Part shown: one piece after another, positions 1-64,000 of the stretch
Layout of the letters: the number at the start of each line of letters is the position of its first letter
Numbering within the stretch: the stretch's first letter is position 1
Assembly (NCBI RefSeq): GCF_025263565.1
Contig: NZ_CP079865.1
Location: forward strand, 4,898,001-4,962,000
Direction of reading: 5' to 3'
Length of the DNA stretch: 64,000 bases
DNA from: Mycobacterium sp. SMC-8
GTDB lineage: Bacteria > Actinomycetota > Actinomycetes > Mycobacteriales > Mycobacteriaceae
The notes under the pieces: generated by a model
The model's database searches: none
The model's input: the letters and a program-made list of their open reading frames with translations, nothing else
Told to the model about the DNA's origin: nothing
Translations under genes and position numbers: made by a program

Positions 1-396
1 GGCACCTTCCGTGCCGCCCGACTGCTCGCCGAAATGGGCGACTGCCGCGCACGGTTCCCCACCCCCGAATCGCTGGCGTGCCTGGCCGGAGTCGCCCCCT
101 CCACCCGCCAGTCCGGGAAAGTCAAACACGTCGGATTCCGCTGGGCTGCAGACAAACAACTCCGCGACGCCGTATGCGATTTCGCCGGTGACAGTCGTCG
201 AGCCAACCCCTGGGCTGCCGATCTCTACAACCGCGCCCGAGCCCGCGGACACGACCACCCCCACGCCGTGCGCATCCTCGCCCGCGCCTGGCTCTACATC
301 CTCTGGCACTGCTGGCACGACGAAGTCGCCTACGATCCCACCCAACACAGGGCCCTCCAAAAGCTGATCAACCAGGATCAACCCAGGGCGGCTTGA
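1..396 (+). CDS. IS110-family transposase, C-terminal fragment (runs in from left edge)
   Basis: The frame is open from base 1 and stops at 394-396, so only the last ~131 residues are inside the window. The segment GVAPSTRQSGK followed by a Trp/Arg-rich tail is the typical C-terminal Transposase_20 region of IS110/IS116/IS902 enzymes, which contains the serine used by this DEDD/Ser transposase group. The stop codon lies only 11 bases before the stop of the convergent phosphatase gene, so an IS110 copy ends close to that gene. Whether the transposase is full length cannot be seen. IS110 elements lack clear terminal inverted repeats, so I do not mark the element end. Confidence 0.85.
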   Translation, partial: GTFRAARLLAEMGDCRARFPTPESLACLAGVAPSTRQSGKVKHVGFRWAADKQLRDAVCDFAGDSRRANPWAADLYNRARARGHDHPHAVRILARAWLYILWHCWHDEVAYDPTQHRALQKLINQDQPRAA

Positions 397-407
397 CACA
401 GGGCAAC

Positions 408-1583
408 TCATGCGCGTGCCGTCCGTTCCACCCGCACCACCGCGATGTCGTCGGCGATCCCGCCGTGCGACGCCGCCCGCTCCTCGACGGCGTCGATGAG
501 CGCGTCGACGAATGCGCGTCCGGGTAGCGCGGCCAGCGAGCGCGCCAACTCGAGCAGGCCGTGTTCACCGAGACGCTCGTTGCCACGGCCGATGTGTCCC
601 TCGAACAGGCCGTCGGTCAGCAACACCAGCCCCTTGCCCGGCGGCAACTCGATCTGCTGGGGCTCCCAGTCGCGTCCGTGCAGGCCCAGCGCCGGGCCGC
701 CCGGCGGTTCGACCCAGTCGACGGTGCCCTGGCCGTGCAACAGCATGCCCGGATGGCCGGCCCGCACCGCGGTGATCATCGGACCCTCCGGCGGGATCGC
801 GAGGCTGAGCACCGTCGCGAAGATGCCGCGACCAGCGCGCTCGGCGCGCAGGATCCGCTCCAGCTGTTTCATCCGGTCCGCGCCGCGCAGCCCGGCGAAG
901 GTCAGCGCCCGCCACGCGATGCGCAGCGCCACCCCGAGCGCGGCCTCATCGGCGCCGTGACCGGCCACGTCGCCGATCATCACGTGCACCGTGCGGTCCG
1001 GCGTCTGCACGAAATCGTAGAAGTCGCCGCCGAGCAGCGCGTTCTCCCGGCTGGGCCGGTACTGGGTGACGATCTCGACGCCTGGATCGTCGAGCAGCAG
1101 CGGCGAGGGCAGCAGCCCGCGTTCGAGCCGGGCGTTTTCGCGGGCCCGCAGCTGGCTGGCGTGCAGGTCGACCGCGGTGAGCTCGGCCCGCTTGCGTTCG
1201 ATCGCGTACAGCACCGCGCGACGCAGCACCTCGGGATCGACCCGGTCCTTGACCAGATAGTCCTGTGCGCCCGCCGAAACCGCCGACACGCCGACGTGTT
1301 CGTCGTTGAGTCCGGTGAGCACGACGATCGGGATGGCCGGGTCGTGTTTGGCGATGCGGTTGACCCCGTCGATCCCGTGGGTGTCGTGCAGGTGCAGGTC
1401 CAGCAGGATGCAGTCGGGCCGGGCGATCGAGATCTCCTGCTCGGCCCGCGCCATCGATTCGGCCCAGACCACGCAGATGTCGGCCCCGGCGTCGGCGATC
1501 AACTCTTCGACCAGGATCGCGTCTGCGCGATCGTCCTCCACGAGGAGCAGCGACAGCGTGTCGCCGTTACTCGGGGCGAGCAT
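408..1583 (-). CDS. Fused response regulator / PP2C-type (SpoIIE) serine phosphatase
   Basis: 391 residues from the ATG at 1583; the frame stays open upstream to 1760 but without receiver-like sequence, so the ATG before LLLVEDDRAD was chosen (a GTG a few codons upstream is possible). Residues ~10-125 form a receiver domain with acidic pair ED at 16-17, phospho-acceptor Asp62 (ILLDLHLHD), VVLTG and LVKD motifs. After a short linker rich in Arg/Leu, residues ~170-388 form a SpoIIE/PP2C phosphatase with GGDFYDF, IGDVAGHG, LLTDGLFE and IADDIAVV, the metal-binding motifs. By family, such proteins dephosphorylate anti-sigma antagonists or related partners under control of a sensor kinase; no kinase or anti-sigma gene is adjacent here. 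The 3' end abuts the IS110 remnant. Confidence 0.9.
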   Translation of the reverse strand: MLAPSNGDTLSLLLVEDDRADAILVEELIADAGADICVVWAESMARAEQEISIARPDCILLDLHLHDTHGIDGVNRIAKHDPAIPIVVLTGLNDEHVGVSAVSAGAQDYLVKDRVDPEVLRRAVLYAIERKRAELTAVDLHASQLRARENARLERGLLPSPLLLDDPGVEIVTQYRPSRENALLGGDFYDFVQTPDRTVHVMIGDVAGHGADEAALGVALRIAWRALTFAGLRGADRMKQLERILRAERAGRGIFATVLSLAIPPEGPMITAVRAGHPGMLLHGQGTVDWVEPPGGPALGLHGRDWEPQQIELPPGKGLVLLTDGLFEGHIGRGNERLGEHGLLELARSLAALPGRAFVDALIDAVEERAASHGGIADDIAVVRVERTARA

Positions 1584-1857
1584 GTGACCCGACACCCCCG
1601 TTGACCCGCGCCGCACGGACGCGGGGATCTGTTCGATTGACAATTTCTGGAGAATACCCGGGCGCGTCCCACGCGAAGGACAAGGCGTGCCGCGGCGTTG
1701 CGTCCCCTGTGCGCGGGACGGTCGCTGGTAACCTGCGACCGGTCGCCGGTATGAGATCACGGGGTGGGCGGCCCTGCCGCGTTCGCCGTCTCCCGAGTCA
1801 CGGCCGGGACCGTCACCGACGACGCTGACCGCGAAAAGCTGCCTGGAATCTTACGAA

Positions 1858-3078
1858 ATGAGTCGTGTGCGCACCGGAGAGATCAGAGCCTTGTCCGGCT
1901 TGCGCATCGTCGCCGCGCTCTGGGTGGTGCTGTTCCATTTCCGGCCGATGCTCGCCGAGGCGGCGCCCGGCGCCACCACCGCGCTGGCGCCGATCCTGAA
2001 CGCGGGCGCCCAGGGCGTCGACCTGTTCTTCATCCTCAGCGGGTTCGTGCTGACGTGGAACTACCTGGATCGCATGGGGGAGAGTTGGTCGACACGGTCG
2101 ACCCTGCGGTTCCTGTGGCTGCGGCTGGCCCGGGTGTGGCCGGTGTATCTGGTGACGATGCACCTGGCCGCCGCGTTCGCGGTCTTCACGCTCTACGTCG
2201 GCGGATACCCGCTGCCGCCGCCGGTGATCGAGTCGCTGAACGCGTTGAGCTGGCTCAAACAGGTGCTGCTGACCCAGCTGTGGTTCCAGCCGTATTTCGA
2301 CGGGTCGAGCTGGAACGGGCCCGCCTGGTCGATCAGCGCGGAATGGTTGGCCTACCTGTTGTTCGGCGGACTGGTGCTGGTCATCTTCCGGATCGCGGCC
2401 GCGACGCGGGCCCGCGGGCTGATCTGGCTGGCCGTGGCCGCCGCGATGGCGCCGACCCTGCTGCTGCTGGCGCACGGGGTGTTCTACACGCCGTGGAGCT
2501 GGCTGCCACGCATCGTCATGCAGTTCACCGCCGGGGCGCTGGCGTGCGCGGCCGTGCGCAAACTCGTGCTCACCGACCGGATGCGCCGGACCGCGGGCGT
2601 GGCATCGCTGCTGCTGGGCGCCGCGATCGTCGGCGGGTTGTACCTGCTGGACGCGAACCCGCCCGGCGACATGCTCGACGGCGGCGGCCTGGTGGACGTG
2701 CTGTTCGTGCCGCTGGTGATCGCATTGTCGATCGGCGCGGGCACGCTGCCGGCCCTGCTGTCCACCCGGGTGATGGTCTACCTCGGGCACATCTCGTTCG
2801 GCCTCTACATGATTCACGAGATCGTGCACACGGTGTGGAACTGGACTGTCCTGCAATTCGACATCCATCTCGTCCCGAGCTGGTGGGCCAAACTCGTCGT
2901 CGTCGGGCTCATCCTGGTGTCGGGTGCCGCGGCGGCCATGCTTTACCACCTGGTCGAGGAACCGGCCCGGCGGTGGATGCGCCGCATGGTCGAAGCGAAG
3001 GAGCCGCGTTCCGCGCAACCGGCTGAGCGCACCGAGCCGGCAGCGGGACGGCTGCAATCAGTCGCGCGGGCCGGATAG
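1858..3078 (+). CDS. Integral-membrane acyltransferase (Acyltransferase_3 / OafA type)
   Basis: 406 residues with about ten hydrophobic segments. The N-terminal segment ALSGLRIVAALWVVLFHF carries the family histidine (His27), followed by the GVDLFFILSGFVL motif characteristic of acyltransferase 3 proteins. These enzymes transfer acyl groups (acetyl, succinyl and others) from the cytoplasm to cell-envelope carbohydrates or lipids. There is no obvious strong ribosome site before the ATG. The gene is followed after 60 bases by an SGNH-hydrolase lipoprotein on the same strand, a common pairing in which the second protein completes or reverses envelope acylation; substrate unknown. Confidence 0.9.
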   Translation: MSRVRTGEIRALSGLRIVAALWVVLFHFRPMLAEAAPGATTALAPILNAGAQGVDLFFILSGFVLTWNYLDRMGESWSTRSTLRFLWLRLARVWPVYLVTMHLAAAFAVFTLYVGGYPLPPPVIESLNALSWLKQVLLTQLWFQPYFDGSSWNGPAWSISAEWLAYLLFGGLVLVIFRIAAATRARGLIWLAVAAAMAPTLLLLAHGVFYTPWSWLPRIVMQFTAGALACAAVRKLVLTDRMRRTAGVASLLLGAAIVGGLYLLDANPPGDMLDGGGLVDVLFVPLVIALSIGAGTLPALLSTRVMVYLGHISFGLYMIHEIVHTVWNWTVLQFDIHLVPSWWAKLVVVGLILVSGAAAAMLYHLVEEPARRWMRRMVEAKEPRSAQPAERTEPAAGRLQSVARAG

Positions 3079-3138
3079 CGGTGCCCCCGACGGCGAGTCG
3101 AACGGCGGTCTCGGCGCCGGTGAAATTAGGCTGGTCCG

Positions 3139-3822
3139 GTGAGTCGCCTTCTGACAGTGGTGCTTTCCTTCGCGGTGCTGCTCGCCTGCGGGTATGCCCA
3201 CGCTCCGCAGCAGCGCGAGGTGCGCCTCACCGAGTTCGCCGGAAACCGCGTCTCGGTGATCGGTGATTCGTACACCACCGGTAGCGACCAGGGCGGCAAC
3301 GGTTCGAAAGGCTGGTCGCCCCAGGTGTGGAGGATGCTGACCGAGCACGGGATCGCGGTGACGCCGACGGTGGCCGCCGAGGGCGGCGCCGGGTACTGCA
3401 CGCGCGGCAACCGCGGCAGCGTGTACGAGGACCTGACCGTGCGCGCGGTCAAACCCAGCGACGTGCTGGTGGTGTTCTTCGGTTCCCGCAACGACATGAA
3501 GGCCGACCCGACGCGGCTGTCGATCGCGATGTACGGCACGTTCTCCCTGGCTCGCCGGATCGCGCGCACTGCCGACCTGCTGGTGATCGGACCCCCTTGG
3601 CCGACAGCGGATCCGCCGCCGGAGATCGTGCGCGTGCGCGATGTGCTGAAATATCAGGCCGAGTTGGCCGGGGCGACGTTCTTCGACCCGATCGCCGCGC
3701 GCTGGTTCGTCGGGCGCCCCGAGCTGATCGGCGCGGACGGCGTGCACCCCACCGACGCCGGGCACGCCTACATGGCCGGGAAGATCGCGCCGCTCATCAG
3801 CGCCAAATTGCATCCCTTCTGA
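3139..3822 (+). CDS. SGNH/GDSL-hydrolase lipoprotein
   Basis: 227 residues from a GTG start. The N-terminus is a lipoprotein signal (Arg, hydrophobic run, lipobox LLAC with Cys19). The esterase motifs are complete: block I VIGDSYTTG with the nucleophile serine, GSRND for the oxyanion block III region, and DGVHPTDAGH containing the catalytic Asp and His. The protein would sit on the outer face of the plasma membrane and act as an esterase or acyl transferase on acylated envelope molecules. It follows the acyltransferase gene with a 60-base gap, and its stop directly abuts the stop of the convergent GH39-like gene. Confidence 0.88.
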   Translation: MSRLLTVVLSFAVLLACGYAHAPQQREVRLTEFAGNRVSVIGDSYTTGSDQGGNGSKGWSPQVWRMLTEHGIAVTPTVAAEGGAGYCTRGNRGSVYEDLTVRAVKPSDVLVVFFGSRNDMKADPTRLSIAMYGTFSLARRIARTADLLVIGPPWPTADPPPEIVRVRDVLKYQAELAGATFFDPIAARWFVGRPELIGADGVHPTDAGHAYMAGKIAPLISAKLHPF

Positions 3823-5193
3823 TCAGAGAGTGAGCACCTGCACGGCGTACGCGTCGAGGCACAGCGAGCCGGGGCCCGACGGTGGGGATATCTCCACGGG
3901 TGCCGCGGTCTTGTTGATCAGCAGAAGTCTGCGTGTGCCGTCTGGGCTCACGAAGCCCTGTGCGCACACCCGGGGGTCGGGCATCTGCGGTTCGCCGGTG
4001 GCGGTGGACACCACGGAATCACCCGGTCCGAAGTGCTGCATCAACAGTTCGAGGGCGCGGTAGCGCGCATTGGGCTCGCCGGTGGCCCAGTCGAGCAGCG
4101 TGACACCGGGAATCATACCGGGGTAACCGACGAACTCGGCGACACCGACGAGATCGACGCCCAGCCTGACCAGTTGCGCCCAGAGGTAGGACTGCACGGC
4201 CGCGCTGAGCTCCCAGTACTCGTCCGGGATGTCGGGTGCCGGGTCCATCACCTCAGGGGTGAAGGTGCCGATCTCGTTGACGAAGGTCTGGGTGGCCGGG
4301 GCGATCCGCCGGCGGATCGATTCGATGAAGCGTGCCTGCTCGACGAATGCGTCGGCCTGTGCGAAGAACACGTCACGCCACTGTTTGAACGGTGGATTCC
4401 CTTCGCGGGAGTAGGGATTCACGATCTCCGGGTGGGCGTAGAAGTGGTAGGAGATGGCATCGGGCGCTGCGCCGTCGTCGTGATTGGCCGGATCGAGGAA
4501 CTGCCAGAAGTATTCGGGATCCCGGTGCAGGTGCGTCAACGACAACCCGACGAACTTCATCTCGGGATCCAACGGGCGGAGCCGGGTCACCACCGCGTCG
4601 TACAGCTTGGTGTAGGTCTGCGGTGACATGCCGCGCATATCCGGCTCGCACAACACCTCCCAATAGTCGAAGCGGTAGCGGTGGCCGGATTCGTGCCACT
4701 GCCCGAGTTCATCGGTGAATCCGCCGGCGATGTACCAGCTGGCGATCCGGAAGAAGTAGTCGGCCACCTCGGCGCAGGTGGGATCGCGCAGTTCGGCACC
4801 TGCCTCGTAGTTCCAGACGATCTCATCGGGGTCCTCGGGGAGATCTGGGACATCTGCGGTGAACATCCATGCCGGGATGGTGGCGAAGTTCATCACCACC
4901 TGCCGCCCCTGCGTGGCCTCCATGAAGTCGGCCACGAAGGGATCGAGAAGCTCGAAGTTCCACGATGTTTCGGTCGTCGTCGGCGGGTTCAGCGCCGGGA
5001 CCGAGATCCGCGGATGTGAGAACCAGGGCAGGAATCGGGCCAGGTCGGCGTTGAGGTCGCGTAACGCCTGGAAGGCCTTGTCGTGGATCGGCGAGCTCCG
5101 CCGCAGTGGGGGAGCAGTCCACAGGTGTGTGGTGAGGGTGGTCTGCGATATGCGCTCGACAGTGTCCCAGTCCACGTCGATCCGGATCGTCAC
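3823..5193 (-). CDS. Glycoside hydrolase, GH39-like (xylosidase/iduronidase clan A fold)
   Basis: 456 residues without an obvious signal peptide. The fold reads as a GH clan A TIM barrel: probable acid/base Glu183 in WEVLCEPD and probable nucleophile Glu307 in TFVNEIGTF, separated by about 125 residues as expected; ISYHFYAHPE lies between. A C-terminal segment with TRRLLLINK resembles the beta-sandwich of GH39 enzymes. Substrate cannot be read from sequence. Its ATG overlaps the TGA of the upstream TetR gene by four bases (ATGA), so the two are translationally coupled and the regulator probably controls this enzyme. GH39 is the best fit; GH5/GH30 relatives are not excluded. Confidence 0.78.
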   Translation of the reverse strand: MTIRIDVDWDTVERISQTTLTTHLWTAPPLRRSSPIHDKAFQALRDLNADLARFLPWFSHPRISVPALNPPTTTETSWNFELLDPFVADFMEATQGRQVVMNFATIPAWMFTADVPDLPEDPDEIVWNYEAGAELRDPTCAEVADYFFRIASWYIAGGFTDELGQWHESGHRYRFDYWEVLCEPDMRGMSPQTYTKLYDAVVTRLRPLDPEMKFVGLSLTHLHRDPEYFWQFLDPANHDDGAAPDAISYHFYAHPEIVNPYSREGNPPFKQWRDVFFAQADAFVEQARFIESIRRRIAPATQTFVNEIGTFTPEVMDPAPDIPDEYWELSAAVQSYLWAQLVRLGVDLVGVAEFVGYPGMIPGVTLLDWATGEPNARYRALELLMQHFGPGDSVVSTATGEPQMPDPRVCAQGFVSPDGTRRLLLINKTAAPVEISPPSGPGSLCLDAYAVQVLTL

Positions 5194-5780
5194 CGCGTTC
5201 CTTTCCTGGGGCTGAACCCGACTGCGGGCAGGATCGCCTGGTCGACAATGGCGGCCCGGACGGCGGCGTCGGGCAGGTCGCCGGTGTCGATCTGGTGCTT
5301 GATCACCAGCGCCTCACCTATGTCGCAGACCACCGGTGTCACCAGCCGGCCGTCGATCTCGCCGAAGGCGGCGTAGTGCTCGAGGACCACACGCGTGAAG
5401 CGTCCACCGTGTGAGTGGAAGACGCGGCTGTACAACGCCTCGGCGAGATCAGGCCGTCGTCGACGGTCGGCGAGGACGGCGGCCACCGCAGGTGCCGACG
5501 GCCCGCTCAGCCACGCCGTGAGCAGGTCAAGCGACCGCAACAGGTCGGCCCGTAGATCGCCGCCCGTCGGGGAGGGCTGCTCGACGGGGTAAGCGTCGTC
5601 TAACGCGTCGAGGAGCAGGTCCTCGACCGTGGGCCAGTGCCGGTAGATCGACGTCTTCGCCACTCCGGCGCGCCGGGCGACGCCCTCAACGGAGAGCCGG
5701 CCGATCCCTGACTCGGCAGCCTCCGTCAGGACCGCGGCTCGGCAGTCGCCGATCAGCTGATCCAGCGTCCGTCTGTGCAC
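5190..5780 (-). CDS. TetR/AcrR-family transcriptional repressor
   Basis: 196 residues from a GTG start at 5780. The N-terminal helix-turn-helix is clear: LSVEGVARRAGVAKTSIYRHWPT at ~29-51 is the TetR DNA-recognition segment, followed by an all-helical ligand domain. The gene is first in a two-gene operon with the GH39-like hydrolase (4-base overlap). Ten bases upstream of the start codon is a long dyad (5790-5825), the likely self-operator. By family it is released from DNA by a small ligand, plausibly a sugar or sugar-derived product of the hydrolase, but that is inference. Confidence 0.9.
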   Translation of the reverse strand: MHRRTLDQLIGDCRAAVLTEAAESGIGRLSVEGVARRAGVAKTSIYRHWPTVEDLLLDALDDAYPVEQPSPTGGDLRADLLRSLDLLTAWLSGPSAPAVAAVLADRRRRPDLAEALYSRVFHSHGGRFTRVVLEHYAAFGEIDGRLVTPVVCDIGEALVIKHQIDTGDLPDAAVRAAIVDQAILPAVGFSPRKGTR

Positions 5781-5789
5781 GCCCTCACT

Positions 5790-5825
5790 ATAGAAACTAT
5801 GGTGTAGCTACACAACCGTTTCTAT
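5790..5825. promoter_or_regulatory. Two-tier dyad operator upstream of tetR-GH39
   Basis: An inner perfect 12 bp palindrome GTGTAGCTACAC (5802-5813) and an outer 8 bp inverted repeat ATAGAAAC (5790-5797) / GTTTCTAT (5818-5825) share exactly the same centre (5807.5). The site lies immediately upstream of the TetR GTG start. The nested symmetry is what a TetR dimer, or a pair of dimers, would bind. Confidence 0.75.
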
Positions 5826-5999
5826 CTGACAAATAGTGCCAAGTGCTGGGCGCCCCTCGTCGGCGTCCATCACCTTGGGCCCACGCGACTTGGCGATGTG
5901 AATGCGCCGTAACCGCCTGCAGTACAGCTGGTCTCGGACCGTCACACGCAGCTGCGCAAGAAACTAGGTAGGTGCGTGTGGCCCTGTTAGGGTTCGGCC

Positions 6000-6293
6000 G
6001 TGATCCGAAACGTGGTTCTGGCGAAGTTGACGACCGGCTACGACGCCGCCGAAGTGGAACGCATCCAGAACGGCCTGCGGGCGTTGAACTGCCCCGGCAC
6101 CGTGCGCTACACCGTGGGCTCCGACGCCGGCCTGCGCGACGGCAACTGGGACTTCGTGATCGTCGCCGACTTCGAGGACGTCGCCGCCTACCGCGGTTAC
6201 GACGAGGATCCCGCGCACAACGAATTACGGTCGCGGCTGGCGCCTTTCATCGAACAGATCGCCCGCGCGCAATTCGAGATCCCGTCGAGCTGA
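6000..6293 (+). CDS. Dabb-family (stress-responsive alpha/beta barrel) protein
   Basis: 97 residues from GTG. It starts MIRNVVLAKL and contains the pattern LRALNCPGTVRYTVGSDAGLR then WDFVIVADF with AAYRGYDEDPAHNEL, the standard layout of the Dabb dimeric ferredoxin-like barrel. These small proteins are found in stress responses and in polyketide or olivetolic-type cyclisation; the role here is not determinable. The 219-base region upstream contains the TetR operator but no other gene I can support. Confidence 0.85.
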   Translation: MIRNVVLAKLTTGYDAAEVERIQNGLRALNCPGTVRYTVGSDAGLRDGNWDFVIVADFEDVAAYRGYDEDPAHNELRSRLAPFIEQIARAQFEIPSS

Positions 6294-6317
6294 GACCGGA
6301 CGGGCCGGCGCAACCCG

Positions 6318-7061
6318 CTAGCCCGCCCGCCGGTACCGCTGCACGAACCGCCGCAAGACCGTCATCGGGTGCATCACGGACCGTTGCCGCGCATCGTCTT
6401 TGAGCGCCTGCGCCGTCTCGGGGGCGAAGTAGCCGTGGTTCTTGTAGACCTCGATGCGGGTGCACAGGCCGTCGACGTCGAGCTCGGGATGGAACTGCGT
6501 GGCATAGACGTTGGCCCCGACCCGGAACGCCTGCACGGGGCAGTCCACCGAGCGCGCGAGCCGGACGACATGAGCCGGCAGCCGCGTCGCGGCCTCCTTG
6601 TGTCCGCCGAACGCGTCGAAGGTGTGCGGCAATCCGGCGAACAGCGGGTCTCGGTGGCCGTCGTCGGTCAGATGGACGGTCATCCCGCCGACCGGCTCGC
6701 TGTAGGACCGGTCGATCACCGCGCCGACCGCCGTGCCGACGGTGCCGATGCCGTAACAGCAGCCCAGGAACGGAAAGTCCGTCGCGATCACCTCGGCGAG
6801 CAACGCGGCCAACTCTGCCTCCACCCGGCGCTGCGTCGCAGATTTCGCACCGGGCTCGTCGCTGACGTTGTAGGGCCCGCCGCCGAGGATGATGCCCGAC
6901 CACCTCGCGAGGTCGACCGCACCGAGTTCCTCGTGGGTCAGCCGGACGCGGCGCAGTCCAGCCTCGTCCAATCCGGAGAACCGCATCATCGCCGCATACT
7001 CGTCGTCCGCGGCTTCGTCCTCCCCGCGGATCGACAACAGCAGAAACGCGGCGTCGGCCAC
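6318..7061 (-). CDS. Class I glutamine amidotransferase-like protein
   Basis: 247 residues. The GATase triad is present: nucleophile region FLGCCYGIG (Cys102 in the G-x-C-x-G elbow) and the His/Glu pair FHPELD near residue 188. GIILGGGPYNVSD is the oxyanion-strand glycine loop. Stand-alone members of this family resemble GMP synthase GATase domains or gamma-glutamyl hydrolases acting on glutathionylspermidine-like compounds. It is divergent from the MenC-like gene, with only 35 bases between the starts, so both promoters are compact or leaderless. Confidence 0.88.
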   Translation of the reverse strand: MADAAFLLLSIRGEDEAADDEYAAMMRFSGLDEAGLRRVRLTHEELGAVDLARWSGIILGGGPYNVSDEPGAKSATQRRVEAELAALLAEVIATDFPFLGCCYGIGTVGTAVGAVIDRSYSEPVGGMTVHLTDDGHRDPLFAGLPHTFDAFGGHKEAATRLPAHVVRLARSVDCPVQAFRVGANVYATQFHPELDVDGLCTRIEVYKNHGYFAPETAQALKDDARQRSVMHPMTVLRRFVQRYRRAG

Positions 7062-7096
7062 GGCGTAAGCGTATCGACGGGCTACGTTGTCGGTCA

Positions 7097-7873
7097 GTGA
7101 GAACCTTCATCGATTTCGACGACGCCCCGGTGTTCGCCGTCCCCACCGCCGCCGGCACGCGGGAGGGAGTGCTGCTCGACGGACCCCAGGGCTGGGGCGA
7201 GTTCAGCCCGCCCGCCGGTGCCGACGACGCGCTCGCGGCACGCTGGCTGACCGCGGCCATGGAGCCGAGCACGGTCGGCTGGCCGGACGGCGTTCGGGGC
7301 CGGGTGCCGGTCGGTGACGGCGCTGGGCGGGCCGTGGTCGAGGTCGACGACGTCGACGCCGCCCTTTCCCGGATCGCGCGGCACGCCCATGTCGGGCTCG
7401 TGGAGCTGGTGTGCCGCGACGCCGCCGACGCCGGCCTGATCCGGCGGCGCGTCGACGTGCGCCTCGCCGTCGATGCGGAGCTGCTGGCGGTGGATCCCAC
7501 GTGCGCCGACGTCGCGATCCTGCGGTGCGGGGCGCTCGGGGGAGTGCGGCGCGCGCTGCGACGGGCCGAGCGGCTGGGCATGCCGTGCGCGGTGGCTTTC
7601 ACCGGCGTGACGAGCATCGGGCTGGCCGCCGACCTCGCGCTGGCCGCCGCGCTGCCCGAGGCACCGATGCTCCTCGGACCGGTGCCGCAATGGCTGGCCG
7701 ATCACGATGTCGTCTCCGTGTCACGCTCCCTCGTGCCGACAGACGGTTTTCTGCCTGCGGCGCCGATGCCGGCAGGGCCGGACCCGCAACGGCTGGCCCG
7801 CGTCGCGGTCAGCGACCCGGCCACGCTGGGGCGGTGGCGCACCCTGCTGCACCGCGCCGCCGCGCTGCTATAG
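7097..7873 (+). CDS. Shortened MenC-like (o-succinylbenzoate synthase) enolase-superfamily protein, probably non-catalytic
   Basis: 258 residues from GTG. The N-terminal GVLLDGPQGWGEFSPP is the MenC capping-domain signature, and the C-terminal half (ADVAILRCGALGGVRRAL, then TSIGLAADLALAAALPE) follows MenC closely. MenC proteins are usually ~320-330 residues; here about 60-70 residues of the barrel, carrying the KxK catalytic lysine and the first metal ligands, are missing, and the second catalytic lysine of the AILKV strand is Arg. I infer a degenerate paralogue that cannot make o-succinylbenzoate, possibly structural or decaying. The frame is intact over the whole length. Confidence 0.6.
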   Translation: MRTFIDFDDAPVFAVPTAAGTREGVLLDGPQGWGEFSPPAGADDALAARWLTAAMEPSTVGWPDGVRGRVPVGDGAGRAVVEVDDVDAALSRIARHAHVGLVELVCRDAADAGLIRRRVDVRLAVDAELLAVDPTCADVAILRCGALGGVRRALRRAERLGMPCAVAFTGVTSIGLAADLALAAALPEAPMLLGPVPQWLADHDVVSVSRSLVPTDGFLPAAPMPAGPDPQRLARVAVSDPATLGRWRTLLHRAAALL

Positions 7874-7889
7874 CGGTGGCCAGGCCGCG

Positions 7890-8630
7890 TCAGCCGGCCG
7901 AGGTGTGCAACCTACGCAGCGAGCCCAGCACCAGCCGATCGGCGGCCAGTTCGTAGGACTGGCGTTCGGACAACGATTCCACCGAACGCAGCATCGCCCG
8001 GATCTCGGTGTGCACTCGCGGCGCAGCCGCCAGCAGCACGTCGACCTTCTCGGCGATCACCGCGTCGAGCGTGTCCACGTCGCCGACCGCCTCGTTGATC
8101 AGGCCGATGCTGACAGCCTCCTCACCGCTGACCGGTGCGCCACTGGCGGTCAGCCAGAATGCGGCACGACGGCCCACCATGTGGGGGAGCCAGGCCAGCA
8201 CCAGAGCCGGCGCCAGGTTGATCCGCACCTCGGGGAAGCTGAAGCGGGCGGCACGGGTCGCGACGGCGACGTCGCACAGCGCCGCCAGGCCCACCCCGAA
8301 CCCGGCAGCGTCACCGTGGACCCGGGCCACGGTCACCAGGGGTGTCGCCGCCAGCGCGTCGTTGACTGCAATCAGTCGGCGAACCTCGCCCGGGAGATCG
8401 TCGGGTGTCGCTGCGGTTCGCTCCCGCCCGAGGCAGAAGCTGTCCCCGGCGGCAGACAGCACCAACACGTGCACCCCGTCAGGTGGCGTGGTGAGGATAC
8501 CGGCCAAGGCATCGCACATGTCCATCGTCATCAGATTGCCGCCGGGACTGTCCAGACGGACCGTCAGCACGGCGCCGTCCCGCTCGACCTTCAGCCCCTG
8601 AACGGTCCAGACATCTTGAGTGACAGTCAT
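7890..8630 (-). CDS. Enoyl-CoA hydratase/isomerase family protein
   Basis: About 246 residues from the ATG at 8630 (a TTG at 8636 would add two). The crotonase fold is visible: oxyanion-hole region SAAGDSFCLGRE, then VHGDAAGFGVGLAALCDVAVAT and FSFPEVRINLAPAL, which holds the second family glutamate. It probably hydrates or isomerises an acyl-CoA; the specific substrate is unknown. It starts two bases after the stop of the aldehyde dehydrogenase remnant on the same strand, so the two were once an operon and the hydratase may now lack its original promoter. Confidence 0.85.
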   Translation of the reverse strand: MTVTQDVWTVQGLKVERDGAVLTVRLDSPGGNLMTMDMCDALAGILTTPPDGVHVLVLSAAGDSFCLGRERTAATPDDLPGEVRRLIAVNDALAATPLVTVARVHGDAAGFGVGLAALCDVAVATRAARFSFPEVRINLAPALVLAWLPHMVGRRAAFWLTASGAPVSGEEAVSIGLINEAVGDVDTLDAVIAEKVDVLLAAAPRVHTEIRAMLRSVESLSERQSYELAADRLVLGSLRRLHTSAG

Positions 8631-8632
8631 TT

Positions 8633-9655
8633 TCAATTCAGCCTTTCCAACGCTACGCCGCCGTACCAGTCGACGTCGTCCGGGGCGGTCCGCACCGTCA
8701 CCGCGCGCACATGGGTGAAGTCGTCGAACGACTCGGTACCGCCTTCGCGGCCGTGGCCGCTTTCACGCACACCGCCCCACGGTGAACACGGGTCAAGCCG
8801 GTGGTGGTCGTTGACCCATACGATGCCGTGCTCCAACTTCGAGGCGACGCGGTGCGCCCGCGCCACGTCGCGGGTCCAGATCGACGAACCGAGACCGTAC
8901 GGGGAGTCGTTGGCGATGGCGATGGCATCGGCCTCGTCCTTGAACGGGATCACCACCAGGACGGGGCCGAAGATCTCCTCCCGCGCGACGCGCATCTGGT
9001 TGGTGACGTCGGCGAGCACGGTCGGCGCAACGAAGAAGCCGTCGAGACCCGGCACGTCGACGGCCACACCGCCGGTGGCCAGCCTCGCCCCTTCGGAAAC
9101 GCCGATCTCGACGTAGTTCAGGATGCGCTGGCGGGCACGTTCGGAGATGACCGGGCCAAGCTGGGTCTGCGCTTCACTCGGATCACCGATCCGGATTCGT
9201 TCGGCCTGGGCCGCCAGCGCGGCCACGAAATCGTCGTATACGGTTTCCTGCACCAGGATTCGGTTCCTGCGATGCAGGTCTGTCCGGCGCCGACGAAACC
9301 GCCGAACGCGGCGCCCCGCGCCGAAACCTCGGTGGGCACGTCATCGAACACCAGGACCGGGGTCTTGCCGCCCAATTCCACCGTCGACTTCGCGAAACGC
9401 GACGCGGTGGCCACCGAGATGATCCGGCCGACCTCCGTCCCGCCTGTGAACACGACTTTGTCGACCATCGGATGCTCGGCCAGACCCGCGCCGGCCACCG
9501 GCCCCAGACCGGGGATGACGTTCAACACGCCGGGCGGGATCCCCGCCTCCAGCGCAAGCTCGCCGATCAGCAGCGCGGTCAGCGGGGTCTGCTCAGATGG
9601 CTTGAGTACCACGCTGTTTCCCGTGGCCAACGCCGGGGCGACGCTCTTGAGCGAC
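8633..9655 (-). pseudogene. Aldehyde dehydrogenase pseudogene (5'-truncated, plus one-base frameshift)
   Basis: The minus strand reads as the C-terminal two thirds of an NAD-dependent aldehyde dehydrogenase: APALATGNSVVLKPSEQTPL, VVFTGGTEVGR, the general base ELGGKTP and the nucleophile FVGAGQTCIAG are in one frame (down to ~9260). Then the frame shifts to QETVYDDFVAAL...EEIFGPVLVV in another. A single missing base at ~9260 (expected GTRILVQETVY) explains the shift. The N-terminal ~150 residues (cofactor domain start) are absent; homology stops near 9655, where sequence of the divergent SDR gene begins. Both lesions argue for a non-functional gene; the frameshift alone could be a sequencing error. 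Confidence 0.8.
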
Positions 9656-10420
9656 GCCGCGGTCGATGCCCTCGTCAGCGGGGCGTCCCTGACCGGTCGG
9701 CATGCGTGGGTGACCGGCGCGGGGTCGGGCATCGGCCGCGCCTCGGCGGTGGCGCTGTCGCGACTGGGCGCAACACTGCACCTGGTCGGCCGCACGGCCA
9801 AGTCGCTGGACGAAACAGCCGAGCTCGCAACCGAATACGGCGGCGCGGCGAACGTCCACGTCGGCGACGTCACCGACACCTCGTTTGTGAGGTCGGTGAT
9901 GGCCGGTCACCGCGTCGACGTATTGGTCAACAGCGCCGGACGCAACATCCCCCAGCGCCTGGACGAGATCACCCGGCACACCTATTCGGCGGTGATGGCG
10001 GTGAACGTCGAAGCCGCGCTGTTCGTCACGCAGCAGGCCGTCGCGCGCATGCGCGAGCACGGCCAGGGCGGATCGATCGTGTCGATCAGCTCACAGATGG
10101 GACATGTCGGAGGACCGCAGCGCACGCTGTACTGCGGCTCGAAGTGGGCTCTCGAGGGCATGACCAAGGCGCTGGCACTGGAACTGGCCGGCGAGCGGAT
10201 CCGGGTGAACACCGTCGCGCCGACGTTCATCGAGACCGAGTTGACCGCGCGCAGCCTCGCAGAGCCGCAGTTCCGGGACTGGGTGCTCGGCGAGATCCCG
10301 CTGCGCCGGCTCGGCACGGTGGACGAGGTCGCGGCGGCGGTGGCCTACCTGGCCAGTCCGGCGTCGTCGCTGACCACCGGTACGTCGTTGCTGGTCGACG
10401 GCGGTTGGACCGCGCACTGA
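9647..10420 (+). CDS. Short-chain dehydrogenase/reductase (SDR), start codon uncertain or lost
   Basis: The frame carries a complete classical SDR core: TGxxxGIG cofactor motif WVTGAGSGIGRAS, LVNSAG, SISS catalytic serine, YCGSKWAL (Tyr-x-x-x-Lys) and the usual C-terminal GTSLLVDGGW. The product is ~250 residues, an NAD(P)H-dependent oxidoreductase such as a 3-oxoacyl or gluconate-type reductase. No ATG or GTG lies at the expected position: the only nearby candidate is TTG at 9647, inside sequence that belongs to the opposite-strand aldehyde dehydrogenase. I infer the 5' end was lost in the same rearrangement, so expression is doubtful although the catalytic part is intact. Confidence 0.75.
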   Translation: MSDAAVDALVSGASLTGRHAWVTGAGSGIGRASAVALSRLGATLHLVGRTAKSLDETAELATEYGGAANVHVGDVTDTSFVRSVMAGHRVDVLVNSAGRNIPQRLDEITRHTYSAVMAVNVEAALFVTQQAVARMREHGQGGSIVSISSQMGHVGGPQRTLYCGSKWALEGMTKALALELAGERIRVNTVAPTFIETELTARSLAEPQFRDWVLGEIPLRRLGTVDEVAAAVAYLASPASSLTTGTSLLVDGGWTAH

Positions 10421-10450
10421 CCCACCTTCCAGGCTGCAGGACACAGCAGC

Positions 10451-10513
10451 CACAGGTATCCACCTTTTTCAGACGGCTACTCGCACTTTCCCTGCAGAAC
10501 GTGGATACCTGTG
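10451..10513. repeat. 13 bp perfect inverted repeat between convergent genes
   Basis: CACAGGTATCCAC (10451-10463) and its exact complement GTGGATACCTGTG (10501-10513) are separated by 37 bases. The similarity continues imperfectly a few bases inward (TT.T.CAG type), so the unit may be two inverted copies of a short element rather than a simple hairpin. It lies between the stops of the SDR and the isocitrate lyase. It could serve as a bidirectional terminator or be a small repeat family member. Confidence 0.6.
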
Positions 10514-10537
10514 ATTCGCCGGGCCTGGAACCCCCGC

Positions 10538-12826
10538 TCAGTCCTGCTTGCTGATCAGCCGCAGCAGCGCCTTGCGGTCGGGGGCGAGCAGTTCGTCGAT
10601 GCGAGCCTGGTTGACGTCGGCGACGATGATCTCGCCGACCTCCTGGTAGACGTCGCTGAAGATGCCGTGCGACTTCATCTTCTCGGTCTGATAGATGTTG
10701 TCCTCGGTCGGCGTCACGTAGTAAACGATCTCGGCCTTGAAGCGGTGGATCAGCCACAGATGGATCAGGTCCATCAACCGCTTCTTCCGCATCTGCTCGG
10801 CGAACGTGTTCTGGTCTCGGACGGTCAGAATGCTGCGGCCGTGCCGGTCCTTGATCGGGTCGACGACGACGTTGGCCAGCGGATCCTCGCTGTCACCGAG
10901 GATCTGCAGGTCCAGCACGTCCGAACCGGCACGCCGCGGCCGTAACTGCACATGCAACCGTTCCGGCAGCTCGTAGTGCTCACTCCACAGTCCCAGCCAC
11001 TCCTCAAGCAGCTTCTTGGGCACCTCTGTCTGCACCAGATGCTGGTGCTGGGTCGAACCCTTGCCCATCGCCTTGGTGGTCGCCGTCCGTCCCGACGACG
11101 CAGCCAGCGCCGCATCGCTGCGCGGCCCGCCGACGAGTGTCTGCGGTGTGCGGTACGGAGATTCGACGAGCCGCATCTTGCGTTGCAGCCGGGCCAGCGC
11201 GAGCATGCCCTCCTGGCGCAGCGACGTCGCGAACTCCTCGGAGGCCACGCCGTCGACCTGATGGCCGCCGTAGGTGATGAAGTTGAAGACGAACCCCATC
11301 TTGCCGATCTCCTCGGGGAACGCCCGCATCTCCTCGTCGGACATGCCGGTGGTGTCCCAGTTGAACGACGGCGACAGGTTGTAGGCGAGCATCTTGTCGG
11401 GGTAGACGGCGTGGATGGCGTCGGCGAACTGCTTGGCGTCGGCCAGATCCGCGGTCTTGGTCTCCATCCACAGGACGTCGGCGAACGGGGCGGCCGCCAA
11501 CGACTTCGCGATCGCGTACGGGATGCCGCCGCGGACCTGGTAGTAGCCCTCGGGCGTCTTGACCCGCTCGCAGTCCCAGGCCACGTCGGCGCCCAGTTCC
11601 TTGGCTTTCTCCCTGGCCGTGTACAGCGGCGCCCGCTCGGCAAAGGCCCGCCATTCGGCCACGCTCATCGCCGAGGGCTCACCTTCGCGTTCCCGGAATT
11701 CCAGCAGCTCGGCCACGGCGCCGCCGTAGGTGTTGAGTCCGGCGTCGTCCTGCCACGCGTCGACGAAGCGCGACTCCACCTCGTCGAACACCGCGTCCAG
11801 TGACGGCTCGGTGCCGTCCTGCCATCCCGCGGCAGCATCGTCGATGACCGCCAGCAGCCCCTGGCGCTCCAGCCACGCCTCGGCAGTGGCGTACTCACCG
11901 TCGGGCAACGCGTAGAGCAGATGGCCGTTGAGCTCGGTGACGCCCTTGTCGTAGAACCTGCGCATCATCGCCAGGTAGCACGACTTGTACGACGGGGTCT
12001 TCAGGTTGGTCGCGCCGAGCAGGAACGGCTGGTCGCGTTCGTCGGCGCGACTGTCGATCAGGTTGGCCGCCTCGGCGTCGGTGCGGGCGACGATGATGCC
12101 CGGCACTCGCATGACGTCGAGCTGGAACCGCGCGGCATTGAGCCGCTTGATCTGCTCGTCCGACGGCACCAGCACCTTGCCGCCCTGATGTCCGCATTTC
12201 TTGGTGCCGGGACGCTGGTCTTCGATGTGGTAGCCCGGAACCCCGGCCTCGACGAAACGCCGGATCAGGTTGCGTACGTGCGGGTCCCCGCCGTGTCCGG
12301 TGTCGGCGTCAGCGATGATGAACGGCCGGTAATCGTAGGCCGGTGTCGTCTTCCGCTGTTCCTCGCTCATCTGCAGACGCAGGTACTGCTGGTTGCGGTC
12401 CGCGGTCAGCAGTGCCCGCACGATGCCGGCGGCCTCCTCCGGCACCTGGCTGAGCGGATAGCTGGCCAGGTCGGGGCCCGGGTCCTCGGAGATGGAGCCT
12501 TTGGCCGAGGTCGCCCAGCCGCCGAGGTAGATGCCCTCGATGCCCATCCGCTTCATCACCACGGCCTGGCCGGGGGAGTAGGGGCCGAACGTGGTGATGC
12601 TCCTGCCGTTGGCGAACAGTTCGCGCAGGTGCGGGTAGAACGCGGTCGCCGCCTGACGGGCGGTCGGATAGTCGGCAGGGATCGTGCCGCGCTGTTCGGC
12701 GACCTGCCGCGCCGTATAGAGACGGATGATGCCGTCGAATCGCGGGCTGTCGAAGTATCGCTGCGTCTCGGCGACATCGTGCTCGAACGGTGTCTGGGGC
12801 TGAAGGTCAGCTTCGATGATGGCCAT
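10538..12826 (-). CDS. aceA: Isocitrate lyase, large AceA2-type
   Basis: 762 residues, the length of the mycobacterial ICL2 (~760) and far above the ~430 of ICL1. It cleaves isocitrate to glyoxylate and succinate (glyoxylate shunt) and, in mycobacteria, can act in the methylcitrate cycle. The active-site loop KKCGHQGGK has Cys211; DADTGHGG and YHIEDQRPG are metal/substrate motifs; [12 protein letters not shown] is the conserved C-terminal signature of the lyase core. The ~170-residue C-terminal extension is the ICL2-specific regulatory domain. The start is 45 bases after the stop of upp on the same strand; an independent promoter cannot be excluded. Confidence 0.95.
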
Positions 12827-12871
12827 GACACACCCTACGGCGCAAGACGGCGCGGGTGAACACTACTGGCG

Positions 12872-13513
12872 TCATTTGGTACCGAAGATCCGGTCGGCGA
12901 CATCGCCGAGGCCCGGCAGGATGTAGCCATCGGGGTCGAGCTCGCGGTCGACGGCCGCGGTGAAGATCGGCACGTCCGGATGCGCGCCGGCCAGCGCGGC
13001 GACGCCCTCCGGGCAGGCGAGCAGGCACATGAACTTGATCGACTTCGGGTGGTACTCGCGAAGCCGCTCGACGGCCGCGATCGCGGAGTTCCCGGTGGCC
13101 AGCAGCGGGTCCAGCACGATCACGTCGCGTTCGTGCAGATCGCCCGGCATCTTGAAGTAATACTCCACCGCGACAAGGGTTTTCGGGTCCCGGTAGAGGC
13201 CGATGTGGCCGACCCGGGCTGACGGCACCACCTCCAGCATCCCGTCGAGGATTCCGGTGCCCGCGCGCAGCACCGAGACCAGGACCAGTTTCTTCCCGTC
13301 GATCACGCTGCCGGTGGTGATCTCCATCGGCGTCTGGACCTCCACCTCGTGCAGTGCGACGTCGCGCAGCACCTCGTAGGCCATCAGCGCCGAAACCTCG
13401 TGCGCCAAGCGGCGGAAACTGTTGGTGGACAGATCTTTCCGGCGCATCAGCGTCATCTTGTGCTGCACCAGAGGATGGTCGACGACACGCACCCCGCCCG
13501 GACCCGCCGCCAT
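12872..13513 (-). CDS. upp: Uracil phosphoribosyltransferase
   Basis: 213 residues. Upp converts uracil and PRPP to UMP. The PRPP loop [14 protein letters not shown] (~residues 130-143), the start-region [15 protein letters not shown], and the uracil-binding C-terminal [16 protein letters not shown] are all present. The start codon shares one base with the stop of the URC4-like gene, so it is co-translated as the last member of the TenA-URC1-URC4-Upp run. In fungal URC pathways UPRT (Urc6) supplies the nucleotide that Urc1 and Urc4 degrade, so the context suggests a catabolic as well as salvage role. Confidence 0.95.
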
Positions 13514-14766
13514 CAGAACACCGTCCCGTCACTGGTCACCGGCAGCGGCGGCAGCCCGCCGCGTAGCCGCTGCGCCGACGCGCGCCCGGCTGCCCATGTC
13601 CCACCCTCGAGCACACTTCCCAGCGGCATCCGCTGCGCGTCGACCCCGAGCCGGTCGCGCACCCGCGGCGCGATCTCGTCGAGCAGCGCCACCGTCAGCG
13701 CCCGCCACTCGACCACCAGCTCGTCAGCCGGCTCCCAGGTCCGCGCCGACGCCTCGCGGTCTCGCAGCCGCAGCACCCCGTGATCGAGCAGCAGCCCGCC
13801 GTTGCGGTACTCCGGCAGTCCGGTCAGGGTGTCCGCGCCGGTCACCGCGACGCCAGCCCACTCGAACGGTTCCAGCAGCGAGTAGGTCAACCATTGCGAC
13901 AGTTTGTGCAGCGGCAGCCAGCCGGCAGTCGGGCCCGGCCCGCAGACCGCGTCGTGACGCCAGCAGTCACCCACCGGTTCGTCGCCGATCACATTGCCGG
14001 ACAACCAGATCCGGGACAATGACGACAGCAGGCAGGCCAGGATGTCGTGGGCGTGCACCCCGCCCGCTGCGGCCGGTCTGTCGTACAGCCCGCCGGGGCG
14101 GCTCTGTTCGCCGAACACCTCGGGTTGCGCGGCCAGCGCGTCGCCGAGGCGGTGCAACAGCGCGACTCTGCCGGCCAGCCCGACCAGCGGGTTGGCCTGG
14201 CTGACCTGGAACGCGGCGGCCAGCCGGTCCTCGGTGACCGAGCGCAGCCCGGTGGCATCGGCCTGCAGCGGCCGCGTCGGATCCCCGGAGAACATGCCGG
14301 AGACGAAGGCGTGCCAGCTGGCCACCGCCAGCCCCTCCGACCGGGTGAACTCCGCCCGGGCATCACCGTGCGACTCGGTGTAACTCCATCGGGGGCCCGC
14401 GCCGGCGTCGAGCAGCACGCTCACCACGGTCAGGTCGATCATCGCGCGTGCCCGTTCGTCGGCTCCTTCGTCACCGAGGAGCACGAGCAGTTCGGCCCGC
14501 CGGTCCACCCCGCCGGCCTCGAAGTGGCGCCACCTGCTGTGCAGCGGAACCCGCAGGTCCGGGAACCGCGCGCGGGTGACGGCGGCGACCTCGGCGGCGG
14601 CGCCGTCGAGTGCGACGTCGTCGACGGTGAACCACCGGGAATCCCCCGAACGGGCCCGGGCCAGCAGCTGCGCGGACCGGGTCCGCACCGCATTCGTAGA
14701 CCGCAGCAGCGCGGCGGCGCCGGCGGGCCGGGCCGGGTCCGGCGGCGCGGTCACCGGGACCGTCAT
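13513..14766 (-). CDS. URC4/Urg3-family protein (DUF1688)
   Basis: 417 residues without membrane segments. Features such as [16 protein letters not shown] near the start, [27 protein letters not shown] and [12 protein letters not shown] match the DUF1688/URC4 family, whose fungal members are required for uracil degradation after ring opening. The biochemical reaction is not firmly established; a role in converting the opened pyrimidine ribonucleotide toward ribosylurea has been proposed. Its ATG overlaps the TGA of the URC1 gene by four bases and its stop shares a base with upp, an arrangement that ties the three proteins to one pathway. Confidence 0.85.
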
Positions 14767-16034
14767 CCGTCGAGCCCCCGGCCCTTGGCCTTGCGCAACT
14801 CGTCGGCGTCGGGCACCTGCCCCGGGGTGAAGTAGCCGGCCGCCATCTTCGCGTCGATCTCGACCCGGGCGTCGGCGGGGATGAGCTCGTCCGGAATCGA
14901 CACCCGCTCACCGACGTCGATGCCCGACCCGGTGATCGCGTCGTACTTCATGTTGCTCATCGACACCAGGCGGTGGATCTTGCGGATCCCGAGCCAGTGC
15001 AGGACATCGGGCATCAACTCCTGGAAGCGCATGTCCTGCACGCCGGCCACGCATTCGGTGCGGGCGAAGTACTGATCGGCCGTGTCGCCGCCGGCCTGGC
15101 GTTTCCGGGCGTTGTAGACCAGGAACTTGGTCACCTCACCGAGCGCCCGGCCTTCCTTGCGGGAGTAGGCGACCAGGCCCACGCCGCCGCGCTGCGCGCC
15201 CAGGATGCACTCCTCGATCGCGTGCGTGAGATACGGCCGACAGGTGCAGATGTCCGAACCGAACACATCCGAGCCGTTGCACTCGTCGTGAACGCGTGCG
15301 GTCAACTCGACCGACGGGTCGGCCAGGTCCCGCGGATCACCGAAGATGTAGACCGTCTGCCCGCCGATCGGCGGCAGGAACACGTCGAGATCCGACCGGG
15401 TGACCAGTTCCGGGTACATCCCGCCGGTCTCTTCGAAAAGCACTCGGCGCAGGTCGGTTTCGCTGCAGCCGAATCGCTGCGCCACCCCGGGCAAATACCA
15501 GACCGGCTCGACCGCGGCCTTCGTGACCTGCGCGGCGCCGGTGCCCAGCAGCACCCGGCCATCGGGGTGCAACCGCCCCTTCAGGAGCGCGTCGTGCACC
15601 TCCGGCAGGATCACCTGCGCCTTGGTCACCGCGATCGTCGGGCGGATGTCGACACCCGCGGCGATCTCGCCGGCGAAGACGTCGGCGACCATCGCACCCC
15701 ACGGGTCGAGGCTCACGATCGCGACGGGATCGGCCCACTGCGGATACGGCCCGATCACGTCCGTCGGCGCGGTGTCGGTCAGATCGGCACGGTGCTCGCG
15801 CGAGAGCTTGCCCGCGGCGACCGCCAGTGCCCGGTACACGCCGTAGGCGCCGCTGTGGGTTCCCACGACGTTGCGGTGCCCGCGGCTGGTGGTGGTGCCG
15901 ACCACGGGGCCGCGCTCGGCGGCGGTGGGAGCGCCCCAGCGCAGCCGCGGCGCATCAGCGCCCGCGCTGTGTGACGTCAGCCTGATGTGGCCGCCCGAAG
16001 ACTTGGCGGGTGGCGGCGCGGCATCGGCGGACAT
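14763..16034 (-). CDS. URC1-type GTP cyclohydrolase II homologue (uracil catabolism)
   Basis: 423 residues, about twice a normal RibA GCH-II domain. The C-terminal half holds the GCH-II zinc site HDECNGSDVFGSDICTC (Cys ~252, 263, 265) and the YSRKEGRALGE segment equivalent to the catalytic RQEGRG loop. The N-terminal ~180 residues (GTTTSRGHRNVVGTHSGAYG and VIGPYPQWADP) are typical of the URC1 clade. By family it opens a pyrimidine ribonucleotide ring instead of GTP. It overlaps the URC4 gene by four bases. No riboflavin genes are near, which supports the URC rather than the riboflavin assignment. Confidence 0.87.
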   Translation of the reverse strand: MSADAAPPPAKSSGGHIRLTSHSAGADAPRLRWGAPTAAERGPVVGTTTSRGHRNVVGTHSGAYGVYRALAVAAGKLSREHRADLTDTAPTDVIGPYPQWADPVAIVSLDPWGAMVADVFAGEIAAGVDIRPTIAVTKAQVILPEVHDALLKGRLHPDGRVLLGTGAAQVTKAAVEPVWYLPGVAQRFGCSETDLRRVLFEETGGMYPELVTRSDLDVFLPPIGGQTVYIFGDPRDLADPSVELTARVHDECNGSDVFGSDICTCRPYLTHAIEECILGAQRGGVGLVAYSRKEGRALGEVTKFLVYNARKRQAGGDTADQYFARTECVAGVQDMRFQELMPDVLHWLGIRKIHRLVSMSNMKYDAITGSGIDVGERVSIPDELIPADARVEIDAKMAAGYFTPGQVPDADELRKAKGRGLDG

Positions 16035-16112
16035 CGGCCTCCTCGGCGAACGGCACGCTCAACAGGAAGCCGCCAGCTTAATCACTGCGAGCCTGTCACG
16101 CCGGTCATCCGC

Positions 16113-16811
16113 TCAGACCGGCCACTGCTCGCGCCGGTACCCGGCATCGAAAAACATCCACTCGTAGCGCGACGTCGTGACGAAATGCGCACGCGCACAT
16201 GCCTCCTCGGCGGGAGTGAGCGCCGGGCCCATGTGGTCGGCGAGGGTGAGCACCTCGGTGACCGTGGCGGCGAACTCGTCCCCGCCGTAGCTGTCGATCC
16301 AGCGCTGATAGCGGGGATCGGTGGAGCCGCGCTCGAGCAGTTCGGCCCCGACCTCGGCGTAGATCCAGTAACAGGGCAGCACCGCGGCCAGTCCGTCGGC
16401 GAAGCTACCGTCGTACACGGTCGCCAGCAGATAGCTGTTGTAGGCCTGCGTGGTCGGGGACACCGGCACGCGGTCGACGCTGTCGGGGGACAGCCCGAGG
16501 GCGGGCAGCAGTTCGGCGTGCAGCGCCAGTTCCACGTCGAACACCTCGGCGGCGTGCCGGGCGAACATCGCCGTGTCGGCGAGCGTCGGCGCCTTGCCGC
16601 CGACCAGCGCCAGGGCTCGGGCGTAGGTCCGCAGGTAGTGCACGTCCTGGGCAACATAGCCGGCGAACGCGTCCGGGTCCAGGCTGCCGTCGGTCAGACC
16701 GGTGACGAACGGGTGAGCCACGATCGCATCGAAGATCGGTGCGATGTCGGTCCACAACCTCGTCGTCCACGAGTCAGGATGGTGGGAACCGATGCGCGGG
16801 GCGACGCTCAT
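16113..16811 (-). CDS. TenA-family protein (thiaminase II / aminopyrimidine aminohydrolase fold)
   Basis: 232 residues from ATG 16811, chosen because a good ribosome site (GGAAAGGAA) precedes it and the longer frame is antisense to the DUF899 leader. The TenA signature is intact: DPDAFAGYVAQDVHYL, nucleophile Cys147 in LLPCYWIYAEVG, and Glu217 in SRYEWMFF. TenA hydrolyses thiamine or salvages formylaminomethylpyrimidine. The gene lies 78 bases before URC1 on the same strand and is probably the first gene of the URC run, which raises the possibility of a pyrimidine-related deamination or hydrolysis step; that is inference. Confidence 0.88.
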   Translation of the reverse strand: MSVAPRIGSHHPDSWTTRLWTDIAPIFDAIVAHPFVTGLTDGSLDPDAFAGYVAQDVHYLRTYARALALVGGKAPTLADTAMFARHAAEVFDVELALHAELLPALGLSPDSVDRVPVSPTTQAYNSYLLATVYDGSFADGLAAVLPCYWIYAEVGAELLERGSTDPRYQRWIDSYGGDEFAATVTEVLTLADHMGPALTPAEEACARAHFVTTSRYEWMFFDAGYRREQWPV

Positions 16812-16899
16812 GGCGGTGTTCCTTTCCAACGATGAGTTCTGCGCAGCCGCTGAGTCGATATGGGTGTCATACCGACCGATCTGCCGGAGGCCGACTGTA

Positions 16900-17586
16900 A
16901 TGACCGACACCCACGCCCTGCCGCCCGTGGTCGACGCCCAGACGTGGCGGGCGGCCCTCGACGAGCTCCGCAAGCGCGAGAAGGCCGCCACCCGCGAGCT
17001 CGACGCGATTGCCGCCCAACGCCGGCGCCTGCCGATGGTGCAGCTGCCGGACTACACCCTGACCGGTGCCGACGGCCCCGTCCGGCTGGTCGACATCTTC
17101 GAGGGTCGCGCGCAGCTAATCGTCTACAACCACATGTGGTCCGACGGAGCGGAATGGCAGTGCGGCGGCTGCACCGGATACACCTCGCAGTTCACCCGGC
17201 TGGACTTCCTGGCCAACTACGACGCGAAATTCGTGATCGTGACATCCGGGCCGATCGAGGAGGCCCTGGCCTATCGGACGAAGGTCGGCAACACGATGGA
17301 GTGGTACTCGTCGGCGCACAGCCCGTTCGCCACCGATGTCGACGCCGCGCCGAACACCGGATTCGCGGTCAACGTGTTCCTGCGGCACGGCGACACCGTG
17401 TACCGCACCTGGCACACCAACGGCCGGGGCACCGAGCAGCTGAGCTACACGTTTCCGCTGATCGACGTGCTGCCGTGGGGACGACAGGAAGAGTGGCAGG
17501 ATTCGCCCGAGGGCTGGCCGCAGCGCCCCACCTATTCGGGCTGGCTGGATTCTCCTGACGTCGCCCGCCTCTACGGTCACCGCTGA
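16900..17586 (+). CDS. DUF899 thioredoxin-like protein
   Basis: 228 residues from the ATG at 16900 (the frame is open further upstream but that part is antisense to TenA). It has the DUF899 pattern: N-terminal helix with WRAALDELRKREKAATRELDAI, then LIVYNHMWSDGAEWQCGGCTGYTSQF, in which two cysteines lie as C-G-G-C in a thioredoxin-like fold, and WHTNGRGTEQL. Function in the family is unknown; a redox role is plausible. It is divergent from TenA with 88 bases between starts and is followed by tpx 48 bases downstream, so the two redox-type genes may be co-transcribed. Confidence 0.85.
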   Translation: MTDTHALPPVVDAQTWRAALDELRKREKAATRELDAIAAQRRRLPMVQLPDYTLTGADGPVRLVDIFEGRAQLIVYNHMWSDGAEWQCGGCTGYTSQFTRLDFLANYDAKFVIVTSGPIEEALAYRTKVGNTMEWYSSAHSPFATDVDAAPNTGFAVNVFLRHGDTVYRTWHTNGRGTEQLSYTFPLIDVLPWGRQEEWQDSPEGWPQRPTYSGWLDSPDVARLYGHR

Positions 17587-17634
17587 ACCAACCCCGTCGC
17601 GACCGACCGCGTCAAGCTTGGCAGACTGTGCGGC

Positions 17635-18132
17635 ATGGCACAGATAACTTTGCGTGGAAACCCGATCAACACCGTCGGCGACCTGCCCGCCGTCGGATCT
17701 GCGGCACCCGGCTTCACCCTCACCGGAACGGATCTCGGCACCGTCGAGGCCGGTCAGTTCAGCGGCAAACCCCTGCTGCTCAACATCTTCCCGTCGGTCG
17801 ACACCCCGGTCTGCGCCGCCAGTGTGCGCAAGTTCAACGAGAGCGCGGCCGGCGAGGGTGTGACGGTGCTGTGCGTCTCGAAGGATCTGCCGTTCGCGCA
17901 GAAGCGGTTCTGCGGCGCGGAGGGCATCGAGAACGTCACGACCGCCTCGGCGTTCCGCGACAGCTTCGGTGACGACTTCGGCATCACGATCGCAGATGGA
18001 CCGATGGCCGGACTGCTGGCCCGCGCCGTGGTGGTGGTCGGAGCCGACGGCAACGTCGCCTACACCGAACTGGTGCCCGAGATCGGCCAGGAGCCGGATT
18101 ACGACGCCGCACTCGCGGCGCTGCGGTACTAA
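17635..18132 (+). CDS. tpx: Thiol peroxidase Tpx
   Basis: 165 residues. Tpx is an atypical 2-Cys peroxiredoxin that reduces hydrogen peroxide and organic peroxides using thioredoxin. The peroxidatic Cys60 lies in SVDTPVCAAS and the resolving Cys93 in QKRFCGAEG, the exact spacing of the family. The length is standard and the C-terminus YTELVPEIGQEPDYDAAL is conserved. The gene follows DUF899 by 48 bases. Confidence 0.96.
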   Translation: MAQITLRGNPINTVGDLPAVGSAAPGFTLTGTDLGTVEAGQFSGKPLLLNIFPSVDTPVCAASVRKFNESAAGEGVTVLCVSKDLPFAQKRFCGAEGIENVTTASAFRDSFGDDFGITIADGPMAGLLARAVVVVGADGNVAYTELVPEIGQEPDYDAALAALRY

Positions 18133-18231
18133 AGACGCGCGCCACACCATAGAGGGCGACGCGCCGGGATAGGTCACCGTTCGGTTCCAGTCCCGCATCT
18201 CCTTGATCGACCGTCCTGCGACGACATCAAA

Positions 18232-18250
18232 ACACCATGTCATGTGGTGT
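18232..18250. promoter_or_regulatory. Small dyad upstream of ripD
   Basis: ACACCA (18232-18237) and TGGTGT (18245-18250) form an inverted repeat with a 7-base spacer, in a comparatively A/T-richer stretch about 80 bases before the ripD start. It may be an operator; six-base arms also occur by chance. Confidence 0.3.
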
Positions 18251-18330
18251 AGAAGTGGTTGTAGTGACTGTTGTTAATCGATGAGACCAGCGCCCGCGAC
18301 GGCGCTGGCAGCGGAAAGCGGTGGACTGCA

Positions 18331-18954
18331 ATGCGACGCGTCTTCATCTTCATGATCGGTATCGCTCTGGTACTGGCGACACCGGGCCTCGCGTCGGCAC
18401 AGCCCGCGCGATCGGCGACCAACCAGAAAGCGGTCGAGGTCGTGATCGCGCGGGCTCTGTCCCAGCGCGGCGTGCCGTTCGCCTACGGCGGTGGCGGCGC
18501 GTCCGGCCCCGGCAAGGGCACGGTGGCGGCGCCCCTGCCGGAGTCGGCCACACCCGCTGCCCCGGACCAGGCCGAGATCGACGCGCAGTCCCTGGACCTG
18601 ACCCCCGGACTGAACCTGCCGAGCGTCACTCCCAACTTGGCCGTCCCCGCTCCGGCGCCGGCCCCCCGCATCGAGGTGGTCGGGTTCGATGCCTCCGGCC
18701 TGATGGTCTATGCCTACGCCGGCGTCGGGGTGAAGCTGCCGCGGTCCTCCGGCGAGATGTACAAGGTGGGCCAGAAAGTCCTTCCCGCACAAGCACTGCC
18801 GGGCGACCTGATCTTCTACGGACCCGAGGGGACGCAGAGCGTGGCCCTGTTCGTCGGCAACGGTCAGATGGTCGAGACCACCGATTCCGGGGTCGCCGTC
18901 TCGCCGGTGCGCACCAACGGCATGACTCCCTACCTGGTGCGCATCATCGCGTAG
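18331..18954 (+). CDS. ripD: RipD-like secreted NlpC/P60 protein lacking the catalytic cysteine
   Basis: 207 residues from the ATG at 18331, which starts an n-region MRR plus hydrophobic signal peptide ending ASA-QP. Residues ~33-57 (AVEVVIARALSQRGVPFAYGG) open the NlpC/P60 domain, which is interrupted by a Pro/Ala-rich segment (65-112) and continues with VVGFDASGLMVYAYAG. The usual FDCSGL catalytic cysteine is Ala121, and the catalytic His region reads SVALFVGNGQM without the normal His. This matches mycobacterial RipD, described as a peptidoglycan-binding, non-hydrolytic family member. It is expected in the periplasm or cell wall. Confidence 0.87.
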   Translation: MRRVFIFMIGIALVLATPGLASAQPARSATNQKAVEVVIARALSQRGVPFAYGGGGASGPGKGTVAAPLPESATPAAPDQAEIDAQSLDLTPGLNLPSVTPNLAVPAPAPAPRIEVVGFDASGLMVYAYAGVGVKLPRSSGEMYKVGQKVLPAQALPGDLIFYGPEGTQSVALFVGNGQMVETTDSGVAVSPVRTNGMTPYLVRIIA

Positions 18955-19341
18955 AACCGCAGCGCGCGACGGCTCATCGCCCTAAGGGGCGACGGCTCCC
19001 GGCACCCGGTAGGCGAACGATCGCCAATCGGTGCCTGGCTGTTCTTCAACATGGCCGTTTCGACCACACTGCGCTACATCGAGTCCGACGACCCGATCAG
19101 CCTCGAAGAGCTCCGCGCCGGCCTGAAGTTCGCGTCAGCCGGTCTGCTGGTGGGCGATCCAGGTGCAGCAAACACATTTCCGGCGGGTTAACCCCCCGGT
19201 ACATATTGGTGACGGTGTTCGCTGACAGCGTCTCGCGCGTCCCGCGGACCTGTTGTGGGATCGACCCCTGTCGATTAGGGTCGTCTCGCCTGACTACCTT
19301 TGTTCCGTTCTGGTAGCCCACTCCATACGAAGGAACCACAC
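18955..19341. other. 387-base region without a supported gene
   Basis: A short hairpin with arms CGCCC/GGGCG lies at 18978-18991, just after ripD, without a T-run. A frame on the plus strand from ~19021 to 19191 (internal ATG 19051) gives a protein-like stretch containing LRYIESDDPISLEEL that is not a shadow of any gene; it might be the 3' remnant of a lost gene, but I cannot identify it. The last ~140 bases hold the promoter and the AAGGA ribosome site of the next gene. Confidence 0.4.
18978..18991. terminator. Possible hairpin terminator after ripD
   Basis: CGCCC, loop TAAG, GGGCG, 23 bases downstream of the ripD stop. There is no U-tract, which is common for mycobacterial terminators; support is weak. 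Confidence 0.3.
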
Positions 19342-20529
19342 GTGCGCGGAATCATCGCCGCGGCCGGTGTTGCATCGGTTGCTGCATTGGCCGGCTCCTG
19401 CCCACCGCCGTATGCGCTCGCAGCAAACGTACTGACGGTGACGGGATACACCGCGGCCGGGACGCTCGAGTGGGACATGAGCAAGGTTTTCCAGGGCGGC
19501 TACTGCGACGCCGACTCGGGAAACACCTGCACCCCGGTCCCGTACCTGTCCGGGCTGCCGCTGGTCGGAGAGTACGACGGGTTGCGGGCGCTGCGATCGG
19601 CGATCAGATCATCGACGGGCGAGACGATCGTGATGGGGTACTCCCAAGGGGCGCTGATCGCCGCGGACTGGATCGAGCAGCACAGGGGCAGGGCGGGCAG
19701 CCCGTCGCCGGAGAACCTGTCCTTCGTTCTCCTTGGGAATGCGCTGCGCAAATACGGCGGGGTCCGCCCGATCTACGACATCGATCCGCCGACGCCGCAC
19801 AGCGATTACCACGTCACCGACATTGCGCTCGAATACGACGGCGCGGCCGACTTCCCGGACAATCCGTTCAACCTGCTGGCGCTCGCCAACGCGTTCGCGG
19901 GCTTCCAGTACGTCCACATCTACGGATACGACGACGTCGATCTGGACGTTGCCGACAAGCTCGTCTGGATCGACGGCAACACCACTTATGTGCTGATCCG
20001 CAGCCAGAACCTTCCCTTGCTGGAGCCGTTGCGCCGGCTGGGCCTCGACGACCTGGCCGACAGACTCAACGGGCCGCTCAAGGAGATCGTCGACTCCGCC
20101 TACGACCGGGACTATCCCGGTCTGGTCGACCCAGAAACCGTTGCACTGCACAGCATTCCGGATACCTCGGGCGGTGACGCCGAGGTCGAGATCGCCGACA
20201 CGAGCGGCACCAACCCCGCGCCGACCGCCCGGTGGGTGCCGGAATCCGACGCCGCACTCCACGACTCCGTCGACCACAAGGACGAGAACCTCTTGCAGAC
20301 AGTCGAAGTCGACGACCGAGGGCAGGACGGGGATGAGGAGCCAACCGACGCGACCGTCGAGGAGAACACACCCGAGGAACCGTCCGGCGCTACCGAACCT
20401 GCCGACGCCGACGAACCCTCCGAAGCCGAGGACGCTCCTGAGCCCGGATCCGGCCACGCGTTTCAGGGCGCCGCAACCGAACCGAACGGCTCGCCCAGCT
20501 CGGACCAGCCGGACAGCTCGGAGCAGTAG
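19342..20529 (+). CDS. Secreted PE-PPE-domain alpha/beta hydrolase with long acidic C-terminal tail
   Basis: 395 residues from GTG 19342, chosen for the AAGGA site seven bases upstream and a signal peptide (RGIIAAAGVASVAALAG). Residues ~30-270 form the PE-PPE serine hydrolase domain: EYDGLRALRSAI, nucleophile Ser101 in VMGYSQGALIA, and later YVHIYGYDDVD. The last ~125 residues are Asp/Glu/Pro/Thr-rich and probably disordered. Family members are esterases or cutinase-like enzymes; here the domain is free of PE or PPE N-terminal modules, as is usual in fast growers. Export by Sec and a cell-wall location are inferred. Confidence 0.82.
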   Translation: MRGIIAAAGVASVAALAGSCPPPYALAANVLTVTGYTAAGTLEWDMSKVFQGGYCDADSGNTCTPVPYLSGLPLVGEYDGLRALRSAIRSSTGETIVMGYSQGALIAADWIEQHRGRAGSPSPENLSFVLLGNALRKYGGVRPIYDIDPPTPHSDYHVTDIALEYDGAADFPDNPFNLLALANAFAGFQYVHIYGYDDVDLDVADKLVWIDGNTTYVLIRSQNLPLLEPLRRLGLDDLADRLNGPLKEIVDSAYDRDYPGLVDPETVALHSIPDTSGGDAEVEIADTSGTNPAPTARWVPESDAALHDSVDHKDENLLQTVEVDDRGQDGDEEPTDATVEENTPEEPSGATEPADADEPSEAEDAPEPGSGHAFQGAATEPNGSPSSDQPDSSEQ

Positions 20530-20602
20530 CTTTCTTTACTTCACAAGTCCTGCTGCACAAGGAGATTCCGGCGGGGTCCGCCACCCTGCCTAGACTGCAG
20601 AC

Positions 20603-22417
20603 ATGCACCGCGACACGACGCGAGAGGCCGTCCCAGAGGGGCTGCTGCGGATCGAGGACTGTCTCGACGACGCCGGCGAGATCGTGTTGCCGCCCGGAGT
20701 CACCCTGATCTCGCTGATCGAGCGCAATATCGCCCACGTCGGAGACACCGTGGCCTACCGGTTCCTGGACTATTCGGGCGGGGACGACGCACACACCGTC
20801 GAGATGACCTGGAAGCAGCTCGGTGTCCGGATGCAGGCGATCGGCGCGCACCTGCAGCAAGTGGCCGGCCGGGGCGACCGGGTGGCGATTCTTGCGCCGC
20901 AGGGGCTGGAGTACGTGGCGGGTTTCTTCGCCGCGGTGAAGGCGGGGACCATCGCCGTGCCGCTGTTCGCACCCGAATTGCCCGGGCACGCCGAGCGCCT
21001 CGATGTCGCGCTCCGTGACTCGCGCCCGGCCGCCGTGTTGACGACGGCTGCCGCGCGCGGACCCGTCGAGGACTTCCTGGCGGCGATGGGCGATGCCGAG
21101 CGGCCCGCGGTCGTCGTGATCGACGACGTCGCCGACTCCGCTGCCCGCGATTTCGCCCCGGTGATCATCGACGTCGACGACGTGTCACACCTGCAGTACA
21201 CCGGCGGCGCGACGCGCCCACCTGTCGGTGTGGAGATCACTCACCGCGCCGTGGGCACCAACCTGCTGCAGATGATCCTGTCGATCGACCTCCTGGACCG
21301 GAACACCCACGGCGTCAGCTGGTTACCGCTCTACCACGACATGGGGCTGTCCATGATCGGCTTTCCCGCGGTGTACGGCGGGCACTCCACGCTGATGTCG
21401 CCGACGGCGTTCATCCGCCGGCCGCTCCGGTGGATCGAGGCGTTGTCGGCCGCCGCGCGCAGCGGACGGGTGGTGACGGCGGCCCCGAACTTCGCCTACG
21501 AGTGGGCCGCCCGGCGCGGAGTGCCCGACCCCGACGCCGGTGTCGATCTTCGCGACGTCGTGCTGATCGTCGGCTCCGAGCCGGTCAGCATCGACGCGAT
21601 CAACGCCTTCAACGCCGCCTTCGCACTGTTCGGCCTACCCGGCACCGCCTTCAAACCGTCCTACGGCCTGGCCGAGGCAACCCTGTTCGTCTCTACGATC
21701 GCGCCGGATGCGGAAGTCACCGTCCGATATGTCGACCGGCAGCAGCTGATCGAGGGCCGCGCGATGCCGGTACGACCGGACCACGAGCGGGCCGTCGCCC
21801 AGGTGTCCTGCGGTCAGGTTGCGCGTAGCCAGCGGTGCGTGATCGTCGACGGCGACGGCATTGAACGCCCCGACGGCGTGGTCGGGGAGATCTGGCTGCA
21901 CGGTGACAACGTCGGCCGCGGCTATTGGGGTCTGCCCCAGCAGACTGCAGCCACGTTCGGGGCGCGGCTGGCCGGCACGCAGCCCGACGGTAGCCACGCC
22001 CTCGGCGTCGGCGTCGATGAGAACTGGCTGCGCACCGGCGATCTCGGGTTCTATCTGGACGGCGAGCTGTACGTGAGCGGGCGGATCGCCGATCAGCTCT
22101 TCGTGGACGGGCTCAGTCACTATCCGCAACACATCGAGGCCACCGCGGCCGATGCCTCGCCGGTGGTGCGGCGCGGGTATGTCACGGCGTTCACCGTCGA
22201 CGGGGACGTGGTCGTCGTCGCCGAACGCGCGGCGGGCACCGCGCATGTGGACACCGCACAGGCCGTCGAGGCGGTGCGATCGGCGGTGCGGCGCCGGCAC
22301 GGGCTCCCCGTCGCCGACGTGCGGGTGGTGCCGGCGGGCGCGATCCCGCGCACCACCAGCGGCAAGCTCGCCCGGCGGGCATGCCGCGCCGAGTATCTCG
22401 GCGGCGGCTTCGGCTGA
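20603..22417 (+). CDS. Fatty-acyl-AMP ligase (FAAL-type FadD) with altered P-loop
   Basis: 604 residues. Most adenylate-forming motifs fit the FAAL subgroup: SWLPLYHDMGL, KPSYGLAEATLFVS, GEIWLHGDNVGRGYWG, RTGDLGF and the catalytic lysine region RTTSGKLARR near the end. FAALs activate long-chain acids as acyl-adenylates for loading onto polyketide synthases. The phosphate-binding loop, normally YTSGST, reads YTGGATRPPVGVEITH (~residues 196-211), losing the two serines. No PKS gene is in the window, so the acceptor is unknown. Activity may be reduced or the enzyme may be specialised. Confidence 0.85.
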   Translation: MHRDTTREAVPEGLLRIEDCLDDAGEIVLPPGVTLISLIERNIAHVGDTVAYRFLDYSGGDDAHTVEMTWKQLGVRMQAIGAHLQQVAGRGDRVAILAPQGLEYVAGFFAAVKAGTIAVPLFAPELPGHAERLDVALRDSRPAAVLTTAAARGPVEDFLAAMGDAERPAVVVIDDVADSAARDFAPVIIDVDDVSHLQYTGGATRPPVGVEITHRAVGTNLLQMILSIDLLDRNTHGVSWLPLYHDMGLSMIGFPAVYGGHSTLMSPTAFIRRPLRWIEALSAAARSGRVVTAAPNFAYEWAARRGVPDPDAGVDLRDVVLIVGSEPVSIDAINAFNAAFALFGLPGTAFKPSYGLAEATLFVSTIAPDAEVTVRYVDRQQLIEGRAMPVRPDHERAVAQVSCGQVARSQRCVIVDGDGIERPDGVVGEIWLHGDNVGRGYWGLPQQTAATFGARLAGTQPDGSHALGVGVDENWLRTGDLGFYLDGELYVSGRIADQLFVDGLSHYPQHIEATAADASPVVRRGYVTAFTVDGDVVVVAERAAGTAHVDTAQAVEAVRSAVRRRHGLPVADVRVVPAGAIPRTTSGKLARRACRAEYLGGGFG

Positions 22418-22421
22418 CCGG

Positions 22422-23141
22422 TCACGCCGCGGGCAGCACTCCTGCGACGGTGAACATCAGCACAAGGCCCGGCAGCAGGTTCGTCACCTGGTGCGCGACG
22501 ATGCTCGCCGTGAGGTTCCCGGTGTAGAGACGGGCCAGGCCGATCGGGATCGCGATGACCAGCAGCAGCGGGACGCGGCTCCATTCGAGGTGCGCGACGG
22601 CGAACACCACGGTGCTGACCCCGAACGCGGCCCAGCGCCCCCAGCGCTGCTGCACCGCACCCCACAGCAGTCCGCGGTAGACGATCTCCTCGAAAACGGG
22701 CGCGATGATCGCGATCAGCAGGAACACCGCGATCGCCCACGCCCAGTCGCTCCGGATTTCGCCGAACACCTGGCCGGCCGCCGAATTCGCGTCCTCGCCG
22801 ACGATCTGGATCCACAGCACCGAGGCCGGGATCGTGACCAGTAGGCCGCAGACCCCGAACAGCAGCCCGGCGCCGGCGCTGCGCCAGGACCATCGGAGGG
22901 CCAGATCTGCGCGAGGCCCGTTTCCGCGCAGTCGGGTGATGACGATCGCCACCGCCGCCGCGCACGCGCTGGGCACCCCGACCGCCAGCAGGATCACCGC
23001 GACGTGCACCGTGCCGGCCCCGGAACGGCCTCCGAACAGATAGCCCAGCAGCAGCGATGTCGCAAGATAGACCGCTTCAACGAGCACGAAGGCTCCCAGT
23101 CCCCAGCGGTGCCGGATCTCGGTCCGGTGTGCGTCGACCAC
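22422..23141 (-). CDS. CPBP-family intramembrane metalloprotease (CAAX/Abi type)
   Basis: 239 residues with six to eight hydrophobic segments. The catalytic motifs are VFEEIVYRGLLW (Glu-Glu-x-x-x-Arg, ~residue 150) and FAVAHLEWSR (His), as in Rce1-like CPBP proteases. These proteins cleave membrane-associated substrates or act in bacteriocin self-immunity and envelope regulation. The stop is four bases from the stop of the convergent FAAL gene. Confidence 0.88.
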   Translation of the reverse strand: MVDAHRTEIRHRWGLGAFVLVEAVYLATSLLLGYLFGGRSGAGTVHVAVILLAVGVPSACAAAVAIVITRLRGNGPRADLALRWSWRSAGAGLLFGVCGLLVTIPASVLWIQIVGEDANSAAGQVFGEIRSDWAWAIAVFLLIAIIAPVFEEIVYRGLLWGAVQQRWGRWAAFGVSTVVFAVAHLEWSRVPLLLVIAIPIGLARLYTGNLTASIVAHQVTNLLPGLVLMFTVAGVLPAA

Positions 23142-23162
23142 GGTCGAACGCTAGTTCACGTC

Positions 23163-23807
23163 TCAGGTGATGGTGATGAACGGGCTGAGGACGTCACGCA
23201 CGAACTGCGCGACATTGATCGACGGGTTGCCGTCGGGGAAGCTCACCGTCGCCAGCACGTTCCCACCGGCGGCGGCGAAATTGCCGTCTGCGCGGTCCTG
23301 ATGGGACGACGAGGTCACCAGGATGATCCCTGACGTGCTCGCTTGTTCGGCAAGCGGCACCGAGAACGCGGCGTTCTGCACCGTGCTGTTGGCTCTGCCC
23401 TCGACGATGATGCGGTGGTCGGGGATGCCGTAGAGGCGCAGCATCTTGCGCATCTGACCGGCTTCGGTGTTGCCGTTGCGTGGGTTGCCGCCGGTGACGA
23501 TGATGGGCGACTGCGGGAACATGTGTCCGATGGCCATTCCCGCGAGCACACGGGTGTGCAGGATCGTGCGCATGGTGCCGTCGGGTTTGAGCCCGTACCC
23601 CAGAATGACGATCGCCGGCTTCGAGAAGTCCTTGACCACGAAGGTCGGGGGAGCCGCCACGGCGGTGCCGACGGGCCCCAGGCTCAGCAGCCCGATCGCC
23701 ATCGCCAGCGCGACGATCACCACGTTGCACCGGGCCACCAGCCGGCGACGTGTCACTGCCAATCGCGGAGTCATCAACCGGTTCATCGCCGTGGCGGCCG
23801 ATGTCAT
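23163..23807 (-). CDS. YdcF-like (DUF218/SanA-ElyC) secreted or membrane-anchored protein
   Basis: About 214 residues from ATG 23807; alternative ATGs at 23786 and 23774 would give shorter leaders. One hydrophobic segment (NVVIVALAMAIGLLSLG) is followed by PAIVILGYGLKPDGTM, SPIIVTGGNPRNGNTEAGQM, IPDHRIIVEGRANSTVQNA and VTSSSHQDRA, the DUF218 pattern. Family members are linked to envelope polysaccharide or peptidoglycan lipid-carrier metabolism, the chemistry being unclear. It is divergent from the 23896 gene. Confidence 0.82.
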   Translation of the reverse strand: MTSAATAMNRLMTPRLAVTRRRLVARCNVVIVALAMAIGLLSLGPVGTAVAAPPTFVVKDFSKPAIVILGYGLKPDGTMRTILHTRVLAGMAIGHMFPQSPIIVTGGNPRNGNTEAGQMRKMLRLYGIPDHRIIVEGRANSTVQNAAFSVPLAEQASTSGIILVTSSSHQDRADGNFAAAGGNVLATVSFPDGNPSINVAQFVRDVLSPFITIT

Positions 23808-23895
23808 TACGGTCGGGTCTCGAACCGTCAACAATGCGTGATCATCGGCGATGCGGGTTCGCACGGCCGGCCGAGGCGTGGTCTGGTGGATGGTG

Positions 23896-24462
23896 ATGTC
23901 TGTCCACCGCTGTGCCTTCCGCCGTGCGGCGCTCGCCGCGACCGCCTCGCTGGCGTGCGTCCCGTGGGCGCTCGCCGCCGCCCCGACCGCCACCTCGGCG
24001 CCTCCGCCCTACGACGGTCAGGGGTACCTCGACTCGACGGCTCGGTGCGCCGCACCGGCCACCCTGGTCGTGTTCGGCAGCACCGCGGGGTCGCGGGTGG
24101 CGATCTGCCGCGACACCGACGGCGATTACCAGTACCGGGGCGTGCGCATACGCGACGGGGCCAGGTTGATCACCTCGGCGACGCAGTCGCCGGACGGCGC
24201 GTTCACCGCGACCAATGACGGCGTGGACTACATGGTGACCTCGGAGGCATTGGTGATCAGCGTGGGGGAGAAGGTGATCCGCGACGAGCCGATGGTGGAC
24301 TTCCACCGGGCGGGTTCATCGGCGCCGTCGACGACCTCCCCCCGGACACCGTCGAGCACCTCGACCCCAGCACCGTCGTCGACCGCGAAGCCCACCCCGC
24401 TGCCGCCGCCGTTGCCCGCGGAGGTCGGCGGGGCCGAAGCCGACGGGTCAACCGGCGGGTAG
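23896..24462 (+). CDS. Secreted mycobacterial protein with Pro/Ser/Thr-rich tail, function unknown
   Basis: 188 residues from ATG 23896. A signal peptide (RRAALAATASLACVPWALAAAP) precedes a ~95-residue domain containing GQGYLDSTARCAAPATLVVFG and SRVAICRDTDGDYQYRGVRI, a pattern I associate with mycobacterial extracytoplasmic proteins, some linked to Ser/Thr kinases, but I cannot name it. Two cysteines (CAAP and AICR) could form a disulfide. The final ~45 residues are a Ser/Thr/Pro linker typical of cell-wall spanning tails. Confidence 0.65.
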   Translation: MSVHRCAFRRAALAATASLACVPWALAAAPTATSAPPPYDGQGYLDSTARCAAPATLVVFGSTAGSRVAICRDTDGDYQYRGVRIRDGARLITSATQSPDGAFTATNDGVDYMVTSEALVISVGEKVIRDEPMVDFHRAGSSAPSTTSPRTPSSTSTPAPSSTAKPTPLPPPLPAEVGGAEADGSTGG

Positions 24463-24630
24463 CACCTCCACGTCGTCTCCGACGCGGAGCGCGACGACCT
24501 GCACGATGAACCGGTGAATTGCGAGCTGGAATCGCGTTTTCGCTCGAATCCCAGCGGCGCGTCCAGCGAAACGATTCGACATTCGTCGCGAAGCCCCGGC
24601 AGAGTTTGCTGCATATCACACCTCAATTAA

Positions 24631-24646
24631 CTGACGCACACGTCAG
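24631..24646. promoter_or_regulatory. Short dyad in the 24463-24755 upstream region
   Basis: CTGACG (24631-24636) and CGTCAG (24641-24646) with a CACA spacer, in an A/T-richer part of the ~290-base gap, 110 bases before the start of the 24756 gene. It could be an operator for that gene. Confidence 0.35.
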
Positions 24647-24755
24647 CAAATGACCAAATGGTGAGAGTTTGTCTCATCCAGCTAGACAGAAGGTTCCATT
24701 CTGGATACTTTTCTTGCGGTCGGGGCCGATCACAGCAACATAGGAGGGGCGCGTC

Positions 24756-26204
24756 ATGCCCGCAGTCGCACGTACCTACGTCACCGCCGGGGTCGCCCTG
24801 GTGGGGGCGGGTGTCATCTCCGCGGCACCGATCACCACACCACAGCCGCTGCACCGCACAGCAAGCTTTGAGGTCGGCCTGGTCGCTGCCACCGCAAGTT
24901 GCGAGCCCGGCGACTCCAGCGCCGTGTGCAGCAGCCCATCGGGGCTTCCTTCGGCGACCCCTTTCACCCCGACCGCCGACAGCACGAATGTATTCAACAT
25001 TCCGGCCAACCTGTTTATCGCGCTGGCGAATACGCCGTACAACTTCTTCACCGCACTCGGCCCGGGAAATGTGCAGCTCGGATCCGAACCCGATGGTGGC
25101 CCGAGCTTCCAGCCGACCTACGAGGGCGTCACCCTGAACCAACCCGACGGCAACGTCGTCGGCCTGGGCGCAAACTTGCACTACGGCGGTAGCTGGTGGG
25201 TGTACAGCCCCACCAACATCCTCGGAACCGACGCCGCCGACGTTCCGAGGTATCAGGCCATCACCAACCTGCTGGTGCCCTTCCCCGCCTTGTCCGTGCC
25301 GCTGGGAAACATGGTCGCCGCCATCGCCGCATCCCAGCTTCCGATGGACGAAGGCTGCACCGGAACCGGTTCCGGCGCCTGCGAGAATCCCTCCGGCATC
25401 ACCAGCAAAATGTTCGATGTTCGTGCTATCGCGGCGCTGTTTTCGCCCGAGGGATATACCTATCCCGAGGCGCGTGAAGGCATCACCTGCAGCGAAGACG
25501 GCCAGTGCTACGTCAAGGATCCCGACGGCCGGGAGGTCCCGTGGTCCGGCCAGACCGTCAAGCTGGATCCCACCACGCCGTTCACCAGCTTCTACAACAG
25601 CCTGACCGGCACCCCTGACGTCTCGTCGATCAAGTTCGTGACACCCGAGCTCGTGTTGGCGAGCCTGGCCAGCATCTCCCGCGGGCTGAACACCGCCTAC
25701 AACCCGTTCGTGCCGGGCACCCAGTGCGCGATCTGCGCGCCGTTCGTCCCGAATCCCGACAACGAGCCGGTGCCCGGACCGGTGTTCGAGGATCCCGACA
25801 CCACGCCAGCTCCGGAGGCGCTCGTGGCCGGTCCGGCCACGGACAGCGCCGTCGACGCCCTGGCGGCTTCCACCCCGGCCACGGACAGCGCTGTGGTCGC
25901 CCAGGAGGCGCCCGCAGCCGCGGTCGCCCAGGACGAGGACCTCGACGCGCCGGAGCAGGCCACCGGTCCGAAGCACCGCAAGCCGACGGCCACCGGCGTG
26001 GCGGTGAAGAACGTGCGCGATTCGATCAACTCGACGATCTCCAAGCTGACCGACGGATTCAAGAAGCCCAGCTCGAAGAGCAGCGAGACGGACGGCAAGA
26101 AGGCCGAAGAGAGCACCTCGTCGAAGCAGCGCGAGTCCGGATCAGGTTCGGGTAGCAGCGATTCCGGCAGCAGCGATTCCGGCTCGGGCGGCTCGCAGGA
26201 CTAG
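24756..26204 (+). CDS. Secreted mycobacterial protein with Lys/Ser/Gly-rich C-terminus
   Basis: 482 residues behind a strong ribosome site (AGGAGGGG). The N-terminus has a signal sequence-like AGVALVGAGVISAAPI. Residues ~75-330 contain FNIPANLFIALANTPYNFF and GGSWWVYSPTNILG, a domain shared by secreted mycobacterial proteins that resembles the C-terminal parts of some PE/PPE-family proteins. The last ~150 residues become Ala/Pro- then Lys/Ser- and finally Ser/Gly-rich repeats (SDSGSSDSGSGGSQD), probably disordered and wall-spanning. I do not assign a function. Confidence 0.65.
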   Translation: MPAVARTYVTAGVALVGAGVISAAPITTPQPLHRTASFEVGLVAATASCEPGDSSAVCSSPSGLPSATPFTPTADSTNVFNIPANLFIALANTPYNFFTALGPGNVQLGSEPDGGPSFQPTYEGVTLNQPDGNVVGLGANLHYGGSWWVYSPTNILGTDAADVPRYQAITNLLVPFPALSVPLGNMVAAIAASQLPMDEGCTGTGSGACENPSGITSKMFDVRAIAALFSPEGYTYPEAREGITCSEDGQCYVKDPDGREVPWSGQTVKLDPTTPFTSFYNSLTGTPDVSSIKFVTPELVLASLASISRGLNTAYNPFVPGTQCAICAPFVPNPDNEPVPGPVFEDPDTTPAPEALVAGPATDSAVDALAASTPATDSAVVAQEAPAAAVAQDEDLDAPEQATGPKHRKPTATGVAVKNVRDSINSTISKLTDGFKKPSSKSSETDGKKAEESTSSKQRESGSGSGSSDSGSSDSGSGGSQD

Positions 26205-26260
26205 CACCTCGGTCCCGAGGACCGGCCCTTCTGCGCTCGTGACGGCGCCGACCGGCCTGC

Positions 26261-27013
26261 TCACAGGTACGGGTCAGCCCACGCACTGATGATGCGGGCC
26301 GCCCGTGCCGCCTGGTTCTTCCCGGTGAGCAGGTGGTCGGCGCCCTCGAGCGAGACGAAGCTGCGCGGGTGCCGCGCGGCGCGGAAGATGTCGCTGGCGT
26401 TCGCGATCCCGACCGTGTTGTCGGTCGGGGAGTGCATCACCAACAGCGCCCGGCGCAACGTCTTGATCCGCCCGTGCAGGTCCGCTTCGCGGACGTCCTC
26501 GACGAAGTCGCGGCGCAGCGTGAGCGCCTTGCCGCCGATGTGCAGAGGCGCTTCCCCCTCTGCCTCGACACGGGCCACCAGCGCGTCGTAGATGTGTTCG
26601 ACGTGGGCAGGCCGGAACGGCGCGCCCACACTGGCCACGGCCGCGACCGACGGGCAGTGGTGCGCGGCCGCGATGGCGGCCGCACCGCCGAAGGAGTGCC
26701 CCACGAGCAGTCGCACCCCGTGACCGCGCTCGTTCATGAACTCGACGGCACGCGCGGTGTCGGCGACCTTGTGGGAGAACGACCCGTCGCCCCAGTCGCC
26801 TTCGGAGTCGCCCAGGCCGAGATTGTCGAACCGCAGCATGCCGATGCCCTCCCGGGCCAGCTCCTTACAGATCCTGCTGGCCGCCGGGCTGTCCTTGCCC
26901 AGGGTGAAGCCGTGGGAAAACACCCCCCACCCACGGGTCGGTCCTTCCGGCGCGTCGATCAGCCCGGCAAGCGTGGGGCCGCTGCTGCTGAGGAACGTCA
27001 CGCGTTCTGCCAC
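26261..27013 (-). CDS. Alpha/beta hydrolase (serine aminopeptidase S33-like)
   Basis: 250 residues, no signal peptide. VFSHGFTLGKDSPAAS is the oxyanion region, LLVGHSFGGAAAI the nucleophile elbow, HSPTDNTVGI the Asp strand and LEGADHLLT the catalytic His. This layout is typical of small cytosolic hydrolases often found next to or fused with OsmC. The specific ester or amide substrate is unknown. It is divergent from the LLM oxidoreductase. Confidence 0.85.
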   Translation of the reverse strand: MAERVTFLSSSGPTLAGLIDAPEGPTRGWGVFSHGFTLGKDSPAASRICKELAREGIGMLRFDNLGLGDSEGDWGDGSFSHKVADTARAVEFMNERGHGVRLLVGHSFGGAAAIAAAHHCPSVAAVASVGAPFRPAHVEHIYDALVARVEAEGEAPLHIGGKALTLRRDFVEDVREADLHGRIKTLRRALLVMHSPTDNTVGIANASDIFRAARHPRSFVSLEGADHLLTGKNQAARAARIISAWADPYL

Positions 27014-27114
27014 GGGCTCATCCTGTCACCCGGTGCGTGCCGGTGACGGGCACAAACCCGCCCCCCACTGCGTTGCCTGACGGGAAAGCAGCGACGACAG
27101 ACGAGGAGTCAGCG

Positions 27115-27996
27115 GTGAAGGTCCGGTTCGGAGTCAGCCTCGGCGTCGATGTGGAACACGAGCAACTGCCCGCTGTCGTCGACCATCTGGAGAGCACCGG
27201 GGTCGACTCGCTGTGGTTCTCCGAACTGGTGTACGCGCCTGCGGTGGAGCCCTTCGTCGGCATGACCTACGCGTTGGCCCGCACCACGCGGCTGAAGGTC
27301 GGCACCTCAGTGGCAGTGCTGCCCGGCCGGCATCCGGTGCTGGTCGCCAAGCAACTGGCGTCGCTGGCCGCGCTGGCCCCGAAAAGGGTGCTGCCGGTTT
27401 TCGGTCTGCGTTCGGCCCTGCCGGCCGAGCGGGATGCGTTCGTGGTGCCGCACAACCAGCGGGCAGCGGTGTTCGACGAGTCGCTGCGGCTGCTCCGCGC
27501 GGCGCTCACCGAGGACCTCGTCACATTCCGCGGCGAGTTCTTTTCTGTCCGCGATGTCGACATCTACCCCAAACCGGCTCCCGGCCTCGATATCTGGCTG
27601 GGCGGATCGTCCCCGGCCGGATACCGGCGCATCGGCGAGCTCGCGGACGGCTGGCTGGGCAGTTTCGTCACCCCGGCCGAGGCAGGCCGGGCCGTCGAAA
27701 CGATCCGGGCGACCGCCGAGGCGGCCGGCCGGGAGGTGCCCGAGGACCACTTCGGCATCAACCTCGCGGTCGGTGACGGCGACCTGCCCGAGTCGGTCCT
27801 CGCCGCGATCCGCCGGCGACGCCCCGACCTGGACCCCACCGAGTTGGTCGCGGCCGACTGGGCGCAGCTGCACCGCCGGATCGACGCCTACGTCGGGGCC
27901 GGGCTGACCAAGTTCGTGATCCGTCCCGCGGCCCGGATGCCTACGTCCGATTTCCTCGATAGCTTCGTCAAAGAGCTTCTGCCGCGGCAGAACTGA
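27115..27996 (+). CDS. LLM-class F420-dependent oxidoreductase (TIGR03854-like)
   Basis: 293 residues from GTG 27115, preceded by GAGGAG; an ATG at 27037 would add a non-homologous leader. The luciferase-like fold is visible: VRFGVSLGVDVEH, ESTGVDSLWFSELVYAP, RTTRLKVGTSVAVLPGRHPVLVAKQ and IWLGGSSPAGYRRIGELADGW. These enzymes use deazaflavin F420 (sometimes FMN) to reduce or oxidise diverse substrates and are numerous in mycobacteria. Its 3' end overlaps the convergent acyl-CoA synthetase by 29 bases. Confidence 0.85.
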   Translation: MKVRFGVSLGVDVEHEQLPAVVDHLESTGVDSLWFSELVYAPAVEPFVGMTYALARTTRLKVGTSVAVLPGRHPVLVAKQLASLAALAPKRVLPVFGLRSALPAERDAFVVPHNQRAAVFDESLRLLRAALTEDLVTFRGEFFSVRDVDIYPKPAPGLDIWLGGSSPAGYRRIGELADGWLGSFVTPAEAGRAVETIRATAEAAGREVPEDHFGINLAVGDGDLPESVLAAIRRRRPDLDPTELVAADWAQLHRRIDAYVGAGLTKFVIRPAARMPTSDFLDSFVKELLPRQN

Positions 27997-29509
27997 CAAA
28001 CCAAGAGCCGAGTGCACGCCGATTCAGCTTGCCGCTGGGCAGGATCGGTAACTGGTTGTCGGTGGCGGTGAGCCAGCGGGTGGGAACCTTGTAGGACGAC
28101 AGGGCATCCCGCGCGCGTCGCGCGACCGACTCCACGTCCACCTCGCCCCGCGCGGGTACCAGCACCGCGCAGACCTCTTCACCACGCTCGGGATGAGCGG
28201 TGCCGACGACCACACACTGCGCCACGTCGTGGAAGCTCTCGATGACCGCTTCCACCTCCAGCGGTGAAACGTTGGCCCCGGCAGTCTTGATCAGTTCGCT
28301 GGTGCGGCCGACGTAGAACAGCCGGGGATCGTCAGACCGGCGGTAGACGCGGTCGCCGGTGTGGTACCAGCCGTCGGCGTCGAACGTCTCATGGCGTTCG
28401 CGCTTGTTGTATCCCGCCATCACCCCGATGCCCCGGACGAGGAGTTCACCGACATCACCGTCGGGAACCGGTGTTCCGGTCTCGTCGACGATCTTGATGT
28501 CGGTGTAGCCGAATCCGCCCGCGGTCTCGGACATGGTGCGGTGCACCGGGAATCCATCCGGGACATCGGTCATCGCGATGTCGAGCGGGCCCTCACGCAG
28601 CATCGGGGCCGAACTGAGGTCCCGCCCCGCGAAAGTGGGGTGTTGACGCAGCTGCTGGGTGAACGCGGGCCAACCGACGAGGCCGGTGGCCCGTTCGTTC
28701 TCCGCGAGGTCGAGCGCGGCGCCGGCATCGAGCCTCGGCAGCACCAGTAGCGTGACCGGTTCGTGCAGCGCACCGGTCACGGCGAGCACCCCGCCGATCC
28801 AGAAGAACGGCATCGCCGACAGGATCACCGGGTCGGCCTCCGATCCCGTGATCGCGCGGATCGCCGCGGGCCAGGTGGAGGTCTGACGCACCAGCGTGCC
28901 GTGAGTGTGTAGGACGCCTTTGGGATCTGCTGTCGACCCGGAGGTGTGCACCATGATCGCGAGGTCGGCGGGGGACACCGCGGTCTCGGCGGCCGTCAGG
29001 ATCTCCGACGACACGGAGCCGGCACCGTCCAACGCTGTCGCCCACCCGAGGTCGCTGTCTCCGGTGAGCACGATGCGCCGGAGAAAAGGCGCTTCGGGCA
29101 ACATGATTCGGGGGCCGTGCGCCCCGCTCAGTCCGGGTAACGCCTCCTGCAACCGGTCGGCGACGTCGAAGTCGAGAACCCGGGTGGGGGCGATCAGCAT
29201 CGCGGCGTCGGACAGCCGCAGCACCTTCGCCAGCTCGACGGGCCGATACATCGTGCTCAGCGGGACTGCAACGGCACCCACGCGTGACACCGCCAGCCAC
29301 CAGAGGACCCACTCGGCGCTGTTGGGAAAGAACAGGCCGACCCGGGTGCCCTTGCCCACGCCCTGACCGAGCAGCCAGCGCGCCAACGCAGCCGAACGCC
29401 GGTCCGCGTCGGCATAGGTGAGTCGTTCGGTCGGGGTCACCACATACGGGCGTTCGCCGCAGGTGCGCGCCGCAGCCACCAGGAGGGCCGGAACGGTGAG
29501 AGCTTCCAC
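27968..29509 (-). CDS. AMP-binding acyl-CoA synthetase (FadD family)
   Basis: 513 residues from GTG 29509, where the family N-terminus VPALLVAAARTCGERPYVV begins and a GGGGAAG stretch lies upstream; the longer frame is antisense to the DinB-like gene. Motifs: P-loop IMVHTSGSTADPKGVLHTHG, YNKRERHETFDADGWYHTGD, LFYVGRTSELIKTAGANVSP, and catalytic lysine in LPSGKLNRR. It activates a carboxylic acid as adenylate and transfers it to CoA. The substrate is not evident. Starts of this gene and DinB are 65 bases apart, giving a shared divergent promoter region. Confidence 0.88.
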   Translation of the reverse strand: MEALTVPALLVAAARTCGERPYVVTPTERLTYADADRRSAALARWLLGQGVGKGTRVGLFFPNSAEWVLWWLAVSRVGAVAVPLSTMYRPVELAKVLRLSDAAMLIAPTRVLDFDVADRLQEALPGLSGAHGPRIMLPEAPFLRRIVLTGDSDLGWATALDGAGSVSSEILTAAETAVSPADLAIMVHTSGSTADPKGVLHTHGTLVRQTSTWPAAIRAITGSEADPVILSAMPFFWIGGVLAVTGALHEPVTLLVLPRLDAGAALDLAENERATGLVGWPAFTQQLRQHPTFAGRDLSSAPMLREGPLDIAMTDVPDGFPVHRTMSETAGGFGYTDIKIVDETGTPVPDGDVGELLVRGIGVMAGYNKRERHETFDADGWYHTGDRVYRRSDDPRLFYVGRTSELIKTAGANVSPLEVEAVIESFHDVAQCVVVGTAHPERGEEVCAVLVPARGEVDVESVARRARDALSSYKVPTRWLTATDNQLPILPSGKLNRRALGSWFVSSAAAEAL

Positions 29510-29573
29510 CCGATGATCTTCCCCAACGGCTCCGCAGACCCGTTGTCGGGTGCCGGTGGCAGGATCGGCGACC

Positions 29574-30080
29574 GTGACCGAACGCACGACACCGCCGATG
29601 AACAGCGACGAGCGCGCGCAACTGGAGGGCTGGCTGGACTTCCAGCGGCACACGCTGCTGCTGAAATGCGAAGGGCCGGCCGAGGCGCAGTTGCGCACCG
29701 CGTCGGTGCCGCCGTCGCCGCTGACGCTGCAGGGTCTGGTCCAGCACATGGCCGAGGTGGAGCGCAACTGGTTCCGCCGCATCCTGGGCGGTGAGACGGC
29801 GCCGCCGATCTACGCCGCCGGGGCCGGCACCGACGGCCACGACGGGGGGTTCGAGCTTCGCGACGCGGTGTCGTTCGCGGATGCGACCGCAACGTGGCGT
29901 GCCGAGGTCGCGGCGGCTCAAGCCATCTGCGCGGCCCGGCGCCTGGATGACACCGCTCCGTTCATGGGCACCGACGTATCGCTGCGCTGGGTCTATCTGC
30001 ACATGATCGGGGAGTACGCGCGCCACATCGGGCACGCCGACCTCATCCGTGAACGGATCGACGGTGTGACGGGCGTCTGA
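29574..30080 (+). CDS. DinB-family (DUF664) metal-dependent thiol S-transferase-like protein
   Basis: 168 residues from the GTG at 29574 (another GTG at 29550). Four-helix DinB features: QHMAEVERNWF supplies the first metal His, and LHMIGEYARHIGHADLIRE the other two. Mycobacterial DUF664 proteins are often mycothiol-dependent transferases or detoxification enzymes; the thiol is inferred from the lineage. It is divergent from the FadD gene. Confidence 0.8.
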   Translation: MTERTTPPMNSDERAQLEGWLDFQRHTLLLKCEGPAEAQLRTASVPPSPLTLQGLVQHMAEVERNWFRRILGGETAPPIYAAGAGTDGHDGGFELRDAVSFADATATWRAEVAAAQAICAARRLDDTAPFMGTDVSLRWVYLHMIGEYARHIGHADLIRERIDGVTGV

Positions 30081-30139
30081 GTGGGACACTGCGTCTGAGT
30101 GGCACCGAGGCACGCAGCCTGCGAGATCCGGAGGTTCCG

Positions 30140-30508
30140 ATGATCGAAATCCTCGATGACATGCCCGACGGTGTCGCGGGTTTCCGCGTATCGGGTCAGG
30201 TGAGCGGTGACGAACTGCGCGACTTCGGCACCACGCTGGCGACCATGCTCGGCGGCGACGAGATCAGGCTGGTCGAGGTGGTGGCCGACGATTACCGGGG
30301 TTTCGGCCCCGGCGGATTCCTTCAGGATCTGAAGATGGGGCTGGGCACCCTGGTGCACCGTCACTCGGCCTTCCGCCGGGTCGCCGTCGTAACGGACAAG
30401 GACTGGGTCGCGCACGCGCTGCATGCCGTCGGCTGGATGGTCCCCGGCGATCTGAAGCTGTTCGGGATCGATCAGCTCGCCGACGCCAAGACGTGGGCAG
30501 CGGGCTGA
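30140..30508 (+). CDS. SpoIIAA-like (STAS-related) protein
   Basis: 122 residues. LDDMPDGVAGFRVSGQVSGDEL, then DIGxF-like DYRGFGPGGFLQDLKMGLGTL and VAVVTDKDWVAHALHAVGWMV, match the SpoIIAA-like fold in which a short alpha/beta protein is related to STAS anti-anti-sigma factors. Members may bind lipids or regulators; no anti-sigma factor gene is adjacent. It lies 59 bases after the DinB-like gene. Confidence 0.8.
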   Translation: MIEILDDMPDGVAGFRVSGQVSGDELRDFGTTLATMLGGDEIRLVEVVADDYRGFGPGGFLQDLKMGLGTLVHRHSAFRRVAVVTDKDWVAHALHAVGWMVPGDLKLFGIDQLADAKTWAAG

Positions 30509-30559
30509 CCTCGGCGAAACCGCCACTGCTGCTGGCGAAGTCCGCGTAGGGTGCCCGGC

Positions 30560-30940
30560 ATGGCCGCAGACCGCGCAGCCGTGATCGCCGGCGGTATCCG
30601 GCTGGCGTCAGGCATCTCCTTCCTCGTGGATCCGCTTCGGGCGAACAAGCTGTGGGGTGACCCTTCCGAACCACCGCCCACGGCCAGGCTCCTACTGCGC
30701 TCGATGGGGTACCGGGACGCGTTGATCGGCGGGCTACTGTTCGCGGCCGGGCTGCGGGGCCAGGACACCCGGGGCTGGTTCCTCGCTTCCGGTGGCGCCG
30801 ACGCGTCCGACCTCCTGGGCGGCATCGGCGTTCACGATCAGATGCGCCGGTCCCAACGGGTGATCGGCCTCGGGGGCGCGCTCGTCGGCATCGGAGTCGG
30901 GGTGTGGGGTGCCGCCCGCCCGCGGCGCCGGGCGCGCTGA
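30560..30940 (+). CDS. Small membrane protein (DUF4267-like)
   Basis: 126 residues from ATG 30560 (a GTG at 30551 adds three). Three to four hydrophobic segments, including AAVIAGGIRLASGISFLVDP, RDALIGGLLFAAGL and IGLGGALVGIGVGVWGAA, end in a basic RPRRRAR tail. The pattern resembles DUF4267 membrane proteins; function unknown. Confidence 0.65.
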   Translation: MAADRAAVIAGGIRLASGISFLVDPLRANKLWGDPSEPPPTARLLLRSMGYRDALIGGLLFAAGLRGQDTRGWFLASGGADASDLLGGIGVHDQMRRSQRVIGLGGALVGIGVGVWGAARPRRRAR

Positions 30941-30950
30941 ACGCGCGCTG

Positions 30951-31499
30951 TCACCGCCGCCGGGCCAGCAACCACGCCTCGCCACCGGCTTCGCCGTACG
31001 CAATCGTGTCCAGGGCGGCGAACGCGACCCTCAACTCTTTGGGCCGAGCCCGGAACCGGCCGGGCGCCGCGCCCACCTCACTGAGCGCGCTGACCGCGAG
31101 CAGACCCCCTGGCGCGAGCCGGTCCACGATCGGCCCGTCGAGCCGAGGATCGCGGAACATGTTGCACAACACCATGTCTGGACGCCCGCCCGGGGGTAGT
31201 CCGGCATCGAGGTCGATCACCTCGAACCGGCAACGGGCTGCCACGCCGCAACGCTGCGCCAGGTCGCGGGCCTGGTCGACCGCCACCTCAGAGGCGTCGC
31301 AGGCCCACACGCTCAGTCCCCGCCGGGCCAGCCACACGGCGGCGGCGCCGGACCCGCAGGCCAGTTCCACGGCGTGGCCACGGGTGGGGAACAGGTCGGC
31401 GAACGGCCGGAACCGCTCCGGCAGCGCGACGTCGGTGACCGCGACGGGTCCGCGCGCGGCGTAGCGGCGGTTCCAGCGAATCGCGTCGTCGGCGGTCAT
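30951..31499 (-). CDS. Class I SAM-dependent methyltransferase
   Basis: 182 residues from ATG 31499, which overlaps the TGA of the DUF3253 gene by four bases. Motif I is VELACGSGAAAVWLAR, followed by VWACDASEVAVDQAR (motif II) and PDMVLCNMFRD (motif IV/post-I). The small size and the WNRRYA start resemble TehB/UbiE-like methyltransferases. Substrate unknown; co-translation with DUF3253 is evident from the overlap. Confidence 0.85.
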   Translation of the reverse strand: MTADDAIRWNRRYAARGPVAVTDVALPERFRPFADLFPTRGHAVELACGSGAAAVWLARRGLSVWACDASEVAVDQARDLAQRCGVAARCRFEVIDLDAGLPPGGRPDMVLCNMFRDPRLDGPIVDRLAPGGLLAVSALSEVGAAPGRFRARPKELRVAFAALDTIAYGEAGGEAWLLARRR

Positions 31500-31834
31500 G
31501 GACGGATCCGGATCCTGATCGGGCCGCGCCACTCGCCGTCGGGGTCGAGCACCTCGCCGCGCTGGGTGATCTCCACTTTCCCCGCCCGGGCCAGTTCGCG
31601 GGCGAGGTCCCGGGCGTCGACCATGACGTCGCGCCAGCGCGCGCCACCGACCGCTCGCGCGGCGTCCGACGGGCAGGTGCTGCTGCCGGGTCCGCGATGC
31701 GCGGCCAGTGCGAGGATGCCTGCGCGTAGGCGCTGCCTGATCGGAGCGTCCCCCAGCGCCAACCTGGCCCTGGCCGCCCCCGGACCGCCGCCGCCGGCAA
31801 TCCGCTCCAGCTCTGCCCGCCGTTGCTCAGCCAT
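31496..31834 (-). CDS. DUF3253 protein
   Basis: 112 residues. The pattern LRAGILALAAHRGPGSSTCPSDAARAV followed by WRDVMVDARDLARELARAGKVEITQRGEVLDPDGEWRGPIRIR matches DUF3253, a small winged-helix-like family of unknown function. It is the first gene of a two-gene operon with the methyltransferase. Confidence 0.82.
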   Translation of the reverse strand: MAEQRRAELERIAGGGGPGAARARLALGDAPIRQRLRAGILALAAHRGPGSSTCPSDAARAVGGARWRDVMVDARDLARELARAGKVEITQRGEVLDPDGEWRGPIRIRIRP

Positions 31835-31999
31835 CCGCCTCAGTGTGCACTAGGCCACACCGCGGGCCGGTGATCAGGGCGGACTGACGAACCTGTGAAC
31901 CTCCCAGAGGCAGATGTGTTTACCAGCGTGCGGTTGCGGCTAGTTGTCAGCTGTTTTCCGAAGGACTGCGGGTCGTCACCCGGGATTGGAGTTCTCACG

Positions 32000-32266
32000 A
32001 TGAAGTTGAACCACGTCCTTGCCAGTGCAGCTGTTCTCGGTGGGCTCACCGCGGGCGCGATGGGCGTTGCGGCCACGGCCGCCGCCCAGCCCGGCTGGAC
32101 GCCGCCGCCGGCTCCGCCTGCCGGGCCCAACGAGGGCACCGCGCCCGCCTGGGCACCGCCTAAGCCGATCGATCCGCTGTGGGCTAACGGCCAGCCACAG
32201 GTTTGGGATGAGGGCTGGCAGCACTGGGGCGTGTGGCTGAACGGCGTGTTCATCCCCACGTACTGA
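32000..32266 (+). CDS. Small secreted Pro/Trp-rich protein
   Basis: 88 residues from ATG 32000. A clear signal peptide (MKLNHVLASAAVLGGLTAG ... TAAAQP) is followed by a short mature part rich in Pro, Trp and Gly, ending WGVWLNGVFIPTY. Small secreted proteins of this type are common in mycobacteria and have no known function. The 165 bases upstream must hold its promoter, though I see no clear boxes. Confidence 0.7.
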   Translation: MKLNHVLASAAVLGGLTAGAMGVAATAAAQPGWTPPPAPPAGPNEGTAPAWAPPKPIDPLWANGQPQVWDEGWQHWGVWLNGVFIPTY

Positions 32267-32332
32267 TCTTCGAACCGACACACCGGCAGCCGCCGACCCC
32301 CCGGTCAGCGACGGCCGGTGCCGTCTGTCGGG

Positions 32333-32347
32333 CTCCGGACACCGGAG
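32333..32347. terminator. Hairpin between convergent genes
   Basis: CTCCGG (32333-32338), loop ACA, CCGGAG (32342-32347), a perfect stem in the 85-base gap between the small secreted protein and the convergent antigen 85 homologue. It can serve both strands; there is no long T-run. Confidence 0.5.
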
Positions 32348-32351
32348 TCTG

Positions 32352-33314
<963 letters not shown>

Positions 33315-33492
33315 TTACCGCCGTCCTCTCGGCGCGCCAGAGGCGCGCATGCCTGGAAAGGCACGTCCCCTGCAGACCGTTGGTTTGGCCTGCATTGCCC
33401 GTGCCGCATCCGTTACTTCGTCATGTGACGATTCGGCGTTACGGTCGGCGGGCGCTTCGGCTGGAAGACGGGCGGGTACTAGCCTCGGCGTG

Positions 33493-35124
33493 ATGAGCCA
33501 GAGTCGTCCCAAGGTGTTGATCATCGGCGGCGGGTTCGGGGGGCTGTTCTGCGCGCGCCGGCTGGCCCGGGCCGCGGTGGATGTGACCGTATTGGATCGG
33601 TCGGCCGGGCACCTTTTCCAGCCGTTGCTTTACCAGTGCGCGACCGGGACTCTGAGCATCGCGCACATCAGCAGGCCGCTGCGCGAGGAGTTCGCCCGGC
33701 ACGCCAACATCCAGACGCTGCTCGGGGAGGCGATCGAGATCGACCCCGACCGGCGCGTCGTGACGGCCCTGCGCCCCGACGAGACCTCCTTCACGGTGGA
33801 CTATGACGTGCTCGTCGTCGCGTCCGGAATGCAGCAGTCTTACTTCGGCAAACCTGAGTTCGCGCAGTGGGCGCCGGGGATGAAGACCCTCGACGACGCA
33901 CTGGGCATCCGGCAGCGCATCTTCACCGCGTTCGAGATCGCCGAGACCCTGCCCCCTGGACCGGAGCGCGACACTTGGTTGACCTTTGCCGTCGCCGGCG
34001 GCGGACCGACCGGGGTCGAGCTGGCCGGCCAGATCCGTGAGATGGCCACCCGGACGCTGGCCAACGAGTTCCACAGCATCGAGCCGGAGGAGTCCCGGGT
34101 GCTGCTGTTCGACGGCGGGGACCGATTGCTGAAGAGTTTCGCACCGGACCTGTCGGGCAAGGCGGCCCAGACCCTGCAGAGGCTCGGGGTGGAGATGCAT
34201 CTGAGCGTCCACGTCACCGATGTGCGGCAGGACGGAGTGACCGTGACCCCGAAGTCGGGCGGGCCCGGGGAGCAGTACGCGGCGCGCACGGTGTTCTGGA
34301 CCGCCGGTGTCGAGGCGGTGCCGTTCGCGCGGCATCTGGCCGAGGTGCTCGGTGTGCCGACCGACCGCGCCGGCCGCCTGGCTGTCGGGCCCGACCTGTC
34401 GGTGCCCGATCGCCCCGAGATCTTCGTCGTCGGCGACCTGGTGGGCCGCGACGACCTGCCCGGCGTCGCCGAGAACGCGATGCAGGGCGGCCTGCACGCG
34501 GCCAACTGCATCCGCCGCGACCTGGCCGGCCGGCCCCGGCGCCGGTACAAATACCGCGACCTCGGATCGGCGGCCTACATCAGCCGCGGCCACGCGCTGC
34601 TGCAGGTCGGCCCGGTCAGGATGTCGGGGTTGCTGGGCTGGATCGCATGGGGCCTGTTGCACATCGCGTTCCTCACCGGGATGAGCAACCGCATCAGCAC
34701 CCTGACAACGTGGTTGGCCGCCATTGCCCGCGGAGGCCGCTACCACCGGGCGTTCATGTTGGGCAGTGCCACCACTCCCGAACACCGCTACACGTGGTCG
34801 AGCTGGGATCTGCCGACCTCGCCGACGCAAGCAGGTGTGAACAACGGCGCACCGGGCATACGTTCGGCCATGACGATTTCACCGGACGACGTGCGGCGCC
34901 TTCTCGACTCCGACGACGACGGTGCGACGCTCGTCCTGATCGAGGGCCGTGCCGAAGTGATCAGCGGCGGACAGAAGGCCGGCGACGCCTACCGCGGCGC
35001 GCTCGAAGTGATCTCCCGCCGGGAACTGCTTGACCGCACCGGCGGCGCGAGCCGGCTGACCGATGACCAACTGACCGCGCAGGCCGCATCGCTCGACACC
35101 GCGGTCAACGAACTGGGCGGTTAG
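33493..35124 (+). CDS. Type II NADH dehydrogenase-like oxidoreductase with extra C-terminal domain
   Basis: 543 residues from the ATG at 33493. The FAD motif is VLIIGGGFGGLFCARRL, the NAD motif FAVAGGGPTGVELAG, and the second FAD motif PEIFVVGDLV; the C-terminal amphipathic region WIAWGLLHIAFLTGMSNRI is the membrane-binding segment of NDH-2. It would oxidise NADH and reduce menaquinone. NDH-2 enzymes are ~390-470 residues; here ~84 more residues (from Met460, MTISPDDVRRLLDSDDDG) form a separate small module that begins with its own Met, as if a downstream gene had been fused in frame. Confidence 0.88.
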   Translation: MSQSRPKVLIIGGGFGGLFCARRLARAAVDVTVLDRSAGHLFQPLLYQCATGTLSIAHISRPLREEFARHANIQTLLGEAIEIDPDRRVVTALRPDETSFTVDYDVLVVASGMQQSYFGKPEFAQWAPGMKTLDDALGIRQRIFTAFEIAETLPPGPERDTWLTFAVAGGGPTGVELAGQIREMATRTLANEFHSIEPEESRVLLFDGGDRLLKSFAPDLSGKAAQTLQRLGVEMHLSVHVTDVRQDGVTVTPKSGGPGEQYAARTVFWTAGVEAVPFARHLAEVLGVPTDRAGRLAVGPDLSVPDRPEIFVVGDLVGRDDLPGVAENAMQGGLHAANCIRRDLAGRPRRRYKYRDLGSAAYISRGHALLQVGPVRMSGLLGWIAWGLLHIAFLTGMSNRISTLTTWLAAIARGGRYHRAFMLGSATTPEHRYTWSSWDLPTSPTQAGVNNGAPGIRSAMTISPDDVRRLLDSDDDGATLVLIEGRAEVISGGQKAGDAYRGALEVISRRELLDRTGGASRLTDDQLTAQAASLDTAVNELGG

Positions 35125-35896
35125 CCCGCCCCGGCCAGGGTTGCTCGTTGCGTTCCCACCGGGCGCGCTCCTCGGCCTGGCTCTCGGTCCAGAAGTCCTC
35201 GAAGCGTTGTCCTGGTCGGGTGTTCGGCACGCGGTTCATGGCGCGGCGCAGCCACTCCGGCGGCCGGGATGGCTCCCATTGGGGCACAACGAAACTCAGT
35301 GAGGCCATGGTCTTCAGTGTGACGAAGACCCCGAAGAACGTGCTCGGGGCATCGGTGAGCGCCACCGCGAGGAGGCCTAAGATCAGCGTCAGGTGTACGA
35401 CGATGACGCGGCTGAATCCGCGCTGGGCGAGCGTTTCGAGCTGACGGAACGACCACGCACGTAATCCGGCCAGGTCAACCACGAAATCGACGCACAGGAA
35501 CGCCATCACGAACAGGCATCCGTATCCGACACTGCGCCAATCGATTTCGGCGAGACCCTGCTGCCTATTGCGGCTGAGCAGGAACAGGATGACCGCCATG
35601 AACACGCCGTGCGCCGCGGTGAAGCTGAGATTGGCGACCAGGAAACCGGACAGGAAGGATGCTGAACTCTTCGACCGTTGCCGGTTGGTGGTCGCCGCGA
35701 TGTACTCGTGGTGACCGCGCCGAGGCGCCCACCGTTGATGAAGAAGGATGCGCCCGGCGATGAACAGGGAACCGGCGAGCGTCTCGAACCAGTAGACCAC
35801 CAGCGTGGTCGCCCCTGACCAGCCCTCGACGAACCAGCCGACCGCAGGCACCGCGACGACGCCCAGCACCGCGAGCACATGAGCCAGACGCGTCAT
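35105..35896 (-). CDS. Multi-pass membrane protein (DUF6498-like)
   Basis: 263 residues with about six hydrophobic segments (VLAVLGVVAVPAVGWFV, GVFMAVILFLL, LTLILGLLAVAL and others) and a basic, Trp-rich soluble C-terminus. The WFETLAGSLFIAGRILLHQR start region fits my recollection of DUF6498, but this is tentative. Its 3' end overlaps the NDH-2 gene by 20 bases in convergent orientation. It begins 10 bases after the S4-domain gene and is likely co-transcribed with it. Confidence 0.7.
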   Translation of the reverse strand: MTRLAHVLAVLGVVAVPAVGWFVEGWSGATTLVVYWFETLAGSLFIAGRILLHQRWAPRRGHHEYIAATTNRQRSKSSASFLSGFLVANLSFTAAHGVFMAVILFLLSRNRQQGLAEIDWRSVGYGCLFVMAFLCVDFVVDLAGLRAWSFRQLETLAQRGFSRVIVVHLTLILGLLAVALTDAPSTFFGVFVTLKTMASLSFVVPQWEPSRPPEWLRRAMNRVPNTRPGQRFEDFWTESQAEERARWERNEQPWPGRANRPVR

Positions 35897-35906
35897 GACG
35901 GCGCGC

Positions 35907-36284
35907 TCAGCCGTGCCCTGCGCGCCACTTGTCCAACATCCGGCGATCCCGTTTGGTCGGGCGGCCGGCGCCCCTGTCCCGGACCGCGAGCGGCACCGAC
36001 AGCGCGGGAGGCGGCGGGGGAGTCCGGTCGAGGTAACACGTCACGGCGTCCGCAGCGCCGACGCGCTTCTGGATGATCCTGGCGACCTCGACGATGCGGG
36101 TGGTCTCCCCGACACGGGCACGGACCTCGTCGCCGGGGGACACCGGGGTGGACGGCTTGGCCGGCCGGCCGTTGACTTTGACCTGGCCGCCACGGCATGC
36201 CGACGCGGCGTCCGGTCGGGTCTTGGTGAGCCGGACCGCCCACAGCCAGCGGTCCACGCGAGTGGACTCCATGGGATTCATCAT
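35907..36284 (-). CDS. S4-domain RNA-binding protein (Hsp15-like)
   Basis: 125 residues (the Met at 36272, MESTRVDRWLW, is an equally good start). RVDRWLWAVRLTKTRPDAASAC ... VKVNGRPAKPSTPVSPGDEV is the S4 RNA-binding loop as in Hsp15/RqcP-like proteins, which bind 50S subunits carrying stalled nascent chains. The C-terminal basic tail GRPTKRDRRMLDKW is typical. It is the first gene of a pair with the membrane protein. Confidence 0.88.
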   Translation of the reverse strand: MMNPMESTRVDRWLWAVRLTKTRPDAASACRGGQVKVNGRPAKPSTPVSPGDEVRARVGETTRIVEVARIIQKRVGAADAVTCYLDRTPPPPPALSVPLAVRDRGAGRPTKRDRRMLDKWRAGHG

Positions 36285-36340
36285 CGCCTACCGGCTCTGC
36301 CAGGTTTGGGCGACAGGCGTTTGTGGGCAGTGTGACGGGT

Positions 36341-36805
36341 ATGAGCGACGACAAGAAGGTCACGGTGGAGCGGACCATCGACGCACCCGCCGACGCGGTG
36401 TTCGATGTCCTGTCCAACCCGCAGCGGCACCAGGTACTCGATGGCTCCGGCTTCGTCCGCGGCGTGGATCACGCCGACCGGATACAAAAGGTGGGCGACG
36501 TGTTCACGATGAACATGCAGGGCGACCACATGGGCGGCGAGTACAAGACCGACAACCACGTCTGCGGGTATGTGAAGGACAAGCTGCTGGCGTGGCAGAC
36601 CGCTCCTGCGGGCACCGAACCTCCGGGATGGGAATGGCTGTGGGAGTTGGAGGCCCACGGACCCAACGAGACGCTGGTCCGTCACACCTACGACTGGTCG
36701 AAGGTCACCGACAAGCGGCTGCTGGAAAAGGTCAAGTTCCCGCTGGTCACCGAGGACCAGCTCAGCGATACGCTGGCTCGGCTCGCAGCCGAGACCTCGT
36801 CATAA
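36341..36805 (+). CDS. SRPBCC-family (polyketide cyclase/START-like) protein
   Basis: 154 residues from ATG 36341. It has the helix-grip pattern VTVERTIDAPADAVFDVLSNPQRHQVLDGSG ... GDVFTMNMQGDHMGGEYKTDN ... LLAWQTAP ... WLWELEAHGPNETLVRHTYDWSKV, typical of mycobacterial SRPBCC proteins that bind a hydrophobic ligand. Ligand unknown. Confidence 0.85.
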   Translation: MSDDKKVTVERTIDAPADAVFDVLSNPQRHQVLDGSGFVRGVDHADRIQKVGDVFTMNMQGDHMGGEYKTDNHVCGYVKDKLLAWQTAPAGTEPPGWEWLWELEAHGPNETLVRHTYDWSKVTDKRLLEKVKFPLVTEDQLSDTLARLAAETSS

Positions 36806-36826
36806 CCCAACCCGTCACGACATCGC

Positions 36827-37399
36827 TCAACCGGTGACTTCGAGGATCTTGATCGCGAAGATCAGCGAGTCACCGGGCAGGATGCCCGCGCCGGGCTGGC
36901 CCTCGGGGTAGCCGTCGGCGGAGGTCATCGCCACCGCGACGGTGGAGCCGACGTTCTGACCGGCGATGGCCTTCTGGAACCCGGGCACGACCCCATCGAG
37001 CGGGAACTCCACCGGCGCACCGCGCTCATAGCTGCTGTCGAACACCGAACCGTCGCGACCGTTCACACCCATGTAGCAGACGGACACGGTGGCGGTGTCG
37101 GCCACGACAGGCCCTTCGCCGGCCTGCAGCGTCTGCACCTGGGTCTCCGCGACGCTGAACGGTGGCGTCACGGTGATCAGCGGAGCTGTCGTATCGGTCG
37201 AACCGGTCACCGCGACGTCGCCGGCGGTGCCGGGCAGTGTCCACTCCGGCGAGCCGGTGCCGTCGGGGGTCGCGGTCGGGCAATCCGGCGCCTGGGCGTC
37301 CGACGAGGGCACCAGAGTCGAACCGCAGGAGGTGAGGGTCATGGCCGAGACAGCGCCGGCGGCGAGCGCGACGGCGGAACGCAGACGAAGGGATTTCAC
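36827..37399 (-). CDS. FKBP-type peptidyl-prolyl isomerase lipoprotein
   Basis: 190 residues from GTG 37399 (GTG 37408 also possible). A lipoprotein signal with lipobox LTSC is followed by a linker and one FKBP domain: VSVCYMGVNGRDGSVFDSSYERGAPVEFPLD, VVPGFQKAIAGQNVGSTVAVAM, and the end ILPGDSLIFAIKILEV. It should act as a proline isomerase and chaperone at the outer face of the membrane. The 292 bases to the ArsR gene contain its promoter, which I cannot place. Confidence 0.88.
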   Translation of the reverse strand: MKSLRLRSAVALAAGAVSAMTLTSCGSTLVPSSDAQAPDCPTATPDGTGSPEWTLPGTAGDVAVTGSTDTTAPLITVTPPFSVAETQVQTLQAGEGPVVADTATVSVCYMGVNGRDGSVFDSSYERGAPVEFPLDGVVPGFQKAIAGQNVGSTVAVAMTSADGYPEGQPGAGILPGDSLIFAIKILEVTG

Positions 37400-37648
37400 C
37401 GGCGCCACGCTACCGGCATGCCACGGGTGCGCCTGCACGCCGGCGTCATCGGCGACGAGCTGACCGGGCTGTTCTGCACGGCCGACGTGGTGGTCGCGCC
37501 GGCGGTGGCAGCAAGCGATCTTCGGTGGTGACGCCAATGGCGTTGCTGCTGAACGGTGATCGCGGTGTTGACGATCAGCCGAGCGGACGTCGCGCATCTA
37601 CGGAAACCCCGCAATACACGCCTGACGCTCTCCCAACCGGCCCCTGAA

Positions 37649-37684
37649 ATATTCCTTGACAGGAATATCTCACGACCTTAGGGT
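37649..37684 (+). promoter_or_regulatory. ArsR operator overlapping a leaderless promoter
   Basis: A perfect inverted repeat ATATTCCT (37649-37656), spacer TGAC, AGGAATAT (37661-37668) contains a consensus -35 TTGACA at 37656-37661. After a 17-base spacer, TAGGGT (37679-37684) is a good -10. The ATG at 37692 is then seven bases from the -10, so transcription should start at or next to the A of the ATG: a leaderless mRNA with repression by binding over the -35. Confidence 0.75.
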
Positions 37685-37691
37685 TGGCGCC

Positions 37692-38033
37692 ATGCAGCCC
37701 ACCGTCTTCGCGGCACTCGGCGAGCCGAGCCGCCTCCGGATGGTCGAACTGCTGCGCACCGGACCGATGTCGGTGGGGGAGATCGCCGAGAAATTGGACA
37801 TCCGCCAGCCGCAGGTGAGTAAACACCTTCGGGTTCTTGGGGAATCGGGGATCGTCACTGGTGAGGCTGTGGCCCGCCGGCGGATCTATCACCTCACCGC
37901 CGAGCCCTTCGAGCAGATCGCCGAGTGGATCGAATCCTTCGAAACGTTGTGGGAGACCCGTCTCGATTCGCTGGGCAGCTACCTCGATTCCATCACCGAT
38001 CAAGGGAATGGCCCTGCCCCGGAAGACCTTTGA
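37692..38033 (+). CDS. ArsR-family transcriptional repressor
   Basis: 113 residues. The winged helix MQPTVFAALGEPSRLRMVELLRTGPMSVGEIAEKLDIRQPQVSKHLRVLGESG is canonical for ArsR. No metal-binding Cys pairs are visible, as in the SRPBCC-partnered subgroup. It lies 89 bases upstream of an AHSA1-type gene and is probably autoregulated through the 37649-37668 dyad. Confidence 0.92.
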   Translation: MQPTVFAALGEPSRLRMVELLRTGPMSVGEIAEKLDIRQPQVSKHLRVLGESGIVTGEAVARRRIYHLTAEPFEQIAEWIESFETLWETRLDSLGSYLDSITDQGNGPAPEDL

Positions 38034-38122
38034 CACGGCAGCCACCGCCGGCACGCCCACCGGAACGCTTCATCGAGAGATCGTCACACGAGCCGTCGGC
38101 GGACGGCAGATCGGAGATCACC

Positions 38123-38617
38123 ATGCTCTTGCAGCTCCTGAAACCGAAGAACCTCAGCTTCGAGCGCACCTACCGCGCTCCAATGGAGACGGTCTGGCGG
38201 GCCTGGACCGATCCCGACATTTTGCGGCAGTGGTGGGGACCGGAGAAGACGGTCGTTCCCGAGTGCCGTGTCGACCTGCAGGTCGGCGGTGAGCTCTACA
38301 TCGTCATGGAGGCCGGCGAGGCGATGGGCAAATACCAGGGCACCCGGTGGCCCATGGCGGGCACGTTCACCCGGATCGATGCGGGCGCCGGCCTGACCTA
38401 CGACGCCCGGTCATGGACCGAGGGTGAGGAGGAGGGGACCACCATCCACCACACCAACGACGTCACACTGTCCGCGGGTGACGGCACCACCACGGTGCGC
38501 CTTCAGGTCACGATCACCAAGATCGGTCCTAAGGCCAAGCTGGCGGCGTTCGGCATGAAGTGGGGATACAAGGCGCAATTCGACAAGCTGGAGAAGTACC
38601 TTTCAGCCCACGCTTGA
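38123..38617 (+). CDS. SRPBCC/AHSA1-family protein partnered with ArsR
   Basis: 164 residues from ATG 38123 (GGAG seven bases upstream). The AHSA1 pattern FERTYRAPMETVWRAWTDPDILRQWWGPEKTVVPECRVDLQVGG is textbook, and the C-terminus FGMKWGYKAQFDKLEKYL also fits. ArsR-AHSA1 pairs are widespread; the SRPBCC protein probably binds a hydrophobic ligand and its gene is controlled by the ArsR. The 3' end overlaps the convergent nitrilase by 15 bases. Confidence 0.9.
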   Translation: MLLQLLKPKNLSFERTYRAPMETVWRAWTDPDILRQWWGPEKTVVPECRVDLQVGGELYIVMEAGEAMGKYQGTRWPMAGTFTRIDAGAGLTYDARSWTEGEEEGTTIHHTNDVTLSAGDGTTTVRLQVTITKIGPKAKLAAFGMKWGYKAQFDKLEKYLSAHA

Positions 38618-39565
38618 ACCCGGTTGGTCAGCGCGGCGACCCGCTCCTGGCCGCACCACGTGACGGCGGTACCAGCGCCGCCCGTGCCAGCGCTGATAGT
38701 GCCAGGCCGCCGCGGGGAGCGGACCACGCCGGTGCAGCCAATACCGCTGGGGCAGGTCGAGCTCCGGTGTGCGACGGCCGATCTCGATCTCTGCGAGCAC
38801 CACGCCGGGGCCCTCGTCGGCGCGGCGTTCGGCGATAACCTGACCGCGGGCGTCGGCGATCAGGGTGGAGCCCTCGAAGTGGCCGCGATACGTGACCGGC
38901 AGCCAGGGCATGCGGCATGTCAGACCGCCGGAGTGCGCCGCGTGCAGGATGGGTGCGCCCACATACCGGGCGAACATCGGCGCGACAGTTCTCGCCGTCG
39001 TGGAGTTGTCGTGTTCCCAGCGGTCGAATACGGCGCGGGGGTGCCACCCGGGGATCGACCACCACCCCGAACCTGTCATGAGCAGATCGACTCTCGAGCG
39101 CAGGCGCGCGGCGGAACGCGTGCGCATCAGCTCCCAGCACACCGCGGCGCCCACCTGATAGCCATCTGCTGTGAACACGCCGTCGTCGCGTCCACCGGTG
39201 TAGAACGCGTTCTCCCACATCGTCGGGAGGTCTTTGTCATGCCGTCCTACAAGTCCGTTCGGCCCGACCGCCAAGTAAGCATTGCGTACGTGCCCGTCGG
39301 CGTCTCGACAGAGAAAGGAACCGCCGACCAGAGCCTGATGCCGACCGGCGAGCGTGATGAGCAACTCGGTCGCCGCACCGTCCGCAGGGAGCGCGGCGTC
39401 CTTGAGTGAATCGACGAAGCCGATACCCGTTGAGAAGAACTCGGGAAGCGCGATGATCCGGGCGCCGGCGCGGCCCGCCTGGTCGGCGAGTTGTTCGCAT
39501 GCGGCCAGGTTGGCGGACACGTCGCCGAGAACCGCCTCCAATTGGACTGCCGCTACCCGCACCAT
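38603..39565 (-). CDS. Carbon-nitrogen hydrolase (nitrilase superfamily)
   Basis: 320 residues from ATG 39565. The catalytic triad is Glu42 in ALPEFF, Lys111 in HDKDLP and Cys143 in AVCWELMRT. The family hydrolyses nitriles, amides or carbamoyl groups. The C-terminal ~30 residues are Arg/Trp-rich (YQRWHGRRWYRRHVVR), an unusual basic tail. It lies 62 bases after the fatty acid hydroxylase-like gene and may belong to the same FadR-controlled transcript. Confidence 0.88.
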   Translation of the reverse strand: MVRVAAVQLEAVLGDVSANLAACEQLADQAGRAGARIIALPEFFSTGIGFVDSLKDAALPADGAATELLITLAGRHQALVGGSFLCRDADGHVRNAYLAVGPNGLVGRHDKDLPTMWENAFYTGGRDDGVFTADGYQVGAAVCWELMRTRSAARLRSRVDLLMTGSGWWSIPGWHPRAVFDRWEHDNSTTARTVAPMFARYVGAPILHAAHSGGLTCRMPWLPVTYRGHFEGSTLIADARGQVIAERRADEGPGVVLAEIEIGRRTPELDLPQRYWLHRRGPLPAAAWHYQRWHGRRWYRRHVVRPGAGRRADQPGSSVG

Positions 39566-39627
39566 GACTGGACATAGTAGAGAACACACGCAGCGGGCCG
39601 CCTGGCAGAACCCGCGACGGGTAAGAC

Positions 39628-40293
39628 CTACCGCTGCCCGTGCAGGTACTTCGCCGTGGGGGACGTGGGGACCGTGACCGGATCGGGGTAGGTGCCCAGC
39701 ACCCGGTCGGCTGTGCCGGTGCTGGTGACCGTGTACCAGTAATGCGCGTTCTTGAAGTGGTGCTGGCGGTGGTTTCGCCAGATCGCCCGATAGACGGCGG
39801 TCTTGGGCTTGTAATCGGTGTGGACGAGGAAGTGACACCACTCGTAGCACAGGCCCAGCACTGTCAGGAAGGTGAGGAAGGTGAGGCCGAGCGCTGTGCG
39901 CGGAAACGCCAGCAAAGCGATCCCCAGTGCGACGGGCAGCACCCAGACCACGGCTTGCCATGGGATGAAGATGAGCGCGATGTCCCTCGGATCGACGTGG
40001 TGTTCCCGATGTTTGCGTGCCAGCAGAGGGTCGATACGCAGCATGCCGAGCTGGCGTGGTCGCCAATGCAGGATGCACACGTGCACAAGCCATTCGAAGA
40101 ACGGGAAGGCTGCGAGCATGACTGCGGGCACGAGGACGTCGGTGATCTGCCAATCTCCGAGGGCGATGCGGACGCCGGCCGCCACGACGAGCGTCGCGCC
40201 GATCATCCAGGGTGAGGGATGACGCCAGAATTCGCGCCCCGCGTCCAACAGCGTGAATCGTCTGCGGGCTGATCGGGCCGGGCTGGTAGTCAT
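39628..40293 (-). CDS. Fatty acid hydroxylase / sterol desaturase superfamily membrane protein
   Basis: 221 residues with four hydrophobic segments. The di-iron histidine clusters are visible: FEWLVHVCILHW, HREHHVDP, CYEWCHFLVH and HRQHHFKNAHYW. Such enzymes use oxygen and iron to hydroxylate or desaturate lipids. Its ATG overlaps the TGA of the GntR regulator (TGATG), indicating direct coupling and control by that regulator. Confidence 0.88.
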   Translation of the reverse strand: MTTSPARSARRRFTLLDAGREFWRHPSPWMIGATLVVAAGVRIALGDWQITDVLVPAVMLAAFPFFEWLVHVCILHWRPRQLGMLRIDPLLARKHREHHVDPRDIALIFIPWQAVVWVLPVALGIALLAFPRTALGLTFLTFLTVLGLCYEWCHFLVHTDYKPKTAVYRAIWRNHRQHHFKNAHYWYTVTSTGTADRVLGTYPDPVTVPTSPTAKYLHGQR

Positions 40294-41012
40294 CAGCGTT
40301 CCTCCAGGGTGTGCAGTGCATCCAGCAGAGCGTTCGTCGCAGGTTCGAGGAGTTGGTGAGCCTCGGCGTGGGCCGCGGCGGAGTCGCCGGCCAGGACCGC
40401 GTCGGCAACCGCTCGGTAGGCGTCCACACGGCCGACTTCGGCGGCCATCATCGTGGCTAGGGCGGACAGCGCGGGTTCGTAGGTGGCGCGCAGCGTGTTG
40501 AACATGAGCCGGAATGCGATGGAGTCGGCTCCGTCGACGAGGTGGTCCCAGAAGTCCAGCGCGTGTCGTTGCGCGGCAACGGGATCGGTTTCGTCGTTGA
40601 GCGCACGTACGGTGGCATTCAACTCGTCCGACAGCTCGGGGCCGCGGCGCTGCGCCGCGAGCTCGGCCACTTTGGGTCCGTTGTGCAACCTGGTCTCGAG
40701 GATGCTGCCGACGACGGCAAGGTCGAGTTCACCGGCCCGGATCAGCAGCCGGGGGAGTAAATCGAGCCCTGCGGTGCGCCGGAAGTCGCGCACCGTGGTG
40801 GCGTCGCCCTGGCGAACCTCGATCAGTCCCGCGGCGGCCAGCCGCTTGAGCGCCTCGCGAATCGCGGGCCGCGAGACCCCCAACACCTCGGCGAGCCGCC
40901 GCTCGCTCGGCAGCGTCTCACCCGGCCGCATCTCACCACTGAGGACATCGTCGATGATCTGCTCGAAAACATCCTCCGGGACCGAGCGACGGTTCACCGG
41001 TCGCAGTGCCAT
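40293..41012 (-). CDS. GntR-family regulator, FadR/FCD subgroup
   Basis: 239 residues. The winged [42 protein letters not shown] (~32-70) is followed by an all-helical FCD effector domain with candidate metal/acid-binding residues ([11 protein letters not shown] and HAEAHQLL). FCD regulators respond to organic or fatty acids. It is the first gene of an operon with the hydroxylase and perhaps the nitrilase. A FadR-type dyad lies 38 bases upstream. Confidence 0.92.
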
Positions 41013-41036
41013 GCCACCGAGGATTGCAGGACCGAC

Positions 41037-41061
41037 GGTCAGACGTCAACTGGTCAGACCA
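41037..41061. promoter_or_regulatory. FadR-type operator and -35 element
   Basis: TGGTCAGACCA (41051-41061) is a perfect dyad of the TGGTNNNACCA class bound by FadR/FCD regulators. The octamer GGTCAGAC recurs at 41037-41044 (direct repeat, 15 bases apart). On the minus strand, TTGACG (complement of 41044-41049) sits between them as a -35, with a weak CAATCC -10 (41021-41026) that would give a start site near the ATG at 41012. Confidence 0.7.
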
Positions 41062-41285
41062 ATCCGCAGGGCGTTGTCACCGCTGCCTGGCCTCTACTAT
41101 GTCGATCTCCTGCTGCCCCGGTGCGTGGGTTTTTTCGGCCTGACAGGCCAACTGTGTGCATCGGGCTTGGGACCGGCAGGACCATGTCGATCGCGCGTCG
41201 AGGTGGGAAGGTTCTTTTGCAAACGGTGGGCGCCGGTGATTGCCCCACGGCACACACGACCCCAATAAGGTTGGGAGGCGCGGAG

Positions 41286-42341
41286 TTGCTGCACTCATCG
41301 TCGACCGTACGCCCCTGGGTCTGGATGCTGCGACTGCTCGCCGTCACGGTCACCCTTCTCGCCGGATGCAGTAGCTCGACCAACTCTGCCGAGACCGGTA
41401 CCCCCGCCCCACCCAACGGCTCGCCGGCCCCAGCCCCGACAGCCGGCACTGACATACCGGCACTCGTTCGACAGGTCGAGCCATCGGTCGTCACGGTGCT
41501 CACCGAGACCGGTGTGGGCAGCGGCATTGTGTACAGAGCCGACGGCACAATCGTCACCAATGCGCACGTGGTCGCGGGCGCGCAGGACGTCACGATAGCC
41601 CTCGCCGATGGGCAACAGGTTCAGGGAAAGGTTCGTGGCGTCGACGAGGTTTCCGACGTCGCCGTCATCCAAGCCGACCGAAAGAGCCTGCCCGCCGCGA
41701 AATTTCAGAATCCGCTGCCCCAGGTCGGCGAACTCGCCGTCGTCATCGGCAGCCCGCTGGGATTCGAGGCGACAGTGACATCCGGCATCATCTCGGGATT
41801 GCACCGCCAGATCCCCGGGTCGGCGTCCACCGGCGCGTCGCTCGTCGACCTGATCCAGACCGACGCCGCCATCTCCCCGGGCAACTCAGGGGGTGCGGTT
41901 CTCGATGCGCAAGGAGAAGTTGTCGGCATGAGCGTGGCCTACATTCCGCCGACGGCGGGTGCGGTGGCCCTTGGGTTCGCAATCCCGACGGCGACCGTCG
42001 TCGACGTCGCCGATCAGCTGCTGACCACCGGTACCGTCCGCCACTCGTATATTGGCATTCAGCCCGCCACCCTCACCCCCGAGATCGCACGCCTGCTGGG
42101 AGTCAACCGCACGAGCGGAGTGGTGGTCATGCGGGTCTCCACCCCGAGTCCCGCTGCGGAGGCAGGCATCCGACCGGGCGACATCGTCATCGCATTCAAC
42201 GGTGAGGAAACCGCGACAGCGGAGGAACTCATAGCAGCGCTTCGCGGCACCAAGCCAGGCGACCGCGTCCGGTTGACGGTCTTGCGCGGAGCCGAGACCC
42301 GAGAGATCACAGTGGTAGTGGCGGAGCGTCCCGCCGCGTAG
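41286..42341 (+). CDS. HtrA/DegP-like trypsin-family (S1C) lipoprotein protease with PDZ domain
   Basis: 351 residues from TTG 41286, favoured by GGGAGG seven bases upstream; ATG 41325 is an alternative. The signal ends in lipobox LLAGC. The serine protease domain has the complete triad: IVTNAHVVAG (His), EVSDVAVIQA (Asp) and ISPGNSGGAVL (Ser, ~200). A single PDZ domain (SYIGIQPATL ... AGIRPGDIVIAFNGEE) follows. It should degrade or refold damaged extracytoplasmic proteins under envelope stress. Confidence 0.92.
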   Translation: MLHSSSTVRPWVWMLRLLAVTVTLLAGCSSSTNSAETGTPAPPNGSPAPAPTAGTDIPALVRQVEPSVVTVLTETGVGSGIVYRADGTIVTNAHVVAGAQDVTIALADGQQVQGKVRGVDEVSDVAVIQADRKSLPAAKFQNPLPQVGELAVVIGSPLGFEATVTSGIISGLHRQIPGSASTGASLVDLIQTDAAISPGNSGGAVLDAQGEVVGMSVAYIPPTAGAVALGFAIPTATVVDVADQLLTTGTVRHSYIGIQPATLTPEIARLLGVNRTSGVVVMRVSTPSPAAEAGIRPGDIVIAFNGEETATAEELIAALRGTKPGDRVRLTVLRGAETREITVVVAERPAA

Positions 42342-42503
42342 AGCGATCGTGCCGTATTCGGAGTCGGCCTTGTGCTGAGGGGGCGAACTCGGCGCCGAAA
42401 ATTCGGTTCGTCGGCCCCACTCCGTGGCTCCCTCGGCATCGCACACTACGGGGAGGACGCAGACACTCGAAAAGGAAGCAGTTGTGAACGACGGACCGCG
42501 GAG

Positions 42504-42590
42504 ATGCTGCTGACTCGGATCACCCTCGAGAACGTCATGCCGGAGAACGACATTGCACGGGCAATGATCATGGCCGCCGGTCGACGATGA
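42504..42590 (+). CDS. Possible 28-residue leader ORF overlapping ltrA-like start
   Basis: ATG 42504 to TGA 42590 encodes MLLTRITLENVMPENDIARA plus eight more residues, and its stop overlaps the ATG of the LtrA-like gene by four bases (ATGA). The coupling geometry is suggestive, but no proper ribosome site precedes the ATG and no family is recognised. Confidence 0.25.
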   Translation: MLLTRITLENVMPENDIARAMIMAAGRR

Positions 42591-43795
42591 CGGTCGACGA
42601 CGGCAACGCTCTTGGGGGACCGGCCGGGCGCGAACCCAACACCGACGAATTGCGGGGGCCGCAGGAGGTTGAGGGGCGGTCGGTCGGCTACCTGGAGTTG
42701 TTCTTCGACCTCACATTCGTATTCGCGATGTCGCAGGTCACTCACCTGATGCTCAGCGACATGTCCTGGCAGGGTTTCGGCCGGGGTATGCTTGCGCTCT
42801 TCGCCCTCTGGTGGGCGTGGGTCTGCTACGCCTGGCTGACCAACATGTTCGCAATCGCGCGGGTGGTCTACACCGCTCTGATCGTCCTCTCGATGGCGGC
42901 GATGATGATCGCGGTGATCGTGCTGCCCATTGCATTCACCACGGGGACCCTCATTTTCGGGCTCGCGTTGCTTGCTGTCCGGCTCATCAACGCCGGGCTG
43001 TTCATCAGCTCGGCATCCCGAGGCGGGGCTGAATTGGTGGCGACGATCCGGCGGCTGAGTGTGGGCCTGCTTGTCGGGCCGACCCTGATCGTCGCCGCCG
43101 CGTTTGTGGACTCCCCTTACCGCGAGCTGCTGTGGGTAGCGGCGGCCGCAGCCGATTTCGGCAGTCCCTTGGTAGCGGGAACCAACGGACTTCTGGTCGT
43201 GCCTTCGTATTTCGTCCATCGCCACGGTTTGATCATCATCATCGCGCTGGGCGAGGCGATCATCGCGCTGGGAGGCGGTGCATCCGAACACCATCACCAT
43301 CCCGGTGTCCTGAGCGCTGTGGTTCTCGGAGTGCTGATCACGGCCACCCTGTGGTGGACCTACTTCGGCCTCGCCGCGGGCGCCGAAGAACGTCTTCGAC
43401 GAACACCCCCTTCCGAGCGGGCGGCGTTGGCCCGCGACGCCTACAGCTATCTGCACCTGCCGCTCGTCGCGGGGATCATCTTCTTCGCCCTCGGGGCACG
43501 GGTTTCGGTGGAACACCTCGACAAGCCGCTGGCGCCGCTGGCCGCCCTCGCCCTCACCGGTGGATTGGCGCTGTTCTACGTCGGCGAGGTCGCCTACCGA
43601 TGGCGTGATCACCACCAGTTGGTAGTCGATCGGCTCCTCACCGCGGCCGCCTACCTCATGGTGTTTCCGGTGGCGACCGAAGTCCCCGCGCTGGTATCGC
43701 TGACCCTCCTTACCACGATCGGAGCCTTACGACTCGCATGGGAGCTGTGGCGGCGCCCCCAGATCGGAACCGTCAGAGCGGGAACAGTGCATTGA
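42587..43795 (+). CDS. Low temperature requirement protein A (LtrA) family membrane protein
   Basis: 402 residues with ~11 hydrophobic segments. The family motif VGYLELFFDLTFVFAMSQVTHL near the start, ALWWAWVCYAWLTN, and GLIIIIALGEAIIALGGG are diagnostic of LtrA. Function is poorly known; named for cold growth in Listeria. A His-rich loop (EHHHHPG) is present. The start overlaps a short upstream ORF. Confidence 0.9.
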   Translation: MTVDDGNALGGPAGREPNTDELRGPQEVEGRSVGYLELFFDLTFVFAMSQVTHLMLSDMSWQGFGRGMLALFALWWAWVCYAWLTNMFAIARVVYTALIVLSMAAMMIAVIVLPIAFTTGTLIFGLALLAVRLINAGLFISSASRGGAELVATIRRLSVGLLVGPTLIVAAAFVDSPYRELLWVAAAAADFGSPLVAGTNGLLVVPSYFVHRHGLIIIIALGEAIIALGGGASEHHHHPGVLSAVVLGVLITATLWWTYFGLAAGAEERLRRTPPSERAALARDAYSYLHLPLVAGIIFFALGARVSVEHLDKPLAPLAALALTGGLALFYVGEVAYRWRDHHQLVVDRLLTAAAYLMVFPVATEVPALVSLTLLTTIGALRLAWELWRRPQIGTVRAGTVH

Positions 43796-43926
43796 CATGA
43801 CCTGCCGGGCCGAACCGGCTCGGCGAGATTGCGCCTGCGGGTCCGGTTCGGTGTCGCCGACGACAATGCCAAAGTTGAGCGTTGGCCTGCTCGGGCCGGT
43901 CTGGATCTTTGGAGCGGAGGTATCGA

Positions 43927-44379
43927 GTGACCCATCCCTCAGGTATTCCGGTGTTGGAAAGGTTCTTCCGCTCGGTGGGCGGCATCAAGATCGACAAGAA
44001 CGATGTGCGCCGCTTCCGCGAGTTCATCGACGAGAAGATCGATGACATTGCCATCGCCGGGCGTAATTCGGCCAAATGGAACGGGCGTGACGTGATCGTG
44101 CCGCAGGACCTTCCGATCACCAAGGGCGTTCAGGAGCGAATGCGCGAGTTCGACAAGCTCGAGGAGGCCGAGGAAATCCGTGAGCTGCTGCGCCAGGCGG
44201 TGAGGAATCCACCCGGGGACGTCATGTTTGCCGAGGATACCGAGCAGCTGCTGCCGGAGTTGTTCGGCGGGTTGAGTATTGCGGTGGCCCGCTCGTTTCG
44301 CGTGGTGGACGCCACCGTGTCCAACCCGTCGACCGAAGATTGGGATCGGGTGTATGAGCTCTTTCGGCTGGTGTTCTGA
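43927..44379 (+). CDS. DUF1931-family histone-fold protein
   Basis: 150 residues from GTG with a strong GGAGCGGAGG site. PVLERFFRSVGGIKIDKNDVRRFREFIDEKIDDIAIAG and DVIVPQDLPITKGVQERM followed by a second helical half (AEEIRELLRQA, VMFAEDTEQLLPELFGGLSIAVARSFRVVDA) match DUF1931, whose Aquifex member has a pseudo-dimeric histone fold. It could bind DNA as a single-chain histone doublet, though this activity is not established for the family. It is 60 bases before an Hsp20 gene and begins the stress gene group. Confidence 0.88.
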   Translation: MTHPSGIPVLERFFRSVGGIKIDKNDVRRFREFIDEKIDDIAIAGRNSAKWNGRDVIVPQDLPITKGVQERMREFDKLEEAEEIRELLRQAVRNPPGDVMFAEDTEQLLPELFGGLSIAVARSFRVVDATVSNPSTEDWDRVYELFRLVF

Positions 44380-44439
44380 TGTTCGCCGTGTCTCGCCCGT
44401 CGTGACGGACTTACCGCTGATTCGTAAAGGGGAAATGAC

Positions 44440-44895
44440 ATGACTTCGGCACTGCAACGTTCCGCCGGCCAGGCGGAGAGGCGCCCATGGCGCGAGCTCG
44501 AGAATCTTTATGCCGAGATGGGTCGGCTCGCGCAGTCGGTGTTCGGTGGATCCACGAGTGAGGGTGCGTGGATGCCCGCGGCCGATATCGTTGAGACCGA
44601 CAGCGCCTACATCATCGAGCTTGAGCTTCCGGGGGTGCGGAGCGAAGACGTGGACGTCACGATGAACGGCAACGAGTTGGTGGTCACCGGCGAGGTGAAG
44701 GAGCGCAAGCGCGAGGGCCTGTTCCGTCGCCGGACACGAAAGGTCGGTCGATTCGAATTTCGGGTAACGCTGCCGGGCTACCTGCGCAACGGCGACGTCG
44801 AAGCAACGTTGGCGTATGGCGTCCTCAAGGTTTATGTGCCCAAAGAAAGCACACAGTCGAACAAGATCACAGTGAGTGAGTCAGTCGAAGGCTGA
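44440..44895 (+). CDS. Small heat shock protein Hsp20 (alpha-crystallin)
   Basis: 151 residues behind a good site (AAAGGGGAA). The alpha-crystallin domain spans ~45-140 with WMPAADIVETDSAYIIELELPG, VTMNGNELVVTGEVK, the FEFRVTLPGYL strand and YGVLKVYVPK. It is an ATP-independent holdase. It follows the DUF1931 gene and is convergent with the PucR-type regulator (two bases between stops). Confidence 0.95.
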   Translation: MTSALQRSAGQAERRPWRELENLYAEMGRLAQSVFGGSTSEGAWMPAADIVETDSAYIIELELPGVRSEDVDVTMNGNELVVTGEVKERKREGLFRRRTRKVGRFEFRVTLPGYLRNGDVEATLAYGVLKVYVPKESTQSNKITVSESVEG

Positions 44896-44897
44896 CC

Positions 44898-46610
44898 CTA
44901 GAGACCCGTGGGACCGGGCCGCTGGTCAGCCTCAGGATTGAGGAACCGCCACGCCCGTGTCGCCGCATGGAGGTTGAACCGGGTATCGACTTTGCGGAGG
45001 TCGTGGCCGGTGAGTTCGGCGATGCGCGCCAGCCGGTAACGCAGCGTGCTGCGATGGATGTGCAGTGCGGCTGCGGACTCGTCATAGTTTCCACCGCATT
45101 CCAGGTAATCGCTGAGCGTCAAGACCAATTCGGAGCTTCTGCTCTCGTCGTAATCCAGGAGTGCGCCCAGCCATTCGTGGACGAAGGCTTCAACCGTCGC
45201 GCCCTCATGGGCGGCGGCGATCAGACGATAGAAGCCGAGGTCGTCGAAAGCCGCTGCGCCGTGAGGATTGGCCGAGCGCAGCCGGATGTTCAGGGCGCGA
45301 CGCGCCTCGACGAAGGACCGCGGCAAGTCGTCGGGCACTTCGCAACGAGTGCCGATGCCGATCACACTACTGGCCTCACCGAGGGCTTCAGTGATCGCGT
45401 GGTAGAACGCCCGCGGGTCCGGACGGCCGTCGGTGAGCAGCACCACCAGGCCCTCGCGGAACCCCTGCAGGTAGCTCAGGTGCAACGCAGCCGCTGCGCG
45501 CCCAGCGACGGTTGCGACCGCGCTGTCTGCGTGACCGGGGGTTTGCACCGCCACCACGTAGTGCGGGCGCCGCAGGTCATGGCCGAGGGCATCGGCACGC
45601 GCGTACGCACCGTCCCGATCGGTGCCTGCCAGCAGATCGTCGACCAGATTGCGGCGCAGATTGAGTTCCATTTCGGCGAGATTTCGCTTGTGGGCAAGCT
45701 CCAACGCGAGCACCCTGGCGCCGAAGCACAGCGCGACCAAGCTGTCTTCGGTTACCGTGTTCCCCGAGTCCTGCAATGCCAGGACTCCGAGGACCGCACC
45801 TCGGGACTGGACAAGCGCGAGCACGCGGCCTCCGATCCGCGCCGAACCGTTCTGTGCCGCCAGCTCGTGCAGCAACAGGGCGCGCTCGTCCGTTGTCTGC
45901 TTAGGGTAGGGGTGGGGCTCTCCAGGTCCGGCCCAGCAGCGCAGGTTGCCGAACCTGTCCTCGAACCCCACAGACAGCCCCGTCAGGGCATACAGCGCAT
46001 CCGCGACACCCAGTTCCCCCGTTCCCGCTGCCACCGCCGAGCTCAGAATCTCCTGCATGTTGGTTTGGCGTTGCAACCGCAAAACAGACGTGGCGAGCTC
46101 GCGATTCGTTTTCTCCAGTTCGCTGTTCGCCTTCGCCAGCAGGCCGGCATAGCCGATGTTGTGGTCGCGCAATGCTGCATACGCCAGGGCGGCGCCGGCT
46201 TGCTGCGCAAGGATATTCAGCAACAGCATGTGGTTTTCCGACGGGGCGCTGACGGCACTGAGCACCAGGCAACCCAGAGCGGAGCTCTGGTGACGCAGCG
46301 CAAGCCCCCACCCCCACCGTCCGTCCTCTACATCGACCTGCCTGTCGCAGCCGGACTCACGAAGCTGTCGTTCAATTTCGGGATACTCGGGCTGGGAACG
46401 TGGAAAGCGAGCGAACTCACGGTCTACACACCTGTAACTGGCCTTCACCTCACAGGGTGAGACGTTTCCGACTGCGCCCGTGGCAACCTCGAAGATCCCG
46501 CCAGTGTCACAGTCACCGTAGTCGACGCGCGAGAGCGCGGCCAGTTGCGCTGGCGAAACCAGTCCGGCTTGCCAACTCTGCCCTGGCGGGCTGAGCGATT
46601 CGGCATTCAT
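44898..46610 (-). CDS. PucR/CdaR-type transcriptional regulator with N-terminal sensory (GAF-like) region
   Basis: 570 residues from ATG 46610. The N-terminal half contains a possible redox or metal-binding cysteine set (DYGDCDTGGIF, SPCEVKASYRC, ESGCDRQ), then a GAF-like domain (~150-310) and a GGDEF-like middle part (DDLLAGTDRDGAYARADALGHDL). The C-terminal PucR HTH is YLECGGNYDESAAALHIHRSTLRYRLARIAELTG, ending at the crystal-clear FNLHAATRAWRFLN. It is the intact paralogue of the interrupted gene at 62121-64000. It may respond to carbon or redox signals and control the neighbouring stress genes. Confidence 0.88.
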   Translation of the reverse strand: MNAESLSPPGQSWQAGLVSPAQLAALSRVDYGDCDTGGIFEVATGAVGNVSPCEVKASYRCVDREFARFPRSQPEYPEIERQLRESGCDRQVDVEDGRWGWGLALRHQSSALGCLVLSAVSAPSENHMLLLNILAQQAGAALAYAALRDHNIGYAGLLAKANSELEKTNRELATSVLRLQRQTNMQEILSSAVAAGTGELGVADALYALTGLSVGFEDRFGNLRCWAGPGEPHPYPKQTTDERALLLHELAAQNGSARIGGRVLALVQSRGAVLGVLALQDSGNTVTEDSLVALCFGARVLALELAHKRNLAEMELNLRRNLVDDLLAGTDRDGAYARADALGHDLRRPHYVVAVQTPGHADSAVATVAGRAAAALHLSYLQGFREGLVVLLTDGRPDPRAFYHAITEALGEASSVIGIGTRCEVPDDLPRSFVEARRALNIRLRSANPHGAAAFDDLGFYRLIAAAHEGATVEAFVHEWLGALLDYDESRSSELVLTLSDYLECGGNYDESAAALHIHRSTLRYRLARIAELTGHDLRKVDTRFNLHAATRAWRFLNPEADQRPGPTGL

Positions 46611-46956
46611 GGTGAAGTGGCCGCGCTGACCGAGTCCTTCTGTTACCACGGCGTAGGCCGCCGATGCGCTACTGCCGAGGGATACCCGTCGCTGGCGACT
46701 CGAACCGCGTTTACGGTCCAAAAGTGCCCGCCCGGCGCCCGGCACCGACAGCCTATTCCCACGGGATGCGGTACGGACGAGTTACCGCCAAGAACAATGG
46801 GGCGCAACACGAAGCCTCCTGGACCAACGGCGCATTGGCCGAGAGGCGGCGGCTCACCGCCAGGGCACTACAGCCGGAGCTGTCCGGATGATCATCCCCT
46901 GACGAGGCCGGCGCGCCTTCGTTCGGCAGGCGCCAGTGCGAACTGCAGCAGGGTGA
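46611..46956. other. 346-base region upstream of the PucR-type gene
   Basis: No gene is supported here. It must contain the promoter of the regulator (minus strand). One notable site is 46715-46729, listed separately; otherwise the frames are short and lack coding character. Confidence 0.5.
46715..46729. promoter_or_regulatory. DosR-box-like site, one base longer than consensus
   Basis: GGTCCAAAAGTGCCC resembles the mycobacterial hypoxia (DosR) box GGGCCNAAAGTCCC except for one T and one extra G. It lies ~105 bases upstream of the PucR-type gene, in a region rich in genes typical of dormancy responses (Hsp20). The extra base would disturb half-site phasing, so support is limited. Confidence 0.3.
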
Positions 46957-47145
46957 TCAGGGCGTCATCGCATGCGCAGGTGGGCAGTCGCCCCGACGCA
47001 GGGTGAGGAATTGATCCGCCAGCCACACCAAAGCCGGACCGTTCGGATCTACGCCGGGGAGCAGGTCCAGCATCGTGTAGGCATCACTTACGCACTTCGC
47101 CAGAAAGTCCCGTTCCTTCTGCTCCAGACCAGCCTGTGTCGTCAC
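46957..47145 (-). CDS. Small protein of unknown function
   Basis: 62 residues from GTG 47145, supported by a well placed GGAAAGGAA site. The sequence TTQAGLEQKERDFLAKCVSDAY is mostly helical, and QFLTLRRGDCPPAHAMTP forms the tail; two cysteines. I do not recognise a family. It lies between the PucR-type and TetR genes on the same strand as both. Confidence 0.55.
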   Translation of the reverse strand: MTTQAGLEQKERDFLAKCVSDAYTMLDLLPGVDPNGPALVWLADQFLTLRRGDCPPAHAMTP

Positions 47146-47303
47146 GGTGAGATTCCTTTCCGAGCCCGTCGAGGAGGCGGCGAACCCGCCCATCGGTACT
47201 CTGCCTCACGATCCGGCCGCAGTCGTCGACCCGTAAGGACCATCAAGCAGCATCCGAATCGTCCTTCGAAGGCAGATGAAGTGTCAGCCTGCCGCTCCAG
47301 CTG

Positions 47304-47963
47304 TCAGCGCTGTGGGGTCGGGTTGAGAATGCCGGGGATGACGAAGTCGCGAAGCAGCGCGCGGCGGTCGGGCCTGGTCTCGTCGGAACGCACCGTGAGG
47401 TGTTCCATCAGCAGCATCTGCGCCACCCGCACCAGCCAGTCGGCGACGGCATCGGGGTCGAGTTGTTCACGCAGTTCGCCGCCGGCCTTGGCTGCCTCGA
47501 CATGCGGTCGCAACACGTCGCGGATCCGGTCGCGGAACGCTCCCGACGCCGCGGCGGAAACCGTCATGGTCAGGCTTTCCGGGGAAAACAGCACGCTGAG
47601 CCAACGGGACTCTTCGACGGCTCCGACCGCGCCGTCCAACGCGTCGAGCAGGCGCTCACCAAAGGGTCCGACTCGCAGCAGCGCCTGTTCGGCGCTGTCG
47701 ATGACTCCGGCTGTCTCGCGCAGAAGCACGAAAGCAAGGACGTCGTCGCGGGTCCCGAAGTACCGATATACCGTTGTGCGGTGCACCAAGGCCTCTTTGG
47801 CGATGTCATCGACGGTGGTCCGACTGACGCCGCGGCGCTCATAGCAGACCTCGGCCGCGTCCAGTAGGCGCCGGCGTGCCTCGTCGTCGTCGACCGGTGG
47901 TCGGTCACCCCAGGGAGCCGGACGAGAGACCTGCCCAGTGACGCGAAGTCGGCGCGGTGCCAC
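47304..47963 (-). CDS. TetR/AcrR-family transcriptional regulator
   Basis: 219 residues from GTG 47963 (GGACGGAGAG precedes it). The HTH RRGVSRTTVDDIAKEALVHRTTVYRYFGTRDDV is clear. The C-terminal domain belongs to a subgroup with ADWLVRVAQMLLMEH. Its target is unknown; the IS1380 insertion 78 bases upstream may have separated it from a divergent partner such as the P450 region. Confidence 0.9.
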   Translation of the reverse strand: MAPRRLRVTGQVSRPAPWGDRPPVDDDEARRRLLDAAEVCYERRGVSRTTVDDIAKEALVHRTTVYRYFGTRDDVLAFVLLRETAGVIDSAEQALLRVGPFGERLLDALDGAVGAVEESRWLSVLFSPESLTMTVSAAASGAFRDRIRDVLRPHVEAAKAGGELREQLDPDAVADWLVRVAQMLLMEHLTVRSDETRPDRRALLRDFVIPGILNPTPQR

Positions 47964-48041
47964 GATTCTCTCCGTCCGTTGAGGCCACCCTGAAGACAAC
48001 CTAGCGAACGCCTCGCAGCATCCGGTTCATTCGCCGACTAA

Positions 48042-49660
48042 CCTCGATCTTTCACGTGGCGGGTAGTTGAGGTCTTTTCGTGGCGTGGGTGGGCGGTTCT
48101 GACGTGGGCGGCCTGGGGTTCCGGCGTTGCGTCTCGCCGGTGCTCCTGGGTCCTTTGCTCGTCGGAATGGTTTCTGTGTTTTAGGTGGGTTGCAGTGCGG
48201 TCCAGCCGAATTCGATGAGGTCGCTCCACGGCCAGCCTCTTGGCAGCCGTAGGTAGCGGCGACGCCCTGAGGTGATGATGCGTCCGGCGACGGCAAGCAG
48301 GCGCAGGCGTAGTCGTTTGGGTTCCCAGCCTCTGGCCGGGTGGCCGGTGAAGGCCAGGACTTGGGTCCAGACCAGCAGGTCAGCGGCCAGCAGGGTGATC
48401 TCCAGCCAGATCTGATTCTGGGCGAACCCGTGAAACGGCAGGTTGGTCAGTCCGGTGTCTTTGAGGTTGCGGATGCGGTCTTCCGCGCGGGCGCGTTGAC
48501 GGTGCCGGACTTCGAGATCGCAGATCGACCAACCGCGGGTGTTGGTCGCAAAGCACGTGATCCGCCACCCGTTGTCATCGGTCAGGCGCAACTGCGCGCC
48601 GGGATGGGGACGTTCTCGGCGGGCGATGACCCGCATCCCTGCCGGCCAGCCTTTCAGCGTGTCGGGCAGGTAGCGGGTCAACTCAGCGACCTGGGCGCCC
48701 TCGCGTGGTGTGCCGTCGCCGTCGAGGGCAGCCCGCCACGCCCGCCGCGGGACCCGGCGCAGCGCTTCGACGATCGGGGGCATGCCGTAGAACCCGACTG
48801 AGTACTGCAGTCCCAGGTCGGTGATGTGGTGCAGGAAGTCCTTGACCCCGCCACCGGTGTCGGTGCGCACCAGCACCCGGGCCCGTTCGGGTTCGGGCAG
48901 TTGGGCCAACGCGGCATCCAGGACACTGATGTGGTCAGCAGCGCTGTTGGAGCCGGCTGAGCCGGGTCGCAGCAACCCGACCAGGGCTTCACCGGATCCG
49001 TGGCTGCCGTGGTCGACGAAGGCGAGCATGGGATGAAACCCGTATCCGTACTTGAAGGTTGGGGTGGCGCCCTGTTTGTCGCTGTGGGCGGTCACCAGGG
49101 TGGCGTCCAGATCGACGATGACCTGGCTGCCTGAGGTACCGGCCAGCGGTTGCTGGCGCCGCCATATGTGCGCGCGGGCTGCTGCCCGGGCCGCGCGGAT
49201 CGCCGCAACGGCGGCATCGACGTCGCCGGCCAGCGTGGCGATCAGACGTGACACGGTGGCATCGGAGGCCACCGCCCCGAACAGCTCGGGCTGAGCACGC
49301 ACCACCGCGATATCGGCGGCACAGTCACCGCCGAGTGCCACCGCGATCGCGACATCGGTGAGCACCTTGGCCGGGTCGTGCAGGGTTCGTGGTGCCCGCC
49401 ACCGCTTCAAGACCTCTGACATGGCCTTTTCCAGTCCCGAGACGTGCAGCGTCCGAGCCAACAGCAGCCCGCCGGCCGACGAGACCAACGACTCGCGACC
49501 TGAATCCACCAGCAGAGAACGAACCGCGCTACGCTTCACCTACGGAGTGCCTTCCCGCTTTGTGAACATGGACCCTAGACAAGTCACATTTTCTCAAACA
49601 GGACAGGCACTTCCGTGCATTACAGGTCGTGTCAACAGCCTATTTCACGAAACGTCGAGG
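48042..49660 (-). mobile_element. IS1380-family insertion sequence, copy 1 (1,619 bp)
   Basis: Ends were set by terminal inverted repeats starting CCTCGA: left CCTCGATCTTTCACG (48042) and right, complement, CCTCGACGTTTCGTG (ending 49660), 11 of 15 matching. Direct duplications CTAA flank both sides (48038-48041 and 49661-49664). It carries one transposase gene on the minus strand and inserted in the gap between the TetR gene and the 3' end of the P450 gene, without breaking either. Confidence 0.85.
48181..49539 (-). CDS. IS1380-family transposase (copy 1)
   Basis: 452 residues from GTG. Motifs: VIVDLDATLVTAHSDKQGA with the first catalytic Asp, RVLVRTDTGGGVKDFL with the second, and RAEDRIRNLKDTGLTNLPF with the glutamate in the C-terminal domain, as in DDE transposases of IS1380 type. 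The frame is complete, so the element may be active. It is only distantly similar to copy 2. Confidence 0.92.
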   Translation of the reverse strand: MKRSAVRSLLVDSGRESLVSSAGGLLLARTLHVSGLEKAMSEVLKRWRAPRTLHDPAKVLTDVAIAVALGGDCAADIAVVRAQPELFGAVASDATVSRLIATLAGDVDAAVAAIRAARAAARAHIWRRQQPLAGTSGSQVIVDLDATLVTAHSDKQGATPTFKYGYGFHPMLAFVDHGSHGSGEALVGLLRPGSAGSNSAADHISVLDAALAQLPEPERARVLVRTDTGGGVKDFLHHITDLGLQYSVGFYGMPPIVEALRRVPRRAWRAALDGDGTPREGAQVAELTRYLPDTLKGWPAGMRVIARRERPHPGAQLRLTDDNGWRITCFATNTRGWSICDLEVRHRQRARAEDRIRNLKDTGLTNLPFHGFAQNQIWLEITLLAADLLVWTQVLAFTGHPARGWEPKRLRLRLLAVAGRIITSGRRRYLRLPRGWPWSDLIEFGWTALQPT

Positions 49661-49682
49661 CTAACCCGAGTCCGCGACGCGC

Positions 49683-50912
49683 CTACATCGCGGCGTCCGG
49701 CCGGCTTCTCGTCGGCGTGAATGTCACCCGCAAGGAATTGGGCCCACGCAGCGTGGTGCCGACTTGGCTTGTGATGGTGGAGGTCTCGGCGTGGCGGGGG
49801 TCGAGCGCGAGATCGGGCAACCGCTCAATCAGGGCCCGCAGCGCGGCGAGAAGTTCGGTGTTGGCCAGCCAGTTCCCGATGCAGCTGTGGCGGCCTTGCC
49901 CGAACGACACGGTCGGCATCACGTTGCGGGTGATGTCGAAGTCGTCGGGCCGCGGGTACACGGCCGGGTCACGGTTGGCGGCGTTGATCGCGAAGATCAT
50001 CGGGGTCAGAGCTGGGATGTCGATCCCCTGCCACGTTGTGGCCTCAGGGCAGGCGCGCGGCAACATCCCGACCGCGGGCTCCCATCGCAGGCCCTCCCAG
50101 ATCGCCGACTGGAGGTAGCGGTCCGGGTCAGAGCGCAGTAGGTCCAGTTGGTCGGGATGATTGAGCAGCGCCGACAAGATGTTGCCCAGAGCCAGCGTGG
50201 TGGTGTCGGCGCCGAGTGGAAACAGCATCCGCAGGAACGTGAGTATCTCCTCGTCTGAGAGATGCTCGCCGTCCTCAGTGGTTTCGGTGACCAACATGGA
50301 GATCATGTCGTCGCCAGGTTCCCGGCGGCGCGCGGCCAGTAGCGGAGCGACGTAGGCGGTGAATTCGGCGGCACAGGTGACCGCCGTCGGCGGGTCGAAG
50401 GGGTACTGGATCATCGCCTGCGCCCAGCGGTGGATCTTGGCTTCGTCGTCGACAGGGAACCCCAGCAGGCGGCTGATGATCAGCAGTGAGTAGCGGTGCG
50501 TGAATTCGACGACCAGATCGGCGGTGCCGCGGGCAGCGAACTGGTCGATCAGCTCGTTGATGACCGGTTCGATCACCGGCTCCAGGTAGTCCTGGACGCG
50601 GCTGCGCCGTAGCGGCGCCGACACCACGCCGCGGCTGGCGCGATGCTCGGCGCCCGACATGCTGAGCACGGTCCTGCCGAACACGGGTTCGGTGGTCATC
50701 GCATACACCGGTGCTGCGGGGAATGTCGCTTCATCGCGGAAGGCCGCCCGGACCAGCTCGTCGGTCAACAACAAGACCGCACTGACTCCGGCAAACGGCA
50801 CGATCGCGTACGGCCTGCGCTTGCGGAGGCGGGCGAGCACAGCGTGGAGGTCTGGTTGATCGTCGAAAGCGAAGTCGATGCCCTCGACGTCGAGGGATCC
50901 CAGGGTGTGCAT
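49683..50912 (-). CDS. Cytochrome P450
   Basis: 409 residues. The I-helix oxygen-binding motif is LGADTTTLAL (234-238), the K-helix ExxR is EGLR (273-276), and the heme Cys344 lies in FGQGRHSCIG. It is a soluble bacterial class I P450 needing ferredoxin partners, none of which are adjacent. It is divergent from the MmpL gene (150 bases), suggesting joint regulation, for example modification and export of the same lipid or drug-like molecule; this is inference. Confidence 0.94.
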   Translation of the reverse strand: MHTLGSLDVEGIDFAFDDQPDLHAVLARLRKRRPYAIVPFAGVSAVLLLTDELVRAAFRDEATFPAAPVYAMTTEPVFGRTVLSMSGAEHRASRGVVSAPLRRSRVQDYLEPVIEPVINELIDQFAARGTADLVVEFTHRYSLLIISRLLGFPVDDEAKIHRWAQAMIQYPFDPPTAVTCAAEFTAYVAPLLAARRREPGDDMISMLVTETTEDGEHLSDEEILTFLRMLFPLGADTTTLALGNILSALLNHPDQLDLLRSDPDRYLQSAIWEGLRWEPAVGMLPRACPEATTWQGIDIPALTPMIFAINAANRDPAVYPRPDDFDITRNVMPTVSFGQGRHSCIGNWLANTELLAALRALIERLPDLALDPRHAETSTITSQVGTTLRGPNSLRVTFTPTRSRPDAAM

Positions 50913-51021
50913 GAGGCCTCACCCTAGACGCTGTGCAACACTCGACGCAATATGTCGCACGTTGCAAGCGGTGCCGATGAGGCGCGATGCCGTAGCCGCG
51001 CGACCGTCCTCAGGAGGCGAG

Positions 51022-51069
51022 ATGACTGACAGCAGATCCGACCACACGATGCCGGCGGGGCCATGGTGA
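51022..51069 (+). CDS. 15-residue leader ORF overlapping the mmpL start
   Basis: ATG 51022 sits behind a near-perfect site (CAGGAGGCGAG) and encodes MTDSRSDHTMPAGPW, ending at TGA 51067-51069, which lies inside the first codons of mmpL (ATG 51063). The mmpL ATG itself has no good ribosome site, so translation is probably coupled to this leader. A sequencing frameshift that split a longer MmpL N-terminus is the alternative. Confidence 0.5.
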   Translation: MTDSRSDHTMPAGPW

Positions 51070-54062
51070 AGCGTCCGCCGCACGAGGATGCCTACAGCGT
51101 CCGCCTGGCCGGGGTGGGGCGGTTCGCCGTCACGCACAAGGGAATCGTCATCGGCACCTGGGTGGGTCTGGCCGTGGTTCTCGCGATGTTGTTTCCGCAA
51201 TTGGAAACTGTGGTCAAACAACAGTCGCTGGACCCGATCCCACGCGACGTGGCGTCGTTCCAGACGCTGGACCGGATGGGCAAGGCGTTCGGCGAGGAGG
51301 GGTCGACGACGACGGTGGTCGTCGCGATGGAGAATCCAGAAGGGTTGACCCCGTCGGCGCGGGAGCGTTATGCCGCAATGGTATCCGCGTTGCGCGCCGA
51401 CTCGGAGAACGTGCCACTGGTCCAAGACCTGCTCGCCGATCCCGTCACCGCCGGCCAAGCAGTGAGCGCCGATGGAAAGGCCTGGTATCTGCCGGTCGGC
51501 ATTGCGGGGACGCTGGGCGGGCCGCGGGCCGCCGAATCCGTCGCGTCGATCCGCGAGATCGCCGCCCATGCCTTCGACGGCACGTCGACGGTCACCTACG
51601 TCACCGGTCCGGCTGCCACCATGAGCGATCAGATCGTCGCGGCGGAACGGGATCTGCTGTTCATCTCGGTAGCCACCGCCGGCCTGATCGCGGCGATCCT
51701 GCTGATGGTCTACCGCTCGGTGTTCACCGCGCTGCTGCCGTTGCTCGTCATCGGCGTCAGCCTCGGAGTCGGTCGGGGAGTCCTGTCGGCGCTAGGCGAA
51801 CTGGGAATGCCGGTCTCGCAGTTCACCATCGCGTTCATGACCGTGATTCTGTTGGGCGCCGGCACCGACTACTCGGTGTTCCTGATCAGCCGGTACCACG
51901 AGCAACGACGCCAGGGCGTGGCTCCGGACCAGGCGGTGATCAACGCGACGGCGACGATCGGTCGTGTCATCCTGGCCTCAGCGGCGACCGTTGCCCTGGC
52001 GTTCGTGGCCATGGCGTTCGCGACACTGACCATCTTCGCCACGTCGGGCCCCGCATGTGCGGTGGCGGTGATGGTCGGGTGCCTGGCAACGGTGACGCTT
52101 TTGCCGCCGGTGTTGGTGCTGGCGGCCAAGCGTGGCATCGGCGAACCCCGCAAGGACCGAACGCGCGCCTACTGGAATCGGATCGCGGTGATGGTGGTCC
52201 GCAAGCCGGTGCCGCTGCTGGTGATCAGCCTCGTGCTGCTCCTGGCATTCGGCGGTGTGGCGCTCACCCTGCGCATGAGCTATGACGACCGCAAGGGGCA
52301 GCCATCCACCACTGCCAGCAATGAGGGTTATCGATTGCTGGACAGGCACTTTCCCAAAGACGTCATCATCTCCGAGTTCCTCGTCGTGGAGTCGCCGACG
52401 GACCTGCGCACCGGCAGGGGCCTGGCCGATCTCGACGAAATGGCGTCGCGGGTCTCCCAGATACCCGGGGTCGATCGCGTCGTCGGCGTCACCCGCCCGA
52501 CAGGGGAGCGGCTGGATCAGGCGCAGCTGTCGTGGCAGAACGGACAGATCGGCGACAAGCTCGCGGACGCCGTCGCCGACGGTGACGCCCGCAAGCACGA
52601 TCTGGCGAAGTTGACGGACGGCGCCGATCAATTGGCCGACGGTCTCACCCAGCTCGACAGCAGCGTACGGTCTGCGCTGGGACCGCTGACCGGTCTGCTC
52701 GATCAGGCACAGCAGGCCGGTCAGACGATTCAGCGCTATCGGCCGGCACTGCAGCAGTTGACTGCCATGGGGCCCAACGTCGACCGTGTCGTCAAGGACG
52801 GACTGCAGATGCGCCCGCTGGCTGAACGGGCAGCCGGGGCGATCGCCGTCATCGATCCGCTGGCGGCCACACTCGGCGCCTCGCCGCTCTGTGCGGCCAC
52901 AGCGGAGTGCGGGGCGTTGCGCGACCACGTCCAGACGCTGGTGGCGCTGCGCCACGCGGGATTCTTCAACCAGATCGCAGTTCTGGGGGACGAATTGGCC
53001 GCGCAGGGCGCGGATTTCTCAACGTCGGAGGCGATCACCCAGTTGCAGGGTGCCGCGGATTCCCTGGACCGGAGCATGGATGTCCTTGGCGGACCTGGCG
53101 CCGACCTGCCCGCGCAGATCGCACGCCTGCAGAGCGGCATCGGACAGCTCGCCGCAGGTGCGCGGGCGCTGGCCGTCGGAGTGCACACCCTGGTGGACAG
53201 CAATATCGAAATGCTGGGCGGGATGAGCCAGATCGCGGCACAACTGCAGGACTCCGCGCGCGGCACGGCCGGGTCAGACGCAGCGACAGGCTTCTTCCTG
53301 CCGGCCAGCGCGCTGCAGAACGAAGACTTCGCAAAGGTTGCCCGGCAATTCATCTCACCCGACGGCAGAACGGCACGGTTTGTCATCGAATCTCAGTTCG
53401 ATCCCTATACCGCAGAGGCGATGACGCTTGGAAAGCACATCACCGACGTCGCAGCAGCGGCGACACCGAACACGTCGCTGGCCGAAGCCAGCGTGGCCAT
53501 GGCGGGATTCCCGGCCATCAACACCGACATCCAACGGTTGATGGGGCGCGACTTTCTGCAACTGGCCATCGCGACTCTCGTCATCGTGGCCTTGATCCTG
53601 GTGGCGCTGCTACGGGCGGTACTGGCACCGATCTACCTGCTGGCCACCGTCGTGCTCAACTACGCCGCCGCGCTGGGCATGGGCGTGCTGGTCTTTCAGT
53701 ACGGCCTGGGTCAGGACATCGCGTGGCCCGTCCCGCTGTTGTCGTTCATCATCCTCGTGGCTGTGGGTGCGGACTACAACATGCTGCTCATCTCACGCCT
53801 TCGCGAGGAATCGGCCAACAACATCCGCGTGGGAGTGATGCGTACCGTCGCCAGCACCGGCTCGGTCATCACATCGGCCGGATTCATCTTCGCGGCGAGC
53901 ATGTTCGGGCTGATGGTGGGATCCATCGGAATCATGATTCAGATGGGCTTCGTCATCGGCTGCGGTCTGCTGCTCGACACGCTTGTTGTGCGGACGCTGA
54001 CGGTGCCTGCCATCGCGACACTGTTAGGAGAGGCAAGTTGGTGGCCGAAACACCGCGTGTAG
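51063..54062 (+). CDS. MmpL-type RND-family transporter
   Basis: 999 residues with the two-fold RND layout: one N-terminal helix, a periplasmic domain, five to six helices, then a second periplasmic domain and six helices. Proton-relay motifs are GAGTDYSVFLISRYHE (~265) and VGADYNMLLISRLREE (~901). The second periplasmic domain has a long helical insert (DGADQLADGLTQLDSS) as in lipid-exporting MmpLs. It should export a lipid or hydrophobic compound using the proton gradient. No MmpS gene is adjacent. Confidence 0.95.
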   Translation: MVKRPPHEDAYSVRLAGVGRFAVTHKGIVIGTWVGLAVVLAMLFPQLETVVKQQSLDPIPRDVASFQTLDRMGKAFGEEGSTTTVVVAMENPEGLTPSARERYAAMVSALRADSENVPLVQDLLADPVTAGQAVSADGKAWYLPVGIAGTLGGPRAAESVASIREIAAHAFDGTSTVTYVTGPAATMSDQIVAAERDLLFISVATAGLIAAILLMVYRSVFTALLPLLVIGVSLGVGRGVLSALGELGMPVSQFTIAFMTVILLGAGTDYSVFLISRYHEQRRQGVAPDQAVINATATIGRVILASAATVALAFVAMAFATLTIFATSGPACAVAVMVGCLATVTLLPPVLVLAAKRGIGEPRKDRTRAYWNRIAVMVVRKPVPLLVISLVLLLAFGGVALTLRMSYDDRKGQPSTTASNEGYRLLDRHFPKDVIISEFLVVESPTDLRTGRGLADLDEMASRVSQIPGVDRVVGVTRPTGERLDQAQLSWQNGQIGDKLADAVADGDARKHDLAKLTDGADQLADGLTQLDSSVRSALGPLTGLLDQAQQAGQTIQRYRPALQQLTAMGPNVDRVVKDGLQMRPLAERAAGAIAVIDPLAATLGASPLCAATAECGALRDHVQTLVALRHAGFFNQIAVLGDELAAQGADFSTSEAITQLQGAADSLDRSMDVLGGPGADLPAQIARLQSGIGQLAAGARALAVGVHTLVDSNIEMLGGMSQIAAQLQDSARGTAGSDAATGFFLPASALQNEDFAKVARQFISPDGRTARFVIESQFDPYTAEAMTLGKHITDVAAAATPNTSLAEASVAMAGFPAINTDIQRLMGRDFLQLAIATLVIVALILVALLRAVLAPIYLLATVVLNYAAALGMGVLVFQYGLGQDIAWPVPLLSFIILVAVGADYNMLLISRLREESANNIRVGVMRTVASTGSVITSAGFIFAASMFGLMVGSIGIMIQMGFVIGCGLLLDTLVVRTLTVPAIATLLGEASWWPKHRV

Positions 54063-54089
54063 ATCGGGAAGGGCGTCATTCCAGAGGTG

Positions 54090-55244
54090 TCAGGCTGACG
54101 CGAGCCGCGGCTTGAGCACCACCTTTGTCCAACCGTTGTCGCGGGCGTCGAAGTGCTGGTACGCGTTCGGGGCATCAGATAACGGCAGCTCGTGAGAGAC
54201 GATCCATGATGGCTTGGCCCTGCCCTGGTGGATCAGTTCTCGCAATTCGCGGTTGTAGCGCTTGACGTTGGCCTGCCCAGTTCCCATCCGTTGGCCCTTG
54301 ACCCAGAAGGTGCCCATCTCGAAAGTGATCCTGCCCTTCTTTTTATCTTCGTCCGGCGCGCCGGGATCCTGGGGCAGGTACAAGCCGACCACGCCGATTC
54401 CGCCGGTGAACTTCACCGCGCGCACGAGATCGTTGATGACCATCGACGGATCCTCATGGCCTTGGGGGTCATGCGCCTGATAACCGACGCATTCGCAACC
54501 GCAGTCGGCGCCAGCGCCTTTGGTCTGTTCCAGGACCTGATCGACGGCAGGTCCCTTCGAATCGTCGATCGCGATGACCCCGATCTGTTCGGCCAGCTTG
54601 AGCCGGTCGGGATGACGATCCACGATCATCACTTTGGCGGCGCCCTTGATCATCGCCGAATGGGCGGCCATCAAACCGACCGGGCCTGCACCAAAAATCA
54701 CGACCGTATCGCCGGGTTGAAGTCCGGCAAGCTCGGTGCAGTGCCAGCCCGTCGGAAAGATGTCCGACAGCATGACGTAGTCGGTTTCCTTTTCCTGCGC
54801 GTCCTCGGGGAGCTTCAAGCAGTTCGAGTCGCCGAACGGTACCCGCAGGTACTCGGCTTGCCCGCCGTTGTATGGGCCCATACCCGCGAAACCGTAGGCC
54901 GCCCCAACCATGCCCGGGTCTGGATTGTTGGTCAGGCAGAAGGCCGTCAGTCCTTTCTCGCAATTGCGACAGAAGCCGCAGCTGATATTGAACGGCAGGC
55001 AGACCCGGTCGCCGACCTTTACCGAGACCACCGCGTTGCCAACCTCGACGACCTCGCCGAGGTTCTCGTGGCCGAGGACCCTGCCCGTTTCCATCGCCGT
55101 CCGACCCTCGTACATGTGAAGGTCGGACCCGCAAATGTTCGTGGTCGTAATTTGGACGAGTACGTCGGTCGGCGCTTCGATGACCGGTTCCGCGACGTCC
55201 TCGACGCGGACCTGCATGGGCCCTTCGTACACAACAACTTTCAT
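54090..55244 (-). CDS. Zn-dependent alcohol dehydrogenase, glutathione-independent formaldehyde dehydrogenase-like
   Basis: 384 residues behind GAGGAG. The MDR pattern: NICGSDLHMYEG (catalytic Cys/Asp), GHENLGEVVEVG, structural-zinc loop SCGFCRNCEKGLTAFC, Rossmann VVIFGAGPVGLMAAHSA, and a long insert (QAHDPQGHEDPSMVINDLV) characteristic of the Pseudomonas-type formaldehyde dismutase/dehydrogenase group. It probably oxidises formaldehyde or other aldehydes with tightly bound NAD. The neighbouring P450 and MmpL genes are not obviously related. Confidence 0.92.
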   Translation of the reverse strand: MKVVVYEGPMQVRVEDVAEPVIEAPTDVLVQITTTNICGSDLHMYEGRTAMETGRVLGHENLGEVVEVGNAVVSVKVGDRVCLPFNISCGFCRNCEKGLTAFCLTNNPDPGMVGAAYGFAGMGPYNGGQAEYLRVPFGDSNCLKLPEDAQEKETDYVMLSDIFPTGWHCTELAGLQPGDTVVIFGAGPVGLMAAHSAMIKGAAKVMIVDRHPDRLKLAEQIGVIAIDDSKGPAVDQVLEQTKGAGADCGCECVGYQAHDPQGHEDPSMVINDLVRAVKFTGGIGVVGLYLPQDPGAPDEDKKKGRITFEMGTFWVKGQRMGTGQANVKRYNRELRELIHQGRAKPSWIVSHELPLSDAPNAYQHFDARDNGWTKVVLKPRLASA

Positions 55245-55407
55245 TGCTTCTCCTCATCTGCATACAGGGTCATTGCGATCTTGAGCGGTCGGTGGCCATG
55301 TTTTTGACCGACGAGGGAGACGATTACGCGGCGTCCGGCAACCAGGCTGCTACGGCGCCGTGCGCCCGTCTTCGTCGCAGCAGGTCGAATTCGTGACGCC
55401 CACTTAG

Positions 55408-57064
55408 CCTCGACCCACCGATGAATCGCCTGTTCGGAGGGTGTTGATGTAAGGAAAGTGCCCTTTGAGCTGGGATGATTGGAGTTACCACACTTCGATC
55501 AGCCCACGTTCAGAAAGGCACTTCCGGTGCAAGTGTCCCATAGGTTCGCCGTGTCGTCGGCGGTCTTCGATGATGCACATCTCGTGTCGTGCGCCGGGCT
55601 GGTGCCGGTGATGACCCTGGCCGGCCAGACCGGTCTGTCGCAGCTATTGGCCGACAAGATCCGGTTCACCTGTGAGCGGATCCGTTCGGGTGCGGCCCAT
55701 CCGTCACCGAAGCTGACCACGCTGATCGCCGGGATGTGCGCCGGCGCGGACAGCATTGATGACCTAGACGTTGTGCGCTCGGGTGGGATGAAGACCCTCT
55801 TCGGTGGTGTGTACGCCCCGTCGACGATCGGAACCTTATTGCGGGAGTTCACCTTCGGGCATGCCCGCCAGCTCGAATCTGTCCTGCGCGAACACCTGGC
55901 CGCGCTGTGCGGGCGTGTCGATCTGTTGCCCGGCGCCGACGGACGGGCGTTCATCGACATCGACTCACTACTACGCCCGGTCTACGGGCACGCCAAGCAG
56001 GGCGCCAGCTACGGACACACCAAGATCGCCGGCAGGCAGATCCTGCGCAAAGGCCTCTCACCGTTGATCACCACGATCAGCACCGACCACGGTGCGCCGG
56101 TGATCGCCGGGGCGAGGTTGCGGGCGGGCAAGGCCAACTCCGGCAAGGGCGCAGCCCGCATGATCGCTCAAGCGGCCGCTACCGCCCGTGCTGCCGGGGT
56201 CACCGGGCAGATCCTGGTGCGTGGCGATTCGGCCTACGGCAATAGCACCGTGGTCACCGCCTGCCACCGAGCAGGTGTCCGGTTCTCGCTGGTGCTGACC
56301 AAGACCGCCGCAGTTGCCGCCGCCATTGACGCAATTCCCGAGACCGCGTGGACCCCGGTGAACTATCCCGGTGCTGTGCGTGACCCCGACACCGGCGCCT
56401 GGATCTCCGATGCCGAAGTCGCCGAAACCACCTACACAGCCTTCGGTTCCACCAAGACTCCGGTGACCGCCCGGTTGGTCGTGCGCCGGGTCAAAGACGC
56501 GCGGTTCCTCGATGCGCTGTTTCCGGTGTGGCGGTACCACCCGTTCTTCACCAATTCCGACGAACCCGTCGACGCCGCTGACATCACTCATCGCCGCCAC
56601 GCCATCATCGAAACCGTGTTCGCCGACCTCATCGACGGACCTTTGGCGCACATGCCCTCGGGGCGGTTCGGCGCGAACTCGGCCTGGATCCTGTGCGCCG
56701 CGATCGCCCACAACCTGCTGCGCGCCGTCGGCGTCCTGGCCGGAGGTGCCCACGCGGTCGCCCGCGGGGCGACACTGCGCCGCAAGATAATCACTATCCC
56801 GGCCCGCCTGGCCCGTCCGCAACGCCAACCTATCCTGCACCTACCAGCGCACTGGCCCTGGACAGAGCACTGGCTCACGTTGTGGCGCAACACCATCGGC
56901 TACAGCCCACCAGAAATCGCCACCACCTGACCATATGCCGAAAGGCCCGACCGGAGCGCACAGGAACAGCTGGACAGACCAGCAGATACCCCCTGCCCGC
57001 GACCAGGACCAGCCCTCAACAGCCCAGCGAGGCACACCTACCCCAATTCATCAGTGGATCGAGG
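55408..57064 (+). mobile_element. IS1380-family insertion sequence, copy 2 (1,657 bp)
   Basis: Terminal inverted repeats: left CCTCGACCCACCGATGAAT (from 55408) and right, complement, CCTCGATCCACTGATGAAT (ending 57064), 17 of 19 matching. The 5 bp sequence CTTAG is repeated on both sides (55403-55407 and 57065-57069). It carries one plus-strand transposase. It inserted between the ADH gene and an ABM-family gene. Confidence 0.9.
55527..56930 (+). CDS. IS1380-family transposase (copy 2)
   Basis: 467 residues from GTG 55527; a TTG at 55479 would extend it, but family members begin near VQVSHRFAVSSAVFDD and AAAGG precedes the GTG. Catalytic acidic residues lie in RAFIDIDSLLR, ILVRGDSAYGNSTV and the C-terminal HAIIETVFADLIDG. 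The frame is complete and the ends intact, so it may be mobile. Confidence 0.93.
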   Translation: MQVSHRFAVSSAVFDDAHLVSCAGLVPVMTLAGQTGLSQLLADKIRFTCERIRSGAAHPSPKLTTLIAGMCAGADSIDDLDVVRSGGMKTLFGGVYAPSTIGTLLREFTFGHARQLESVLREHLAALCGRVDLLPGADGRAFIDIDSLLRPVYGHAKQGASYGHTKIAGRQILRKGLSPLITTISTDHGAPVIAGARLRAGKANSGKGAARMIAQAAATARAAGVTGQILVRGDSAYGNSTVVTACHRAGVRFSLVLTKTAAVAAAIDAIPETAWTPVNYPGAVRDPDTGAWISDAEVAETTYTAFGSTKTPVTARLVVRRVKDARFLDALFPVWRYHPFFTNSDEPVDAADITHRRHAIIETVFADLIDGPLAHMPSGRFGANSAWILCAAIAHNLLRAVGVLAGGAHAVARGATLRRKIITIPARLARPQRQPILHLPAHWPWTEHWLTLWRNTIGYSPPEIATT

Positions 57065-57147
57065 CTTAGCCTCCGCGAGACGGACGCTGACGGTGCCAGC
57101 CATCGCGGCACTGCGAGGACAGGCAAGCGCCGCGGCCGCCGCCAGGG

Positions 57148-57441
57148 TCACAGCTTGTCGGCGATCACGTCGAGGTGGATGATCTGGGGCGGCGAGGCGA
57201 ACAGGTCAGCTTTCTGTTTGAGTTCCTGGCCGACCGGTCCCGTCAAATGGACTCGCCGCGCCTCGTCGTCGGGGAAGGCATCGAATATCCCGAATGTCGA
57301 CGCGTCGAACCGCACCGCCAACCACGGTTTGGTGCGAGGTTCCTTTTCGACGAGCAACCGCACCCACGCCAAGAGGTCTTCGACCGCATCTCCCTTGCCC
57401 GGGTGGGCTTCGAGTAGCACCAACAAGGCTTTCGATACCAT
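57148..57441 (-). CDS. Antibiotic biosynthesis monooxygenase (ABM)-domain protein
   Basis: 97 residues from ATG 57441, chosen for the ACAGGAGG site upstream. KALLVLLEAHPGKGDAVEDLLAWV followed by WLAVRFDASTFGIFDAFPDDEARRVHLTGPVGQEL is the ABM dimeric alpha/beta barrel. Members act on quinone-like or small aromatic compounds or are of unknown stress function. It begins the group that continues with LpqE and Hsp20, on the other strand. Confidence 0.85.
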   Translation of the reverse strand: MVSKALLVLLEAHPGKGDAVEDLLAWVRLLVEKEPRTKPWLAVRFDASTFGIFDAFPDDEARRVHLTGPVGQELKQKADLFASPPQIIHLDVIADKL

Positions 57442-57515
57442 GACCGCGCCTCCTGTCCTGGGAATAGAGCCCTCGGATACCGCCGATTTCATGTCGGTTC
57501 TGGTTGCCCGTTGTG

Positions 57516-57731
57516 TCAGATGGGGATCCACCCTGCGCCGCTGACAGCGGCCACGGATTGGACAGTGTCCCAGGACCTGGCGACGACCTCTTCGGCCTGA
57601 CGGATCAACTCCGGGTGCGGTCTCTTGGACCGCTCAGACGACGCCCTGATCGTCTTGGCCAAAGGAAAATTGAGCTGTGACCTGGATAGCCACAGGTCTA
57701 GCTGGCCGTCTTCAACCGATCGGACAACATC
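57516..57731 (-). pseudogene. Possible gene remnant
   Basis: The minus-strand frame ending at 57516 reads VEDGQLDLWLSRSQLN, FPLAKTIRASSERSKRPHP, then ELIRQAEEVVARSWDTVQSV, which looks like a real protein C-terminus and is not a shadow of a gene in this gap. There is no start codon in frame before the sequence runs into the antisense of lpqE. I infer a 5'-truncated remnant of unknown family. Confidence 0.3.
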
Positions 57732-58256
57732 GTGAACCCGTCGATACCACGGTCCCGAGCTGCGATGGCGGTGGGCGTGCTGATTGCCGCTTCTGCGCTG
57801 GGCGGCTGCGGCGCCGGGCAACAGTCGCAAACCGCCTCGATGGCGCCGGATGTCAATGGCTCCATGGCTGACTCCGGTGACATCGCGTTGCGCTACATCC
57901 GGATACGTGCCCAGCAAACCAGCTATGCGGTGCAGCCGGGCAAGACCGTCCACCTGGTGCTGGTAGCCACCAACCAATCACCTGATACCGCGGACACCCT
58001 CGCGGCGGTCAGCACTGACATCGGTGCCGTCACTGTGGTCGGAAAGACCACAGTGCCGGCCAGTGGCGTACTGATCGTCGACAGCCCGGACCGCATGGTG
58101 CATGCCGACGCGCTGGCAGCGGTCAAACCCGCCAACACTGCCACCGCAACTGTGTTACTGACCAAGCCGATCAGCAATGGGCTCATCTACGATTTCACGT
58201 TCCGGTTCGCACATGTCGGCGAAGTATCCGTCAGTGTGCCGGTCTCTGCTGACTAG
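57732..58256 (+). CDS. lpqE: LpqE-type lipoprotein
   Basis: 174 residues from GTG. The lipobox is LGGC, and the mature part follows mycobacterial LpqE: GCGAGQQSQTASMAPDVNG, RYIRIRAQQTSYAVQPGK, VDLVLVA-like HLVLVATNQSPDTADTL, DIGAVTV and LTKPISNGLIYDFTFRF. Function is unknown (copper-chaperone-like fold proposed for related families). In M. tuberculosis LpqE lies near radA; here it lies in the stress island, so this is probably an additional copy. Confidence 0.85.
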   Translation: MNPSIPRSRAAMAVGVLIAASALGGCGAGQQSQTASMAPDVNGSMADSGDIALRYIRIRAQQTSYAVQPGKTVHLVLVATNQSPDTADTLAAVSTDIGAVTVVGKTTVPASGVLIVDSPDRMVHADALAAVKPANTATATVLLTKPISNGLIYDFTFRFAHVGEVSVSVPVSAD

Positions 58257-58703
58257 CCGCAATCGGGGTCACGGCTGCATGAGCCGAGATATCACTGCCG
58301 AATCACAAGTCGGCGTGTTGCGTTTGACTTGATCCTTCCGGAGGCGCCGGCCGCAAGCTGCCCTGCGAGCACATCGACGGCTTCGGCTCAGACGTGGCGC
58401 CGGTAGCGCCTGAATCACCACGGCGACAGGGGCATAGCGAGGTCAATCCCCGCAGGCATGGCGTGACGGGACGGGCGGCGGGCCCTTCCCGGGCGGAGCT
58501 GGTAATCGGCACATCGGCTGCGTCCACTCGTGCTGACAGGATCAATCCTGAACGATATTTCAGGCTCGTTGGGCGCATGCGCGGGCCGAAATCGGATTGC
58601 AATACTGGTTGTTCGGAGGTTATTGACGGCCAGCGCGTTGCAGGCTGTCGGTCGTCGGCGCTTCCGGTACAGCCGAGCCACCCTTGGATTCTTAGGAGAA
58701 GTC
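58257..58703. other. 447-base region between lpqE and the second hsp20
   Basis: No gene is supported. A frame runs into hsp20 from GTG 58530 but has no alpha-crystallin character upstream of ATG 58704. The region should contain the hsp20 promoter; GGGCCGAAA near 58584 matches half of a DosR-type box, which by itself is weak. No HAIR or CIRCE element was seen. Confidence 0.4.
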
Positions 58704-59162
58704 ATGGCTTTGATGCGATTCGATCCGTTTCGCGAACTCGACCGGCTGGCCGACCAGGCCATGGCCGGCGCGCGCAATGCGCGCACTCTTCCGATGGAGG
58801 CGTTTCGGCGCGGCGACCAGGTCATTGTGGCCCTTGATGTACCCGGTCTGCAGGGCAGCGATATCGATGTCACCGTGGAACGCAACGTCATTGAGGTCAC
58901 CGCGCGGCGCCGCCCGCTGAGGCAGGAGGGCGACGAGTTGATCATTGACGAGCGGCCGCAGGGCGAGTTCCGTAGGCAGTTGTTTCTCGGTGACAATCTC
59001 GATCCGGGCAAGCTCAGCGCAGTTTGCGACCTCGGGGTGCTGACGTTGACCATCCCGGTGTCAGAGCAGAGTAAGCCTCGCAAGGTTCAGGTCGCTACCG
59101 CCGATCATGGCCAGCAGGCCATTCAAGCCGGGTCGGGGCAGCAACAGGCCGTGGACGCGTGA
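58704..59162 (+). CDS. Small heat shock protein Hsp20, second copy
   Basis: 152 residues with a TAGGAGAAG site. MRFDPFRELDRLADQAM is the usual Hsp20 start; the crystallin domain runs ~30-125 (PMEAFRRGDQVIVALDVPG, VTVERNVIEVTARR, LGVLTLTIPV). The tail is Gln-rich (DHGQQAIQ, SGQQQ). It differs considerably from the copy at 44440. It is followed 10 bases later by the general stress protein gene, so they form one operon. Confidence 0.95.
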   Translation: MALMRFDPFRELDRLADQAMAGARNARTLPMEAFRRGDQVIVALDVPGLQGSDIDVTVERNVIEVTARRRPLRQEGDELIIDERPQGEFRRQLFLGDNLDPGKLSAVCDLGVLTLTIPVSEQSKPRKVQVATADHGQQAIQAGSGQQQAVDA

Positions 59163-59172
59163 GGAGACAGTA

Positions 59173-59676
59173 ATGGCACATGCGACAGTCAGCAGATCAG
59201 CGGTACGTCCCAATCAGCCCGCCCGCCAGGTTATCGCCACCTTCGACAACTACGCAGACGCCGAGCGCGCCGTCGACTATCTCTCCGATCAGCAGTTTCC
59301 GGTCAACCGGGTCGCCATCGTGGGCCGCGATCTGGAATATGTCGAACAAGTTCTCGGCCGGCTCAATTACGGAGGGGCCGCGTTACGGGGTGCGGCGTCC
59401 GGTGCCCTGGTCGGGGCACTCATCGGCTGGGTGTTCGGAATCTTCAGCTGGATCGACCCACTGACCACCGCCCTGTTACTGGCCCTCTATGGCGTGATCT
59501 TCGGAGCGGTCGTCGGCGCTTTGATGGGGCTGCTCGTGCACGCCCTCCAACGCGGTCGGCGCGACTTTCAATCCGTTTCCCGCCTGGTCCCCAAGTCCTA
59601 CGACCTCGTCGCCGATGTCGAAGTGGCCGACCAAGCACTGCGGCTGCTCTCCACGGCTGACAACCATAAGGAGTGA
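59173..59676 (+). CDS. General stress protein 17M-like membrane protein
   Basis: 167 residues from ATG 59173. VIATFDNYADAERAVDYLSDQQFPVNRVAIVGRDLEYVEQVLGR is the 17M-type domain, followed by two glycine-rich hydrophobic segments (AASGALVGALIGWVFGIF and LALYGVIFGAVVGALMGLL) and a C-terminal soluble part. Family members are induced by general stress; mechanism unknown. Operonic with hsp20. Confidence 0.85.
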   Translation: MAHATVSRSAVRPNQPARQVIATFDNYADAERAVDYLSDQQFPVNRVAIVGRDLEYVEQVLGRLNYGGAALRGAASGALVGALIGWVFGIFSWIDPLTTALLLALYGVIFGAVVGALMGLLVHALQRGRRDFQSVSRLVPKSYDLVADVEVADQALRLLSTADNHKE

Positions 59677-59824
59677 AGCATGGCACCAGCTGTGAGTTAG
59701 ACGATAGGTTGTTCGTCGTCGCCGGCATGCATGACGATGCCGATCGCCAGCCTTCCCTGATCTCAGCGGCGAACGTGGGATCTGTGATGCCGACGTCCTC
59801 GCCCAAGGTGATGAGCTGGTCATC

Positions 59825-60904
59825 TCCGCCCAACGCCAGCTTCGCTTCTCGGCCCAGCCGGACCTCGTGCAGGATCCGCCCGGGTTGTTCTTCGGTGAGG
59901 GGATCGACGCGCCTGCCTTGCATGCGGGCCAATGTGCGCAGCGTGCACAACGCCAGGCGGGCGTCGATCCCGAGCGCCATCCACCCCGTGAGTAGCGAGT
60001 CACGTCCGAACAGCGTCATGAACCATGGGGCGCCGGCGGCAAGGATGGGACAATCCGGTTGCTCGGGATCTTCGATCTGCAGCGAACCCAGGTCGCTGGC
60101 TCCCGATTCAAGTGCTGCTTTGAAGGCCCCGTCGGGCGTCGACACCGTCGGGCTGGACAACCGCCAGGCCCGCAGCCTGTGTGCGGGCGTGCCCACATCG
60201 CCGGGTTCACGGGACTGGAAGGAAGCGCCGACCTGACCGCCCGGCGATGCGGTGGCCACGCCGAACGATGTCGACCACTCCGCTCGTCCCCCCACCAGAA
60301 CCTTGAAGGTGAATCTTCCCGGTGTGACGGACGGCTCGCCGGTGGCGGCGATTCGCGCCACGTGGGTGCCGCCCGGCGCGGCCATGGTGTAGGTCATGGC
60401 GTCGGCGGCGAGATCAACGGAGATCCCGTGGGGTGCGGTGACGCGTCCCTCCTTCACCGCGAACAAGTCGGCGAAGTCGACGTCGACAGCCATCGTCAGC
60501 GTGACACTCACCGGTTCGTGCCCGAAGTTGCGTAGCACAACGTCCTCCCGCATACCGTCACCGATATAGCGGGTGCGCAGCACGAGCATGGTGCTGTCGG
60601 CAGCCCATGGCCGGGGCGGTGTGCGTCCGATGAACATCGCCCGCTAGGGCTCGGTGGATTCCTGGACGGTTGACAGGTTCTCAACAGGCTGGCCGTCGAT
60701 GGCCAACCGCCAACACGACAGGACACGGGTGTCTGCGATGAACAGACCGTGTGGTCGGTCCCGCTGAACATCCCCCGCGTGCGAAGAGATGCAGAACGTA
60801 CTCCCTTCCAGTAGGGTCACCGCGCCGGTGTCGCCGGTCACCGGCGGACCGGTTCCCGACGCCCAGGCGCCGGACGCACAGTCTTCGCCGTCGACGAACG
60901 TCAC
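59825..60904 (-). pseudogene. Glycogen debranching / amylo-alpha-1,6-glucosidase-like pseudogene
   Basis: The gene starts at GTG 60904, which overlaps the TGA of the glycosyltransferase gene (GTGA). The N-terminal trehalase-like debranching domain reads GAVTLLEGSTFCISSHAGD and GLFIADTRVLSCWRLAIDG, then meets an in-frame amber codon at 60644-60646 where STEPYR-like sequence is expected. In the same frame it resumes with FIGRTPPRPWAADSTMLVL and continues to PWFMTLFGRDSLLTGWMAL and GRILHEVRLGREAKLALGG. Homology ends at ~59825; the C-terminal half of the (~700 residue) enzyme is missing. Two lesions indicate a dead gene. Confidence 0.8.
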
Positions 60905-61968
60905 CGCGTCACCAACTCGTGATAGAGCGCGAGGTGATCGCTGACCATGCGAGCGGTTGAGAACCGCTCGATCACCGCCTCGCGGCAGGCCCGTCGGCTG
61001 AGGTGATCGACGTTGCAGATAGCGCGGACGAGAGCGTCTTTCCCGCTGCACAGGTAGCCGGTGACTCCGTCATCGACGATTTCGGGCGCCGCACCGTTCG
61101 GACAGGCGATGACCGGCGTACCGCAGGCCAGTGCCTCGATCATCACCAACCCGAAGGGTTCTGGCCATTGGATGGGATTGAGAAGCGCAGACGCCTCACC
61201 GAGAAGGGCCAGCTTGTCCTGCCCGCCGACTTCACCGATGAACTCGACGTTGTCGTCGAGCAACGGCTCTATCTGGTCGTGGTAGTACGCCTGCTCCGAT
61301 TTCTCGCGAGCCTTGGCGGCCACAATGAGACGCCGGCCCGCTGCGCGTGCGGCCAGCACCGCCTGCCGAACTCCCTTATCGGCTGTCATTCTTCCGAGGA
61401 ACAGAAGAAAACCGCCGTCGCCGTCGCCGTCGGGGTAGGCCGTTGGATCGAGGCCGTGGTGGATCACCCGGTCGATCATCACCTCCGGCGCTCGTCGGGC
61501 CTGGTTGTGCGAGACGGCGACGACCGGTATCCGCTTGGCGTAGCGGCGGTATATCGCGCTGAGCTCGCCGCCGAAAGGGCCGTGACAGGTGGTGACAACA
61601 CGATCGCAACCATTGGCAAGGGCCCAAGCCGGTCCGAGAAGGGTGTGATCGTGGATGATGTCGCACCCGGTGAGTGCTTCGTAACCGCCCATCACGTGTG
61701 GCAGCTCGACTTCGCCGTGGCCTATTCGGTCCCAGGTCGCACTGGCCGTGGCGCGCACGAGGGGCACGGGAGCCGTGCTGTCGCCGGTAGCGTAGAGCAT
61801 CACCTCGTGGCCGGCCGCAATCAGCCCGACCGCCAGCTCCGAGACGACCGCTTCGGTGCCGCCATACGACGATGGCGGCACCGCGGCCCACGGAGGTGCC
61901 AGCAGGCCGATCTTCAGAGAACCGATTCCTATGGCGCCATGGTGGATTTCGCTTACCTGCCAAGACAC
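60901..61968 (-). CDS. Glycosyltransferase family 4 (GT-B)
   Basis: 355 residues from GTG 61968. KIGLLAPPWAAVPPSSYGGTEAVV is the N-terminal glycine loop; GRMTADKGVRQAVLAA and EPFGLVMIEALACGTPVIA (EX7E motif) are typical GT4. The enzyme transfers a sugar from a nucleotide donor; substrate unknown. It was translationally coupled to the debranching gene, and similar pairs are found in actinobacterial stress or dormancy clusters. Confidence 0.88.
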   Translation of the reverse strand: MSWQVSEIHHGAIGIGSLKIGLLAPPWAAVPPSSYGGTEAVVSELAVGLIAAGHEVMLYATGDSTAPVPLVRATASATWDRIGHGEVELPHVMGGYEALTGCDIIHDHTLLGPAWALANGCDRVVTTCHGPFGGELSAIYRRYAKRIPVVAVSHNQARRAPEVMIDRVIHHGLDPTAYPDGDGDGGFLLFLGRMTADKGVRQAVLAARAAGRRLIVAAKAREKSEQAYYHDQIEPLLDDNVEFIGEVGGQDKLALLGEASALLNPIQWPEPFGLVMIEALACGTPVIACPNGAAPEIVDDGVTGYLCSGKDALVRAICNVDHLSRRACREAVIERFSTARMVSDHLALYHELVTR

Positions 61969-62250
61969 CAGCCCGTCGGAGCAGAAAACACAGGAGAGCG
62001 TAGTACCGCCGGATCAATGCTCCTTACCCTGTGCGCCTTGGCGTTACGACAGGCGCCACACTGTCGGCCTGCGAGCGTAAAGCACGAGCGATGGCCTGAC
62101 CCCGCAGACCGGTGCCGCGACTAGCGCGTGCGCTGGGGGTAGAGGAAACGCCAGGACCGGGTCGCGGCGTGAAGATTGAAGCGGGTGTTGGCATCGCGCA
62201 GGTCGCAACCGGTCAGTTCACTGATGCGCGCCAGCCGGTAGCGTAGCGTG

Positions 62251-62265
62251 TGTTGGCCGTCGCTC
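62251..62265 (+). repeat. Left terminal inverted repeat of the 1.04 kb element
   Basis: TGTTGGCCGTCGCTC; pairs with 63279-63293 (13/15). Preceded by the duplicated target AGCGTG. Confidence 0.85.
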
Positions 62266-62268
62266 AGG

Positions 62269-62324
62269 ATGCAGACGATGGCGTCACTGTGGATGCAGAC
62301 GTGATTTCGGGGGTCGGTCTGCAT
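62269..62324. repeat. Subterminal repeated motif cluster of the element
   Basis: ATGCAGAC at 62269-62276 and 62293-62300 (direct, 24 bases apart) and GTCTGCAT at 62317-62324 (inverted, also 24 bases further). One more ATGCAGAC is at 63203-63210 near the other end. The regular 24-base spacing suggests protein-binding sites. Confidence 0.65.
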
Positions 62325-62427
62325 TGTGACGGGGTAATCGTCGCGGCGACGCGGTGGTCGTCATGGTGACGACTGTCGGCAGGCATGGTGATGACGCCCC
62401 CGGCGGCAGCGCGGGGACGTCGGAGGG

Positions 62428-63003
62428 TCAGCCGGGTGGCGCCAGAAGGCGGCCGCGGGTGTACATCCCGATCAGGGTCCACGGCGGCTCACCGAGGGCG
62501 TAGCGGCGGCGGTCCCAGTAGGCCGCTGCCGACAACAGCGACAGCGCGTGGTGCAACATGTTCCCTCGGTAGCGCAGCGCGGTGAACGTGTCGGGGTCCA
62601 GGGCGAGCAGCTGCTCGGTCCCGTCGCGTGCGAGACGGTCCAGGTGCTCTGGCGGTAGTCGGCGAAGCCAGCGGCGCACGGTGGACACCGGCCGCCCCAT
62701 GGTCGCCGCGATACGCCGGTGTCCGAGTCCATTTGCTTTGTGCAGCAATGCTGTTCCAATCACTGCGGTGGTGTCGGCATGGCGTGGCTGCAGAGCGGCG
62801 GGCATCACGATATGCGTTGACGAGCAGGACCGGCATCGCGTGCGGCGGGGGCGCACCGTGATCGTGGTCCCGTCGTGATCGCGCACGGAGCGCCGCCTGC
62901 CGTAGCCCCAAGAAGTCAGCTGGCCGTCGCGGCACCGCGGGCAGCGGAGTTCGCCGGCGGCGAGCAGTTTCTCGGCCAGTTCGCCGGTGCGCGCGACGAT
63001 CAC
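62428..63003 (-). CDS. DUF6431-like zinc-ribbon plus helix-turn-helix protein of the element
   Basis: 191 residues from GTG 63003 (family-like start VIVARTGELAEKLLAAGELRC; a GTG at 63042 would add 13). A zinc ribbon has two Cys pairs: CPRC near residue 20 and CRSC near residue 59, flanking WGYGRRRSVRDHDG. Then an HTH of resolvase/ISL3-like type, GLGHRRIAATMGRPVSTVRRWLRRL. The C-terminal ~70 residues are helical and end MYTRGRLLAPPG. It resembles N-terminal DNA-binding parts of transposases but lacks a catalytic domain. I infer end-binding or regulation of transposition. Confidence 0.75.
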   Translation of the reverse strand: MIVARTGELAEKLLAAGELRCPRCRDGQLTSWGYGRRRSVRDHDGTTITVRPRRTRCRSCSSTHIVMPAALQPRHADTTAVIGTALLHKANGLGHRRIAATMGRPVSTVRRWLRRLPPEHLDRLARDGTEQLLALDPDTFTALRYRGNMLHHALSLLSAAAYWDRRRYALGEPPWTLIGMYTRGRLLAPPG

Positions 63004-63035
63004 CGCAGAGCCAGTCCATGATCCACCAGCCTTAC

Positions 63036-63058
63036 CTATCACCCGGGAACCGGGATAG
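63036..63058. promoter_or_regulatory. Hairpin upstream of the element gene
   Basis: CTATC and CCGG then GAA then CCGGGATAG form a stem with a small bulge just upstream of the DUF6431-like gene. It may block read-through from the host gene or bind the protein. Confidence 0.35.
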
Positions 63059-63278
63059 GGGTCAGTTCGTGTTGGGCGACCGCAGAATCGACGCGTCCGC
63101 CGTCACCGATTGTGACGATCTCGGGATTCGGCATCGCGCCGGAGCCGAAATGGACTCTGCGCGAGCAGACCAGCGCGGGGTCCGTTCGTGGGCACGCTGA
63201 TGATGCAGACGACCGCCGTCCCCGACCCGGGATTTCGACAACTTCAATGACGATCACCCCCGCCGTGGTCGTCACACA

Positions 63279-63293
63279 GAGGGACGGTCAACA
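63279..63293 (-). repeat. Right terminal inverted repeat of the 1.04 kb element
   Basis: On the minus strand TGTTGACCGTCCCTC; followed on the plus strand by the second target copy AGCGTG at 63294-63299. Confidence 0.85.
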
Positions 63294-64000
63294 AGCGTGC
63301 TGCGGTGGATGTGCAGGGCCTCGGCGGTATCGTCGTAATTGCCACCGCTTTCCAGGTGTTCACTCAGCGTGAGAACGAGCTCCGACTTTTTGGTCGAGTC
63401 GTATTCCAGCAGGGCGCCGATCCATTCTCGGACGAAATCCTCGACGGCTCCGCCCGCATGGGCTACGTCGATGAGACGGTAGAAGCCAAGTTCGTCGTAG
63501 GCCGATGCACCGGCGGATACCGCGGAATGCAGTCGCACATTCAGCCCCCGTTTCGCCGCAGCGAACGACATCGGAAAATCCGACGGCGCTTCGCACCGCG
63601 AGCCGATGCCGATGGCGCATGTATGCCGCCCCAGCAACTCGCTGAGCGCGCGGTAAAACTCTTGCGGGTCTGGTCGGCCTTCGGTCAGAAGCACCACCAG
63701 CTTGCCGCTACGCCCCTGCAGCCTGTTCAGGTGCAACGCCGCGGCAGCGCGGCCGGCGCCGGTGGCCACGGAATCAGATGCGGCCGAGCTGTGCACGACG
63801 ACCACATAATGCGGAGGGCGGAGGTCGTGCCCCAATGCCTCCGACCTGGCGAAAGCCCCGTCGTCGTCGGTGCCGGCGAGCAGGTCCTCAACGAATTCGC
63901 GGCGGACGGAGAGCTCCCTGTCCACCAAGCTCCGCTGGTGCGACAACTCGTAGCCCAACAGCGTGCACGCGAACTGCAGGGCGACCAGGTGGTCCTGGGC

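What the first reader, a model, noticed from the sequence alone, without database searches (positions are those of the whole stretch)
62245..63299. Compact 1.04 kb mobile element carrying only a zinc-ribbon/HTH protein, with exact ends and a 6 bp target duplication
The sequence shows 15 bp inverted repeats (13/15) with TG...CA ends, an exact AGCGTG duplication, regularly spaced subterminal ATGCAGAC sites (24-base period on the left), and one gene with CxxC...CxxC plus HTH but no catalytic transposase domain. Multiple subterminal binding sites recall Mu/Tn7/Tn5053-type ends. Either the small protein is an unrecognised transposase, or the element is mobilised in trans and the protein is an accessory DNA-binding factor. 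I know of no described IS family with this composition, but could not search.
Basis: partly seen in the sequence, partly recalled or inferred. Interest (0 to 1): 0.88.

Follow-up and report, generated by a model that had tools for sequence, protein, structure and literature searches.

The report
Single-gene satellite of actinobacterial transposons
A 1 kb jumping piece of bacterial DNA keeps just one gene, related to the DNA-binding protein of a larger three-gene transposon with related ends, and very likely moves by borrowing that transposon's cutting and ATP-using proteins, which would make it a long-lived parasite of a transposon.

Summary
Window 62251-63293 is a 1043-bp insertion with 13/15 inverted ends and a 6-bp AGCGTG duplication inside a PucR-type gene; six of six aligned relatives have the uninterrupted site. 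Its only conserved gene encodes a DUF6431 protein (zinc ribbon, HTH, helical tail) with no recognisable catalytic domain. It belongs to a family of 1.02-1.11 kb single-gene elements in Actinomycetes; one Mycobacterium strain has six near-identical copies, each with its own duplication. Nine of 21 loci examined gave larger elements with related ends and 5-6 bp duplications, whose genes are orfA (DUF6431-like), a DD35E integrase and an AAA ATPase. Single-gene proteins are compatible with one clade, and close pairs show purifying selection. Carriers are enriched for the integrase. Shown: anatomy, related ends, recent movement of a relative. Inferred: trans-mobilisation and the protein's role. The window's genome is not held, so no helper was seen there.

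The parts
62245..62250 (.). target-site duplication AGCGTG, left copy
   Evidence: in four of six relatives the flank alignments overlap by exactly these 6 bases
62251..62265 (+). left terminal inverted repeat TGTTGGCCGTCGCTC (gene-downstream end)
   Evidence: related ends in single-gene and three-gene elements
62269..62276 (+). subterminal repeat ATGCAGAC, copy 1
   Evidence: D1
62293..62300 (+). subterminal repeat ATGCAGAC, copy 2, 24 bases on; falls in the gap-free 55-column end alignment
62317..62324 (-). subterminal repeat, inverted copy
   Evidence: I23
62428..63042 (-). DUF6431 (PF20020) gene, 204 aa from GTG (191 aa from an inner start near 63003): zinc ribbon (C34, C37, C70, C73), HTH about residues 92-128, helical C-terminus ending GRLLAPPG
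63203..63210 (+). subterminal repeat ATGCAGAC on the gene-upstream side
   Evidence: D1
63279..63293 (-). right terminal inverted repeat TGTTGACCGTCCCTC (gene-upstream end)
63294..63299 (.). target-site duplication AGCGTG, right copy
63294..64000 (-). interrupted PucR-type regulator gene, upstream part (GGDEF_2 and first half of the HTH_30 domain; runs off the window)
62121..62250 (-). interrupted PucR-type regulator gene, downstream part (second half of HTH_30)

Best explanation
The segment is a non-autonomous single-gene 'satellite' transposon. Its ends are related to those of a family of three-gene transposons (orfA = DUF6431-like DNA-binding protein, orfB = DD35E integrase with a Mu-type C-terminal domain, orfC = AAA ATPase), and it keeps only its own diverged orfA. 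Most likely the integrase and ATPase of a resident three-gene element act in trans on the TGTTG ends, join them to a new site and leave a 5-9 bp duplication. The satellite's DUF6431 protein most likely binds subterminal or terminal repeats, or bridges the ends to the borrowed machinery, which would explain why it stays under selection. Shown: insertion anatomy, empty site, related ends, recent movement of a relative, homology of the DUF6431 proteins. Inferred: trans-mobilisation and the protein's exact task.
For: Related ends: nine three-gene elements with TGTT ends (9-13 of 15 matching) and 5-6 bp duplications among 21 loci examined; the 3' terminal 55 bp of 23 of the 34 delimited elements (16 single-gene, 7 three-gene) align without gaps, 78% mean column identity; window against the Gordonia three-gene element scores 36.5 and 34.5 of 50, interior controls mean 10.9, maximum 21.5 of 2000. 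orfA and the small protein are homologous. Recent movement: six copies, 1044-1045 of 1045 identical, six sites with 6-9 bp identical flanks, in M. intracellulare AH16, whose 437-kb plasmid also holds two three-gene elements. The small element's unusual 3' end is nearest to L129 in that plasmid (39.5, next 30.5). In 401 genomes, integrase in 4 of 9 with the small element against 6 of 392 without (p 2.3e-5; 3 of 7 without two pre-chosen genomes, p 2.7e-4); Tn3 control 3 of 9 against 59 of 392 (p 0.15). dN/dS 0.20-0.53 in the 21 closest pairs with a defined ratio. One clade not rejected, p-AU 0.48.
Against: Five of nine small-element genomes in the family sample, and 6 of 17 in the first set, show no related integrase (a further one of the 17, G013, has only a 34%-identity match). 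The window's own genome is not held. End matching is not specific to the own genome: of six small elements whose genome also gave a delimited three-gene element, the own one scores best on both ends summed in two (L007, L009), and on the 3' end alone in one (L003). Some end pairs score no better than the controls, above all the 5' ends of L129, L074 and L073 (down to 8.0). Eight of 25 small elements have no 5-bp duplication. No transposition experiment.
Confidence: 0.82

Rival explanations
1. The DUF6431 protein is itself a complete, unrecognised transposase and the element is autonomous.
For: Long-lived single-gene lineage with intact gene, and copies in genomes with no detected integrase of the family (5 of 9); G289 has two copies with 6-bp duplications.
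Against: No catalytic domain above cut-off; the model (mean pLDDT 89.7) gives HTH rows and low-scoring others only; related ends and a homologous protein in elements that have a DD35E integrase; the two G289 copies are only 68% identical, so they are not recent duplicates.
Confidence: 0.05
2. Passive remnant: recent internal deletions of three-gene elements left orfA by accident, with no function for the protein.
For: Internal deletion does occur: in G002 (locus L172) a truncated orfA lies next to orfC with orfB missing. Two of 25 small elements have no intact frame.
Against: Small-element proteins do not scatter among three-gene proteins on the tree (2 label changes, shuffles 16.5), sizes are held to 1022-1112 bp, and dN/dS is 0.20-0.53 in close pairs.
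Confidence: 0.06
3. A variant of the best explanation: the element moves in trans, but its DUF6431 protein is a repressor, rival or copy-number regulator of the three-gene element and is not needed for the satellite's own movement. (Overlaps the best explanation; its odds are not to be added to it.)
For: Zn/HTH DNA-binding architecture. In AH16 the three-gene copy L129 has its orfA split over two reading frames while orfB and orfC are open, and the small element is multi-copy there.
Against: A small gene is annotated just upstream of the integrase in 8 of 10 annotated regions (139-218 aa; none annotated in L103 and L111), which fits a positive role as well; no regulatory data.
Confidence: 0.22

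Closest known systems
Mobile insertion cassettes (MIC231 type)
   Same: Transposon ends and usually target duplications, no transposase gene; MIC231A1 is described as mobilised in trans by the IS231A transposase (passages of PMC3913671 read)
   Different: MIC231A1 carries a passenger gene (adp); here the only gene is a homologue of the proposed helper's own first gene
TnpB-only elements (IS1341 type) and HAL1 elements derived from LINE-1
   Same: Keep one gene of a larger element; both are discussed as possibly non-autonomous in PMC3627910 (passages read)
   Different: Different chemistry; TnpB-only elements lack inverted repeats and duplications (same passages); here inverted ends, duplications and a DNA-binding protein
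Tn7/Tn5053/Mu-type transposons (TniA, TniB, TniQ; features recalled)
   Same: The proposed helper has a DDE integrase with a Mu C-terminal domain plus an AAA ATPase and a Zn/HTH protein; TGT...ACA ends with subterminal repeats
   Different: No TniQ match in Pfam for the small protein; orfC matches AAA_22 and has no solved relative by sequence
IS481 and IS21 families
   Same: orfB matches the IS481 model below its cut-off (164 of 224 bits) and IS21 weakly (41.7 of 160)
   Different: Three-gene operon with orfA; the one-gene IS481 and two-gene IS21 organisation are recalled
DUF6431 (PF20020)
   Same: The window protein is above the curated cut-off (36.8 against 26.6 bits)
   Different: The family is named as of unknown function; its role as a transposon gene is proposed here. 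Three-gene orfA proteins fall just below the cut-off (23.8 and 20.2 bits)

Membership tests
DUF6431-DDE-AAA transposon family (named here) | TGTT... ends with subterminal repeats and a 5-9 bp duplication | tested here: met
DUF6431-DDE-AAA transposon family (named here) | DUF6431-like orfA | tested here: met
DUF6431-DDE-AAA transposon family (named here) | DDE integrase and AAA ATPase in the element | tested here: not met
   no match anywhere in the window, best E 0.66 and 0.84; so a related non-autonomous element, not a full member
Mobile insertion cassette | transposon ends, duplication, no transposase | tested here: met
Mobile insertion cassette | carries a passenger gene foreign to the helper (recalled as typical) | tested here: not met
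   the gene is homologous to orfA of the proposed helper
Mobile insertion cassette | mobilised in trans | not testable with these tools
   needs an experiment
MITE | short, no coding capacity (recalled) | tested here: not met
   intact 191-204 aa gene, dN/dS 0.20-0.53 in close pairs
TniQ-type protein | TniQ Pfam domain or fold | tested here: inconclusive
   no TniQ match in Pfam; the structural second look does not exclude it
IS21 / ISL3 transposases | curated family model above cut-off in the element's own protein | tested here: not met
   ISL3 22 of 180 bits, IS21 14.1 of 160 bits

The most novel reading that the evidence does not exclude
These 1.05-kb elements are an ancient lineage of protein-coding satellite transposons that arose once. 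They encode their own end-recognition or bridging protein (DUF6431), which acts in cis to pull in the integrase and ATPase of an undescribed three-gene transposon family, a bacterial DDE counterpart of the HAL1 half-elements, spread over several orders of Actinomycetes.
Probability: 0.42. Interest if true: 0.8.

Novelty: new variant of a known kind. Interest (0 to 1): 0.62.

Why it matters
It gives a context to DUF6431 and describes a three-gene DDE/AAA transposon family that the plasmid records seen here label only gene by gene. It also makes the evolution of transposon parasites in bacteria testable: why does a non-autonomous element keep one protein for so long, and does that protein act in cis? 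The three-gene set is a small Mu/Tn7-like system (3.2-3.7 kb in seven of the nine delimited copies), useful for asking what the Zn/HTH partner does.

Tried and rejected

Rows dropped or parts given: G052 (E 9e-34, 28% identity) was not counted as an integrase carrier; small-element carriers were counted at 190 bits or more (9 of the 17 genomes with any A1 match). Of 12 PucR loci held, six were aligned. Of the 120 listed homologues, 38 went into A1, 75 into A3 and 21 into the tree; of the 120 listed, eight went into the tree. Of 34 delimited elements, 23 went into the end alignment A4; the Arthrobacter, Specibacter, Cryobacterium and Tessaracoccus ones and four others were left out.

Full report
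What is there. The segment 62251-63293 (1043 bp) is bracketed by AGCGTG, has 13/15 matching TGTTG...CAACA ends, and carries ATGCAGAC-type repeats near both ends, two of them 24 bases apart. Its one conserved gene, 62428-63042 on the minus strand, encodes a DUF6431 protein (PF20020, 36.8 bits against a cut-off of 26.6) with a HTH. The flanks are two parts of one PucR-type gene: HTH_30 profile positions 1-32 lie on one side and 27-58 on the other.

Empty site. A search of 148 genomes of the genus of G003 with the upstream flank found 27 with a match. Six of the 12 loci held were aligned to the window: all six are uninterrupted, and in four (L158, L159, L161, L164) the two flank alignments overlap by exactly 6 bases. 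L157 overlaps by 7 and L156 stops a few bases short. The insertion and its 6-bp duplication are therefore real.

Relatives of the same size. The protein has 339 database relatives at E <= 0.001, the best 120 listed. A genome-contig scan gave 35 loci in Mycobacterium/Mycolicibacterium, Gordonia, Rhodococcus, Pseudonocardia, Arthrobacter, Specibacter, Cryobacterium, Tessaracoccus and others. Of 25 single-gene elements delimited, lengths run from 1022 to 1112 bp and 17 have an identical flank of 5 bases or more. The other eight do not; three of these (L002, L013, L014) look like one shared insertion, with the same neighbouring motifs and nearly identical genes. Some of the 25 were found by requiring a duplication, so 17 of 25 is not an unbiased rate.

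Recent movement. The 1045-bp element of M. intracellulare subsp. chimaera matches six plasmid records. In strain AH16 it occurs four times on the 437-kb plasmid and once on each of two others; the six copies are identical to the query at 1044-1045 of 1045 bases and have identical flanks of 6-9 bases, different at each site. Strain ZUERICH-2 has two copies with 9 and 6 bases; two other plasmids combine the left flank of one with the right flank of the other, as recombination between copies would give.

The larger relatives. In Gordonia rhizosphera, which has two small elements, a 3395-bp element (L076 921-4315, duplication ACTCTT) has the ends TGTTGACCGTCTCTG and TGTTGTCCGTCGCTG and carries a DUF6431-like gene, a DDE integrase (rve, HTH, Mu-transpos_C) and an AAA ATPase whose frame appears broken in its second half. 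With the integrase as query, 70 plasmid records match at E <= 1e-30. Of 21 loci examined for ends, nine gave TGTT ends with 5-6 bp duplications: L076, L073, L074, L102, L104, L105, L106, L114 and L129, 3218 to 5852 bp, with 9 to 13 of 15 end bases matching. A tenth, in Pandoraea, has a 6-bp duplication and 10/15 ends of different sequence. The other loci were broken, at contig ends or not resolved. Of the nine, L102, L104, L105 and L106 have three open genes annotated; in the others at least one gene is split, interrupted or broken. The integrase shows DD35E spacing in L076, L102 and L106 by motif search, and in L129 by counting in the printed sequence. The ATPase has Walker A and B motifs in L102, L106 and L129.

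Related ends. The 3' terminal 55 bases of 23 of the 34 delimited elements (16 single-gene, 7 three-gene) align without a gap, mean column identity 78%. Over all 25 x 9 pairs, 50-bp end scores run from 14.0 to 39.5 at the 3' end and from 8.0 to 39.5 at the 5' end; 2000 interior controls have mean 10.9, SD 2.5, maximum 21.5. So the 3' ends are related nearly throughout, while the 5' ends of L129, L074 and L073 are at control level against many small elements. For each of the 25 small elements the best three-gene element (both ends summed) lies in the same one of two broad groups that I set by hand: Arthrobacter, Specibacter, Cryobacterium and Tessaracoccus against all others (25 of 25). Only two of the nine three-gene elements are in the first group, and common descent alone could give this. 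At the level of the single genome the match is weak: of six small elements with a delimited three-gene element in their own genome, the own one is best in two on both ends summed (L007, L009) and in one on the 3' end alone (L003). In AH16 the unusual 3' end of L003 is closest to L129 in the same plasmid (39.5, next 30.5), but its 5' end is not (9.0), and on both ends summed L106 is best. A sequence model of the 55 bases finds ends of both classes, several at contig ends as collapsed repeats would give, with weak hits only in the carriers G005 and G008 (best 8.8e-5 and 5.2e-4) and in the non-carriers G469 and G501 (best 1.5e-4 and a partial 5.3e-7).

The protein. Three-gene orfA proteins are 29-42% identical to the window protein in a multiple alignment that extends to the shared C-terminal GRLL region in most rows; L108 is truncated. 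Profile matches to orfA often stop after the HTH (about position 118), but some run to 160-189. On a tree of 51 rows the single-gene proteins need two label changes against 16.5 in shuffles, and one clade is not rejected (p-AU 0.48); this does not show one origin, the outgroup branch is very long and support at the base is weak. Among the 21 closest pairs with a defined ratio dN/dS is 0.20-0.53; over all 245 pairs, where synonymous sites saturate, the median pN/pS is 0.65 and the maximum 0.94. Twenty-three of 25 elements gave a usable frame, and the frames include some upstream codons. Between the window and a Gordonia copy (L007), codon positions 1 and 2 are 93-94% identical, position 3 83%, non-coding parts 84-88%. 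The AlphaFold model (mean pLDDT 89.7) has a beta-rich N-terminal domain, a HTH and a helical C-terminus; no convincing catalytic match was found.

Co-occurrence. In 401 genomes of the family of G001, nine have the single-gene type (190 bits or more) and ten the integrase (G052 left out); four have both, p = 2.3e-5. Leaving out G001 and G007, which were in hand because they carry the element, three of seven against six of 392, p = 2.7e-4. Tn3 transposase as a control: three of nine against 59 of 392, p = 0.15. The test does not correct for kinship, and at most eight, three and four candidates per genome were scored in the three searches. Against the reading, five of nine carriers show no integrase, as do six of the first 17 carriers.

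Mechanism. Step 1 (inferred): orfB and orfC from a resident three-gene element are made. Step 2 (inferred): they recognise the TGTTG ends and subterminal repeats, with DUF6431 protein from the satellite, the helper or both. Step 3 (inferred from the 5-9 bp duplications and DD35E): staggered strand transfer into a new site with ATPase help. Step 4 (shown): new copies with fresh duplications, as in AH16 and in the window. The lasting intact gene is best explained if the protein helps its own element; a repressor role is the main alternative.

Novelty. I found no held paper on DUF6431 as a transposon protein, in the searches. Non-autonomous elements with one gene of a larger element are known in other chemistries: TnpB-only elements and HAL1 (passages of PMC3627910), and cassettes with passenger genes are known as MICs (passages of PMC3913671). 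This is therefore a new variant of a known kind, with an apparently undescribed helper family. ISfinder and most subscription journals could not be searched.

Noticed in passing
window 55479-56930, + strand: A 483-aa open frame that looks like an IS1380-type transposase (name recalled, not searched).
   Followed up: no
window 59444-61051, - strand: What looks like one glycogen-debranching-type gene is split over several overlapping frames (397, 87 and 135 aa), next to an open glycosyltransferase-like gene at 60901-61968; names recalled, possible frameshifts.
   Followed up: no
L129 4087-7304 (M. intracellulare subsp. chimaera AH16 plasmid): A three-gene element whose orfA is split over two frames while integrase and ATPase are open, in the strain with six near-identical satellite copies; might the satellites' DUF6431 substitute for it?
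   Followed up: partly
L172 (G002:C1:861500-866500): A truncated orfA lying next to orfC with the integrase gene missing: an internal deletion of a three-gene element, the kind of event that could found a satellite.
   Followed up: partly
L074 5673-11524 (Arthrobacter silviterrae): The three-gene element is enlarged to 5852 bp by a 592-aa open frame (looks like a group II intron reverse transcriptase, recalled) that lies between two pieces of the integrase gene.
   Followed up: no
L110 3140-6511 (Pandoraea pnomenusa plasmid): A proteobacterial three-gene arrangement (177-aa protein, integrase, ATP-binding protein) with a possible CTAATG duplication; the family may extend beyond Actinomycetes, though the 177-aa protein is very distant.
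   Followed up: partly
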